Source of the DNA: Capniomyces stellatus
Taxonomy: Eukaryota; Kickxellomycota; Harpellomycetes; Harpellales; Legeriomycetaceae
Assembly (NCBI GenBank): GCA_001661515.1
Contig: LUVW01000025.1
Location: forward strand, 298,297-362,296
Direction: 5' to 3'
DNA: 64,000 bases
A program made the position numbers and the translations under genes. The notes below the pieces were generated by a model. The model was not told the DNA's origin. It did no database searches and saw only the letters and a list, made by a program, of their open reading frames with translations. This document shows, piece after piece, positions 1 to 64,000 of this stretch; position 1 is the stretch's first letter; each line of letters starts with the position of its first letter.

Positions 1-2
1 AC

Positions 3-383
3 GAGAAGCTGGAGAGGGTTGGGACCTGGGACGAGTACGTGAACGAGGTGAAGAGTGGAATGTTGAGCTGGACGCAGCTGCACACAAACGAAGCGTTTTG
101 GAAGGTGAATGCAAGCAGAATGAATGAAAATGGCAGTTTGGTGATACATTTGCTGTCCAGGTACATCCACACTTCAACTGATGCCCTGGTGATTGGCGTT
201 GCTTGTCATGACCTGGGGATGTATATAAAGTACTACCCAGACGGAAAGGCTGTTTTGACCCAGGCAGGAACTAAGCAGAGAGTGATGGAGTTGATGACCC
301 ACACCGACCCTAGAGTCAGGTACGAGGCCCTTACCACAGTCCAGTACTTTATGGTGAATGCCTGGAAGAACACGGCCGTCTGA
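3..383 (+). CDS. VMA13: V-ATPase subunit H, C-terminal part (5' end lies outside the window)
   Basis: The reading frame is open from the window edge and ends with TGA at 381-383, so only about 126 C-terminal residues are present. The visible part matches the C-terminal alpha-helical domain of V-ATPase subunit H: an SWTQLH...FWKVNASRMNEN segment, then CHDLGMYIKYYPDGK, and VRYEALTTVQYFMVNAW near the end. Subunit H belongs to the peripheral V1 sector of the vacuolar proton pump. It couples V1 to Vo and silences ATPase activity when the sectors separate. No intron is seen in this portion. The gene is convergent with the VPS37 gene that follows. Family assignment is strong; the start cannot be judged. 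Confidence 0.9.
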   Translation, partial: EKLERVGTWDEYVNEVKSGMLSWTQLHTNEAFWKVNASRMNENGSLVIHLLSRYIHTSTDALVIGVACHDLGMYIKYYPDGKAVLTQAGTKQRVMELMTHTDPRVRYEALTTVQYFMVNAWKNTAV

Positions 384-705
384 TTCATTCTGTTTTATAT
401 ATATTTCTGATATATCATAAATGCTTTTAATCACACCCTTTTTTTTTCTTATTATTACCTTTCTTTTCTTTCTTTTGGTATACAACCTATTAAACCCAAA
501 TTTAAATCTGGAGAAAGAAAAAAAAAGGGAGGGAGGGGGAAATTTCACATTTTGGAATAACTATAGTAGCAATATAGTGTAATAGTGATGTGATGTGGAG
601 AAGATAAATACATTTACAAAAGAGTTTATAAAATCTAAAACAGAATGGAGTTATGCAAAGCAAATATAGTGAAATGGAAACAAAGATAGTAAAGAGCAAG
701 AAGTG
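384..705. other. Convergent 3' intergenic spacer
   Basis: This is a T-rich spacer between the stop codons of two convergent genes. It has poly-T runs and no coding signal. It probably holds the 3' ends of both transcripts; no other structure was seen. Confidence 0.6.
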
Positions 706-1464
706 CTACACAAGTTTGTTGATCTTTACGAGGTCGTTTCTTGCTGACAGTTCGTGGTACTTTTGTCTGGTTTGAAGGTACTGTTTCAAGAAGGTATCAG
801 TATCAACAGGACCAAGGTTTGGTGTGTCAATTGGAATAGCTTTGGTTGTGGTTGTGGTTGTGGTGGTAGCGGTGGTGTTTAGTGAAAAGGGGTCGGTTAG
901 TGATGGGTCAGCAGGAGTTGGGGTAGGAGTGTTTGTATCACTGGAGATATTATTGGTATTATTGGTGTTGTTGGTTGTGGTTGTGGAGTCATTGTCCAAG
1001 AACAAGGTAATAATGGATTCACTTGAGAGTTCCAAGTTGTGAATTTTGAGTTTGAGTTTGTCGAGTTGGTTTCTGCGGGAGAGTTGGCGTTGGATGTTGA
1101 TTTTGTGTTGGCTGAGGGAGAAGAACTGTTTGGTGAGGGCAGAAAGTGTTTGTTCTTTGGATTGAACGATTAGGCGGAGGTGGTCGATAGCTGTTTTTTT
1201 GTCGAGGTTGACTTTAGCAAGGAGTTGGGATTGTTGGCGGAGTTCGTATTGGAAAGTTCTTGTCATTTGGACCTGCTCAAGCCCTGCAAAGTGTGACTCG
1301 AACAGGTCGGGAAACAGTAGCAAATCTTCTAGATCTTGTGTGCTTTTGTTTGCAAACGTTGGGTAGTAGTCGTTTAGAATCTCGAGTTTTTGGTTTATTA
1401 TCTCTGGGTCTGGCAGATTGTAATTGTTCATTGGCTCTGGCAATTTAGAACTAGACATTTTCAT
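706..1464 (-). CDS. VPS37: ESCRT-I subunit VPS37 (Mod(r) domain protein)
   Basis: A 252-residue single-exon protein. Residues about 20-150 form a helical Mod(r)-like region with the family pattern DLEDLLLFPDLFESHFAGL, then conserved NLDKK and heptad-like helices. The C-terminus FLKQYLQTRQKYHELSARND matches the family ending of an FL, a basic R-x-x-YH segment and a charged helix. VPS37 is a stalk subunit of ESCRT-I, which sorts ubiquitinated membrane proteins into multivesicular bodies. A Ser/Thr/Asn/Pro-rich insert of about 55 residues, encoded by repetitive ACC/AAC codons, separates the SSESIITLFL helix from the final helix. The start could be either of two nearby ATGs (MKM). Confidence 0.8.
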   Translation of the reverse strand: MKMSSSKLPEPMNNYNLPDPEIINQKLEILNDYYPTFANKSTQDLEDLLLFPDLFESHFAGLEQVQMTRTFQYELRQQSQLLAKVNLDKKTAIDHLRLIVQSKEQTLSALTKQFFSLSQHKINIQRQLSRRNQLDKLKLKIHNLELSSESIITLFLDNDSTTTTNNTNNTNNISSDTNTPTPTPADPSLTDPFSLNTTATTTTTTTTKAIPIDTPNLGPVDTDTFLKQYLQTRQKYHELSARNDLVKINKLV

Positions 1465-2048
1465 TTTTCTTTTCTTTTCTTTTCTTTTATATTATATTAT
1501 ATTATTTTTTAATGGGTTTGTTTGATTTACCCTTGTCAGGTAATGTAGAGATAAAGAATAATAAATAGTAATAATAAATAGAATAATAATTCCAGTGATA
1601 TACTTTTTTAAAAAAGAAAGAAATTGGTCACCCTTTTATTTTATATTCTTTATTTGTTGATTGTTAAACTTGGCTTTTTTTTTTTGGCACTGGAAATTCT
1701 AAACCATGTAAAGTTACTATAATTATTTAAAAATAACCAAAAACTCGACCAATTTAGGCAAACTGATAATACAAGTACAAATTACATTTCTAAATAAACA
1801 GACTCAGTACACGTTATAACAACCTTCCCGCCATATTAGGATCAATATACACATTATCTTTGAATGGTCTTTGCCTCACGCTCGGTTAATAAACATCTAA
1901 ATCTTCATAACATATGTACTAGTTGTATTAATTGATCATACTATTCCATGTCATGCAATGTTGTACATGGAGGGATAAAGCAAAGAAAGTGGTAGAATGA
2001 TAGTAAACAAGTAAAATGATTAGTAGTAAAATAAACAATATAACGATG

Positions 2049-2088
<40 letters not shown>

Positions 2089-2155
2089 GAATTGAATTAT
2101 AAGAATAAGAATAAAAATAAAAAAGAATCAGTTGCTTGGAACACAAAACTGCAAG
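1465..2155. other. Intergenic spacer with an AAT trinucleotide run
   Basis: This AT-rich region lies upstream of VPS37 and downstream of SNF5. It contains an AAT microsatellite at about 2047-2094 and poly-T runs. No exon-like sequence was recognised. It should hold the VPS37 promoter and the SNF5 3' UTR. Confidence 0.5.
2047..2094. repeat. AAT microsatellite
   Basis: About 15 uninterrupted AAT units, just beyond the SNF5 stop codon on the minus strand, so probably within its 3' UTR or terminator region. Confidence 0.9.
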
Positions 2156-5100
2156 TTAGAGCTCAGACTCAGAATCAGAATCCTGTTCAGAGTCAGTAAG
2201 AAACTCGTGGTTAACCAACGCAACATCAGCCAAGGAAGCATCACTATCATCGTTTTGGTTCTGGTGATTACTGCCCATATTATCTGGTTGCGAGCGGATA
2301 GAAAGTGGTGGCACCGCAACTTGGGTGTGGTGGGTTCTGGCAAACATTCCAGGATGGCCATCAGGACCTCGATTTCCAGACGTGTTTTGTGTAGCTGTGT
2401 TTGTCAATTCTGAATCTGAACAGTTGTCTGAATCACTGGAATTGGAGTCACTGGTATCGGAACGCGAGCTTGAACTGTAGTTGAGTCCCAAATCAACACT
2501 CATTGGCTCGTTAGCACTTGTTTTGGTAGGAAGCTCAAGTTCAGGCTCTTGCTCGGGCTCGGGCTCGGGCTCAGTTTCAAGATCAGAATGCATTGTTGCG
2601 TCAACTGGTGGGGACAGGATTGCTGAAACTGGTAAGGAAACTGGAGCAGAGATGGGAGAAGAAACTGGAGAAGAAACTGGAGAAGAAGCTGGAGAAGAAG
2701 CTGGAGAAGAAGCTGGAGAAGAAGTTGAGGAGGAACTGGCAAATAGTAACCTGGTTTTCGTGCCACCACCAATACTGGCTGGCTCAGCGGGATCGGGTTT
2801 GGCAATGGGATCGGGTTTAGAGACAATGACAACATCGACTTTGGTAGCTGTTGGTGGGTTGGGAGCTGGTTGATGATTTGCAGGCAAAGTGGGAGTGGGA
2901 GTGGGAGTGGATGTGGATGGGATTGGTTTGGGAGTTCCAGGAGTAGGATTGGTGGAGTTAGAGTTAGAGTTATAGTTGTTGTTAGAGGCAATGTTTGGGT
3001 TGTGGATGTGTAATTTGATTTGGATTGGGTTAATTTTGACTGGAGGTTTATCAACAACAATTGGGTGGTTGTGATTGGCTCCACTAGTTCCGTTAGTTCC
3101 GTTAGTTCCGTTAGTTCCGTTGGATCCCCTGGTACTACTGACACCGCTGGCTAAAGAGTCTGGAGGCGGTTGATGAGGTTGATGAGGTTCAATTGGGTTA
3201 TTGATCAAAGACGAGAGGTATCGATATCCACACCCATCACACAAGCTGTGGTACCCGTCATGGCCCATACGGATGAGTTTAGTTTCATTAGCATTCATTC
3301 CGCAGTCAATGCAGCTCCACTTACTAACGAGCTCCTCATAAGCCCTGCCAACAACGCGCGAGACCGGAGCACCAGCATCAACAATGCGCAGGTATATCCG
3401 GGTGACCATTGGAAAGCGGTCAATGTTGGGAATAGCAATCTTGTTGTGACGGATATACTCGATTTCCAACTCGCGCAACGTCCGTTCAAGATTTGAAGGT
3501 CGGCCTCTTGACCGCGGGTTCTTGACTGACGGCGTCATCCTAAGCAGCTCGTAGTCCTCCTTTGACAACTGCGACACGTCAGCCGTGTTGAACAGCGTTG
3601 CGCCGTGCTCATTGGCCACGCTTCCGTGTGCCTGGTGGTGGTGTGCAGTATGGCCGCCGGTCTTTTCGGCAGGACCCGGCGCGGCGTGCTTTTCAGCAGC
3701 GTTTGAGCGGTGGGTCGTGAGGTACGTTGAGGCCTTGGACTCGCCAAGCCCGCCACTGAACGCGGTATACTGCTCGGTGATTCCGTCAACACCCGGCAAC
3801 GCACCAGGACCTACACCAGGGCCACCCAAGTCGGCGCCAATCAGACCGGCTGTGCCAGCAGCACCGTAAAAGTACTTGTGCTTGTGTTTATGGTCGCTAA
3901 CAATACTGTAGACTAGGGCAGACATGGGTACGGCAGTGCGGTGGGTGCGCTGGGGCTCACGGTCGGGGCGGCTGACTGACCGGCGGGCAATAGCCTGGCG
4001 TCTCTTCCGTCTGGCATCGCGGTCGCTTTCCCTGGTTAGCCGGTCAACATCAGCCTCGTTGAGGTACTCGAGAAGCGGGCCGTTGTAGCCAATACGTCTG
4101 ACCAGGCTGGGTGAAATGGGCAGTAGCAGGGAGTTGACGAGGTCAGAGTCGTCAAGCACCGGTGGGTACACGTCGGGCATGTATCCAGCCATGACTATAG
4201 ACTTTGAGTAGGCAAACACTTGCTCCCTAATAGAGTGGGCAATCGCCGTGACAAACTCGCCGTTCAGTCCCTGGTCCGAACACAGCGTCAAAGCAAACCG
4301 CTCTGGACTGTTTTCTATAGGCTCAGTTGGGTCAACAACCCACTCAAACTCGTCACGCAGCGAAAGCCCGTCAATCGCCACGTCCACCCTCACCAGCGTT
4401 CGGAGGTCTGTGCTGTACTGTCTTGGAATAGAGCAAACTGCATCCAGCGACATCTTGTGCTCTGCGTACTCGGCTATTTGCTCCTCTATCGTCTTTGCCA
4501 ACGGCCCCCCAAAACTATCCACGCTCAGCCCCATGTCCGCACACATCTGCCCCGCAAAGTCTGCAGGCGTCACCAATCTCTCGTGCAGATTCCACGTAAA
4601 TGCATCTCTCAGCTTAACCCCATTCACTTCCAGGTCTACCCTAATCGGTACCAGGTGCTCCTTCTCCAAACTCTGCCTCTTCACCTCGCGCTTTCGGAAC
4701 CACAGCTTTGGCCTGCCCTCCCGCCTGCCCATCTGCACTGCCGTCTGCCTCGGCTTCCTCGACTCCTCCATCCTGATCTTTTCCAGTGCCGCCTTCTTCA
4801 TGTACATTTCGTTTGCCCACAACTGAGCTCTCATCTGCTGCCCCTTCATCTGCTTGTCCAAAACCCCCTTGTACTCTTGCTCTCTCGCCCGGTACTTTGC
4901 CACTGCATTCACTCTGTTTATATTGACTCTGTTGATTCTTGAATACTCTCTTGATTCTAAACACTCTACCTCTTCAATCACCACTCCTGTAGCTTGCTTC
5001 TTTCTAGCTGGTTCTCCTTCTTTACTTTCTTTATTTTCTTGTTCTTCTTGTTCTTCTTGTTCTTCTTGTTCTTTATTACTTTTGTTTACGCTCAATTCAA

Positions 5101-6544
5101 TTCCTCTCTTGACTCGTGCACTATTCGTATCATTATTTTCTTTTTCCTCTTCTTTTTTCTCTTCTTTTTTCTCTTCTTTTTTCTCTTCTTTTTCCTTTTC
5201 ATCATTTTCAATAGTATTACTGTCAGGATTGTTTGGCTTGAGTTGCTTTAGAAATCCCACTACTTGCACTCTACCTACATGTGTCTGCATCATCTCTTGG
5301 ATTTTGTTTTTGAATTTGTCTGGTAAACCTTCCACTATCTTTTTGGTCTCTTCCTCTTGCATCCCTGCAAGCCTACTCAATTCTTTATATTCTTCATCCA
5401 TTTTGCCTTTCAAGTCTACTTGGCCCTCTTGTACCATTGCTGATTCTTGTACCATTGCTGATTCTTGTACCATTGCTGATTCTTGTACTATTACTGATTC
5501 TTGTACCATTACTGGTTTTTGTACCATTACTGACTCCTGTACTATTACTGGCTCTTGTGCTATTGGTGGCAAAATATCTGATGGGATTGGCTGTTCAGGT
5601 GTTGCATTTGTCAAGCAAAGTGATGGCGTTGGTGTTGATGTTGGTGTTTTTGATTTAGATTTAGATTTTGGTTTTGACTTTGGTTTTGATTTTGATTTGG
5701 ATATTGGTTTAGTATTGTTATTGGTATTATTGTTATTGGTGTTGGTATTGATTGATGGACTTTGTTCTGTACTAGTACTCAACTTTTCTGCATTCAAAGG
5801 TTGTACATTTACTGATTCCAAATCCACAGAACTTTGTTTGGATACCAACTGACCACCTTCAACTCCTTGTTGAGTCACTCCAGAACCAACTCCAGATCCC
5901 GGCCCCATTCCCGGTCCCATTCCCAACCCTAACCCTAACCCTAGCCCTAATCCTAACCCTAACCCTAATGATGTAGAGTTGCTACTAGTAGTGTTATTAT
6001 TGTTATTGGCGTCGGTTGTAAAGTTTGTTGTTGATGTTGTTGTTGTTGGTATTGGTATTGGTATTGGTATTGTGTTTTCTGGTGCTTGTTCTTCATCTGG
6101 TTTGGTCAGGAACTTTCTAAGAAACATCTGCCGTTGGCTCAACTGTTGATATATACTCAGCACCTTTTGCTTATCCTCAACTCCCTGTGACTTTGCCATT
6201 TGTTCAGTCATAACCATCAATCTATCACTTGACGCGTTCATTATTGCTGATACCAATCCTGGCTGCTGCTGAACCATTTGCTGAACTATTGCTCTCTGCT
6301 GCACTAATTGCTGTTGTTGCTGAATTTGTTGTTGTTGAATTTGTTGTTGCTGAATTGGTGAATTGATTTGTTGGTTCTGTAATATATTGTTTTGGTTTTG
6401 GTTTTGGTTTTGGTTTTGTACTTGTATTTGGTTTTGGTTTTGGTTTTGGTTGGGTGACAAATTAATTCCAAATTGTTGGATTTTATTCTGTTGTTGTTGC
6501 TGTTGAACTTGTTGCTGCTGTTGCTGGATCTGTTGTTGTTGAAC

Positions 6545-6575
<31 letters not shown>

Positions 6576-8387
6576 AACTGCTGCTGCTGTTGCTGTTGCT
6601 GTTGTTGCTGCTGTTGAAGTTGAAGCTGTTGTTGTTGTTTTAACTGCATTTGTATCTGTAATTGCTGCTGCTGCTGTTGTTGTTGTTGCTGTTGCTGTTG
6701 CTGTTGAAATTGTAATAATGGATTATATTGTCCCATTTGCCCAATTTGTTGTTGCTTTTGTCGTTGTAGTTGTAGTTGTTGAAGTTGAAACATTTGCGGG
6801 TCAATTATCTGCCCTTGCTGGTTTCTTAATTGTTGCTGCAGTCCATTGTTAAAATTCTGCATAAAATTCACATTATGGCCTGTATTTTGTACCATTTGTG
6901 GCTGTAAAGGGATTGCTCCTATATTTGGGTTCATATTCATATTCATATGCATCATATTCATATTTGGGTTTGGGTTTGGGTTTGGGTTTGGGTTTGGGTT
7001 TGGGTTTGGGTTTGGGTTTGGTGTTTGTGACCCTTGACTCCCACCACTCTCCATTTGCTGCTGCTTTGCTAAAAATTCTTGATATCTCAAATCTCCAAAT
7101 CCTACTTGCTGGTTTTGCATCACTTGTGCCTGTGCCTGAGCTTGTGCTTGTGCCTGTGCTTGTGCCTGTGCTTGTGCTTGAGCTTGTGCCTGTGCTTGAG
7201 CTTGAGCTTGAGCTTGTGCTTGTGCTTGTGCTTGTGCTTGTGCTTGTGCTTGTGCTTGTGCTTGTGCTTGTGCTTGGAACTGCTGGAGCTGCAGTTGTTG
7301 TAACTGTTGCATATCCAAATTCTGCTTATTCAACCCTTGCCCCAAATCTTGATCCTTAACTACCATTCCATTACTAGTAAACGGACTCTGACTTCTGCTC
7401 TGGTTCTGACTTTGACTATGGCTTTGAGTATGAATCTGAAACTGATTTATTCCCAGGCTCTGATTCTGATTCTGGTTTTGATTCTGATTCTGGGTTTGAT
7501 TCTGATTCTGGGTTTGATTCTGATTCTGGGTTTGGTTTTGGTTTTGGTTTTGGTTTTGGTTTTGGTTCTGAATTTGCAAACTTTGCTGAATTTGTTTTGG
7601 TGTTTGTGCTTGCGAGTGAATTGCCGAGTGTGTTTGCGATTTTGATTTTGTTTGTGCCTGCGTCAATGCCAACATATCCTGTCCAACCATCGACAACGTC
7701 GCTGATCCCAAATGTCTCGTGTTTTCTAAGCTTTGTGTTGATAGCACTTGTGTTATTGGCTTTGATTCTGGCCCTATTCAACATTACCAACCATCACTAT
7801 TAATTATTACTATCCATTACTACTACCCATTACTACTATCCATTATTACTATCCATTATTACTACCCATTACTACTATCCATTATTACTATCCATTATTA
7901 CTATCCATTATTACTATCCATTATTACTATCCATTATTACTACTATTATCATTACAATTCCAAACCTACCTTTACTTCCTGCCCTTGACCCTCTAGTAGA
8001 CCTACTTCCTCTCGACCCTTTACCCCCTCGACTACCCTTTCCTCCTCGACTTCCTTTTCCTCCACGTTTACTTTCCTTATTGCCTTTTCCTCCTTCTTCC
8101 AAGTTGAAATCTTCTGACGAGCTTTTCACAAACCCAAACGCCTCTTCGCCTCCTGATTTACCCACCAACCCTGCATTATCAACTCTACTTTTATCAATCG
8201 CATATGAATTTAACCTGTTTATGTCTTCCATCGACACCCCTCCTATATTTTCTCCACTGACGTCGCCAACATCTATCCCTGTCACCATACTTGCGCTTCT
8301 GTTTCCAAGCTCGTTTGGATCTATATTCATATTTATCGCCACATTTGGGTTTATACCCATACCCATGTTCATACCCATACCCATATT

Positions 8388-8446
<59 letters not shown>

Positions 8447-8900
8447 TCATACCCATATCCATATTTATGTCTGAATTCATGTTCATATCCATGTTTTCTT
8501 TCCCCAAAACTTTTCCCATCTCCCCTTGATGCCCATACCCCTGAACACTAAAGCCCAAATTTTGACCACCACTCTCAATACCCATACCCATACCCAAATT
8601 CCCCAATAATCCCTGTTGTTGCTGCTGAACTTGCTGCTGAACTTGTTTCTGCTGCTGAAAGTTTTGTAAATCTACCTGCGAATTCCCTCCCACTTCCTTG
8701 TTACCCTCATCCTTGTACTCTAGAAACATTGAAAAGTCGAAATCTGCTTCTCCCAATCCGTTTCCCATACCTTCTTCTTCCTCATTTTGAAATCCCTGCC
8801 CAGACAGAAAATCCATTTGACTCACATCACCTATATTTCCCAAATACCCCAAATTTGCATTCGACCCATTCCCGCTATTGTTGTTACTACTTGGATCCAT
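2156..8900 (-). CDS. SNF5: SNF5/SMARCB1-type SWI/SNF subunit, giant low-complexity form
   Basis: I join two exons, 8900-7970 and 7773-2156 (donor GTAGGT, acceptor TAG, 196-nt intron). Phases match at a GGG codon, giving about 2182 residues. SNF5 is a core subunit of SWI/SNF-type chromatin remodelers and acts in the nucleus. The paired SNF5 repeats lie at about residues 1350-1505 (VPIRVDLEVNGVKLRDAFTW, then LVRVDVAIDGLSLRDEFEW). A GATA-like finger, CIDCGMNANETK...LCDGCG, lies near residue 1800, as in other fungal SNF5 proteins. The N-terminal 900 residues are almost all low complexity: GM, Q, QA, NP, QN and GL runs, then KS and KE tracts. The C-terminus is Ser/Asp/Glu-rich. The exon 1 join rests on phase and splice signals. 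If it is wrong, exon 1 is a separate Gly/Met-rich ORF and exon 2 lacks a start ATG. Confidence 0.88.
5925..5969. repeat. Telomere-like CCCTAA/TTAGGG tract inside SNF5 coding sequence
   Basis: The plus strand reads CCCTAACCCTAACCCTAG and similar for seven units with two single-base variants. On the coding (minus) strand this is TTAGGG in frame and encodes a Leu-Gly run. Confidence 0.85.
6960..7021. repeat. TTTGGG hexamer tract in SNF5, encodes Asn-Pro repeats
   Basis: About ten copies of GGGTTT on the plus strand. On the coding strand these are CCAAAC units giving alternating Pro and Asn. Confidence 0.85.
7125..7275. repeat. Hexamer tract encoding Gln-Ala repeats in SNF5
   Basis: Units of GCTTGT and GCCTGT on the plus strand encode about 24 alternating Gln-Ala pairs. 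Third-position variation (GCT/GCC, TGT/TGA) shows the array is not freshly expanded. Confidence 0.8.
7800..7950. repeat. 13-bp minisatellite inside the SNF5 intron
   Basis: The plus-strand unit is CCATTATTACTAT and close variants, repeated about ten times. The unit length is not a multiple of three and the array lies inside the inferred intron, which supports non-coding status. It fills most of the 196-nt intron. Confidence 0.8.
8380..8450. repeat. CCCATA hexamer tract encoding Gly-Met repeats (SNF5 exon 1)
   Basis: About eleven CCCATA units on the plus strand. The coding strand reads ATGGGT, giving Met-Gly repeats. Confidence 0.85.
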
Positions 8901-11900
8901 CTTTTAATCCTCTATTCGATTATATTTGCTCTTCTCTTTATTATATGTATATATATATATATATATCTGGCTGATATTGTTCTTTCAGATATATATTTAG
9001 TCCCTTTCTCCCTCCCTCTCCAATTCTATACTCCTCTCAAAACAAATTTAAATCGCCGCTTTCAATTTTACTGTTGTTCAATCTCCAAATGCTTAAATCT
9101 CTGCCTTACCCTACCTTATCCCAACTATCAAAGCTTGTATAAGGCTATGGTCTCTTTACTTTCAGTGCTGGTTTATATTTTTTTTAATTCTTTTGTCTTT
9201 GCTGGTACTAGGCCATTTCCTTCAGTATGCCGTTATCGTTTCTTTTTACTTTTATTTTTATTTTTACTCGCTCTGCTGCCTTTCGCTTTTGATTTCAAGT
9301 TTTCAATTGAAATAATGCCAACAATCCTGCACACCTTGCAATTTTAATCGTTTAAAGTTTGTTCCTTAAAATCTGTATTTGTTCTTACCGTCACTTTTGC
9401 TCCCCTTTTTTATTCCAACACTTTTATTTCTTCAATTAGTCTTTTCACTTTTTCTTTCTAATTTTATATCTTGAATTTCTTTTAATCTACTATCTTTATT
9501 GTATTTTATAACCTCTATTTCTATTGTTTACTTGACAGCTATTTACTCGCCTTTTTTAAAAAACTTAACGTGAAAAAGCACTATCACCAACACAAGAAAT
9601 ATATCGTATATATTATTACCCGTTTTAATCTTAACTAGCGTGTCTATTACTATTCCGCTCAATTTTACTAGCCCTAGTATTAATTTTTTTTTTTTTTTTC
9701 AGTATTCAATTTTGGTTTGTTTTTCCTTTTACCTTTTTAACCACTTCATTATTTATCTTTTAGTTTCCAACTTTATTGCTATTTGCTATTGAAGCATTCA
9801 ATCAATTTTGATTTATCTAAATCTGGTTTTTTTTTTAAAACAAATTATATTACTATTTCTCAATATCTTTCTATTTTCTATTTTTCATTTAATATCTTTT
9901 TTTTCGCGTTTTGTTAATCCCGTTTACTTTATCGCCAAATCTCAACTAATTTTACTATTACAACATTTAAAATGTTATTGATCCATTTTTTGCTTCTTTT
10001 CTTGGTGGTTTGCGTGTTATAATAATAATATCATTTATTTCCTTTATTACCCAAACTAAACCATCTTAACCTGCCAACACTTTTCAACATTCGCATTTTA
10101 GAAAGAAAGAAAGAGAAAAATACACAGTTTCAGCGTTTTGCTTTTATTTCCAAAAGTAAAACGCTGCCGCTTTTAGTATTCATCAACCATAGCCCTTATA
10201 TCTTTGTTTTGATGTATAAAACAACACTTCAAGACCACATTGCTTGACATTATTTCCCTGTTCTAATCTTGACCAAACCAATAAAGCTAAATTTCCCGAG
10301 TTGGTTGCTTTAAACAATCAAACTTACGTCGATTGGAGCAATACGCTAAAGCCTTGATATATTTCCTACAATAACTTTTGTAACCGTCGAGCTTGAATTA
10401 TCTGGCTTTATTGAATATCGAGTTGTTGTCTATTTATTTTTTTGTTTTTTTGGGACCTATTCGGGGGGTGTGGGAATGAGAGCAATCTAGAAACGCTTGC
10501 CGCTGACTAGTTTGGTCTCACCATCTAATCAACAACATTTCCCACTGCAATTCTGCTTAAATGTTGGCAATATAGTTGAAGCTAGTAATAATGTCCGCAA
10601 ATTTGAGATACACACTTTGACAAAATCGGCGGCGTCCCAAGTTTTTTTTTTTTTAGTTCATCAAGAACTCAAATCTACGACCTACTAGTATTTATACGTT
10701 CATCTGTTGTCATATATCGAAGATGTTGACACTTCCTTTTTTCACTTGCTTTGTTGGACAAAACTAAACCCGCTTTGCTAAACACCATTACCACATCTTC
10801 ATTAAAATTAAAATAAGTACCATTACCACATCACCATTTTTAACATTGTAATTTCTCTTTAATTGTGCAGGTATTAGTTACCATCTTAGCGCTTATTTAG
10901 TGACCTGGAAAGTAACACTATACACCCTTTAGTAACAATTTATCCGACACATCCTTCGCTTTGACCAGTAGTAGTGATTTATATAAATAAATTGAATTAA
11001 AACGTTACTAGCACACATCGGCCATTGCTAAATTCCGCTTCTAACACCACCCCCCCCCCTTTTTTTTCTCATGCCTTAAATATCGCTTGCTTATTGGATG
11101 GTTATTATTTCTCTTACACTAACAAAAACAAAGCTGTTGATTTTTTTTTCAAGAGAAAAATAGTTAGCAAAACATCTTTCAAAATAGTTAGCAAAACATC
11201 CCTCAAAATAATCAAAACTGTTAACCTGAATTTCAATTTTAAAAAAAACTGTTAACCTGGGGAATGTACTTTGCTTTAACTGACCATACATTCAATTTTG
11301 GTGAATAAGCTTGATTCTTTTCTTGCTTTTTTTTAAAATTTGCTAAAGCAGTCGTTGACGTTTTGCTTTTCAATAAACATTAGTCAGCCAGACTTTACTT
11401 TGGTATAACAAAAATGGTTGGAAACATTTAAATTTTTTGAGAATCATCCCAAATTGATGATCAGAAGATCAAAAAAGAAAGCAGTTATTGTTGATTGGCG
11501 GCAAGTAAACACCATAACTGACTGCTTTTCGTGCTGACTTTAGCTTTTTACATCAAGGGTTGGCAAATGTTTGGTTTTAACTCGGCAGTCTCCAAGTCAT
11601 TGGAGTTTGAGTTTAACTCCTTGAGCGCTTTATTGGTTTCTCAAGGCCTTTACTTTGTTGTTGTTGTGAGGATTACTCAATTTGATAATACGTGAGCCCA
11701 TTGCTTGAAATGTAGCTATCTTTTTGGAAACGAGAACAAATAAAACAAAATATGTCTTTTTACAAGAATATCCCTGGTCAGTTGCAAACCGAGATGCAAT
11801 CTAAAATATACAGGTAAATACTGCTATTGCATAGATAAATGAACGCAGATTTATTAAATTCGACGTTTCTTCAAAGACACAAAGGCAGCACAGAGTTAAT

Positions 11901-13852
11901 AAAAACCCCTGCAATAGTTTTCAATAAAAAAACCCTGCAACAAAGAAATATCAATTAACCAAACACCAGTTCTTTGTAACAAAAAGAAAAAAAGTCTTTT
12001 GATACAAAAAAGCCATGGATATTAAACTTTACGAATCAGTAAATTCTCAAGGTTAAAATAATCTTAGTTGCTGCTTTAAAAGGCACTCAAATAAAGTTCT
12101 TCCAAATCTGTGTATTTTACAAAGCAACACCGCTTTAAAATCAAGTTGGCCAACAGTATTGGGTGGCAAGTGCACTAGGCTGCTGTAACTCGACAGAAGT
12201 TTCCGAATCAACCAAAATCTAAACTATATTGATAAAAATATAACCAAAGCTGAACAGCTCAGCAGTGCAATAGTACAAAATTTGGTTGTATAAATCGACT
12301 TTTACTACACACACAAAATAAAAGTAAACAACTACGTGGGAGTGAGCGTTCAAGGATTTTAATAAATCTGAACCTAAAACCAAGACTGAATATGATGTTG
12401 GGCTTTGGTGGTGTGCCAGGCTAAAGGCGCGAAAGCTATGAGGCTTAAATGTGATTTAATGAATGATTACGATTGTAGCAACTCCTCGCTAAAACCCGTA
12501 ATTCACTTTTGGTTTGGTCAAATCAAAGCAGGTCTGGTTTTGGTTTTGTTTCTATTTTAAAACAACAACATCAGCAACAACAACAAAGCACAAGGAATAA
12601 GGAATAAATAATAGTCTTCAAAACTGATTAGAAAAAATAATGATAGTCCTATGGATTTTTTCAATATTACTGTTTATGGTAGGCGTGTTGATGAAAATAT
12701 GATCAAAACTACCGCATTTTAGGTAATGATAGATTTGTTCCAAGTCAGCTTAAGAAGTTTTGTTGGCTGTTACCCAACTAGCGCTTAAATATTTTATTTT
12801 TGTTGTTGAATTAGAATCTAATTCAAATTCTCAATCTGTACTGCAGTTTTGGACAAATGATCCGATTTCAAGAATAATTAAATCGTGTTGGCTTAGCGAG
12901 TAAGGTTTATGTGAAAAAAATAGTTCAACAGGAGCTGAATTTGTTGTTTTGTCTAAATTAATTGATTCAGCTTAAGATTAAACTCGGTGAAAATGCAATT
13001 TAGAACCTATTTTGTATGAATTGGTTGCAATTAAATAAATGTGATGTTTTATAATGTTCAAATTAAATCGAATACGAATATATCACTGGACTAGAGAACA
13101 GAAATGTTACTAATGTAAATAAACACATACTTTCTTTTCCAGTCTTGCATTTAGAAGAAAAACTTCAAGCTGTATAATAAATAAGATAAAGAAAAGAGCT
13201 GTTCAAAAATATATTTGCACTATTAGCAACAATAAAGAATCAGCGGCAATAAGGGGGAGGTGAATTAGACGACAGATGTTGGTGCATTTCAAGTGTGCAG
13301 AGCCAGTAGATTCAAATTTGAATATCCAGCATTAAACTAGATGTTGAGGACACAAAGGACTACTACAGTCAAACTAGATTGAAAAGTAAGAGATGAGAAC
13401 ATAGTTTGCCCAGTTAAGCCAACTCAAACCAAACCAAACCAAACGAAATGAAACAAATTCAAATCAAAACAAATTCGAGTTTGTTTATAACCTTAGTTTT
13501 CTAGTTTTTTAACCCTAGTTTTCTAATTTTTTATAACCATAGCTTACTAGTTTTTTAGTCTTTGTTTTCTACTTTTTTTTAATGCTAACCTACTAGCTAT
13601 TAATTTTTTGGGGTTTGGGTTTCCTAATGTGTAAAACGAATGATAGATTTATAAGGAGCCTTGTGACTTGAGCAGCTTAGTCGCAATTATAGCTCTTGAA
13701 TTTATTTAATTCCTACAACTTAATCTATAACTACCAATTTAATCATTTTTCAGTTGTAGTCTGGATTTCACACATTAATTTTTACAGTAACTGATATTTA
13801 ATATATATATTACAGCAACCAAATAGCCAACTAAAACACTAAACTAGCTACA
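8901..13852. other. Long gene-free AT-rich region between divergent SNF5 and amino acid transporter
   Basis: About 5 kb without a credible gene. Reading frames are short and break at T/A runs. I looked for isolated exons flanked by GTAAGT-like donors and found none with convincing protein composition. Small repeats occur: a 20-base direct repeat near 11157-11199 (AAAATAGTTAGCAAAACATC, twice), and a degenerate CCTAGTTTTCTAGTTTTTTA repeat at about 13490-13580, near the transporter promoter. Since the flanking genes diverge, it must contain both promoters and probably long 5' UTRs. Confidence 0.5.
8940..8967 (-). promoter_or_regulatory. TATA-rich stretch upstream of SNF5
   Basis: A run of alternating TA about 40-65 bases upstream of the SNF5 start codon. 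It is a plausible core promoter element by position and composition only. Confidence 0.35.
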
Positions 13853-15376
13853 ATGGTAAACTGGAAGAAGGTTTTCAACCAGCTTCGTCAAACCAAGTCG
13901 ATTGAGCACTCGCTTGTCGAGAATCAACAAACCGGGTTGAAGAAGCTGCTCAACATGTTTGATATGGTCAGTATTGGTATTGGGCACATTATTGGAACTG
14001 GTATATTTGTGCTCACCGGCATTGCTGCCGCCAACAATGCAGGTCCAGCTATCTCTATATCGTTTGTTGTTGCAGGTATCGTATCGGCACTCTCTGCCTT
14101 TTCATACTCGGAACTTGCCAGCATGATCCCTGTATCTGGCTCGGCATACAGCTACACTGTTGCCACTATGGGTGAACTTTTGGGTTGGATCGTTGGATGG
14201 GATCTTATGCTTGAGTATATCGTTGGTGCTGCTACTGTTTCCGTCGGATGGTCGGGATACTTTGTCAAGTTTTTCAAGAACGTGTTTAATGTTACACTTC
14301 CCATTTCAGTCACAAGCTCGCCGCTCAAATTCAAAGCATCAGAAGGACTTACAGTAACGCCGGGCGCCTACGTAAATCTCCCATCAATGGGAATCATCAC
14401 TCTTGTAACAGTCATTCTAGTCATTGGTATCCGCGAGTCCAAGATTGTAAATAATATCATTGTCGTAACAAAGGTCACAGCCGTATTGCTCTTCATTTTT
14501 GCAAGTGCTCGGTTTGTCAACACAGAAAACTACGATCCATTTGTTCCTGAAACCGTTGACGGCCAGTTTGGTGTCATTGGTATCTTCAAGGGTGCCCAAA
14601 AGGTGTTTTTCGCGTATATCGGATTCGATGCCGTTTCTACTGTAGCATTGGAGGCCAAGAACCCACAACGTGATCTTCCTATCGGTATCATTGGCTCGCT
14701 GGCTATTTGTACCGTATTGTATATTGCCGTTTCAACTGTTTTGTGTGGTATCGCCAAGTACACAACCCTAGACAACGCCGCACCTATCTCGACTGCTCTT
14801 GAGGCATTCGAAGGTACCAGATGGCTGAGAATCTGCATCGACGTTGGTGCTCTTGCCGGTTTGACATCAGTTATGATGATTAGTCTGTTGGCTCAACCTA
14901 GAATCTTCATGACCATGGCTAACGATGGTTTGCTTCCACCAATGTTTACCAGACTTCACCCCAGATTCAAAACACCATTTTACCCCACTATTCTTGGCGG
15001 CCTTGTTTGCATCATTTGCGCAGGATTTTTGCCAATCCAGATTCTTGGAGACATGACATCAGTTGGAACATTGTTTGCTTTCTGCTTTGTAAACACCGGT
15101 GTGAGTATTCTTAGACGTATAGACCCAGATAGACCTAGAGCATTCAAGGTCCCACTTGGCCCATACATTCTGCCTACTTTTGGAACACTGTTGTCTATCA
15201 CTTTGATTATCATGTCAGGAGGAAGCACCATTTTGCGTCTGTTTATTTGGATGGTGATTGGTCTCTTCATCTACTTTGGATATGGCTTCAGAAGATCAAA
15301 GATTGGCAGTTTTAATGAGGAGGAATTACACTACAAGGAAACTACAATAAAGGGAACTGAGGATCGCAAAGTCTAA
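13853..15376 (+). CDS. Cationic amino acid transporter family (APC superfamily) permease
   Basis: A 507-residue single-exon membrane protein with about 12 hydrophobic helices. The first helix carries the APC signature GIGHIIGTGIF at about residues 42-52, which forms part of the substrate site. Next come SYSELASMIPVSGSAYSY, the GWDLMLEY...VGWSGYF segment typical of CAT/YfnA proteins, and GFDAVSTVALEAKNPQRDLP. DRPRAFKVPLGP stands before helix 11. It most likely moves amino acids across the plasma or vacuolar membrane; the substrate cannot be read from sequence. It lacks the two extra helices of animal CATs and so resembles the shorter bacterial YfnA form. The start ATG is followed by a charged cytosolic N-terminus. 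Its base composition is more balanced than the surrounding intergenic DNA. Confidence 0.88.
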   Translation: MVNWKKVFNQLRQTKSIEHSLVENQQTGLKKLLNMFDMVSIGIGHIIGTGIFVLTGIAAANNAGPAISISFVVAGIVSALSAFSYSELASMIPVSGSAYSYTVATMGELLGWIVGWDLMLEYIVGAATVSVGWSGYFVKFFKNVFNVTLPISVTSSPLKFKASEGLTVTPGAYVNLPSMGIITLVTVILVIGIRESKIVNNIIVVTKVTAVLLFIFASARFVNTENYDPFVPETVDGQFGVIGIFKGAQKVFFAYIGFDAVSTVALEAKNPQRDLPIGIIGSLAICTVLYIAVSTVLCGIAKYTTLDNAAPISTALEAFEGTRWLRICIDVGALAGLTSVMMISLLAQPRIFMTMANDGLLPPMFTRLHPRFKTPFYPTILGGLVCIICAGFLPIQILGDMTSVGTLFAFCFVNTGVSILRRIDPDRPRAFKVPLGPYILPTFGTLLSITLIIMSGGSTILRLFIWMVIGLFIYFGYGFRRSKIGSFNEEELHYKETTIKGTEDRKV

Positions 15377-17734
15377 TTAAGCATACTTTTACTTTTAATT
15401 ATTCTTCTTATCATACTTTAACTTAAATACTTTTAATGTTACTACCGTCTTTATTTGCTTTTAATCAGCATCGTTTTTGTCATCTATAAATGATACGTTT
15501 AAACTCCAACATCCAATCACTCATTTTCCCTCCTAATCTCCATAATACATTTAGTCCCGTTGTCTTGATTATTTACAAGAATTATTTGCTGCTAATATAC
15601 CTTGCACCGAATAAAACCATTGATTTAGGAAGCGGTTTTTTTTTTCAACTCTTCCAAGATTGAAAGTTTTATTTTTTTAAAACAAAAACACCACTCAAAA
15701 GCAAAAAAATTAATTAATTAATTGTACGAAGACTGGACTTTTTTTTTGTTATGCTTAGGAGGCTAATAGCTCCCCGTCTCCAGTGGTTACGTGTTAAATT
15801 TTATTAGGCGCATTAAAATTGCTCATGTGAGAACATTTCCATGAAGAAGTCAATGCGTTTGATTTAAATAGCTAATATTCCATCTATTGTAAAGTCAGCT
15901 GAGGTAGTTGAGAATTGAAATGCGCACTCATTGGGGCTTTTAAACACAAATGCCGTGGTATTATACTATTGTTTTTATTCGTTGACTCCTGCTTGGCTGT
16001 TTAAACTTGGTGCAGGTAGCAGACGTTTTAGTCAATAAAAAAGTTTAGCCGCCAAGTGCTGAGGACACACCAACACCCATGCTGCCCTTGAGTTACAAAT
16101 AAAACATGTTTTGTTCTGCTTGTCATAAATACCCAAGTAGCCGCTAAAGCAGATATTTAACATTAGTAGTTTTGAAAATCATTTTCTCACAATAAAAAAG
16201 AGTAAGGTACACAGCATTGTCTCGATACTATGAGAAAAAAAAAGTCAATTGTTACCTCTTCTGTTTTATTATAACAAGCTTGGTTGAAGATCAAGTAAGT
16301 TGTTGAATTATGTTTTGCAATTGTAAATGTAAAACAACAGTGGTGCTTTATTGGCCCACAAATGAATCAATAAATCGTGCTAGGTTATGATTCCATATAC
16401 TATTCTTGGCTTTAACACTCGGTGATATTTTTTGAGTGTTGAGCAAGTAAAAGCGTAGAAACTGATGGTCAAAAAGGCACATGGTATTAAAATATGATAA
16501 AAATAAGTCTGTAACCTGGTGCATAAAGCAAAAAGAGAGTATAATAACAATACAATTGGCAAAACTAGACACCCAGTAACATATTTGCTTTTAATAGTAC
16601 TAAACAATGTGCCATTACATAAATTATACTCGAGGTTTAGTTTGGTATCAACAATAAAAGAAATAAGAAGCATTTAAGTAGTTATTTAATGTAACAGACT
16701 TTTTATTTATTTTCCCATTTTGTTGAATCAAGTGGAACTAAATTAAAGCAAACACTTTCAAACAATCAGGTTAATTGGAAAAAATATGGCTAAATTAATG
16801 CGTTTATGTAATAGCTAATAGAAAGGTAGCTCTAGATGGTGAATAGGCGAATGAACAAATAACAAAAAAAGCAATGATGGGTTTAATATTGATTTGTTGT
16901 ATTATAAATTCAACTTTACATTATAAATCAAAAGTAAGATGGAAAAAAAATAAAAAAAGTAGAAGAAAAAAGCGATGTATTACCAAGTCTGAACTACCGA
17001 GATTCCGTAAGGGGCTTCAACATAAAAAGTGTTGGTTTTCAATAAAAATGAGCCAAACTAGAGAAAGAGAAAAAAAAAGCTGCTTGGATAAAAACGTATT
17101 AAAAATCTGAGGAAAGAAGGGCTATTTTAGTCTGGTTTTTAGCAAGAAGCTTTCCCTAGTTTGTGGTCAGAAATGCCTAGCATTAATCATTTAACAGTTG
17201 AACAACTAGAAATTAGAAGTAAAAAAAAAACTGATAAAACGTGACTTTGTAGAATTTTTCTATTTTGGCAGAAAAGAAAAAAGAAAAAAGAAAAAAGAAG
17301 ATTTGAGCTTATTAATAGTGCTAAATTGACGATTTCAAAAAGAAAAGTTTTACATTAGTAGGAAATGGTACTGGCAAAAGACTTGACTTCTTATCTCTTT
17401 AAATACAGCAAAAGCTCATGGAAAAGAAACTTTAATAAATAGTAAAATCCAACAGTCTAAACTTGAACTCACAAAGAAGTGAGCATCGATTTTATATATT
17501 GATTTGTAGCCCAAGTATATTAACAATTAGTATTATCCTTGTTGCCTTAAAGGTTATAAAGCAACAGGTTTATAGACTTTGAGCAAAGTGGGAGTGTCAT
17601 AAAACTTGATGCAAGCAAAAAAAATTTTCTGATTGACATTGAGGAAATTAGATTAAAAATTGTGTGTAAGCGTAATAGCGTAAGATTCAGGCAAATACTA
17701 TATACATTCGGACAGTAGCCTGACCAAACTATAA
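15377..17734. other. Gene-free AT-rich spacer
   Basis: About 2.4 kb between two plus-strand genes. It has poly-A/T runs and no supported exon or RNA gene. It should hold the transporter 3' end and the LCB2 promoter. Confidence 0.5.
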
Positions 17735-19444
17735 ATGACAAAAGTAATGAGCAATATCCAACAAGTGGATCTGATGATGGTAGCGCCAGAAAAGCAGGAA
17801 GAAATAATTCACAATCACATGTCAATGGGTAGTAATTTACAGAAAAGACTATCAGTAAGTGTAGATAGCAGCATAGAGAAGAGTTTGAATGAAGGTATAC
17901 GCAGAAGGTACAAGGCTGAGGAGAAAGCGGCTTGCCCAACAGGAGATTCAGCAGGACTTTCGGAAAAAACAAAGGAACTGGAGATTAAATTCGAGAGAAG
18001 TAATGCTATTGAAGAGGTGCCCTGGGGAGTTTTGGTTACAACGTACCTGAGTTTTTTGATATTGATAGTGCTAGCACATATCCGGGATCGCATGGGCAAG
18101 TTTTTCTACCCAAAACAGTACGTGAGTCTCAGAGAAAACGACGGGTATGCACCGCTGATTTCAGATTTTGAGAGCTTGTGGAACAGAAGACTGTACACAA
18201 GAATATCAGATGTTTTTAATAGACCAATTACAGGGGTGGCAGGGGGCCATTTGACACTTCTGGACAGGACATCCGATGACTACAACAAGACATTCAAGCT
18301 CACAGGAACAAAGAGAACGGCACTGAATCTGGCATCATACAATTATCTGGGATTTGCACAAAGCGAGGGATACTGTGCTGACCAGGTTGAAGAGAGCATA
18401 CTCAGAGACCACGTTTCTATTGGGATACCAAGAAACCAGGGAGGGCAGACCAAGAAATTGGTTGAAACAGAGAAGCTGATGGCTAGGTACTTTGGCGTAG
18501 ATGACGCAATTATTCTGTCTATGGGGTACGCAACAAACTCGACGGTGATTCCAGCACTTACTGGGAAAGGAAGTTTGCTAATCTCAGACGAACTGAACCA
18601 CTCATCGCTGGTTTCAGGATCAAGGCTGTCGGGAGCAACAATTGGGGTATTCAAGCACGGAGATGTCAAAGATTTAGAAAAGGTTTTGCGTCGGTATATT
18701 AGTCAGGGCCAGCCAAGAACGCACAGACCGTGGAGAAACATTATTGTTATTGTTGAAGGCCTTTACTCAATGGAGGGTGAACTGTGCAATCTGCCTGCTA
18801 TAGTTGCCTTGAAAGAAAAATACAAGTTTTCTATATTCCTGGACGAGGCGCATTCCATTGGTGCTATTGGCAAGAGCGGCCGTGGCGTTTGCGAGTACTT
18901 TGGCATTGATCACAGCAAAATTGACATTTTAATGGGCACCTTTACCAAGAGTTTTGGTGCTGTTGGTGGGTATATTGCCGGGTCCAAGGATGTCATTGAG
19001 CACCTGCGTCTAAAGTGCCACTCAAACATCTACACCGAATGCATGCCATACCCTGTGCTGGCCCAGGTTGACTCTGCCATCAGACTCATGATGGACGAAG
19101 TGCCTGAATGTCCTGGCGATGGCCCAAATCGCATCAAAAAGCTAAAAGACAACTCCTCTTATTTCCTCGGCAAACTAACCGAAATGGGATTCCTGGTACT
19201 AGGCGATGAGGGTAGCCCTGTTGTTCCACTCCTGCTCTTTAACCCCGGAAAGATCCCAGCCTTCTCCAGGCTTATGCTCGAGAGAAACATAGCTGTTGTC
19301 GTTGTGTCATATCCCGCAACCCCCATCATTTCTGGCCGCGTAAGATTCTGCATCTCATCTTCTCATTCCCGGGAGGATTTGGATTATGCTCTTAAACAGA
19401 TTGACGAGGTTGGTGATTTGCTCAAGCTAAAGCTTCGAAAATAA
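17735..19444 (+). CDS. LCB2: Serine palmitoyltransferase subunit 2 (LCB2)
   Basis: A 569-residue single-exon protein. LCB2 and LCB1 condense serine with palmitoyl-CoA at the ER membrane, the first committed step of sphingolipid synthesis. Residues 1-90 are a soluble, variable N-terminus; about 92-112 form one membrane segment (VLVTTYLSFLILIVLA). The rest is the alpha-oxoamine synthase fold: ASYNYLGFA, SDELNHSSLVSGSRLSGA, IVEGLYSMEG and FLDEAHSIGAIG. The PLP-binding lysine in GTFTKSFGAVGGY is Lys405 from this start. The PRNQGGQTKKLVETEKLMAR segment resembles the yeast form more than the animal one. A second ATG four codons downstream is an alternative start. The neighbours are unrelated in function. 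Confidence 0.93.
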   Translation: MTKVMSNIQQVDLMMVAPEKQEEIIHNHMSMGSNLQKRLSVSVDSSIEKSLNEGIRRRYKAEEKAACPTGDSAGLSEKTKELEIKFERSNAIEEVPWGVLVTTYLSFLILIVLAHIRDRMGKFFYPKQYVSLRENDGYAPLISDFESLWNRRLYTRISDVFNRPITGVAGGHLTLLDRTSDDYNKTFKLTGTKRTALNLASYNYLGFAQSEGYCADQVEESILRDHVSIGIPRNQGGQTKKLVETEKLMARYFGVDDAIILSMGYATNSTVIPALTGKGSLLISDELNHSSLVSGSRLSGATIGVFKHGDVKDLEKVLRRYISQGQPRTHRPWRNIIVIVEGLYSMEGELCNLPAIVALKEKYKFSIFLDEAHSIGAIGKSGRGVCEYFGIDHSKIDILMGTFTKSFGAVGGYIAGSKDVIEHLRLKCHSNIYTECMPYPVLAQVDSAIRLMMDEVPECPGDGPNRIKKLKDNSSYFLGKLTEMGFLVLGDEGSPVVPLLLFNPGKIPAFSRLMLERNIAVVVVSYPATPIISGRVRFCISSSHSREDLDYALKQIDEVGDLLKLKLRK

Positions 19445-20309
19445 TTCCAACACATGCACCTTAAATTATGCTGGCATACTATCCACAAAACCAGCCCCAA
19501 TTAATTTGTCGTCAATCCTTCAACGTCTATTAGCTCCACTAATTTAGACCCTCGAGTTATAACTGTTTTTTCTTTTAAATCCACATTTAGCTTTATGTTT
19601 TGTTTGTTTTTATTGTTTATCGCCATTTCTTGGTTGACGTCTTCCCCCCCTTTCTCTCCCTCCCTATCTTCTCACATTCTCCTTTTGCTCAGCTCGAAAC
19701 CTCCCCCTCCTCCTTCCCCATCCGTCTTTGTCACATATATACTCTACTTTTTATACACATTTTACTTTTTGATTATACTTAATATAAACTCTCCTATTAC
19801 CAAACAGAATCACCTCGGTTATTCTTTTCGTCATGTAATAAATAAATGTAGTTTGTTTACTAGTCTAATATATAAATCGTCGCACTTTTTTTAATGTCAA
19901 TATTAATATTGATATTTGCGATATAATACCAGAATTTGTATTTTTTTGTCACTATTAACTTTTAATGTATTAACTCTCGAGTTTTGTAAATCTTTAATCA
20001 TCACTATATTTACAAAATTTGACATCCTTGACATCCTTGATATTATATGATTTCTAATGGAAATCTAGAGTTGTATAACCAAAATTTTACAACATTTCCC
20101 GCGAGTAGTCAAGTAAAGTATGTGAGGGGAGGGTGGTAGGTTAATAAGAACAAAAGGGATTCGAGTTTATTTTATTATTATTATTATTATTGTTATTATT
20201 ATTGAAATATGGGATTGTGGTTTGTTTTTATTCGAATTTATTTTTATTTATTAAAAAAAAAGCAAAAACGGTTTAGAGAAAAGTAAAGGATAAAAAAGCG
20301 ACATTTGGT
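19445..20309. other. Convergent intergenic spacer
   Basis: T/A-rich DNA between the convergent LCB2 and seryl-tRNA synthetase genes, with a short TTA run near 20172-20205. It probably holds both 3' UTRs. No gene is seen. Confidence 0.5.
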
Positions 20310-21650
20310 TTATGAGCTTTTAGATGCTGGGAGTTCGCGGATGTATGGAATAAAGTCGCGTCCACCCATGAATGGGATTAGAGGTTTAGGAATATTGATT
20401 CCATCAGGGGTTTGATGGGTTTCAAGGAGGCAGCAAAGAGCTCTCTCGGTGGCACAAAGGGTGCTGTTGAGGCAGTGGACGTATTTCTTTTCACGGTCGC
20501 CCATCTTTTTGGTTCCACAACGGATTTCAAGTCTTCTTGACTGGTAGTCAGTGCAGTTTGAGCAGGAAACAAGCTCCTTGTATGCGCCTTGGCGAGGGAA
20601 CCAAGCTTCAAGATCGTATTTTTTAGCAGCAGCGTCATTAAGGGCACCAGAAACAATAGAGATGATTTGGTACGAAATTTCAAGAGACTTGAAGAATTCC
20701 TCAGAGGTATTGATCATCTCGTCAAACAGTTCCCAGGACTTCTCGGGCTCGGTAATAACAAACTGTTCAATCTTTTCAAACTGGTGGATTCTGAAAAGCC
20801 CCCAGGTATCTTTTCCATGAGCACCAGCTTCCTTTCTGAAGCAAGTGGAGTACCCTGCATATTTGAGTGGCAGCTGCTTTGATGGGTTCTCAAACCATTC
20901 GCCGCTGTGGTATGCAGATATTGGCTGTTCTGAAGTAGCAATCAAGTATTTGTCTTCGCCATCACCAACCACCTTGTACAGCTCCTCGTCAAAGGCCGAC
21001 AACTGTGCTGTCTTTGCCATCATCTCCTTTCGCATGAAAAATGGCGTTTGTAGCTTTTTGTATTGGCGCGCTGACAGGAACGAAAGCCCATAGGTAATCA
21101 ACGCCAAATTAAGATCAACTCCTACATCGCACAAAAAGTATCCACGATGACCAGCAATCTTGGTTCCTCGCTCCTGATCAAAGCCTCCAAGTCTGTACAA
21201 CACCTCGTGATGGTTGAGGAAATCTTCTCTCTGTACAGGTGCCTCTCCTGTAGCCGAAAAGGTTCTGATCACAACATTGTCATCTTCTGTCATTGACACT
21301 GGAACTGAATCATGCACAAGATTTCCTATCTTTGACACCACTGAACGAAGCTCTGTGTCTTGCTCCTTTTCTTCTGCTGTTAGTCTCGCCTTTTCAGCCG
21401 CCAACAGTGCCTTTTCTTCAAGAAGCTTTGAAGCATCTTCTTTTGCCTTCATTAGCTTTCCGATTTCCTTTTGGATCTTGTTGATTGCTTTGTTGCTTTC
21501 ATCCATATGGAACTTTGTTCCTGTCCAGTTCTTGTACATCAAAATAACATTATCTACAACTGCTGGATCTGCGCCACGTCTTCTTTGTGATTCGCGGATA
21601 AGCTCTGGATTTCCACCCTTTTCAACCAAAAATGTATTGATGTCAAGCAT
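20310..21650 (-). CDS. SES1: Cytosolic seryl-tRNA synthetase
   Basis: A 446-residue single-exon class II synthetase that charges tRNA-Ser with serine. The N-terminus (MLDINTFLVEKGGNPELI) and the long antiparallel coiled-coil arm (about residues 45-115, Lys/Glu/Ala-rich) are typical of SerRS. Motif 2 is FRKEAGAHGKDTWGLFRIHQF and the serine-site region is GAYKELVSCSNCTDYQSRRL. Motif 3 includes NSTLCATERALCCLLE, where the final Arg is the conserved ATP-binding residue. The absence of a presequence and the similarity to eukaryotic cytosolic forms argue against the mitochondrial enzyme. The ATG is the first in frame. The length is near that of yeast SES1. Confidence 0.95.
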   Translation of the reverse strand: MLDINTFLVEKGGNPELIRESQRRRGADPAVVDNVILMYKNWTGTKFHMDESNKAINKIQKEIGKLMKAKEDASKLLEEKALLAAEKARLTAEEKEQDTELRSVVSKIGNLVHDSVPVSMTEDDNVVIRTFSATGEAPVQREDFLNHHEVLYRLGGFDQERGTKIAGHRGYFLCDVGVDLNLALITYGLSFLSARQYKKLQTPFFMRKEMMAKTAQLSAFDEELYKVVGDGEDKYLIATSEQPISAYHSGEWFENPSKQLPLKYAGYSTCFRKEAGAHGKDTWGLFRIHQFEKIEQFVITEPEKSWELFDEMINTSEEFFKSLEISYQIISIVSGALNDAAAKKYDLEAWFPRQGAYKELVSCSNCTDYQSRRLEIRCGTKKMGDREKKYVHCLNSTLCATERALCCLLETHQTPDGINIPKPLIPFMGGRDFIPYIRELPASKSS

Positions 21651-22599
21651 GTTTATTTACTTTATTCTTTTTTTTTTAACTGCTGGTGATTCTAAATTTA
21701 CTATTATCCTTGATGGGTTCTTTCAACTAAAGTAAACTGAATTCCTTTTATTCACTCTTTTGAACCTGGTACTTTTTTCTTTTCTTTTCTTTCTTTCTTT
21801 TTTTAAATGAACAATAGAAAAAAAAATACACCTAGTTAATTGGAAAGTTGACTTTTTGAATAGTAGATAATTTGGTTTATCGCTGTATAATTTTTTTTCT
21901 CTAATTTTTAACTTTTTTTTTTTTTTTTTTTTTTTTNNNTTTTTTTTTTTTTTTTTTTTTTAACGTTACTACTAAATTTACAATCGTTACAAAGTCTAGC
22001 GATTTTAGTATTTTTACCCAATACAACTTGGCCCACTTTTTCTTTTTTTTTCTTTCTTTCTTGTTCTCGTTTGAAGCAATGATCGCTAGAGTTTATTGGT
22101 GTGGAAAGTGTTAAAGTCAACAGCAATTTTAACAAAGAAAAAATAAAGTGAAAAAAAACTCTCGTTGTTACTATTTTCAATTTATCATTGTCCTGATTAA
22201 AAGGATAAAAAGTGAAAAGCAAAAAAGAAATTGGCAAATAGTCCCGAACTGTAAATTGTGATTCCAATTGGGTATATTTTGGTAACTCAATTGGGTCAAA
22301 ATGTTGCTATCGACCTTTATTTGCAAAATCATCAATGATTTCTGTGGAATAACCAATATGGTTTAATAGTAAAAAAAATCAAAAAAATTCGCTAAACCAC
22401 ACAATTTCAAAAGAACGTTGAGAATAAAAGATAATGTAGCTGGAAAAAGCCAGCGAGTAGTTTTAACCAAACCGATCAAGGAGATTTATAAAGATCGTTG
22501 CCGTCTTGTTTTATTTATTCAAGTTTTGAGAGCAGTGTATAGTGGACCGGCTAATACAGATTAAGCAAAATAAATAAATAAGCAAAGCAAGCATAGATA
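21651..22599. other. Divergent promoter region with assembly gap
   Basis: Separates the divergent seryl-tRNA synthetase and GTPase genes. It contains long poly-T tracts and a three-base gap at 21937-21939. No gene is seen. Confidence 0.5.
21909..21961. repeat. Poly-T homopolymer broken by NNN assembly gap
   Basis: About 50 T residues surround three N bases. The N's probably mark unresolved homopolymer length rather than missing unique sequence. Confidence 0.9.
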
Positions 22600-24253
22600 A
22601 TGTCGGATTTTGTTATCGCCTGTGTGGGAAAACCATCGGCGGGAAAGTCTAGTTTTTTAAATGCAGGTAAAGCAATAGCAAACAATAATGAATTAGTATT
22701 TAAACTTTAGGGGGGGGGGGAGATGGAACCATAAGGGTAGGATATTGGCTAATGTGGCAGTAAAAGTGGAGAGGCGAATTGACAAATAAAGAAGGAAATG
22801 TTTTGTGATATGAATTGTTTTTAAATAGTGACAGATGCAACAGCCAAAGTGGGAAATTACCCCTTTACAACGATTGAGCCTAACCAGGGGATAGCGTATT
22901 ACCCAGTGGAGTGTGCTTGCAAGAGGTTGAACAAGAGCGATATATGCAAGCCGAGATATGGGTGGTGTGACAAGGGCGAGCGATTTGTGCCAGTTAGGCT
23001 TATTGATGTAGCAGGACTAGTTCCGGGGGCATCAGAGGGGAGGGGATTGGGAAACAAGTTTTTGGATGATCTTAGACATGCTGATGCGCTGATTCACGTG
23101 GTTGATAGCAGCGGGACTACTGATGAGAATGGAAAAGAGACAAAGGGATATGATCCGATCAACGATATAGTGTGGCTGCGGAGCGAAATACACGCGTGGA
23201 TATTCAACAACTTGAGCAAGCGGTGGGATTCGATAGTTAGAAGACATATAGCGACAAGTAAGAATAGGAGAAATGAGTATATAATAATGGCGATAATAAA
23301 GATATGGATAATAAAGATGTGTATATTAAAACCAATTAGAAAGCACGGGGCCAAACACGTTCCAAGCACAGCTGAGTGGATACGGAACGAGCAAAGAGAT
23401 TGTTGCACGAGCGTTGAGCGTGCCAACACTATCGCATCCGCTTAAAGAGTGGACGCTGGACGATCTTAGCGACTTTGTGTATGCATTTATTGACGAGAGG
23501 TTTCCAACAGTAGTAGCATTGAACAAAATCGACAACCCAGACGCAGACAAGAGCATTCCAAGGATATTAAAAAAGTACACGATTGCGGGGTCGAAAAAGA
23601 CGGAGCAGGTAGCAGGGGGCAAAAAGGAGGTGGTGAGGACGATACTGAGGGACGGAATATCGGCAGACCGAATTGTGCTTACAAGTGCGCTTTCCGAGTG
23701 TTTTCTGAAGGTGATGGAGAAGCAAAAGTGTATAAAGTACAAGACAGGCGACGACGATTTTGTCAGTTTGAACGACGATCCGTTGCTGGAAAACGAGCTG
23801 AATCCGCTAGACAAGACCAGCGAGACGGAGCTTGAGAGAATCAGAGATCTGGTGCTGTACAGGTACAACGGAACAGGGACGCAACAGGCCATAAAATGCG
23901 CTGTTGAGTCTCTCGAAATGATTCCTGTTTTCCCTGTCAAAAATCTTGCCAATTTTGGCTCATCCATTACCAACACCGACGGTACAGCCTCAATCAACAC
24001 CAACCCCAACGTCAGCGAATCAATGCGCGGCGCATTTAGAGACTGCCTGCTTGTCAAGGTTGGAACTACTGTTAGGCAGGTCGCTATGAGGCTGCACGAC
24101 GAACTCGACCGAAACTTTAATGGCGCTGAAACTATCGGAAATGTCCAATTAGGCGAAGATGACATCATTGTTCCCGGGAAAAATAATATTCTCTGCATCA
24201 AAACCAAGTTTTCCCAGTCCTCTAAACAAACAAACAAACAATCTACAAAATAA
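22600..24253 (+). CDS. YchF/Obg-family GTPase, YGR210C type, three exons
   Basis: Exons are 22600-22666, 22829-23257 and 23340-24253 (introns of 162 and 82 nt, GT-AG). The phases fit and give 469 residues. Exon 1 encodes [22 protein letters not shown] with the P-loop GKPSAGKS. Exon 2 continues [20 protein letters not shown] and holds the G3 motif in [14 protein letters not shown], which is followed by [14 protein letters not shown]. Exon 3 begins [15 protein letters not shown], has the G4 motif NKID, and ends in a TGS domain ([16 protein letters not shown]). The Cys-rich segment [22 protein letters not shown] is typical of the archaeal/YGR210C branch rather than OLA1. Members are P-loop NTPases thought to act around ribosomes; the exact role of this branch is not settled. 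Confidence 0.9.
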
Positions 24254-24516
24254 TTCTTCTAAACTACTTGAAATAAATTTCTTCCCATTTCAACCCTTTT
24301 ATCTTGAATCCTTTATCTTTTTGTTTTTTTTTGTTTTTTTTTGTTTTTTTGTTCAAAAAGTTAGAATAGTTTCCACTTTCCACTTTCCACTTTCCTACCC
24401 CCCCCCCTTTCTGTCTTGTGACTAATCCTTGTTTTTTATTTTATTTTATTTTATTTTATTTTATTATATTTTATTTATTGATCAATGTTTTATAAGCTGC
24501 ATACATAAATATATCA

Positions 24517-25749
24517 CTATGATTTCCAGTTCATAAAGTACTCTTCAACATCTAAACTATCATTTTCATCATCATCGTCACTTTCATCATCCGAAAAATC
24601 CGCATTCAAGGCTGACCCACTTCCATTGTTCAGCCTCTTTGCCTTGCTACTGCCATCAATATCCGTCATTTCTTTATCGCCTCCTTCATCAGACTTTTTA
24701 AGTTCAACCAGCTCGCCAACTATACCACGCAGCTGCCGTAATTTGGCTACTTTGGCATTCCAGATCTCCTGTTCTGTTTGCATTTGCTCGTTCTGCGTCA
24801 GTTTGCTTTCTAGCTCCTCTTGCTCAATCACCAACTCGTCAATCTGTGCTTCTCCCAATCCAACTGCATCTATATCAATCGCCCCTCCACTGCCGAACTC
24901 TGCCCCAGCCTCTTCATCCATCCCTTTACTTGGCAGGTTTTTGATCTCTTCTTGAAACATCTGTAGCTGTGCATCTATACTGTCTACATCGTCTTTACCG
25001 CTCTGTTTGCCTTCCTCCTTTCCTGTTTGCTCTTCCCCCAACTCTGCCATTCCCTCTCCTTCACGCACCACCTCCTCATCAAAAAATCCTGCTGGCAAAC
25101 CGTTTCCTATATCTTGCCCAATTTCTGACTCTCTCCCAACATCCTCACTATCCCCGCTTGCCTCAATATCCATCCCCCCTTCACTATTACCCACTCCCTC
25201 TCCCAAACCTGCACTCCCCGCCTCTGTTTTTTGCCTTTTGTTTGCCCCCAACTCCAATAATCCCTTCATCTCATCCCCCCGCTCATCCATATCTTCATAC
25301 TCAATTCCCCTTTTCCCCCTGCCTTTTAGATCTTCCCCCTCCCCATCTACCACTTCTCCCTTTTTATCCACGCTGTTTTCTGCTATTTCACCGCTTAGTC
25401 CAGAAATCGCTGCTAAATGATTTTTACTATCCAAATGCACCAGCCATCCCGTCTTATTCGCCGGCTTGACCTTTTTGCCACAAGTATTACATCTCCATTT
25501 GGTCCCCGTTTCATCCACTACCACGTGTCCAATAAAAGGCTCTGTTTCATTACTTGCATTTAAGCTTTCTTTTCCACTCTCAGATCCTATCAAATTTTTT
25601 ATCGCTGAATTTCCGCTTTTTCCATGTTCCAATTTCTTGGTTTTTACACCTTTTGAAAATTTAGACGATTTCTGCCTCTCCTTTTCCGTTTGCTGTTTTC
25701 TTAAAAGCCTTGCCTCGTGTAGCAACTGCCTCGCCTTTGCCTGCTCCAT
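24517..25749 (-). CDS. ZNF830/CCDC16-like zinc-finger protein
   Basis: A 410-residue single-exon protein. The N-terminus is a charged helix (MEQAKARQLLHEARLLRKQQ). Residues about 86-112 hold one U1-like C2H2 finger, CNTCGKKVKPANKTGWLVHL followed by DSKNH, with the Trp and spacing seen in ZNF830. LPAGFF near residue 220, a coiled coil at about 310-350 and an acidic C-terminus ending in YFMNWKS follow the family plan. Animal ZNF830 is nuclear and linked to pre-mRNA splicing and genome stability. A splicing role here is inferred from the family only. The middle is Gly/Glu-rich and poorly conserved. It is divergent from the MTO1 gene, with about 1 kb between them. Confidence 0.72.
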   Translation of the reverse strand: MEQAKARQLLHEARLLRKQQTEKERQKSSKFSKGVKTKKLEHGKSGNSAIKNLIGSESGKESLNASNETEPFIGHVVVDETGTKWRCNTCGKKVKPANKTGWLVHLDSKNHLAAISGLSGEIAENSVDKKGEVVDGEGEDLKGRGKRGIEYEDMDERGDEMKGLLELGANKRQKTEAGSAGLGEGVGNSEGGMDIEASGDSEDVGRESEIGQDIGNGLPAGFFDEEVVREGEGMAELGEEQTGKEEGKQSGKDDVDSIDAQLQMFQEEIKNLPSKGMDEEAGAEFGSGGAIDIDAVGLGEAQIDELVIEQEELESKLTQNEQMQTEQEIWNAKVAKLRQLRGIVGELVELKKSDEGGDKEMTDIDGSSKAKRLNNGSGSALNADFSDDESDDDDENDSLDVEEYFMNWKS

Positions 25750-26736
25750 TTTACTATTTTATTTTTCTTTATGCTGATCTTTTTCCTTTCTTAAAATTTG
25801 ATGGTTGTTGCAAGTAGCCAAAAAATAAAATCCCTGCTATATTCCCTCGTTTTTTCTGATCTAGCTTTTTCTCCGATATTAATTTACACTTGGCTTTTCT
25901 CCCCTTTTCCTGCTTATGATGAAAATGAACTAGATCTCGATTTATATACTTTGAGCGTAAAAATTAAATTAATAGAACTAGGATACATCAATAATAATAA
26001 TAAATTAAAACATATTCAAAGGCTGTTATTGCCATACATTTCCCGAATGGAATTTTATTTATTTACGTGGTTTATTGGAAACAAAATCAGTGCAACAAAA
26101 CATCTTGTGTGGAAACATAAACAAAGTTTGAATAAGCTACTAGTTTCTTGTCCCCAGAATTTATTGAATCAAGAAATCACAAATTCATCGCTACGAAAAA
26201 AAAAAAAAAAAAATTCTAAATTATCGATTTGAGGGTTTTCACTAAAAAAAATCGAGCTCATTAAACTATATTTTCTCGATTCTTTTATTTCAAAGCTGGA
26301 AATTAGACCACCCAAAGCGTCATACTCTAACCATAGCGGCCCTAATATATATATATATATCAAATTCGTAAAGGTTATTATTGACAGCGATTGTATTTAC
26401 TTCTACTCTGATTTTCTCACAGCTTATTACCCCAATTATTTCCGCTTTTGCCAAAATCGAGAAAGAGTTATTTACAACACAAACGGCGATTTGAATACAG
26501 CTTTGGTTATATCAAGTAAAAAAAAGGCAAATACTCATAATTTAGAAAAAGCTAGCCCATGGCATAACCTGGTCAAAGTCTATCTTTACAAAAAAAGCGA
26601 ATAAAAGAACGGCGATTCAATAATATTAAGCGAGTATAAACAAACAGAAACTTGAACGGAATCACAAACCCGATATCATAGAACAGTCGAGTCAAAGTTG
26701 TATAAAACTACCTCAAGAATTGTTATTATTAGAAAC
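25750..26736. other. Divergent intergenic region between ZNF830-like and MTO1 genes
   Basis: AT-rich, with a poly-A run near 26197-26213 and a TA run near 26347-26361. A 143-codon frame from the ATG at 25801 exists, but its composition is what AT-rich DNA gives by chance. Both promoters should lie here. Confidence 0.45.
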
Positions 26737-29363
26737 ATGAATACACCGATTAAAGCAACAATAAGACTTAGTGTAGCGAGATTATGGGCTATCTATGCGC
26801 CGATAACCAACAAGAACTTTACAGACATTAACGGTTTATTAGTCAGCAAAAGGTGCAGTGTGCTTGGTGTAACTGGTCGCCGCTTATTCAATAGCTTATC
26901 ATCAACTAGTAGGGCTACAGTTCCACGAAACTTTGATAGCTCTGATGCATTGAAAGATACTGAGGTTCAAAAACAGAGGCATAAGGACTTGTTTAAAGAT
27001 AAAAACCCTTGGGATGTTATCGTCATTGGTGGTGGACATGCGGGCTTGGAAGCATCTGCAGCAGCAGCTCGTGTTGGAGCCAAAACACTTTTAATAACAC
27101 CGAATTTAGAGAAAATAGGTAATACAAATAAGCCGTAAACTCTTTGTATTAAAAAAAAAAAATCAAACATGAAAATAAAAGGCAGAGAAAGTGCCGGCGG
27201 CTTTTACAGATAGAATTCAATACACGAATTTCAGAGCCTGGGAATTATGTTTCTTACTCTTTGTATAATTATAATTGCGATGTTAGGTGAGATGTCATGC
27301 AACCCTAGCTTTGGTGGAGTTGGGAAAGGGATATTGGTAAGAGAGATCGATGCGATGGATGGTTTGTGTGGCCGAATGGTAGGCAAGTGCCGAGTCTCGT
27401 TGATCTAGTTCTTGTGTTTGTTTTAGCTTGGTTGAATGGAACAGAACAAAAAGGAAATATATGGCTATGCCAATGTGCTAAATAAATGTTTACAACGTTG
27501 ATAGATGAAGGCGGGGTGCAATTTAGAATGCTGAATAGGTCAAAGGGGCCAGCAGTTCACGGGCCAAGAGCACAGGTAGATAGGGTTATTTATAAAAAAG
27601 AGATGCAAGAGGAGATAAGGAAGGTAAAGAACCTTTCAATACTGGAGGCAAGCGTATCAGACTTTTTGTGGAAGTGGAACCAGGATATCAACCCATCGGA
27701 TTTAGCGTCTTTGGACTCCAACGAAGCACAGAGTATGGGGCGTATCTATGGAGTAAAGCTGGAAAACAACAAAAACTCGGATGGAGGAAATGGTTACTCG
27801 GACAGTTTTGGAAACATATACAGCAAATCTGTGGTTATTACGACAGGAACGTTCCTGGGCGGCGAGATTCATATCGGGCTGAAATGCTATCCTGCTGGGC
27901 GAATAGGCGAACAAGCGTCAATGGGACTATCCGAGTCGCTAAAAAAAGCAGGATTTAAGCTTGGAAGACTGAAAACAGGCACACCGCCAAGACTGCTGTC
28001 GTCCTCAATCAACTACAAAACACTTGAGCCGCAGTATGGCGACCAGGAACCCGTTCCATTCTCATACACCAGCACTCAGGTGAGACATAGAGACAACCAG
28101 GTTGTGTGCCATAAGACCAGAACTAATGAAGCGGTGCATGCTTTGTTGGAGCAAAACTTTGACCAAAGCATCCACATTAGGGAAAGTGTGCGTGGACCTC
28201 GCTACTGCCCATCAATTGAGTCCAAGGTTAGGCGATTTACTTCCAAAAAGTCGCATTTGATTTGGTTGGAGCCCGAGGGGTTTGCTGAAAACACGGACTT
28301 GGTATATCCAAACGGAATAAGCAATACCATGCCTGAAGACATCCAGCTGAAACTACTAAGACTCATAGAGGGGTTAGAAAACGTTGATATGGTCCAGCCT
28401 GGCTATGGTGTGGAGTATGACCATGTAGATCCTAGGGAACTGCACCATTCGCTCGAGTCAAAAAGGATCGAAGGGCTGTTTATGGCAGGGCAGATAAATG
28501 GGTCAACAGGATACGAGGAAGCAGCGGCCCAGGGAATAGTGGCAGGTGCCAACGCGGGGTTGTTTTCGCTTGAAAAGCCAAGATTTATACTAGATCGATT
28601 TGACGGACATATAGGAGTTCTGATTGACGATTTGGTGACAAAGGGTGTGTTTGAGCCCTACAGAGTGTTTACCGCCCAATCGGAGTATAGACTCTTTACT
28701 CGAGCTGATAACGCCGACTTGAGGCTAACCCAGAAAGCAGCTGATGTTGGTCTTGTCCAATCACAAACTCGACAAGACCTTCTTTGTTCGACTATCAGCC
28801 AAATAAACATGGCTACAGCCTTACTCGAATCAACTCCTGTTTCACCCCAAGACGTAAACCAGGCTTACCAATCGGTTTCTGATTTGGTTTGTACATCCAT
28901 GAATGCAACTGAAATAGCCCATCGATCCAAAACCATCCAGAGCGTTGGAAAAGATGGCCAAAAACACTCGGCCCTTGATATGGTTCGGCTAAGCATTTTA
29001 GGAAACTCGATAGACAAAATCGATATTATTCTTTCTGCACTTATTAGCGAGTGGAAGCTGATCGATCCGGTAATTAGATCAAGGGTCTTGACTCAAGAGA
29101 AATACTATTACTACTTGTTAAAACAGGAGTCCGACATTACTATCTACAGAAAGGACTTGGGGCTAAAACTACCCACCAACATCGACTACAGAAGGATTGG
29201 AAGTCTATCAAACGAAGAAGTCGAGAAGCTCACCAAAGCTCGTCCCAGCAGCCTTGCGATGGCCAAAAACATTGACGGACTCACCCCCGGTGCAATAATA
29301 TCATTGCTTAAATACGCATCCAGCTCCAGCTACAAGCAAACACTGCGTGACCACAATATTTAG
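26737..29363 (+). CDS. MTO1: Mitochondrial tRNA uridine modification enzyme MTO1 (GidA/MnmG family), three exons
   Basis: Exons are 26737-27118, 27287-27382 and 27505-29363, giving 778 residues in matching phase. With its partner MSS1/GTPBP3, MTO1 installs the carboxymethylaminomethyl-type group on wobble uridine of mitochondrial tRNAs. Residues 1-80 are basic and Ser/Thr-rich, as expected for a mitochondrial presequence. The FAD-binding motif is [20 protein letters not shown]. Exon 2 encodes [14 protein letters not shown] and [13 protein letters not shown]. Exon 3 has [33 protein letters not shown] and a GidA-type C-terminus ([19 protein letters not shown]). The first intron is GT-AG (168 nt); the second (122 nt) uses a GC donor, TAG/GCAAGT. 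The first in-frame ATG was chosen. Confidence 0.92.
27383..27504 (+). other. GC-AG intron in the MTO1 gene
   Basis: The donor reads GTAG/GCAAGTGCC and the acceptor GATAG/ATGAAG. Only this junction keeps frame and gives RMVDEGGVQF, which lines up with the family pattern of Arg, two residues, Asp, two residues, Gly. The nearby GT at 27379 would leave the frame wrong. Confidence 0.8.
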
Positions 29364-29774
29364 TGCATACCTTTATTTTTAATTTTTTTATTACTTTGTT
29401 ACTTTATTTGGCCTTTCATTCAGTATTCCTTCTTAACTTTTAATATAGACTAAACCTATACATGTTTGCTTAAAGCACTTGCTGTCAATTAAACTATAAC
29501 GGTTCACATTGAACAAAGAAGATAAAATAAAAAGTCTGTGCCAAAAGTAAAGAATAGCAAAAGTTGACCAATTTTGGAATTCATAAATGATATAAATAAA
29601 ATTTTAATTTGGTAAAAATAAAAATAAAAAAAGTGAATGGAAAAAAAAAAGCAAAGAACATACGCAAATGCAGCGCTTGTTTGGACTATTGCTCTTTAAC
29701 TCCCAAAATTTATAAAGTAACAAGTTGAAGGTTGGTTTTAAAACACAGGCTTCCCTTTACGCTGTTTATTGGAT
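29364..29774. other. Convergent intergenic spacer
   Basis: AT-rich 3' spacer between convergent MTO1 and carnitine acetyltransferase genes, with AATAAA-like hexamers. No gene is seen. Confidence 0.5.
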
Positions 29775-31832
29775 TTATAGCTTGGAGCTAACGAGCTTGG
29801 GCTTGTTAATAACAACTCTTTGGCAAAGCTGCTGCATTTCGGCAAACGCCTCTCCAATTTTGGCTAGATACCCATACACATCAGAACCGCCTGCTCTTGG
29901 TCCACGTTTGCCTTCAATGCTCACCTTAATGCGATTTGGGTTGATTTGGTAGTTCATGCCATAGCCTTCCTGGAATACAGCACACCCAAACCCTGTATGG
30001 GAAAGCAGATCGTTGGGGAACAGTCCTGATGTAGAAAGCGTCCACGTGCTTGATTTTGTGAATGCTGGATCGCTAAACACAGAAACTGCATCGTCAAACT
30101 CGGCGCGCGGCTCATTAACTCCTGGTTTCAACCTAGAGTAAGCCATTCTTAATCCCAAAAAGTGTCTGTCTACACCATAGCCCTTGGAGGCCAAGCGCGC
30201 GTTTTCGGTATGTTTTACCGAAGCTTTGGTCATTGCGTCGTATTTTTCCTCGTCTGTTGCGGTTTTGCTAGTCATTAGCTCGACAAACTTTGCAATTTCT
30301 GCTGTTAGCGACCTGATAGTTTCGGTACGGCCATGAGCGTACATTCTAGTACTTGCCGACTCATAAGTACAGGCCAGCTTATCATGCAGTTTGTAGTATG
30401 CCAGCTGGTAGGCCATTTGGCAATAGGAATCGGGTGATACTTTAGCTGTCTTGATAAAGTCGGATCCGTACTTTTCGTAGCGCGCTGTAGCACTTAAACT
30501 CTCTGCTTCAAGGAAGCGGATCTCAGCTTCTGCTTCACGGATCAGGTTTTTTATATTAGTGGAAACCTTTCCAAACTTCAAATGCACTGGCTCTTCAATA
30601 GAATCGCCAACATACTCTGGATGACTGCTTAGTCCACTTGGTGCCCTGAATACAGAAGGACTTGGGACGTTTTCCTTGAATAAACTTTTAGGGTCTGATG
30701 ATTTTGTGATTATATAATCATAAAACCTGGCTGGAACCACAGCATCTGCAGGCGAGTGCTCGCCATTCCCCCCCGCGTTACCGTTTCTATCAAGAACTAT
30801 GTTGAGGTGCTTGTCAAACCATCTATTATGCCCAACTTCAGCCCCGCACTTTATCAATCTCTGGAAGGACGAGTCATCACCTCCCTTTGGCAAGCAAAAA
30901 TCTTCAAGCGACAGCACAAACGCAGACCTTTGGATCTCTTGTAGTGTTTCCAATGCCACCGGATTCTTTACGTTTGCCAGCTCGGCATACGCTACTGACC
31001 ATCTATCGCGGTGGCCTGCCGTCAACACTCCAATTGGCGGCTCAAGGTCGCTTGTTTTTAGACTTGTTGCGTGGTCAATTACTTTTTGCAGCAGATCCTC
31101 AATGTCCCCGTCCAGAATACGGTTCCCTTTTTTGGTGTACACCGGAACTCTGTAAACTTGGTCTCTTACCATTACAATCATATACTTAATAGTTCCTCCA
31201 TAATTGACTATCTTGTCGCACTCTGGTCTTGGAAGTCTAGTTACTCCAAACAAGTTCTTGTATTGATTCATACACATTGGATTTTTTCCTGCCATCTCAA
31301 TTGGAATGGTCTCGGAATCTACAAGACCTTTAAACTCGATTGCTTTGCTTGTCATTGCTGCTGCTCGGCGAACTTGGAATTCGCTGTACCCAACATTAGT
31401 CAGCACCTCCTTTCCCGACTCTTGTGGCTTGGCCCCAGTATCTGCATACCCTATCTGTCCATAAGGTGTGTCGTATGGCCTAAACGTCAACCAGTAGTTG
31501 GAGTTGATTGCAAGCGGCTCACGCCAGCTCAAGTACGCCAGCTCCTCCCACCAGTTTTCCAACCAACTATACTGCTGAGTCTTATCGTATGCTATCAACC
31601 TTTCTTGAAGCAAGTCAGCCACGCTAACCAAGGATTTTTGGCCTTTTTTATCAACTACTTCGATTTTTGGTCTAATAAACTCTGCCACTTTTTTTTTACT
31701 CGTCGCCAGCTCTTCGCTGGTCAGAATTGGTTCCAAGGATTCCAAATACTTTTGCATTGTGTGCTTAATTGGTGGGATTGGCAACCGTCCCAAGGTTTTG
31801 TCAAAATCAAATGTTCCGTGTTTCTCTGTCAT
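29775..31832 (-). CDS. CAT2: Carnitine O-acetyltransferase with C-terminal peroxisomal signal
   Basis: A 685-residue choline/carnitine acyltransferase. It moves acetyl groups between CoA and carnitine so that acetyl units can cross organelle membranes. The N-terminus has LGRLPIPPIKHTMQKYLESL, the family opening. The catalytic His is in GEHSPADA (His359). YSRLKPGVNEPR and GFGCAVFQEGYGMNYQINPN match the carnitine and CoA regions. The last three residues are SKL, a canonical PTS1 peroxisomal signal. I start at the ATG at 31832. The same frame stays open upstream to about 31967 without an ATG and encodes a basic, Ser/Thr/Gln-containing segment resembling a mitochondrial presequence. A spliced or non-AUG longer form is possible. 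Confidence 0.93.
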   Translation of the reverse strand: MTEKHGTFDFDKTLGRLPIPPIKHTMQKYLESLEPILTSEELATSKKKVAEFIRPKIEVVDKKGQKSLVSVADLLQERLIAYDKTQQYSWLENWWEELAYLSWREPLAINSNYWLTFRPYDTPYGQIGYADTGAKPQESGKEVLTNVGYSEFQVRRAAAMTSKAIEFKGLVDSETIPIEMAGKNPMCMNQYKNLFGVTRLPRPECDKIVNYGGTIKYMIVMVRDQVYRVPVYTKKGNRILDGDIEDLLQKVIDHATSLKTSDLEPPIGVLTAGHRDRWSVAYAELANVKNPVALETLQEIQRSAFVLSLEDFCLPKGGDDSSFQRLIKCGAEVGHNRWFDKHLNIVLDRNGNAGGNGEHSPADAVVPARFYDYIITKSSDPKSLFKENVPSPSVFRAPSGLSSHPEYVGDSIEEPVHLKFGKVSTNIKNLIREAEAEIRFLEAESLSATARYEKYGSDFIKTAKVSPDSYCQMAYQLAYYKLHDKLACTYESASTRMYAHGRTETIRSLTAEIAKFVELMTSKTATDEEKYDAMTKASVKHTENARLASKGYGVDRHFLGLRMAYSRLKPGVNEPRAEFDDAVSVFSDPAFTKSSTWTLSTSGLFPNDLLSHTGFGCAVFQEGYGMNYQINPNRIKVSIEGKRGPRAGGSDVYGYLAKIGEAFAEMQQLCQRVVINKPKLVSSKL

Positions 31833-32525
31833 TCTTTGCACCTTACTTTCAATAAATATGCGTCTTTGTGTGCTGAATAAAGCTAAATGTGTTTGGTTGG
31901 GGCAAATTGATACTGCTCGGGTTTTCTTTTTTTTTAATCTATTGATACAATACTTTTTGTATATTTAATATTTTGTATTGGGGATAATACTGGTACTAAA
32001 AGTAAAATATGTCCAAGTCCGTCCTAACTGGGGGGTAATAAGTGTCTTGCTTTTTTTATTCCTTATTCTTTTGCTTTACACTTTATAATTTGAACACAAT
32101 AGCGAGTGACTTTTCCAGCACTCAGAAAACCATACTATATGCGGATTTATTAAGCAAACTTACTTGGAAACACTATTTGATAAAACCGCGAACTGTGGTT
32201 TCAAAGCCAAAACCAATAATCTCGACTAATTCTAATTAAATAAAGTAATAATTTCTTGACTTTGAAAACTTATACAGTAGTTGCTGAATTTAAAACAAAA
32301 AGCGCAATTTTCATATGCTTTTCCTTAAAAGCACGAATTAATCAATTTTTATAGAAAGCACTTGAATAAACCACACTTTTGAGCGTGAAATTCCTTTAAA
32401 TAATGATCATAACTACCATTATTGAAAAGCCAGAATTGTGATTAACTCGATTTTCGCAATGCTGGAATCAACCCAAAAGTGTTTGATTAATCGGAAATTT
32501 TGGAGGAAGTTATCCCCCTTACTTT

Positions 32526-32620
32526 TTCCTTATTCCTTATTCCTTATTCCTTATTCCTTATTCCTTATTCCTTATTCCTTATTCCTTATTCCTTATTCCT
32601 TATTCCTTATTCCTTATTTT
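32526..32620. repeat. CCTTATT heptamer tandem array
   Basis: About 13 near-perfect copies of the 7-bp unit in intergenic DNA. Confidence 0.9.
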
Positions 32621-35600
32621 TTGCATCATAAGCAAGGCAACTTCAGTTTTTAAAACATCAAATCTCTATAATAAATCAATACGTCCGTACTCTATCACTT
32701 TTATATCGCACGGTCGCATTTTTATGCCTTGGTCTTGGTGCTTTCTTCTCCACCTTGACCACTTTGCTGCTTGACCTAAAAGCCTGCCCTTCTCTGCCAA
32801 ACGCTATCTTATTTGTTACAGAAAAGCATCTTCCCCTTCAATATTTGTTGCATGATTCTAAACATTCTTGTTGTAGCACAATTAGACCTTTTGATTGCTA
32901 AATACCGTTTTATGTTGTTTCATATTTATTCATTTACTAATGCTGGTATTTTCTAGTATTTTTTAATTAATAAAGTTGGGGGGGGGGGGGTTAGTAGTTA
33001 CTAAATTAAAACAGAGCTAGAAAAAGGACACAAAACCCTGTTCTCATCTTCATTCCTGCAAATTACAACAAGCTTCTTGCATTTTAAAGAGCAAAAAATG
33101 GCTCCTTAAAATAAACATCCAGTTTGAATATCAATACGCATTTCCACAAATTTGAAACCAAACTTAATTAAATCAATATCCATTGGTCCATGGGCGCTTT
33201 ATTTAAACCTAATCCACCAGCGCTGAAAAACAATGGTTAGATTAAGTTTGAAAAAGTTTATGCAACGCTGTTGTATTTGATCAACATCTTCGTGGTAACT
33301 ATTACTCGCGCCCAAACCCAACCTCCGATTAAAAAACCCATTACTTTTTTTACAGTCCGACTCCAATTTTTTTTCCTTCGAGCAAGTTTACTTTTCTTCA
33401 TTTTTACTCTCAGATTTTTACGGTTCTCTACCTCGTTTTCTTTCCACTGTTATAATGAGTTGTCGACAATAAATTGATACTCTCCTAGTTAGCTTGTCGA
33501 GTAATACAGTGTTTTATTCTCGCCTAATCACACCAAACAAACACTATGGAAGTTTGGGATTGAGGGCTGAGGACTGAGAGTATAATTACATCTGAATTGA
33601 GGAAAACTAGCTTATTGAATTGTAATTTTCAAGCATTTGCTATTAAAAGCAAGATTTCACCTTTTTACGAGTATTCTAACTGACTAGTAAAAAAAGTATC
33701 CCAACTAAATCAACACAATCATTGTTAAAAAAAAATTGATCCCAATCACGCACGGACCATATAACTAAGCCAGATAGCGTACAGCTGTTATCAAGTTTTT
33801 TTTTTTTTGCACACAACATTTGCACTTTACATTCCTCAATAACTTTTTCATAAATAAGCCTAATATGACTATTGTGCTATTGTGCTATTGCAAAAAATAA
33901 AAATAAAGTCAAATGGTTAAAGTTTCCACGCCATGCACCTAGAATATTGTTGGGTATAACATGCAGTTCAAATGTCGTTATTGTTAACTATGAAGATTAC
34001 ATTGTTATTACAACATCTTTTATACTAAATTTTAGACCTGTTATACCACCATCGCCAATATCGATAACAATAATAAACCATGTCCAAGTCTATGGATACC
34101 GCTATCAAATATCCACCATAGAACAAATATCGTGTATTTGCCACACTCTTAATTCACTTTTTCTTATTAATTTTCTTTAACAGTTATTTTTTTTTTATTT
34201 GCTTCCGAGTATTCTTGCCTTGTATATATAATATTTGTTGCGTGATGCCAAAAAAAACGACATTAGAGTATCGGAGCAAGACATAAATTTTGCGAAAAGG
34301 TAAATTGGAAACTAATGAAAAATACTGACAAAAGCTTTTCGAGAATTTTTGTGAAATCAGGTTAGCTATTTGGGAATAAACGATTTAAGAAGTCGAGGCA
34401 GTGTTGAATATATTCTAAATTCGGCGAAGGCTCCACATTCTGGTTTACTGTATGCTTGTTGAGGCTTTAGATCTTGGCTTGTAACTAATTAACAATTCCA
34501 CACCTAGTCAATTTTTATTCTTTAATTGTAAAACTAAAGCAGTTGTTGGTGTATATTTGCAGATTTTAAATTCGATTAATTGCATCTCTATTTGTTGTTA
34601 AAAATAAACAACCTTAACTATTGCATTATGTATACAAAATGTACATATATAGCCGTTTTCGTAAAAGTTCTAGTATACACAATGTAGTACACGTACCTAA
34701 CCGATTTTCCATTTATTATGCAAACAAGGACGTCTATTAAACAAAGTTGGCGGAGTATTTTTCAACCACAAGGAAATGACTGCAACGACTTAATTGATTA
34801 AAATGGTGTGCTTGGTATTTCAGGCAACCCTATTAATTGAGTGCAAAGTGTGTGTTATTAAATGGTGGAGCAAAAAAACAAAAAAAAAACTAAACTAAAC
34901 GAAATACAAAAACAATTAAACACAAATATATCAATCAAACTTCAATAAAAAAAAGCAAATATAATAAACAAGTATTCTTTTGCTGACTTGTTCAAACTTT
35001 TTTGATTCATGATTCAGTTGATTTTTTAATTAGCAAAACCATCAATTAATTCTGGTGTACAATTGGACTTAATGTGTTGATGTATACCAGGTTGACCTTT
35101 TTAATTTAGTTATTTATAGTAAATGGCTCTTAGGAAATAGCAATTAAACCTCCTAGTCTTGATCAGGATTAATTGAACTGGACTGAACTGGACTAAACCT
35201 AGTTAAAATGGACAGGTTTTGTTCTGGTTTTAGTCGAATCAAACTTTGTATTTTATAAGGGAGTACACATAGTTTTCTAAAATCAAACTTTTGAGTTACG
35301 ATGCTGTTAATCTGGCTCGGTTCTGTGCTTTTAAATATAATCCGAAAAAATTTTGCTCGTCTACAGCGTAAATTAGTAAAGAAAAAGCGCTAAAACAGGT
35401 TGAGCTTATTTCTCTTTTTTTTCACGCCATAAATTTTGATTGCTTAAAAAAGATGCGTTCTGAGCCCTTAGCAAAAGTAAAATTTAGGTGCAGTCTATTG
35501 GGTATAAATGTTTACATTTTCAAAGAGTTTGATCTGTTCTACTTTGATTGATTTAAGGGTGAGGTTAGTAGCTCAAATAATATCACATTTGTGGTATTCC

Positions 35601-35664
35601 AACTACTGTACATTCGAGCGACTAATGGACCGACCTGATATAAGTTACATGTGTCATTTATATT

Positions 35665-35775
35665 GTTTACACCTTTTGTATAATTTACACCCTTTGTATA
35701 GTTTACACCCTTTGTATAGTTTACACCTTTTACACCTTTTACACCTTTTACACCTTTTACACCTTTTACATTATT
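35665..35775. repeat. Nested 18-bp and 9-bp tandem array
   Basis: Three copies of an 18-bp unit (TTTACACCCTTTGTATAG type) run into about six copies of a 9-bp unit, TTTACACCT. The 9-mer looks like the first half of the 18-mer. Confidence 0.85.
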
Positions 35776-37896
35776 TATGATTATTCGTATTTATGTAAAA
35801 TCCATTAGTTACCGAGTTTTGCACTTGAAAGATAATTGTGTTGTTTTTACAAGTCTGCTAAACATCACAACACTATAACTTATTTGTTTGTTTTTTCTAT
35901 TGTAGTTTGCAAATTCATGCCTCCAACAAGATATTTCCCAATTGAAATCCACATTTCAACAAATGAGAGTCCCAAATAAAAAATAAAAAAAAGTACATTT
36001 TCCGGTTCTCAAAAAGTGACAAAGAAAATTTGCGCAATTGTCATTCGCTTCAAATGCAGTTATAATGTGCTAGATTTATAATTGTTAATTAGTTATTTCC
36101 CAATTTAGCGCTATTTGCACTGGTTGTTTACCCTTTGTGTCACCAGGTTACAAACTTATGTCAAAGCTTAGTAGGTTCAAGCTTATAGCACACGCAAAGG
36201 AATGGGTTTTGGAACTAAGCTGAAGCTTTGCTAGCACCATTAATTAAAAAAAAGCAATGTGGTATTTCTATTGGCCATTTAATTGCTGTCTTTAAGCAAA
36301 GCACGCAATTTAGGGTTGATCTAATCTAGGTAACTTAATTATTGTAGTTTTAATAATATTATTTTGAAAAAAGTTATAAAGTGCTGTCGTTAAAAAAGAA
36401 CACTTTACATTTGGTGATTTGTCACACAAGAATAGACCTAAATAAGGAGAGGAAAAGAAAGAATTAGTGAACATTGCTTTATTTCTGTTGGCCTTCTTTT
36501 ATTATATTCAAGTCGGTTTGAGTTGCTCAAGTTTCTTTGAATTCATCCAAGTTTATAAATCGAGGTGTTACTATTTTCAACAAGAACATCAGCTTCAATG
36601 GAAGAGAAAGGATGAGTATTATTTTTTGCACCAAACTTAGTAAATATACAACACAATTTTAAACCCTTATACAATCATCGTATATAAAAAATTAGAAAAA
36701 ACGACAGGGATTTGGAATTTATATTACAGTAAATACCATCGAATATTTTGCAAATCAGCCAATTTAAAACAATTTGTTTTAATGCTTAACATGCAGTAAA
36801 AGGACAGGCAATGCAGTCACCATTGTCATTAGCCCCAAAAGTTTTCCTTTCGAGTCAATCCAGTATACTAAAACTAGAGTCGAATTAAAAAAAAACAAAA
36901 AAAAAAACCAGATCTATAAAGCTTGTTGCAGCTACACTTTGTACAAGAGGTGTATAAATTTGATCCTCTATTCAAACCGCTTTTGCTTATATATTGGATC
37001 AAATTTCCTAATTCCTTTTTTTTCCTTGAATTTGTTTAATTTGCTTTTGATCTGTACGTATTTTATACTTTCAATCTTGCCTGTATATCATATATCACTA
37101 GGTTGTACATATATTTATATATACATATCAACCATTCAAAGATATAGCCGCCTTCATCGCTACATCAATACTTTGCTTAAGCACCACCTTATTTATCATC
37201 AACAGCTGCAGCCTTTGACATCAAAATGTACCGCTTATACAGAGACGAAAGCATCAGTGAAAAAGATTATCCAACAATACAGAAACCAACGTGTACACCA
37301 GACGATAACTCCCCCATGGATGACTGATGCAATAGTTGGTGTGATTAGTGTGTATGTTATAAACCAACCAAACCGACAAGTATACACTTTGTTTATACCA
37401 TTGGTCCTTCTACAATACATCTACTTATATCTAAATATATCCACGTTCACTACTGTTATCGCCATACTATTATTTATTACCTATGTTTAAATAGCACAGC
37501 ATTGTAGCATTCCTCGCCTTCAATCTTCACTCTACATCTTTCAGTTTTATTTTATTTTTACACTGTTTGTTTGACTATCATTTTTTTTATACTCTTTATT
37601 CTATACATTCAATAAAGGCAACACATAACTGTACTTATAACACATTTGGTGTTTTTGGTTATAAACATCATTCTGCCTGTGTATAACACCCTTTGTGCTC
37701 TCTAATTATTGTTGCTAACATTTTGCTTATTTAACTTGTTATGGTCGCTTGGCTCAATTGCCATATATGACGGGAGCCCTTTTAGCATACGTAACTTGGT
37801 TCAGTGTTGAAAAGACGTTTTTGGAAAGTGAGTAAATTGAGAAAGAAAAAAAATAACACAACTCAAAAGTTTATTGTGATAAACCCAGTGTCAAGC

Positions 37897-37953
37897 TCAA
37901 AGGGTGACATCGAGCTCAAAAAGCGACGTCAAATTCAAAAGGCGACATCAAAT
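37897..37953. repeat. Three exact-length 19-bp repeats with CRE-like cores
   Basis: The units start at 37897, 37916 and 37935. Each begins TCAAA and contains TGACATC, CGACGTC or CGACATC at the same offset. Confidence 0.75.
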
Positions 37954-40261
37954 TGGAGCTGTGATACGACATATAATATTAATCATAGAGTTGCCAGTCA
38001 ATTCTGACATTCAAAGGACCACTACCACCCATGCTCTCACCAACCTAGTAATGCTGAGGTGGTTTATCCTAGCACCAAGTCTAGTAAAGGGTTTAACGAT
38101 TTATTTACTCCACGTTTTTTATTATAACGAGTAGGATGTGTTTGGAATATAACAACACACTGCTATTTAACGCAATGGATTGATTACAATATCAAAGGAC
38201 AGGCAATTAAATGATCTACATAACACTTTACACAATCATTTCAAGTCCAATTATTTCCACTAAATTATGCGGATCGTCATCAACTAATTGACAATTGAAT
38301 CTAAAGGTATCGCAAAGAATACAATTCAAACCATAAGCGATGAAAGCCAAAAGGCTGGAGGCATTAAAAGTACTTAGTCACTAGGGCAAAACGCGTTTAG
38401 GAAGTGTATAGAGTCCACTTGCATTTAGAATTTCTGCCCTGGATTTTCTATTTATAATTCGATTCGATATTAATGCACAAATTCCCATGCCTTTTTAATC
38501 GTTTACATTTGGAGGTCATCTTTGTTCACCTTTGTTCACTTTCGCCAATAATACATCGAATATGAATATTTTGTTTTTTTTGTTGAAATCGAATATGAAT
38601 ACTTTGATTGCAATATAAAACTGTCAATCAGAAATTTCAGCACAAAATGTTTGCAAACAAGCAAGTATGCTTGTGTTTGTTTATTTGTGTACACGATTTT
38701 ATGTGTTTGTTTGCGCGTGAGTGATTACATCGTTTATTTACTTGATATATTTGTTTTGAAATAAATGAATGGAGATGAGATTTTGCTGAGATTTGACGAC
38801 GAGGTTTGATAAATATTCTTACTTTGAATGCCAGCGATTTATTTCTAGAAATAGCTTTTAATGATCAACCTACTTAACAACAATAGCTTATGTCACCAAT
38901 ATAGATAGAGTAGAACCGAATTCAAAATGTCATTATGAAAGACGAATAGCCTTTTACTCTTTTTACAACCTGGCGAAAAGTCATAGTCATAGCTAGAAGA
39001 CCCGGATAGCCCAAAGTAGGTATATGCTTTATTAAGCACTGCTGAAGAGAAAAGCGTAAAAGTCTAAATCCAAATGCGCTTAGCGAGCATAAAAAACGAT
39101 TACCCTCGAGTATTACTAAACCATTATACGCCTAATATAGGAATGTCGACTGTTCGACTAATCAATGTGTACAGGCGGAATAAACTATCCCAAAGTTCTG
39201 TATATACTAATACTATAATTTTTTGTAGAGTATACTCCGTCATGCTATTTTAGGATAGCACCCAGGCAAGTTTCCAAAGTGCAAATCAACTGTATCTATA
39301 TTTCATAACCCGAGCAAGTAAAATTATATTTTGAAAATAAAATGCATAGGTTGAACTAGTCTACACTTTTTGATTTTCTTTGGCTTTTTTTTTTGTCACT
39401 GTAAAAGCGGGTTACTCCAAGTGCAGCGCATGTATCTTACTCGGGTATCAGGTATAAGAGTTCAAAATTGCCACTGAAACAGTCAACAGCCATTAAATAC
39501 ACAGATAAATCTTTGACTGGGTGATTCATACATTTACAGTACACGTGGTGAGTATTCTCGATAGTTAACGCTATAAAATATACGTTTCAAGTGACTAAGC
39601 ACATATATACTTAATAGGTCTGATTTATAAGATTTTGCGATGTAATAGTTCATGTATTTTTATTATTAAAACTGTACACTTTTACTTGTGGATAAGTATT
39701 ATTTCTTGGATATGCAGTAGCGTGCCTGCTAGCACAAGTAAGATCTGATTACGATTTTATTGTTTTGATGATCCCAAGACCCAGTCACTATTAAATCCAT
39801 ATTGCTTTAGACCTTTGTCATGGTGTCTTTACACCATCATTAGTATACCTTTGGTATAACCAATTAGTCAGACAATAATATTTAAAAAAAAACAAAATAG
39901 TTGTCTTTCTTTGCATCAATAAAGTTCAATAAAAAAAATAAAAAAATAAAAATTATTACCCTGCTCTATCGAGTTAGCCAATTGACGACCGAGTTATTGA
40001 AATTACAAAGCCCATTTCTATTGTTGTTTCCATTAAATTAAACTGGATTTGGATATAGGCTTGATTACTTCATTTTAATCAACGATTCAGTGCTCTAGAG
40101 CTGCAATTTGTTAGGGTTAGCCAAAAAGTAATCATAAAAGTTGAAAAGGAAATAAACACGTTAATAAAAAATCAACAATGTTACATCTTAGAAGAATATT
40201 GCCTTAAGAACACTTGAAGTAATATCCATTTTGTAGAACCATACACCGCAAATCAAAGGAA

Positions 40262-41996
40262 ATGTCTCAAACAAAAAGTCTAAAGGTGGTTGTTACAGGA
40301 GCTTCAGGTCTTTTAGGCCGACAAGTCTATAACACGTTTAAGTCTAGAAACCACGAAGGTACTTTGGATAGTGAAGTATGTACTAAACTGTAATTGTGAG
40401 CATTGGTTCATCAATAACATAAAAGTGTTTACGGATTGATGAATAATTAGTTGTAGGAACATCTTTTACCAGAAGTGCCAAAGATCTTGTCAAAGTAAGA
40501 GTCATAAGTTTTTACTTTTATTTTTCTAATGCAGGAGAAACAGGAGTCGTTATGCCAACCTGTATTCCCAATGAAAGCAGAACAAGATAAAATAACCAAA
40601 AGATTAAATAAAATATTATTAGTTAGATTTGACAGACGACGTCCAGCTTGAAAGTTTTTTTGAAACTAGATATGATGGTGAGAAAAAAGTACACTGTTAT
40701 GGACACTGATATGGACACTGATATGGACACTGATATGGACACTGATATGGATACTGATTTCGATACTGATTTCGATACTGAACTTAGAGTTGCAATGTTT
40801 TGTTTGAATATCGAGCGTTGTTTGTGTCATAAACTAGTAGCAAAATATGCCGTTTCGGTCTTGTAATTATTGGTAACTTGTCTAATGGATAATATCATCC
40901 TATAAAACATAGTGTTGGTTCATTGTGCAGCCGAGAGAAGGCCAGATATGATCCAAAACAACAGTGAGTTGGCGAAAAGCGTAAGTTTCAAAAAAAACAA
41001 TTGAAAAAAAGGGGAAATAAAGAAGATTACTACGTGTCTAAAGAAAGGCGCACTGCGGTGATATACTTGGGCAACAGTAGTAGTAAAACTGATGAATATA
41101 GCGATGATGGTGATGGTGTAGTTGAACGAAATTGTTCCTAGAAAGTTGGCGCAGATAGCCAAGAAAAAGAACAGCTTCTTTATCTACATTTCTACAGACT
41201 ATGTGTTCGACGGAAATAAGGCACCATACGAGGTAGAGGATCAGCCAAGGCCTTTAAATTCATACGGCGTTGGTAAGTTGGCAGGAGAGAATAACGTTCG
41301 TGAGGTGTTGGATGACGGCTATTTGATACTTCGGGTCCCTATTTTGTACGGGCCAATAAAGCATGTTGGCGAGGGAGCAGTAGATGTCATGATAAACGCA
41401 TTCGAAAAATGCAAGGCTAGTGGGAAGGCTGAAAACATGGACGATTACCAAATACGATTTCCTACTTGCACACAAGATGTTGCACGCGTAATATGTGATC
41501 TTTCTGAAAAAAGAGTTTGTGAGGGAGACACTAAAATCAATGGAATATCGCACTTTAGCGCAAAAGAACAGATGACCAAGTATGAGATGAGCTGCATTTT
41601 GGCAAATTATTTGAAGTTTGATTCCCAAAAATATCTCATTCCAATGTCATCCAAACCCGATAGCTCTGCAGGTACAACATTATTATTCACTGTATCTTTG
41701 TTACTAACACTATTGTATATTTTTTATTGAGAGTATTGGTACTAGTATCTTGACTGTTGTCTCTACTCTTCAGATATTTTGTTTAAAGGGCTTACTCAGG
41801 TCTGCCCCACCTGCAATTACAAAGCTTGAACTTGTCGTTAGTATCAACATCTACATTCTTGTATTATTTAGTCGAACGTCCGTACAACACTCAACTGTCA
41901 ACCAAGGTGATTGAACAATGGGGTATTGATGCTTCGTTTGTAAGATTTGACGATTGGTGGAAAAATGCAATAGAAAAGAACAGTTACTTGATTTAG
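40262..41996 (+). CDS. MAT2B/RmlD-like extended SDR protein, six exons
   Basis: Exons are 40262-40358, 40451-40494, 40623-40677, 40913-40980, 41122-41671 and 41872-41996. All five introns are GT-AG with phases that fit, giving 312 residues. The NAD(P)-binding motif is VTGASGLLGRQVY. Then follow VVGTSFTRSAKDLVK, LVHCAAERRPDMIQNN, the catalytic-type IYISTDYVFDG and a YGVGK segment. QMTKYEMSCILANYL and the C-terminal ERPYNTQLSTKVIEQWGID are typical of the beta regulatory subunit of methionine adenosyltransferase. The closest biochemical role is therefore modulation of S-adenosylmethionine synthesis; a dTDP-rhamnose-type reductase is the alternative. Intron 3 carries a 12-bp minisatellite. It is convergent with the HAUS1-like gene, with 187 bases between stop codons. 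Confidence 0.85.
40699..40781. repeat. 12-bp minisatellite within intron 3 of the MAT2B-like gene
   Basis: About seven copies of GACACTGATATG, the last ones drifting to GATACTGATTTC. The array lies wholly between the donor at 40678 and the acceptor at 40912. Confidence 0.85.
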
Positions 41997-42183
41997 AATC
42001 CAAACCATAACTAAAGCCATTTATTCTTATTGAAAGTTTGTTTTTATTGAAAGTTTGATTTTATTGAAGGTTTGTTTTTAATAAAAGCGTTGGTGTTGTT
42101 ACAATAGTTTGTTTTATTTCCTTAGTTTGGTTTGTGGAATACACAATCTATATGTTCATTTCCGTGTTTATATTTAGTAACAC

Positions 42184-44034
42184 CTAGAATTTCAAGTTGG
42201 TGTCCATCCCATCGTTAAGTGCGCTCACAAACATCTCATCCCTTTGTTTGAGCGTTTTATCCTATTTTCCATGATTTTTTACATTTCAGATTAGTCCATT
42301 TTCATTGATAACTTGGCTTTGGTCCTTCCCTTTGGTTTTACAACACTCAAAAAGTAATGCCTTGAACTTTAAGTATAGCATAAATCTTATATTTACATGG
42401 ATTTGAATGGTTTCTTGAAGTTTGATCCGAGCCAGCTGAATGTCCTATATATGCAAAGTAACACATAACACATAAAACATATTTATCGGTTGGTCAGTAG
42501 AGTTGATTGCAAAAGGAACCCGGCTTGCCAACTCAAAAAATGAAAACTTCCACATATAATCTTGTCTTATTTATAAGGTTTGATTATATTTTTAAAGGCA
42601 TTTACTGGCGGAAGATTGGAAAATGACTCTAGTCTCGATTCTTTAAGCTTGACATCGTTTCTAAGTGCGTTTAGACTTTTGATACTGAGCTTGATCTTGT
42701 CAAGATCAGGCATATCAATGATTTTGGTCTGTGACAAACTCGACTATGGGTACACATATAATTGATGTTTAGGCACATACAACCAACTCCCAGTTACACA
42801 AATTCGAAATTATATGTACAGCTGTGCGCAAGAATAATAATACTAACCGACTCGATACGTTTTTTGTATTCAGCTATCTTGGTGTTTAACATTTCGACGC
42901 CACGATCCCACTCGTAGGTCTTTAAATCGTGTTTTTCTTTGTTACACTTGATTTCATCTATCAAGCTAGATCCCAGATTAGGTGTAAATGTTGTTTTATA
43001 TATTATTATTGAAATGTCAATTTATATTTATATTTTATTTAAATATGGCTGTTACTAGCTAAAATTTCTTTGCAAACTCAAACTGCGGCAAACTTAACCA
43101 ATGATCACAACCACATTCTTACCATTGAACAGCTTGAGCTCTATCTCTAGACTCTGATATTTTGCGTTCAAGCTGCAATATTTTCCTGTCAAGCTTGGTT
43201 TTTTTCAAGGAGTTGTGATATATTTTGGCGACATCTTTACTTTGAGCAGCTTGGATACTAATGCCCATAAGTCACCAGATATTTTGACGTTGTGCAGGTA
43301 CCAAAAGCTTGTAAAGTCAAAGGACTAACCAAGACAACAGTCGGTTATGCGTTATACAATATAAACGCAGATAAAATATAAATAACCATATACCTAGGAA
43401 CAGATATTCTTGAAAGACCGAGCGCTATAGCCAAGTCTCCAAGTTTAAACAGGGTTTCTGAAAATCCAAGCTCATGGAGCTCCGAGTAGCTTCCCAACAG
43501 CTTCAAATAATGTGTGTCTATATCAACTGGTGTTTTTGCAGCCAATACAAAAGTTAACATGGGGTTTATACTCGGCACAGCAGAGTGTTACTTTGAACAA
43601 AACAACAATGAATAGAACAAAAAAAAATAAAGCTGGATAACAGGAAAATGCAGCATAATAAAGAGAAAATACAGTAGAATAAGCCGAGAATAAGAATGTA
43701 TTTACCTTGCTCATTCAATTCAGTGTTCTCTAAAACCGATACCTTCCTACTTGATTCGTCTAGCTCAGTACATCCTAGAACAGCGTTTTGTACAAACTTT
43801 AACAGTTTGAAAGTTTCTATAGTTTTCTTGAATTTGGGTAATTGGCCATTGTGGTAGTTTCGTGCTAACCAAGACTCTAACTTTAAATTTTATATCCAAA
43901 ATGTTATAGCAAATATATATACGATGGCTTATTTGATACTAAAGCATAAGTACTTATTTTAAACTGTTCCATACGTCTATCCAGTCTTTTTCAGTGATGC
44001 TGCCTTCGGGATTCGAATTTGTATTTGACAGCAT
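42184..44034 (-). CDS. HAUS1: Probable HAUS augmin-like complex subunit 1, eight exons
   Basis: Exons, 5' to 3': 44034-43975, 43880-43706, 43526-43394, 43257-43123, 42965-42848, 42743-42606, 42444-42397, 42261-42184. Every intron is GT-AG, all phases match, and the product is 294 residues (human HAUS1 is 278). The N-terminus has LESWLARNYHNGQLPKF, like the HAUS1 opening of Trp-Leu followed by IPQY. The middle is coiled coil (KIYHNSLKKTKLDRKILQLE). The C-terminus LESFSNLPPDIQLARIKLQE parallels the HAUS1 ending LESYLDLMPNPSLAQVKIEE. Augmin recruits gamma-tubulin to existing microtubules to build spindle branches. Assignment rests on this C-terminal match plus overall length and coiled-coil layout. 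The first exon join is the least certain. Confidence 0.68.
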
Positions 44035-44562
44035 TGTATTTGTAAAAGTCTTTTATGTGTGGATTCAAGCGCTGAAGATTCAAACAAGAAGGAATGTAGT
44101 GTTTGGGAATGTATTAAGAAATGAAATCAATTTAAAACAATCGAGTAAAAGAGAAAAGAAAGAGCCAAGTCAGCTTGAATATAAAAGTAAAGTTTAAATT
44201 GAAAATAAAATGTGATTTCAACAAAAAATAATTGGGGGGATTTGATTGGCTTGGTATATTTACAAATCGGGTTTCTAGTTATCTGTTTGTTCAGGAATAT
44301 CAACATGTTTTTTTTTGATGACAAGAATAAGAGTGTAAGGGAGTAAAGGAAAAATAAAAATGGCGAGCCAGGGTGCATCCTTGGCATCATGCTAGTCCAA
44401 GTTTATGAATAAATCTAAAAAGTGAAAGATGAATTTAACAAGAAATAAAGAGAAAAGTAATACCAACAAAGGCATACTCTATGCCCGAGTAACAAATGAG
44501 GAAGTAAGCAGAAGTGTAGAACCATAGGGGAGATGGTAAGAGTAAGAGTAAGAACATATGTG
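44035..44562. other. Intergenic spacer
   Basis: AT-rich DNA between two minus-strand genes. It should contain the HAUS1-like promoter and the upstream gene's 3' end. No exon is supported here. Confidence 0.45.
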
Positions 44563-46628
44563 TCAGTAGTAGCCGGGATGATATCTTGCTAGTTTGTGTA
44601 TCTGTACAGCAGCACAAGTAGTTAGCTTATGCGACAGTAGGGACACAACTGTTTTGGAGCCACTAAGCCCTAGCTTTTTCAAGGCGTTTGTGTCTGTAAT
44701 TGTTTGGGAAAAAGGACTTGTGGTTAGAAGTCTGTAGCAAACCATTTTTGCAGTTTCAGAGCCAAAGATCATATCTGCGTTGTAAACAGGACACATGTAG
44801 TCAGAAGAGAATTTGGTTTTAAAGTTAAGAGCGAGTGTGGGATCTGATTCTGGTTTTGGTGGAGGATACGGTTTTTTGAGAGCCAGTTTGAAGGGAAATG
44901 ACGATAGTTCGCTGTAAATAGTTTGAACCAAGTCGTTTTCGAGGGCATCAAAGCGCAGAAAAGTAGACTCTAGCTCAGCCACGTCAAACTGGCCGGCTTT
45001 TAGAATAAAGTCTGGCGTTAGGACACCAAAGTCCAAAATAAACTGAAATCTGTCTGGTTTAATTTCAAGCTTTTTGGTATCAATGTAGTATTCCCAAGAG
45101 GAGATTTGAGAGCCACGCGGAGGCAGACGCTCCAGCTTTGGTGATGGCAGGTCCAAGCTAGTGTTAGGGGAACTTTCCAACTTTACGTCAAAGATGTCCG
45201 GATTTTGGAGCTTTCTGGCTCTTAGAGGCAGTTCGGCAAGCTCGGTTAGAAATCTGATTTTCATTGTCTTTTCTACGTATTCAACCAAATCAGTTCTAAT
45301 CTTGCCAAAAGTATGCTCAACTTTAGATTTTCCTATAGCGTTAAATAAATAGGTTGAGGTTCACTATATATATTTTAAAAAGCACAGGAGCGCGCCCATT
45401 GACGCGTATTGTATATAAAGCAATGTGTTTAGAATTAAAAAAAATGTATATGCACTAGTATCCATAGGATAGCTTAGTGCTGTGGAGTTAGTCTGATTAG
45501 GCAAGTTATTACCTTCAGAGATAAAATTTGCTAAAACAAATGCTTTGGCTGATATGTATACTGATTTGCCGCCGTATCGAGAGTTCTGCCTAGACTCGTC
45601 AACAACAAAAATGTTTGAGCTGTTGTTTTTGGAAACGAATTCAGGTAAATTGCACGAGCTCTTTCTTACCCTAAGCAGCAGATCTACAGCAGCGATTTAT
45701 AACATTTCGATTAATAAATTTTACTTGACCCAGACATAAAAAGCAGCACTGTACATCTTTGGGATAACGTTAAACTGCACAAAGCAATATAGAGCAATCC
45801 AAAAACGCACATTTATCGATATATAATGTTAACAGCAATATTATGTTTAGAAATTAAAACAGAAAAGTACCTCTAGGGAAATTCAGATTCGTATAAGTGC
45901 ATTTTCTCAACCCAGAAGTTAGGAGCTTGACTACAGGTTTAGTTTGAAAAACAAACAAATAAGTACGACAGCTACATAATTAAAGTGGTGTTATGGTGTA
46001 GAAAACGTAGAACAAGTTGATTTATTTTACCATACGAGTTTGCTTCGATTTTTTCGCGGAAATCAAGCAGTTCAGGCTCCCTTTGGATAACTTTTATAAA
46101 TCTGTTGTATTGTCTGCGTAAATTCCTTTGATTTCGCTCAAGCTTAACTTCGATTTTGTTCTTAGGAAAGACGCCTTCGTTGTTTTTGTTTGGTGGTGTT
46201 GGTGGATACTTGAAAGGATTGATGGGATCTAGTGGAGTTTCGAAACTAATTGTCTCAAGCTGTTCAGGTAAAGTGTATTCGATTTTAAAACGTTTGAATT
46301 TCACTTGACCATCTATAAGCTTTTTAATTCGGTCGATATTCTGTTGAACCCTTTCACAATCAACCTTTATTTCCATTTGAGGTTTATCTTTTAGACATAA
46401 GGAACCTGGATCTGTTTCTGCTTTTGATTGTGTCTTTGCTTTCGAGTCTGAATCCGACTTTGTTATCGATTTCGATTCTGTTTTTGATTTCATTTGGTCA
46501 TTGGAATCCTTGTTCAAGGCTGAAGTGCAGACATTTGATTTCGAAAATTTCGAGAAAGTAGCTCTCAGCAAAAGTTGTTTGTAAAAGAGCGGTTTAATGG
46601 TTTGACCAGCCTTTTCTAAAGAAATCAT
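44563..46628 (-). CDS. Unrecognised protein, probably mitochondrial, four exons
   Basis: Exons, 5' to 3': 46628-46031, 45930-45871, 45683-45513, 45332-44563. Introns of 100, 187 and 180 nt are GT-AG and in phase, giving 532 residues. I do not recognise the family. The first 40 residues (MISLEKAGQTIKPLFYKQLL, then an RATFSKFSKS segment) are basic and lack acidic clusters, resembling a mitochondrial presequence. A Lys/Ser/Asp-rich linker (about 45-75) follows, then a helical region with DFREKIEANSY, KLLTSGLRKCTYTNLNFPRD, IFVVDESRQNSRYGGKSVYI and SAKAFVLANFISEGKSK. The C-terminal half has no obvious motif. The conserved-looking core argues for a real gene, since the junctions restore one continuous, well-composed protein. 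The upstream neighbour is a bHLH factor and gives no functional hint. Confidence 0.7.
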
Positions 46629-47170
46629 TGTGGCAGCGTGTATGATTATATGTCTAGTGCTGGCATTAATTTGTATAATAGAACAAAATAGATTCGATAG
46701 TTAGTTGAATTTGAAAATGGATAAACAAGTTGCTCAATGTTATGGTGTTTATTGTTGGGTTTAATACCAAATCTAAAAGCGCTGCATTTTTTTTATTTTT
46801 TTTGAATGTGTTGACTAAAGTCCAAGCATTATTTAAATAAAAAGCAACTTGGTTACTTGATTGGAAAAAAAGTAAAGTAAAAACAGATTAGTTGTTGATC
46901 TTTAAAGATATATTGGGTATCTTCAGTTAAGGTATAATGTACGTTGGGTAAGCTGTTAATCAATATTAAAACGCTTGGAATGCAATAGAAATGGTAAAAA
47001 TGGGGCACAGGGTAGGTGATGGAGGGGGGAGGGATATTTTACAGAAAGGTGTGCTATAAAATCTATAATAAAAAAAAGTATAGCTTCAAACAAAGATAGC
47101 AAATTCAGCAATAGCAATAGCAATAACCATTTAAAAATAAAACAATCAAAAGAAGTGAGAAAAAAGGAAA
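46629..47170. other. Intergenic spacer
   Basis: AT-rich spacer between two minus-strand genes, with no coding signal. Confidence 0.45.
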
Positions 47171-50100
47171 TCAATCAGAACATGAACTGTGTGATTGACA
47201 AATGTTGTCAAGAGGGGATTGGGAGATATCAGTGCGAATGGTGTCGAATTTGGTGTTTGTGGTATGCGATGCGTTATCAGCAGTGGGTGAAGATGTGGGA
47301 GCTACGTACGAGGAATTCTGGATGCGTTCGAGGAAGGAGTTTCTTTGGGTGAGTTTGGAGATTAAAAGAGCATTTTCAGTGATGGTTTTGTTCAGCAAAA
47401 TAATGTAGTCGGTGGCGGAGTTTAAAACATGGACTTTGGAGGCAGACTTTGAGTTTTCGAGGTTGAACGTGTCAGCAGGCACAACGGATTTTAGGCGGTC
47501 AAATGCGACGCGTTGGACGTCTCTTCTTCGTTGTTCAGCAACTTTATGGCTGCTTCTTCGCGACTCGATTACCATGTGTAGCTCTTCAGGGTAAGTCAGG
47601 CCAAGTTTGTTTGAATTTCCTTCAATTATATGTTGGTAGTTCGACTTGGTGGATAGGTTTTCGATGATTTCGGAGAGCGAGGAGATTTGTAGTTTGGGGA
47701 CTGGTATGTTGTTGGTTGGTGCTATTTGTGGTATGTTGTTGGTTGGGGTTAACTTTTTGGTGTCTGCTCTTGGATTTGTGATTGATTTTGGCAGTTCCTT
47801 TGGTTTTAGTACTGGTTTTGGGTTTGATTTTGGTATTAGTATTAGTAATGGTTCCGATTCTGATTTGGGTTCTGGTATTGTTTTTAGTATTGGTTTTGGT
47901 GTTGATTCTAGGTTTGGTTTGGATGCTATTTCCAAGCCAGTATCGGGTGTATGCAATCTATTAAGCCCTGTGCTGTCCTCATTTGATGCATTATGCTTTG
48001 GCGGAGATTCCGTAATTTTGGGCTCAGAATACACCATAGTCTGGCTAGTAGAGCAATGGTTGTTGTTTGTGGAGCTTTCAGGTCCAGAGATGTGGGGGTT
48101 TAGACGTTTAGGGGCCAGATCAGCTATTGTGCTGCTTTTACATGCAAATGCAGATGGTCCTAGATCAAATACAGCCGGCGGAATGCCAAGTTTGGGATTG
48201 TCGGGCAAATCTGTGTTTAAAGAGACGTTGGCGTCGCTGTCTTTGATACTGCTTGTTGGTAAATGAAGTGGCGATACAGCTTCAACTGGCTCAATCGCTT
48301 CGGCTGCCGAACCAATTATGTGCCTGTTTGCGGAAGTGCCATTTGGCTTTGAGTTGCTGGCATTGTTCGTAGCTTTATTTCTTTGCCTATTTTTTGGTGC
48401 CTGCGACATACGAGGAATCAGCGTTGGATACTGGGGTGGGTTTAGACTAGGCTTGGATTTGGACTTGGACTTGGGATTTGCTACTGAGTTTTCGATTGTT
48501 AAATTCGACAAACTTGCGCTATTTAGATCTGTAATTTGACTTTTGTTTGCATACTCATGATATTTTCCAATAAAAGGTTTAATAAGTCGGTTACTTGGCC
48601 CTGGGCTAGCCTTGCTGTTGACGCTGCCAGTCCCAAGTTTGTACGCCTTCTTTGTGCCGTCCATATCCTTTTCAAATAAACCGACCTCAGCATCAGACAC
48701 TGCCAGTTCTAATGTCGTGGTTCTGTTTGTATTTTCATCTATACTCGTGCTTTTGTTTGTACTATTAACGCTAATCGCTGTTTTTCTTGAATACCCGGCT
48801 TCTGCACTTCGACTGCTGCTGCTGCTGCTATTGGCCTGTGCCTCATTCCCCCTTCTCTTGTACAAAACTCCGCGCATTTCCTGTCCTGAGACTTTGCCTC
48901 TTAGTTGAGTTCTCTTTCTTTTGTTTAGAATCAGATTCGAGTCTCCTCTAAACTCCATGCCAATCATGCTGCCAGGAAACAAAACCTCGTTTGTAAAGCT
49001 TGTTTTCCTTTTTTCAAAATCATCGTTCCACTCAGGGGTTTCCAGGTTGCCACATATGTCTGAGTCTACTCCCACCGCTGGCTCTGATATGCACAGCTCT
49101 GGAGGCGGCAGAAACGACATGTATTGGCCCGGTGGTGCTGACTGCGTAACAAAGTCAAGTGTATTGTGGCTGTCGTTTTTACCCCCAATGTTGCTTTTGT
49201 TTGCGTTATCAAAATTGCTTCCAATACTTAGCATCAGTCTTTCTATTATGTCGCTGTTTGACATTTCTGCCACTGCATTCACTCCTTCAGCTCTTTCATT
49301 GTTTAGCCCCAGATATCTCCCATAATCCTCCAACGAAATCTCAAGTTCTTTTCCGCTCTTGTCATTATTTACACCATCTATTCCCTCGCATCTACTATAT
49401 TGATTCTCTTCATTCTCACTTATCGAGTTCATCGAAAACACATAGTCGCTTTTTTGGTCAACTTTCAGGTCCAACAAAACTGCTGGTGTTACTGGTGCAA
49501 TAATGCTCCTATCCAACTCCTCCCCGTACCTTTGCGATAGCACTTTATTCACTTTGAAGTCATCAATATCACTCATATCCTTATATATATTATCCCTAAA
49601 CCCGTTTTTGGCACTGCTATACGACTCTGTCGCGTTATTCAAAATATTGTTGCTTCCGTACACATTTGAGTCGGCAGTTCCTGTATGCTCCAAAGTATGA
49701 TTCCTACTGACTGACTTATTCCCTGTATCTTCATGCCTATCAACCGCTCCATACCTTCCAAAGCCTACTTGGTTCCTCTCCAACACGAGCTCATCCCCCC
49801 TACCAGCCACATTAAACCCTGTTAATGACATGTAGCCATTGTTCTGTGTGTTCGCATCCCTTGGAAAATTATTTATCGATGTGTTTATTAAATATGGTAG
49901 CATTTGCTCGTAATTCTGAATTATCGGATTTATTGCTGGCGATTCTAGCGGCGTAAATACCATATTTCCTTTTCCGCTCTCGCCGTAATTTCCCAGACCA
50001 GCTCCCTCGTAATTAACCCCCGTATTTCCTCTGGCTGAACCGCTTTTCTCGCAATTCACTATATTTGTTTCGTTGCCAATATTTACATGCAGCTGAGGTT

Positions 50101-50482
50101 TTAATAGTGGCGTAAGAAATTTCACCACCTCCTCCGTTTCCTCTACCGTCAACCCCTCCAGTACCATGCTGTTCCCTCCAAAAATCTTGCCATTATTACT
50201 ATCAAATCTACTTTCATTCATACCAACACCACTTTTCACTGGCTCCATGTTCGTTTTACTCATATTCTGAGTGCGTGGCTTCGAGCCCCCTCTGGGAACT
50301 TTGTTTATACAAGGACCCTCCTTTTGGTATACTACGGGGTTCTTGAAGTTTTGAAAGGGCAAGTTGGCTTTCTGATTTACCTCGTTGTTAAATATCGCAT
50401 TGCTTATGTCCGTTTTGACCGAATTTCCCTCTTCGCCCCTCCACTCACTTCCTTCGGCATATTTTATGCCTCTCTTTTTCAT
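47171..50482 (-). CDS. bHLH transcription factor with long disordered N-terminus
   Basis: A 1103-residue single-exon protein. The DNA-binding domain lies at about residues 968-1030. The basic region RRSSHKVAEQRRRD has the His-Glu-Arg arrangement of E-box (CANNTG) binders. It is followed by helix 1 (VAFDRLKSVVP), a loop and helix 2 (SKVHVLNSATDYIILLNKTI). A short leucine-containing helix (LLISKLTQRNSFLERIQ) could extend dimerisation. The first 960 residues are Asn/Ser/Gly-rich and mostly disordered, with a Pro/Lys-rich stretch before the domain. It should act in the nucleus as a dimer. Which bHLH subfamily it belongs to is not clear, so no symbol is given. The start is the first ATG, just after a T-rich promoter. 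Confidence 0.85.
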   Translation of the reverse strand: MKKRGIKYAEGSEWRGEEGNSVKTDISNAIFNNEVNQKANLPFQNFKNPVVYQKEGPCINKVPRGGSKPRTQNMSKTNMEPVKSGVGMNESRFDSNNGKIFGGNSMVLEGLTVEETEEVVKFLTPLLKPQLHVNIGNETNIVNCEKSGSARGNTGVNYEGAGLGNYGESGKGNMVFTPLESPAINPIIQNYEQMLPYLINTSINNFPRDANTQNNGYMSLTGFNVAGRGDELVLERNQVGFGRYGAVDRHEDTGNKSVSRNHTLEHTGTADSNVYGSNNILNNATESYSSAKNGFRDNIYKDMSDIDDFKVNKVLSQRYGEELDRSIIAPVTPAVLLDLKVDQKSDYVFSMNSISENEENQYSRCEGIDGVNNDKSGKELEISLEDYGRYLGLNNERAEGVNAVAEMSNSDIIERLMLSIGSNFDNANKSNIGGKNDSHNTLDFVTQSAPPGQYMSFLPPPELCISEPAVGVDSDICGNLETPEWNDDFEKRKTSFTNEVLFPGSMIGMEFRGDSNLILNKRKRTQLRGKVSGQEMRGVLYKRRGNEAQANSSSSSSRSAEAGYSRKTAISVNSTNKSTSIDENTNRTTTLELAVSDAEVGLFEKDMDGTKKAYKLGTGSVNSKASPGPSNRLIKPFIGKYHEYANKSQITDLNSASLSNLTIENSVANPKSKSKSKPSLNPPQYPTLIPRMSQAPKNRQRNKATNNASNSKPNGTSANRHIIGSAAEAIEPVEAVSPLHLPTSSIKDSDANVSLNTDLPDNPKLGIPPAVFDLGPSAFACKSSTIADLAPKRLNPHISGPESSTNNNHCSTSQTMVYSEPKITESPPKHNASNEDSTGLNRLHTPDTGLEIASKPNLESTPKPILKTIPEPKSESEPLLILIPKSNPKPVLKPKELPKSITNPRADTKKLTPTNNIPQIAPTNNIPVPKLQISSLSEIIENLSTKSNYQHIIEGNSNKLGLTYPEELHMVIESRRSSHKVAEQRRRDVQRVAFDRLKSVVPADTFNLENSKSASKVHVLNSATDYIILLNKTITENALLISKLTQRNSFLERIQNSSYVAPTSSPTADNASHTTNTKFDTIRTDISQSPLDNICQSHSSCSD

Positions 50483-53337
50483 TATTATATTACACTTCCT
50501 TTTAAACTTTTTTTTGGAAGTTTAAACCGATACTGCCAATATACTTTCTTGAATTTGCACCGATATCGCTGGCTCCCTTTTTCTTTTTTTCAGTAAAAAA
50601 AACTTTGTAAAGTATACTTTTTATAATTTATTCGGCTATTTCAATTCTTGTTTTTCTTTCCTTTTCTTTTCTTTTTTCTTTAGTAATAACAAATCTCAAG
50701 CTTCATGCTTTTCACCACCTTTTCTCCCCCTAACTACTCCCTCCTCCCCCCAACTCTTTTGATTATTCTCAAAGTTAACTGTAATTGTCTATTTACTCTT
50801 GTGAAAAAAATATAGATCCCGAGTGTTTTTTTTTATTGCAATCAAATTTCATGTTCACATTTTTTTTTTTATTTCGGCTCTTGGCTTTTTCTTTTTTCTT
50901 TTTTCCTTTTATCATGATTCTAAACTTTATACTTTAATAACAACACTCTGGCTGGTGAAATTGTAATGGAAAAAAAAAAAAGAATCAAAATTCAATTACA
51001 TATTTTCTTAGTGGTAAAGTGATTCACTATCTTTTTCCTAGAACTTGCAAATGTAAGTACTGTTGGTCTTATAATCGTTGTCTTTGGGGGTTTGTCCAAT
51101 GGTTTGCGTTGTTTTGAATCAAAGATGGTAAAGCTTGTAATTTTTTTGTTAGCTTTTTTAAATCACTTTGATTTGTATTACATAATTGCCTTTTTTTTTT
51201 TTTTGTAATTTCGCTTTTTTTTAATGAAATAGTTTAACTTTTTATTACGCTTTATTAGACTTTTTTTCTTTAAAATAAATACAAGGTTACAAAGAGCAAT
51301 GAAATCAAAAAGTAAAACATAAAAACTTTGAAAAGATATCACTAGTTTTTTTTTAACGTTATAATTTGATTAAAGTTTTCCGTTTACGACTAAATTTGGT
51401 AGAATCGTATTAAAAACAGGTGCCCCTAGTACAAACGTTCCATAGTACTAAACCGAGTTTACCGGTTGGTACCAGCCAATTTCATTGATGCTTTTAATTC
51501 TGGCAACAGCTCTGGTTTACCACGTTCTAGTACGTGCTTATCTATCTTCAGTTGAGGTTGGTCAAAATATGGTACATTGAGCTACTTTCTGGCTGCTTCG
51601 AATAGCTGGGCAGTTTTCAGCCAGTTTATTCACCAATATTTGCGTGTTGACTATTCGATTTCCATCCTGGCTCCGCTAAGATCATAACGATGTAATACCG
51701 AATGGCCTATTTGATTTTAGTCAATGTGACCTATTTTGGCTACCGCTGATGCTTAATAGTCCATATAAATCTTGTGCTATGTTGACAGTATAGATCGCCA
51801 AGGATGAATTTTAAATAGTTGAAGAGTATGGGTTTGAAATCGACTTGTTAAATTTCAAGTTAAACCAAAATCAAATAAGCTTTACTCGTAATTGAGTACC
51901 GCCATTTTGAGAATCATAGGTTTTTTTTTTGAACATTGGCAATTCGAATTTCAATTTTGTTAGGAGTTTACTTTGTTGTTTTTTGTTTCGGCATTTCCCT
52001 CTGACTTTCTTCTTTTCAAGCCACCAAATAATATATAAATAGAGCCAACTCATTACTGTTTCTTTTTGTTGCCTTCGAGATTCATAGCGATCCTGTTAAA
52101 CTTTATATCATCCATTGTTCTAATTGTCCGGCGACTATACTTGAGATTCAAGAAAAGTACAAGCAGCAGTTTGAAAGTCATAAGATCCAACTCCAGGTGT
52201 CTCATTATGGATAGCCCAAATTATTATATCCAAAGCTAGTAAGCTTGACCATACTGCATTTTCTAATTCAACATTTTACAACATTTTATACAGCCTATAC
52301 AACTTTTGCAACCTTTACAACATTTACAACCTTTGTAACCTTTACAGCCTATAAAGCATTTACAGCCTTTGTAACCTGCACCTTCAAGTTTTCTTTTAAT
52401 CGAGTTATATATAACAAAATGACGTTAGAAAGCAAGTTTAATTAGTAACCTAATTTATAGTTATTGAATTTGTGAGTTTTGTGATCGATGGAATTTCTTG
52501 GTCATTGGTATTTAGGATACTTGGGGGGAAATGGCGTTACGCGCTGTTGTTTTGGCGAATATGACGACATTTTAAACAGAAATTACAAATTTTATACATT
52601 GTATTTAAGAATTACAAACCAACTAAATCTATTTACAATGTGTGAATTTTTGCAGCAAAGTCTTATTTTTTCAAGAAACTACCAAGCTGATAAAACGACA
52701 GCAAGTTTATGCTGAAATCAACGCACTTACCGCCCCCTATGAAGAATCAGAAGGAATCAGCTGTAAAGCTGTCAGATGATCTCAAAACTTGCCCAGAATG
52801 CACGATGAAATACGTTATTATCATGAAACAAGCGAATAATTTTTAATAAAAAGGATTTGCGCTTTAAAACCCTCAAACTACATAGGAAAAAAAAAAAAGT
52901 AAAGGGCAATACGTCAATAGTTATCATGCGGCATTTCGACTAAAATTTACCCTAATTGATTGAATCCGCCTGATCTTGATAAGAGTTTAACGTTATTTAG
53001 GACCAACAGCACTAGTTTTTAATAATGTATGGCAAAGCTGATCAATAGCTGGAGTGGGTTTGTATTGATGAAAAACAGAGTGAAAAAAACAATTTATAGT
53101 TAAAATTAAGCTATTTAGCTCGAATACAAATAACATTTTTATCATTAGATATTGTTCTTTTGTTTTACTTTATTTTATTGTTTTTCAAGATAAATAAAAA
53201 ACTACAAACTCTACAAAAACTATAAAAGGAGGCTGCCTGGAACATAAGGAATAGCAGAGCTTTTATATATTTATATATTTTAAAACAAACAGCAAACTCC
53301 AACACTCTGTACTATTGCCACAAAATAACAAGTCGCC
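50483..53337. other. Gene-free region between divergent bHLH and oxygenase genes
   Basis: About 2.9 kb. The first kilobase next to the bHLH gene is rich in T-runs, as expected for a promoter and 5' UTR. Near 51410-51760 the base composition is more balanced and two short broken frames occur on the minus strand. A degenerate repeat lies at 52267-52384. No gene is supported. Confidence 0.45.
52267..52384. repeat. Degenerate 9-12 bp array (TTTACAACC type)
   Basis: Units such as TTTACAACC, TTTACAGCC and TTTGTAACC recur about ten times. It resembles the array at 35665-35775 in theme. Confidence 0.65.
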
Positions 53338-55102
53338 ATGACGGTCGAAACAGAAAACTTTACTTCAATACCAATAATTGATCTTGAGTTGTTGAATAAT
53401 AACCAAGAGCAACAGCTATTGGACGAGCTACTACACTCTTTGATCCACGTGGGGTTTTTTTATGTTAAAAACCACAATATACCTCAAGTAAGTTCACTGA
53501 AAAAAACACTGCAAAACAAGCCAGAGCCATAGCGCATCTACTAAATGTAATTGTATTCGATGCAGTTCCATACAGTGTAGCCAGCCGGAAGCACTAGTAT
53601 AATTGGTTTTGTCTATCTGTATTGGTTTTTATAATAGGATATGCTAGATAGGGCAACAGGGGCCAGTAAACAGTTTTTCGACTTGCCTATTGAAAGCAAA
53701 GAGAAATGCGACAAGATACTGTCACCGTCATTCTTGGGATACAGCAGACAGGGATTTGAAACAACTAAGGGAAAGAAGGATAATCGGGAGCAGTATGATT
53801 TTGGAGAGGAGTCAAATCTGGAATGGAGCCAGGAAATGCCAGAGTATATGCGATTGTTTGAGAGATATAGCGTAAGTCACTCAAGGACCGAATCTATTTA
53901 AATTTGGCTAAATGTAACATTGGTTTATTACAGCGAGGTTGATGCTGCATTGATGGATTCATTTCAAACGAGTGAATAAATGTCAATTGATGCATGAGCT
54001 AACCATAGGGGAGGGGGGGGGGTGGTAATGAGTAGCAGTTTAGTCCAAGTTTGTATTAATTTTTTTATTGCAATTAGTCCAAGTTTTTAATCGTAAGGCG
54101 TTTAAAACAAACATTAATGTGTTTGATTAAATATTAAATAGTGGCCTGACAAGAGCGATGCACCAGAGTTTAAAGACGCAATTACTGGGCTTTTTAAAAA
54201 GTTTCACGAGCTGGGTTTGCTTATAACGGAATTGATTTCAAAGTCGCTGGGACTAAGCCCTGATACTCTACACAAATACCTTGAAAAGAACCAGCAGTAC
54301 CGCGGAAAAGTGATCAAATACCCATCCGTTGATGAGCTAGACCCATTGGATTCAAACCAAGGAGTTGGGCCCCACAAGGATACGGCTGGTATTATAACAT
54401 TGCTGTACCAGGCCAACAATCTTCCTGGGCTACAGGTGCAAAACCACACTGGGGAATGGATAGATGCTACACCTATTCCAGGAACATTGGTAGTAAACAT
54501 AGCAACAGGACTTGAAGTTCTTACACAGGGGCTAACCGTGGCCACAACACACAGGGTACTAAGCCCACCGGTCGGAATGGGTCCAAGATACTCGATTCCT
54601 TACTTTATCCAAGTGAGATTGGATAGGCCACTTCAGTTGCTTGATCTCTCACAGGACTTGCTCGATAAAATTCCCAAAAAAGTGGTGACTGATGGTAAGT
54701 ATTCCCAACAGGATATATTGCTGATTTACTGATTTTAAGCCTGTTAATGAACCCACAACACGAACTTAAATACGTGTTATTTTTTTGTGCTATTCGAAAT
54801 GTTTGAATAATGGAAATGATTGTAGCGGCTAGAGAGTTTGAACACTTGCTTTTGAACAACCTAAAACAAGCAATGCTTTACGGCAGAATAAAGTAAGTAG
54901 CGTCACGCACTAAATTTTACCCACTTTATTATTAAGTTGTCACATTTCCATTTTTTTTTTAAAAAAAATCAATCAATGCAAACAGATTGATCAATCCGGT
55001 TTTGGAATTTTTATAAACAACAGGAGTCACCCAGACGTAGGCTACAAATACTACCCAGAGTTGGCAGCGCAAATAGGAGTCGATAAAGACACAAAGTTCT
55101 AA
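53338..55102 (+). CDS. 2-oxoglutarate/Fe(II)-dependent oxygenase, isopenicillin N synthase-like fold, five exons
   Basis: Exons are 53338-53487, 53638-53871, 54142-54694, 54826-54892 and 55024-55102, all GT-AG (mostly GTAAGT donors), giving 360 residues. The N-terminal DIOX_N domain has IPIIDLELL and GFFYVKNHNIP. The second exon has FFDLPIESKEKCDK and GYSRQGFETTKGKKD. The catalytic core shows the iron ligands His-x-Asp in GPHKDTAGIITLLYQ and the second His in TTHRVLSPP, followed by Arg-x-Ser (RYSIPYF) for 2-oxoglutarate. GLQVQNHTGEWIDATPIPGT links them. It is probably a cytosolic hydroxylase or desaturase; the substrate is unknown. No biosynthetic cluster surrounds it, so a specific secondary-metabolite role cannot be claimed. 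Confidence 0.9.
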
Positions 55103-55620
55103 TGTAATTTAATGTGATTCAGACGTTGTTTAGTCGGTAGCAGCAATAAGCTTTAATAATTGAAGGTTTTTTTTTTTGCTTAGTTTATTTTTGTTTTGCT
55201 TAGTTTTGATTTGATTCTTTGTTAAGCAAAACCGGCTTGATTATTTTTTCCAAATTGGGGTAGCCAAATCAGCCAATATTTTGTTCGTTTTAATAAACTT
55301 ACGAGCCACTTTTTTAAAAACGCGATTGGATGACCAAATTAATTCTCTGAAAAGGGTTTAGCCTATTCCTACAATACATTTAATGCATAGTCCTGTATTC
55401 AAAAAAAAAATAGAAAACAAAAGAAAAAAAGATAGCAATGGGCGGGCTGATGGATATGGAGCAGCCCGTTGTATATGGACTAACTCCAATAAAACTTGGT
55501 TTTGTTATTTGGCAGCATAAACCAATATAACCGCATAATGATAAACTTAAAAAACAAATAATAAAAAAATAAATAGAAAAAACAAAAAAAAAGGGGGAAG
55601 GAAGAGGTGAACAGTAGATT
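55103..55620. other. Convergent intergenic spacer
   Basis: AT-rich spacer between the convergent oxygenase and Zn2Cys6 genes, with poly-A/T runs. No gene is seen. Confidence 0.45.
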
Positions 55621-58600
55621 TTACTTGGAGTTACTACTTAATGAAGAAGATGATCGACCAGAGCCGAGAAATTGAGACTCAGAGGATATATTTGTGAAGT
55701 GGTTTGCTGAAGAGTTGTAGATGGTAGAGTGGTGCTGATAGTTGGTTATGGGCAATGAGGTGGGCTGTGGGGCGGGTAAAGAAGCGGCGATGGGGTGGAG
55801 TAGGGTTGGTGCGGTAGTGGAAGCGACAGTTAAAGAGTTGGAGGAGTAGAATAAACTAGTAACGATATCATTGTAGTCTAAGGGCATGCCAGACGGGATG
55901 TTTGATTCATAAGACAAGAATGAATCGGAGTTGTTGTTACTGTTATTGTTACTATTGTTAATACTGTTGTTGTTACTATTGTTAATACTGTTATTATTGC
56001 TGTTTTTGTTACTGTTGTTGTTGCTAATAATCTTATTTATAATTGAATTGGTCAGGTCAAGGTTGGAGGAGTTTGAAGAAAGTGAGCCAGTAGAGTTGGG
56101 GTTGTTGAAGGAGTCGAGGGGAGCGAAAGCTAGAGAAGCATGGTGGGAAGGTATTGACATATGACCGATACTTTGATTGAGGTTAATGTTGGGGTTGATA
56201 TTAGAATTTAGATTATGGCTATGGTTAGGGCTGGCGTTGTTATTGAAATTGTGGGGTGATTTAAAAGCGGGGTTATGATTGGGGGATTGGTCAGGAATAA
56301 AGTTGAAGTTGGGGGAGTGATCATTTGATCTTGAACCAAAAGATAAAGCAGAGTTGGCGGATGGAGTGCTTAAGGAGGAGAACAGGGATAGGCTGTTGGC
56401 GGTAAGATCGTTAGATTGGGCGTTGTAGAGGGATTGTTTGAGGGGGGGAATCTGCTTGGTTAGCAGTGGGTAGATTTTGGAGAATTGGCTGAATGACTTT
56501 GCAATGGCCAAGTCATAGGAGTTGTGGGATGGGTAGAAGCCAGGGTCGTTGGAGTTGGAGGCCAGGTTGGGGATGCTATAGTTGGAGGTATCGAGGCCGA
56601 GGTACACGGGGGTGAAGTAGTAGTCGGAGTCGTTGAGAACACAGCAGTCGTTTTTTACAAGCGAAGAAAACGTTGGGGTTACCCATGGGTCAGTGTCGCC
56701 CCTGGTGATCCCATACACTTGCATTTGGGGGACCAGCTCGGGCCATTTGGAGTTGGTTAGGTTGCAGAGGTTTTTGACTTCTGAGATCTTGGCCAGAAAC
56801 CTGCAGCAAACATCCGAGCTCAGCGAGTCTTTCCCCAGCTTCTGGAAAGCTTCCGCCACAGTTTGCAGACTCTGCTTGATCTTGGCAATGTTGGGGTGGT
56901 CCAGAATGTACTGGGCATTGGTCAGCACGCACCCCGCGGGGTACAGCCAAGTTGCTGCGTTTTGCTCCCACAAGTATGTAGGGACTTTTTCCAGTGCCCA
57001 CGCCACCAGGTTTGCCTGGTTTATCGAGGCCTCCAAACTCTTGCTTTTAGCCATAATCACCAGCTCTGGCGAAACTTTTACGCCTTTAGCCCGCGTCAAC
57101 TGGCTGCTGTACAGAATAATGCTCATTGCGTTGTACACCAGCTCTACAAACAGCCGACTGTACATCTTTTCGATCTCTGCCAGTTCATTGATAAACTCCA
57201 CCTTGTGTTTTATTTGCCTCAATGTGCTTTCCAGGAGTAGCTGCCGGGCATCAACTTTCTTCTTGATCCTATCAAAGTACTCTGAAACCTCATTGCACCT
57301 GCTTATCATCCCTGCCACACTCGTGTCTTTTTTCTGCCGGCTTCGATTTACCAGCTTCATCACCTTACTTATCCCAATCGCAAGATTCACAAGATCTGCC
57401 CCAAATCCATCTTTGGAAACTATAAAATTTCCCATGCTGTTTACCAGCAGGTTCAGCTCTTGGATCTTCTTGCCACACCCTGTCGCGTCTCCTCCATATC
57501 TCCACCACCAATCCCTACTCGGGTACTTTACGTTACTTTCTCTTTCGTCTATCATTCCTGGTCGTGATCCCATTACCATTCTAAACTTGTCATATATATA
57601 ACACATCCACCACACTCTTCTGCTTTTTTCTATATCCTCCATTTCCTTTTCCATTTCCTTTTCCACCCCCTTTTCCATCCCTTTATCTGTTTCCCCTTCA
57701 TTTTCCTTTTCATTTTCCTTTTCCGCTCCCAATTCTTTTTCATTTTTCTTTTCTCTTTCCATTTCAACCTCTTTATCTATTTCTTTATCTTTTATTTCAT
57801 CCTCCTTCATTTCCAACTCCTTATCCACCTTCACATCATTATCCAATTTTTTATCTTTATCAATTTCCTCCTTCTTACTCATTCTCATTTTAAAATATCC
57901 TTTTTTCTTTATAGTGAATAGTCGCTGCCTTTTAGCCTCCGTTATTGCTTGTCCAACCATTACATTAAATCCATCCTCATCCCCTTTCCCCAGCCTGAAT
58001 AGCCCAAGCAGAACAAATGACCATATATAATCCAAGTCCTGCTTCACTCCTTGCTCCTTCAACAACATTTGCGCCTTTGATGCAAATGCCATCCCTCTAA
58101 AGCACGGCTTTATCTCAATAAAATCATCTGTTTCCAAGTATCTTGCACCCACCGCAAGCAGTGAGTAAAACAAGTGCCGCTCTATCGTTCTATTTCTTAT
58201 CTTGTTCAGAAGCTCCGGGAGTCTCGCCGGCATCATCGATATTGGCTTTGAATGCGTAAGCTTCCATACCATCAGTTCAAGCTCCTTGTAGCCCGGAACA
58301 TTGTACTTTATTTCCTCGTCCTCCATGCTCACTTCTTCGCTCCGTCTAAGCAGAATCATCCTCTGTATTCTCTTAGCTCTCAGCACGTTCTTATCCTTGC
58401 TTTTCGCCACCATTCTACACTCTTCTAGCAGCTCGTCTCTGTCTTTATCTTCCACCACCTTCTCGCTACTATCTCCATTGCTTGCTTCTTTGGCGCCGAA
58501 ACCTGTTCCTATCTTTTCTATCGACTTTTGTATTTTTGCCAGTCTATCATCGATTATTTTTATTGCCCGCTTTCTTTCATTGCTTTTTTGCACAGGTTTA

Positions 58601-58701
58601 AACTCACAATTGTTATCTGCTTTACATTGCCCACACTTTGGCTGAACCCCATCACATACTATTTTTCTGCTTGTGCACTGGACACAGGTCGTTTTCTTCA
58701 T
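55621..58701 (-). CDS. Zn2Cys6 fungal transcription factor
   Basis: A 1026-residue protein from the ATG at 58701. The binuclear zinc cluster occupies residues 6-32 (Cys 6, 9, 16, 23, 26, 32), with basic residues between the second and third Cys (TSRKIV). A short coiled coil follows. The fungal middle homology region runs from about residue 170 (LPELLNKIRNRTIERHLFYS, then ARYLETDDF) and includes RRVWWMCYIYDKFRMVMGSR. A highly charged Lys/Glu/Asp insert of about 80 residues precedes RRVWW. The C-terminal 300 residues are Asn/Ser-rich and likely disordered. The protein should bind DNA in the nucleus, probably as a dimer on CGG-type half sites by family rule. The target pathway cannot be inferred. 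Confidence 0.9.
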   Translation of the reverse strand: MKKTTCVQCTSRKIVCDGVQPKCGQCKADNNCEFKPVQKSNERKRAIKIIDDRLAKIQKSIEKIGTGFGAKEASNGDSSEKVVEDKDRDELLEECRMVAKSKDKNVLRAKRIQRMILLRRSEEVSMEDEEIKYNVPGYKELELMVWKLTHSKPISMMPARLPELLNKIRNRTIERHLFYSLLAVGARYLETDDFIEIKPCFRGMAFASKAQMLLKEQGVKQDLDYIWSFVLLGLFRLGKGDEDGFNVMVGQAITEAKRQRLFTIKKKGYFKMRMSKKEEIDKDKKLDNDVKVDKELEMKEDEIKDKEIDKEVEMEREKKNEKELGAEKENEKENEGETDKGMEKGVEKEMEKEMEDIEKSRRVWWMCYIYDKFRMVMGSRPGMIDERESNVKYPSRDWWWRYGGDATGCGKKIQELNLLVNSMGNFIVSKDGFGADLVNLAIGISKVMKLVNRSRQKKDTSVAGMISRCNEVSEYFDRIKKKVDARQLLLESTLRQIKHKVEFINELAEIEKMYSRLFVELVYNAMSIILYSSQLTRAKGVKVSPELVIMAKSKSLEASINQANLVAWALEKVPTYLWEQNAATWLYPAGCVLTNAQYILDHPNIAKIKQSLQTVAEAFQKLGKDSLSSDVCCRFLAKISEVKNLCNLTNSKWPELVPQMQVYGITRGDTDPWVTPTFSSLVKNDCCVLNDSDYYFTPVYLGLDTSNYSIPNLASNSNDPGFYPSHNSYDLAIAKSFSQFSKIYPLLTKQIPPLKQSLYNAQSNDLTANSLSLFSSLSTPSANSALSFGSRSNDHSPNFNFIPDQSPNHNPAFKSPHNFNNNASPNHSHNLNSNINPNINLNQSIGHMSIPSHHASLAFAPLDSFNNPNSTGSLSSNSSNLDLTNSIINKIISNNNSNKNSNNNSINNSNNNSINNSNNNSNNNSDSFLSYESNIPSGMPLDYNDIVTSLFYSSNSLTVASTTAPTLLHPIAASLPAPQPTSLPITNYQHHSTIYNSSANHFTNISSESQFLGSGRSSSSLSSNSK

Positions 58702-60476
58702 TCTTGAACCAACTGTATTATCAATTCTGGTCTCTTGCAACAAAGTGCTTTAACTTTGCTAATGGTGTTTACTAATCTCAATGTTATTCTGTGTATTTAG
58801 TGTTTTTCTCGCCCTTTAAATACAAACCACCTCCTTTACTGATTTTGTTGCTGTTATTATTCTTGTTTTTGTCCCTTTAGTATAGCCACGGCCCTTTTCT
58901 TTAGCTGTTGTTTTCTCTGTAATTTCTCTGTTGTCTTTACTCTTTTATTATTTGTTTTCTTTTAATCTTTGCTTTGAATCGAATACAACGTAAAGAGGTT
59001 TAATTCTTTTTCTCCTTATGCGGTATTTAATAAAATGTTGTGCCCGGTTGTTTTCATTTGTCAAGTGCAATAATCTACAGAGTTTTGTTTTAGTGAGTTT
59101 TTTACCTTCTAATAAGCCTCGTGTTAGTTTATGTTTTTTTTTTTGTTACAAACATTTAAGTCCTGATTTGTTTCTTTTTAGTTTTTTTGCATTGTATTTA
59201 GTATTTTTGATTTTTGTTTCTACTAGTACTTATTATAATTACAATGTAAAATAAACCTGATTTCAACATATTTTTTCAGTTTGATTTGAGCATTTCAAAT
59301 TATGCTTTATTGAAAGGAAAAAAAAGTTAATCGAGCCGATTGAAATTATAACTGATTTCAATTTCATCCACATTTAGCTTTATCATCTTACCAATTTATT
59401 TCAAAAAGCTCAATTCAATCTTTTTATGAAACAGTGTTTTTTGTTTTTGTTTTTTTTACCCGGTTACGTTTCTTTAATTTGTTTCTGTAACACTTATTGG
59501 CCAACTATTTTGACATTTATCTACGAGCATTGGCTTAGAGCCCATTTTGAGTTATTTTTTTTTTTACAAAGCCAAAGTTAGTTTAATTTTCATGATTCGC
59601 TTTTACATTTTAGCCTAGTTGGTAGAAAAATCATCTTAATTAGCATAACCCCTCTTTGTAGGTCTTATTAATAATGTGTATTCGACTGATTCTGAATCTT
59701 TTTGCTTGCACAAACTGATGGGCTTTACCATTATTTCACAATTCTCCACCAATTTATTTATTATTTTTTTATTTCAAATTGCAATTCCCAACCAATATCT
59801 CACTTTCTTCATTTCTTTTTTTTTTTCCCTCACTATGTTTTATTACCGGTCAATATCAGTTCAGTTCAACAATTCCGCTTAAACATCATGTTTGATTGGG
59901 TAAACTCTTCAACGCTTTTTAAATCATTTTTCTCCAGCATTGTAAAAGTTTCCAAACTTGATTTCCAATATTGGCGCTAGCACATACCTATTTATAATCC
60001 AAAACAACAACAAAAAGCCTTTGTTTTCTATAGCCAAGTTCAGATTTAAGGAAATGTTTTACTATTTCTTACAATTCAACTTCGAGTAAAAGATCAGGCT
60101 GGTTACTCAACATTGTTTAGTGTTATCTCGTGTAAAATAATTGTGTGGATTTGGTATTTGTCTACACCCAATAATATAACATACAAGTATTGGCCTTGGT
60201 TGTTCTGACCAAGTGTTCCTGGCTTATTTGTTTGGTGAACATGTAAAAAGACCAGGACTTGACGATTTCACCATCAAGCGTTACTCAATCTGCACTTCAG
60301 CACAACTAAACCAAAGGACTATGCAAACACATTATTTATTTTTATTTGTAGCGCGCGAGTTGCATTAGCTTGTAGTAGCAGTTTGAAGAAATATAATGTA
60401 AATACTGTGAATAAAAATTAGTTCAAGAAAAGTGAGAGTAGTGCAAGTAAAAATAAGAAGCTAATTATGCTGTATT
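58702..60476. other. Gene-free AT-rich spacer
   Basis: About 1.8 kb between the Zn2Cys6 promoter and the protease stop codon. T-rich next to the factor gene. Small frames near 59018 and 59676 are T-rich chance frames. No RNA gene was recognised. Confidence 0.5.
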
Positions 60477-63122
60477 TCAGCAAGATGAGACCTTGGCACA
60501 CGAAAATGTAATTTTACGTAGAATTGCTGATCCAGACAAAGGGGAGAAGGCCAGATTTTTGGCCTTGTAGCTACCCTTGTTACGTGTGGTTTTAAGAACG
60601 TTATCAATATAAATCTTGAACTGGGCTGGCGTGGACTCGATCTTAATGCTGTTTCTTGTAGCGCGTTTAAAGACTTCGGATCGCTTGGAGAGAGTATGTC
60701 TCCCATTCCTAATTAAACTATTGCCAGATGAAACACCGAATTGGGCTTCATAAACACCATCTATGCTGTAGTATCCTTTTTCAGACACCAGTGCTACAAA
60801 CAAATCTGAATTCGAAGTGACTTCAGCGGTAAATACAAATTCTTGGTCATCACAAGGAATTTGGAGTGCTTGATTAAAGTCGTAGGTCTTTCCTTTTTTT
60901 CCCGCTTTAATCAAAATATTTCGCACACCTGAGGTCAATGGACACGCTGTAGTGGTCGTTGACGTCGTTGTTGACAAAGTGCTGATTGCTGGAGTGATTG
61001 CGGTGGTATTAGTAGTATTAGTAGTATTAGTGGCAGTGGTAGTATTGGTGGTAGTGGAAGTAGTGGAAGTAGTGGCAGTAGTATTGGTGGTATTGGTGGT
61101 ATTGGTGGTATTGGTGGTATTGGTGGTATTGGTGGTATTGGTGGTATTGGTGGTATTGGTGGTATTGGAAGTAGTGGAAGTAGTGGCAGTAATAGCAGTA
61201 GTAGCAGTAATAGCAGTAGTAGCAGTAGTGGAAGTTGTGGAAGTTGTGGAAGTTTGTGTTTTTGTGGTGGTTACATTTCCTTGTGTTTCGCATTTTTTGT
61301 TGTCAATGTGCTTATTTACAATATTTTCAATCTTAGCTCCATTTTTTTCGGCACCAAAAAACAGGTAAACTGTTTCTGAAGAAAATAGCTTTGCGTCAAA
61401 TTCGCTTGGCATAACATATGTAACATCATCACCGTCGTAACCGATATAGACTCCAGTCGAGTCGGATTTAATAAAGGCAGTAGCGCTTGAAGTTTGGCCT
61501 GTAGAAGTGTCCTTGATTTTTTCGTACTCTTCTGATCCAATGTACCATTCCCCATTGTTCACACCAATAGTACCTTCAAGCAATGGTGATCCCTTCGTGT
61601 CTTTTTCGTTGCTTAGAGCAAAGTATATGTCGGATGTTTGGTCTACATAAAACGAAACAAAGAATGTCGAATATTTGGCCTTTACAGCGATGGAATTGTT
61701 GGATTCGTATACTCCTTCAGACAGGTTACCCAATCCCAACTTGATGTTGATTGATGTGAACTTTTGCTCACAAACAAATTCCATTCCGTCAACAGTATCT
61801 ACCGAGCCTTTGTTTATGGTAGTGCTTGGAGCAGTACCTCTTGCTTCTCTACTTGTATGAGATACTGGGGTAGTTGCACTAGCACTTACACTTGTAATTT
61901 TAGTTGTTTTTGTACCTTTAGTTGTGGTTATACTAGCACTGGTGGTTGAATTAATGGTTGTGACACCAACAACAGATGGTATACTGGGTTTTGCAGTTGT
62001 TTCAGTGGCTATAGAAATTGCTGCAACGGCTGCAAATGTTGTTTCGATTGTTGTGTTAGATGCAGCCAATGTGCCAATTTGGCTAGTTGCAAGTTTCTTC
62101 TTTTTAGGTGCAACTGGTGCAGCACAGTTTTCCATGTCAATATTAGCGTTGCAGCTTAGCCCGGTGCATTTAACATGCCTGGAGATAAACTCGTTCCAAT
62201 ATCCGCCCAAGTTCATGTGAACAGAAACAGTGGTGCCTATGTCACATGAGCTTTTTTTTCCTTTTACAATAGAACTCTCAATTCCTTTAAGCATGCTGTA
62301 GTTTATATCCAAAAGCTGTCCTCCGCTACCTCCATAACACGAATTGCTGTTTTCAGATTGAGATACACAGATAACTTTTCCGCTCTTGAAGTCCAATGGA
62401 TGGAACATCTCACAATAGTCATCGTCACCTCTAGTAACAATTGATTGTTCAAGAGCAGTTGATGATGTACCGTCAACAGATGTCAAACCATAACCTGCCA
62501 CTCTATATGTAGTGTTTGGGTTAGTAACCGATTTCTCCACATCTATTGGCAATGCAACGTCAAATGGAACACACGGGCTTATAGTTAACAGGGCCAGGTC
62601 ATCCTATTAAATGATTGAGCAACAGTGCAAACAATCAGTATAGTTAGTATTGTGATCTTATTAGTTCAAATTCAAATAGCCGAATCAAATTTTAGTGTTA
62701 CTTACAGAGTATGGCTTGGTGTGTACGTATTTTGGATGAACAACTGCATTTGTGACATTGTATACATACTTATTCACTTTGGAAGGATTTTTCCCACTGA
62801 ACCCAATCTTGATACTGGCCCAGTTGGCTTTTTTGGTGGTTCCAGTTTCATGGAGGCAGTGTGCGGCTGTGATAATAACTGATGGTGAAATCAATGATCC
62901 AGTGCATCTATATTTATCATTGCCCTCAACTTCAAAGTATGCTACCGACTTGAAGTTGTTTAGTCTAATATCTACACCGCCGATCTTGTTTGGTGTAAAA
63001 CTTTTGATTTGGTCCCTTGTAAATATTTTGTGATCAAAGGTATTTTGTTCCAAAGCGAGACCATAAATGATTTGAGTCCCTAAAAGGGCCAGAATAAAAC
63101 ACTTACTAGTATAGCCAATCAT
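60477..63122 (-). CDS. Secreted trypsin-like serine protease with Thr/Asn linker and C-terminal beta-rich modules, two exons
   Basis: Exons 63122-62706 and 62603-60477 (102-nt GT-AG intron, phase 0) give 847 residues. Residues 1-24 are a signal peptide. Activation after Lys46 would expose IGGVDI. The catalytic triad is His88 in ITAAHC, Asp141 in DDLALL and Ser232 in CYGGSGGQ. The residue before Ser232 is Gly rather than the Asp194 of chymotrypsin-type proteases, and the position equivalent to Asp189 is Asn226. After the protease come a Thr/Ser-rich linker, a module of about 165 residues (FVCEQKFTSINIKLG...), a Thr/Asn repeat linker encoded by a 9-bp array, and a second related module ending in Cys. 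The modules resemble extracellular carbohydrate- or ligand-binding beta sandwiches such as FAMeT-type domains; this is tentative. Likely secreted and heavily O-glycosylated. Confidence 0.85.
61083..61169. repeat. 9-bp array encoding Thr-Asn-Thr linker of the protease
   Basis: Nearly identical GGTGGTATT units on the plus strand give ThrThrAsn or AsnThrThr triplets on the coding strand. Flanking sequence is a looser form of the same repeat. Confidence 0.85.
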
Positions 63123-64000
63123 CCCTAAACGTTGCTCTTGTGTACTCTTTTTAGTCGTACGAATAAAGAATATATAAATTATCTAAAGAAAAAAAAAAGT
63201 ACAAAGATGATGTATTGGAAGTTTAACACATTCCACTCGTATTTATACATGTTTTCTTCAGCCTTAAACAGCTTGTTTAATTTTCTTTTCATAGTCTAAC
63301 TATATAGTTTATCTTGTAGATATGTTGTTAATCATCATTGACAATTTTTCTTACTAAAACTTACAATCAAACATTAGTAATATTAATCGGTAGGATATTA
63401 ATAGATATCATCTTTGAATTGCATTCAGCGAAAGTGCGACTTTACAAAGATGTTTTACGCTCTAAACCAGTCCCAATAACCAAATATAGTACACTCAACA
63501 GCAAAGCAGAGTCATTGATATATGATAATTACAAGATAATTTGTATGATCAAGGTTTAATTGCAATTTCATTATTAACACCAAGCCAGTAGCGTTTTATA
63601 AAATCCAATGCACCATTTATCAACCAGTAGTTATGGTTTACGCTTACCAATAGTCTAATTTAGTTTTAATAGTCTTGCCAAATTGACATCAAGTTTATTG
63701 AGCGTACAACGAAGGTTTTCAAACCTACACCGATTTTTGTCATAAACAGCTTAAATATAGCTTTATCTCGTCTAGTAATAAGTTACCTGAAGGAAAAAAA
63801 AACAAAAAACAAGAGTTGCCTAAATTAATCACGTTCGCTTTTACTTTTGCCGAGAGGAATGTCGCTAGTTATTATTTTACCACCAAGTTGGCATTTCAAC
63901 AATGTTGATGGTGCTAGTTAGTATCAATCAGCATGGTACACAGCCTATTTTACATTTAAAATTTGGAAGTTTTCTTTATTTTTATTTTAATTCAATCAAC
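63123..64000. other. Upstream region of the protease gene
   Basis: AT-rich DNA with a TATATAAATT element at about 63170-63179, some 50 bases upstream of the protease start codon and a plausible TATA box. No other gene is seen to the window end. Confidence 0.45.

Follow-up and report, generated by a model that had tools for sequence, protein, structure and literature searches.

A probable gene for the augmin subunit HAUS1, divided into eight short exons, in a Harpellales fungus

Introduction

Augmin is a multi-subunit complex that branches microtubules in animals and plants and has been described structurally in both. According to the available part of PMC10323247, human augmin is made of two tetramers, one of HAUS1/3/4/5 and the other of HAUS2/6/7/8. 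The plant structure, as presented in the accessible text of PMC12748588, has AUG1 and AUG4 in the extended region, where they bind AUG3 and AUG5 at their central section; plant NEDD1 binds at the AUG2/6/7/8 junction. The HAUS1 proteins of animal augmin (PDB 7sqk, 8fck, 8at2) are 278-286 residues long.

In fungi, augmin is already known from A. nidulans and its relatives. The available portion of PMC4086812 describes in this filamentous ascomycete the subunits AUGA-D, Aug6 and AN0286, including relatives of Aug1, 2, 4 and 6, and reports Aug3 as well. Another augmin subunit in an early-diverging fungus is HAUS5 of Rhizophagus irregularis, which was published as plant-derived on the grounds that no other fungus had yielded it (PMC5982333, in the part available). 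In the accessible text of PMC12748588, augmin and NEDD1 are stated as not conserved across fungi. No earlier report of augmin in Kickxellomycotina was found in the literature surveyed, mostly at the level of titles and abstracts.

The locus described here belongs to Capniomyces stellatus, an insect-gut fungus of the order Harpellales and thus of Kickxellomycotina, unlike the ascomycete A. nidulans. The window, i.e., the whole stretch of DNA analysed, is 64,000 nucleotides long. As judged from its sequence, one gene on its minus strand very probably encodes HAUS1, a small coiled-coil subunit of augmin.

Gene Structure

The gene runs from 44034 to 42184 on the minus strand and consists of eight exons, which together give 885 nt encoding 294 amino acids and a stop codon. 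All seven introns are of the GT-AG type, and splicing in silico yields consistent phases. Joining the exons in this way bears out the sequence-only reading, which had proposed eight GT-AG exons of matching phase and a protein of 294 residues. The exons are listed below, with ranks counted among 104 GT sites for donors and 109 AG sites for acceptors; finder recovery refers to eight settings of a gene finder.

Exon 1, 43975..44034, minus strand: start codon at 44034; ends in phase 0; donor GTATGG, rank 9/104; exact in 7/8 finder settings.
Exon 2, 43706..43880, minus strand: N-terminal LESWL segment; donor GTAAAT, rank 1/104; weak acceptor, rank 69/109; donor recovered in 8/8 settings, acceptor in 1/8.
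Exon 3, 43394..43526, minus strand: donor GTATAT, rank 10; acceptor rank 8; exact in 4/8 settings.
Exon 4, 43123..43257, minus strand: donor GTAAGA, rank 2; weak acceptor, rank 78; donor recovered in 8/8 settings, acceptor in 0/8.
Exon 5, 42848..42965, minus strand: HAUS1 match of 14 bits by itself, the sole one among five exons tested singly; acceptor recovered in 2/8 settings, donor only in seeded finder runs.
Exon 6, 42606..42743, minus strand: contains LESFSNLPP; weak acceptor, rank 64; donor rank 31; donor recovered in 7/8 settings, acceptor in 0/8.
Exon 7, 42397..42444, minus strand: DIQLARIKLQE, extending the motif common to this protein and HAUS1 of 7sqk; donor recovered in 6/8 settings; exact only in seeded finder runs.
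Exon 8, 42184..42261, minus strand: C-terminus and stop codon; acceptor rank 2/109; exact in 8/8 settings.

The longest exon measures 175 nt, in agreement with the earlier statement that none exceeds about this length. It had also been predicted that simple calling of open reading frames would miss the gene. This is indeed the case, as a six-frame search of the genome with the HAUS1 family at E<=0.001 reported nothing, not even the present gene (the other subunits were run at E<=10).

The gene finder was trained on 261,950 bases from elsewhere in the same genome, with the HAUS1 stretch held out. The intron lengths of the gene (94, 179, 136, 157, 104, 161 and 135 nt) lie within the range of the 51 introns kept by this finder (median 119, 5-95% 41-257). 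The GC content is 39.4% in exons versus 30.7% in introns, and the coding log-odds of the model frame is +15.0 versus -138.4 and -104.0 in the other frames. An in-frame stop codon is located seven codons upstream of the first ATG.

Identity of the Protein

The joined protein matches the Pfam family HAUS1 (PF25762) with 53.5 bits and an E value of 3.7e-14, at profile positions 3-236 of 236. The family cut-off is 40 bits, so that by the curated Pfam threshold, applied over the profile, the protein belongs to HAUS1. The similarity thus extends over nearly the full length of the family, and the protein (294 residues) is close in size to its animal counterparts.

This score is a property of the assembled protein. 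Exons 2, 3, 4, 5 and 6 were each below the HAUS1 cut-off when taken alone, and among six pieces (exons 2-6 singly and exons 6-8 joined) all but exon 5 lacked any HAUS1 match. When the exon order was permuted, 20.0 bits were left, so that most of the score depends on the exons being collinear. Two alternative joins proposed by the gene finder gave no match and 19.0 bits, respectively, versus 53.5 bits for the eight-exon model.

The C-terminus had been claimed to parallel human HAUS1, and this parallel could be located. The 20-residue C-terminal motif of human HAUS1 occurs exactly at residues 238-257 of HAUS1 in PDB 7sqk, a protein which we take to be human. Nine of the 20 residues are common to the fungal protein, in the pattern LES...L.P...LA..K..E at the junction of exons 6 and 7, the motif itself not being a curated criterion. 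Beyond these likenesses, the fungal sequence differs from animal HAUS1 in that the similarity is remote. A single-sequence search of solved structures in the PDB returned only noise and missed HAUS1. No HAUS1 relative at E<=1 was present among 1091 candidates drawn from 5.8 billion proteins, in a database that includes Harpellales proteins.

Coiled coils give spurious matches, and one could argue that an unrelated coiled-coil protein mimics HAUS1 through its helical composition. The noise returned by the PDB search, the 20.0 bits remaining after permutation, and the weak matches of the joined protein to DUF496 and TPR_MLP1_2 (E 0.02 and 7.4) fit such a view. However, proteins of identical composition, whether reversed or shuffled, produce no HAUS1 match, while the real protein exceeds the curated cut-off along nearly the whole profile, and partner subunits of augmin are present in the same genome. 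A chance resemblance of this kind is hardly credible.

Support for the Splice Borders

The splice-site models were learnt without the HAUS1 gene, and the generic seeds were dropped after the first round. Under these models, donors 1-7 rank 9, 1, 10, 2, 20, 31 and 3 among 104 GT sites (p 6e-6), and both the donor sites and the coding frame of the gene are well supported. For exons 2-8, the acceptor ranks are 69, 8, 78, 10, 64, 27 and 2 among 109 AG sites, which is not significant (p 0.06). In its best settings, the finder gives exons 1, 3 and 8 exactly; of the seven donors it recovers six, but of the seven acceptors only two. The whole eight-exon model was reproduced in none of the eight finder settings, and with lax penalties the finder strings spurious exons together.

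In seeded finder runs, exons 1, 7 and 8 were recovered and the acceptor p value was 0.003, figures that are not independent because the seeds were typed by hand and some of them resembled the gene's own sites. Using generic seeds that were dropped after the first round moved the acceptor p value from 0.003 to 0.06 and altered the set of exact exons; donor support was unchanged.

The exon borders may be off because several acceptors are poorly supported. A misplacement by some codons of at least one of the fourteen borders, most likely an acceptor, is a serious possibility, though less likely than not, and it is compatible with HAUS1 identity. The finder places the acceptor elsewhere for exons 2, 4, 6 and 7, and in most settings for exon 5, and ranks of 69, 78 and 64 among 109 point in the same direction. 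Against this stand the two finder joins that were tested, with no match and 19.0 bits, in a comparison that covered those two joins.

Augmin Partner Genes

Of the eight augmin subunits, six (HAUS1-6) were sought by their families, exon by exon, in the 24.5 Mb assembly (59 contigs).

The clearest partner is HAUS6. One untouched exon on contig C22 scored 36.2 bits in the genome search, and a four-exon model (C22:279822-281793) matches PF14661 (HAUS6_N) with 59.2 bits at a cut-off of 26.4, a value that is partly fitted, as the final phase-consistent acceptor (L003:4167) was picked after the chytrid alignment. A first model, at 25.9 bits, fell just below the cut-off, and a variant of 49.6 bits was discarded as not phase-consistent. 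Among 7998 scored candidates, those sharing most words, a single protein matched HAUS6 at E<=10. It comes from the chytrid Spizellomyces and itself carries HAUS6_N (116.6 bits); an alignment of the two proteins spans 267 columns with 28% identity (E 2e-20). A PDB single-sequence search with HAUS6 gave only noise.

HAUS4 appeared in the genome search as a weak exon match (E 0.285). Four joined exons (C19:245526-246859), with one donor taken from the gene finder, match PF14735 with 33.9 bits at a cut-off of 25, in a model that lacks the 5-prime end. For HAUS2, an exon match of 19.9 bits (E 0.006) led to a five-exon candidate (C18:288835-290045) with 23.8 bits for PF15003, below the cut-off of 27 (E 4.2e-5). 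Both the HAUS2 and the HAUS4 models were assembled with the target family in mind. A second HAUS2-like locus was nearly as good in the genome search (18.0 versus 19.9 bits, E 0.023); situated on contig C13 inside an open frame of 827 amino acids, it was set aside by its appearance as a long coiled-coil protein. The candidate HAUS2 gene shares its contig with HAUS1, from which it is about 50 kb away; it lies outside the window, about 8 kb ahead of the first base.

Based on these models, the same genome encodes HAUS6 and HAUS4, and probably HAUS2 as well. Together with the near full-length Pfam match of 53.5 bits, they corroborate the earlier assignment of the gene to HAUS1. No candidates for HAUS3 or HAUS5 emerged at E<=10, the exon-by-exon method being weak for short exons; this does not amount to absence because a similar search, at E<=0.001, also missed HAUS1.

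Alternatively, augmin might be on its way to being lost from this genome, with the gene as a decaying HAUS1 remnant. The failure to find HAUS3 and HAUS5 at E<=10, the lack of a HAUS1 relative in the protein search and the weak splice acceptors in part of the gene would agree with decay, and neither aug3 nor aug6 is needed for growth of A. nidulans, according to the accessible text of PMC4086812. Yet all eight exons are open and in phase with GT-AG at every border, the coding bias is kept in the model frame, and the HAUS4 and HAUS6 models are likewise open. Decay is accordingly regarded as quite improbable, and an intact HAUS1 gene is preferred.

Possible Role in Augmin

By analogy with the known complexes, the protein most likely serves the complex structurally as HAUS1 does in described augmin. 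From the published structures, as far as their available text goes, HAUS1 would sit in the extended arm of the complex, paired with HAUS4 and with the middle portions of HAUS3 and HAUS5. HAUS2/6/7/8 would form a V-shaped head on this arm and touch microtubules. Augmin containing this HAUS1 would help to add microtubules in an auxiliary capacity and not as an essential route, in line with the portions of the literature available.

The sequence-only reading had gone further and proposed augmin branching as the way in which spindle microtubules are nucleated in this fungus. Such branching goes beyond what the sequence shows. In Aspergillus, deletion of augmin produced no mitotic phenotype in the available account (PMC4086812).

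The Gamma-Tubulin Complex

The family of the C-terminal domain of gamma-tubulin complex proteins (GCP) matches two loci in the genome at E<=0.01, and the N-terminal family matches the same two and no others at E<=10. They are the sole gamma-tubulin complex protein loci detected:

GCP3 locus, C21:142457-144949: best PDB match E 1.3e-32.
GCP2 locus, C34:788486-790900: best PDB match E 1.3e-54.

GCP4-6 were not found, and the N-terminal families of GCP5 and GCP6 had no match in the genome, in searches run without a positive control. The genome also has MOZART1, with 31.6 bits at a cut-off of 27. CM1 matches nine places at E<=1, one of them above the cut-off (37.2 bits, cut-off 28.5), and this family also gives sub-cut-off matches in 3 of 14 prokaryote controls.

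Only GCP2 and GCP3 were thus detected, unlike in A. nidulans, which has the ring subunits GCP4-6 (PMC4086812, available portion). If GCP4-6 are truly absent, augmin would work here with a yeast-like gamma-tubulin small complex. One tentative scenario, which appears rather unlikely, is that augmin was kept while GCP4, GCP5 and GCP6 were lost, and that augmin either recruits small complexes of GCP2/3, MOZART1 and CM1 directly or has a role other than gamma-tubulin-ring branching. Organisms with only GCP2/3, namely budding yeast and C. elegans (PMC5881034; PMC4086812) and Dictyostelium (PMC8534566), are without augmin in the available text of these sources. Should GCP4-6 be truly missing, this fungus would break the pattern, as far as those sources describe it, that organisms with only GCP2/3 also lack augmin. 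The role of augmin in fungi could be tested directly in a lineage that combines augmin with a reduced gamma-tubulin complex.

Implications for Augmin in Fungi

Augmin subunits in a Kickxellomycotina genome bear on two published claims, the non-conservation of augmin across fungi (PMC12748588) and the plant origin of Rhizophagus HAUS5 (PMC5982333), each as worded in the accessible part of its source. The subunits found here, together with HAUS6 in a chytrid, suggest that augmin is ancestral in fungi. Vertical descent of Rhizophagus HAUS5 may be worth testing because other augmin subunits occur here and HAUS6 occurs in a chytrid. Additionally, the results suggest that short exons and fast divergence hide augmin from ordinary annotation.

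Host and Neighbouring Genes

The LCB2 gene of the window (17735-19444, plus strand) points to a Harpellales fungus or a near relative as the source. Among the matches listed, numbering at least 120, the highest identities are to Zancudomyces culisetae (77%), Furculomyces boomerangus (74%) and Smittium (63-72%), followed by Kickxellales, and the top match by score among them is a longer plant entry with 51% identity. The GC content of the window is 37.8%; Harpellales genomes are given as 25-102 Mb with a GC content of 26-37% in the available part of PMC5954228.

A plus-strand open frame of 202 amino acids with a match to RmlD_sub_bind adjoins the 3-prime end of HAUS1, and therefore the two genes converge. 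The minus strand also carries, immediately upstream of HAUS1, an open frame of 265 residues (44563-45360) with no Pfam match at E<=0.001. Farther away, an open frame of 1873 residues (2156-7777, minus strand) contains an SNF5/SMARCB1 domain (156.8 bits) along with very long glutamine and QA repeats. Near the other end of the window, a frame of 708 residues (60477-62603, minus strand) has long Thr/Asn-rich repeats and no Pfam match at E<=0.001; a GGSGGQL stretch within it may recall a trypsin-like active site.
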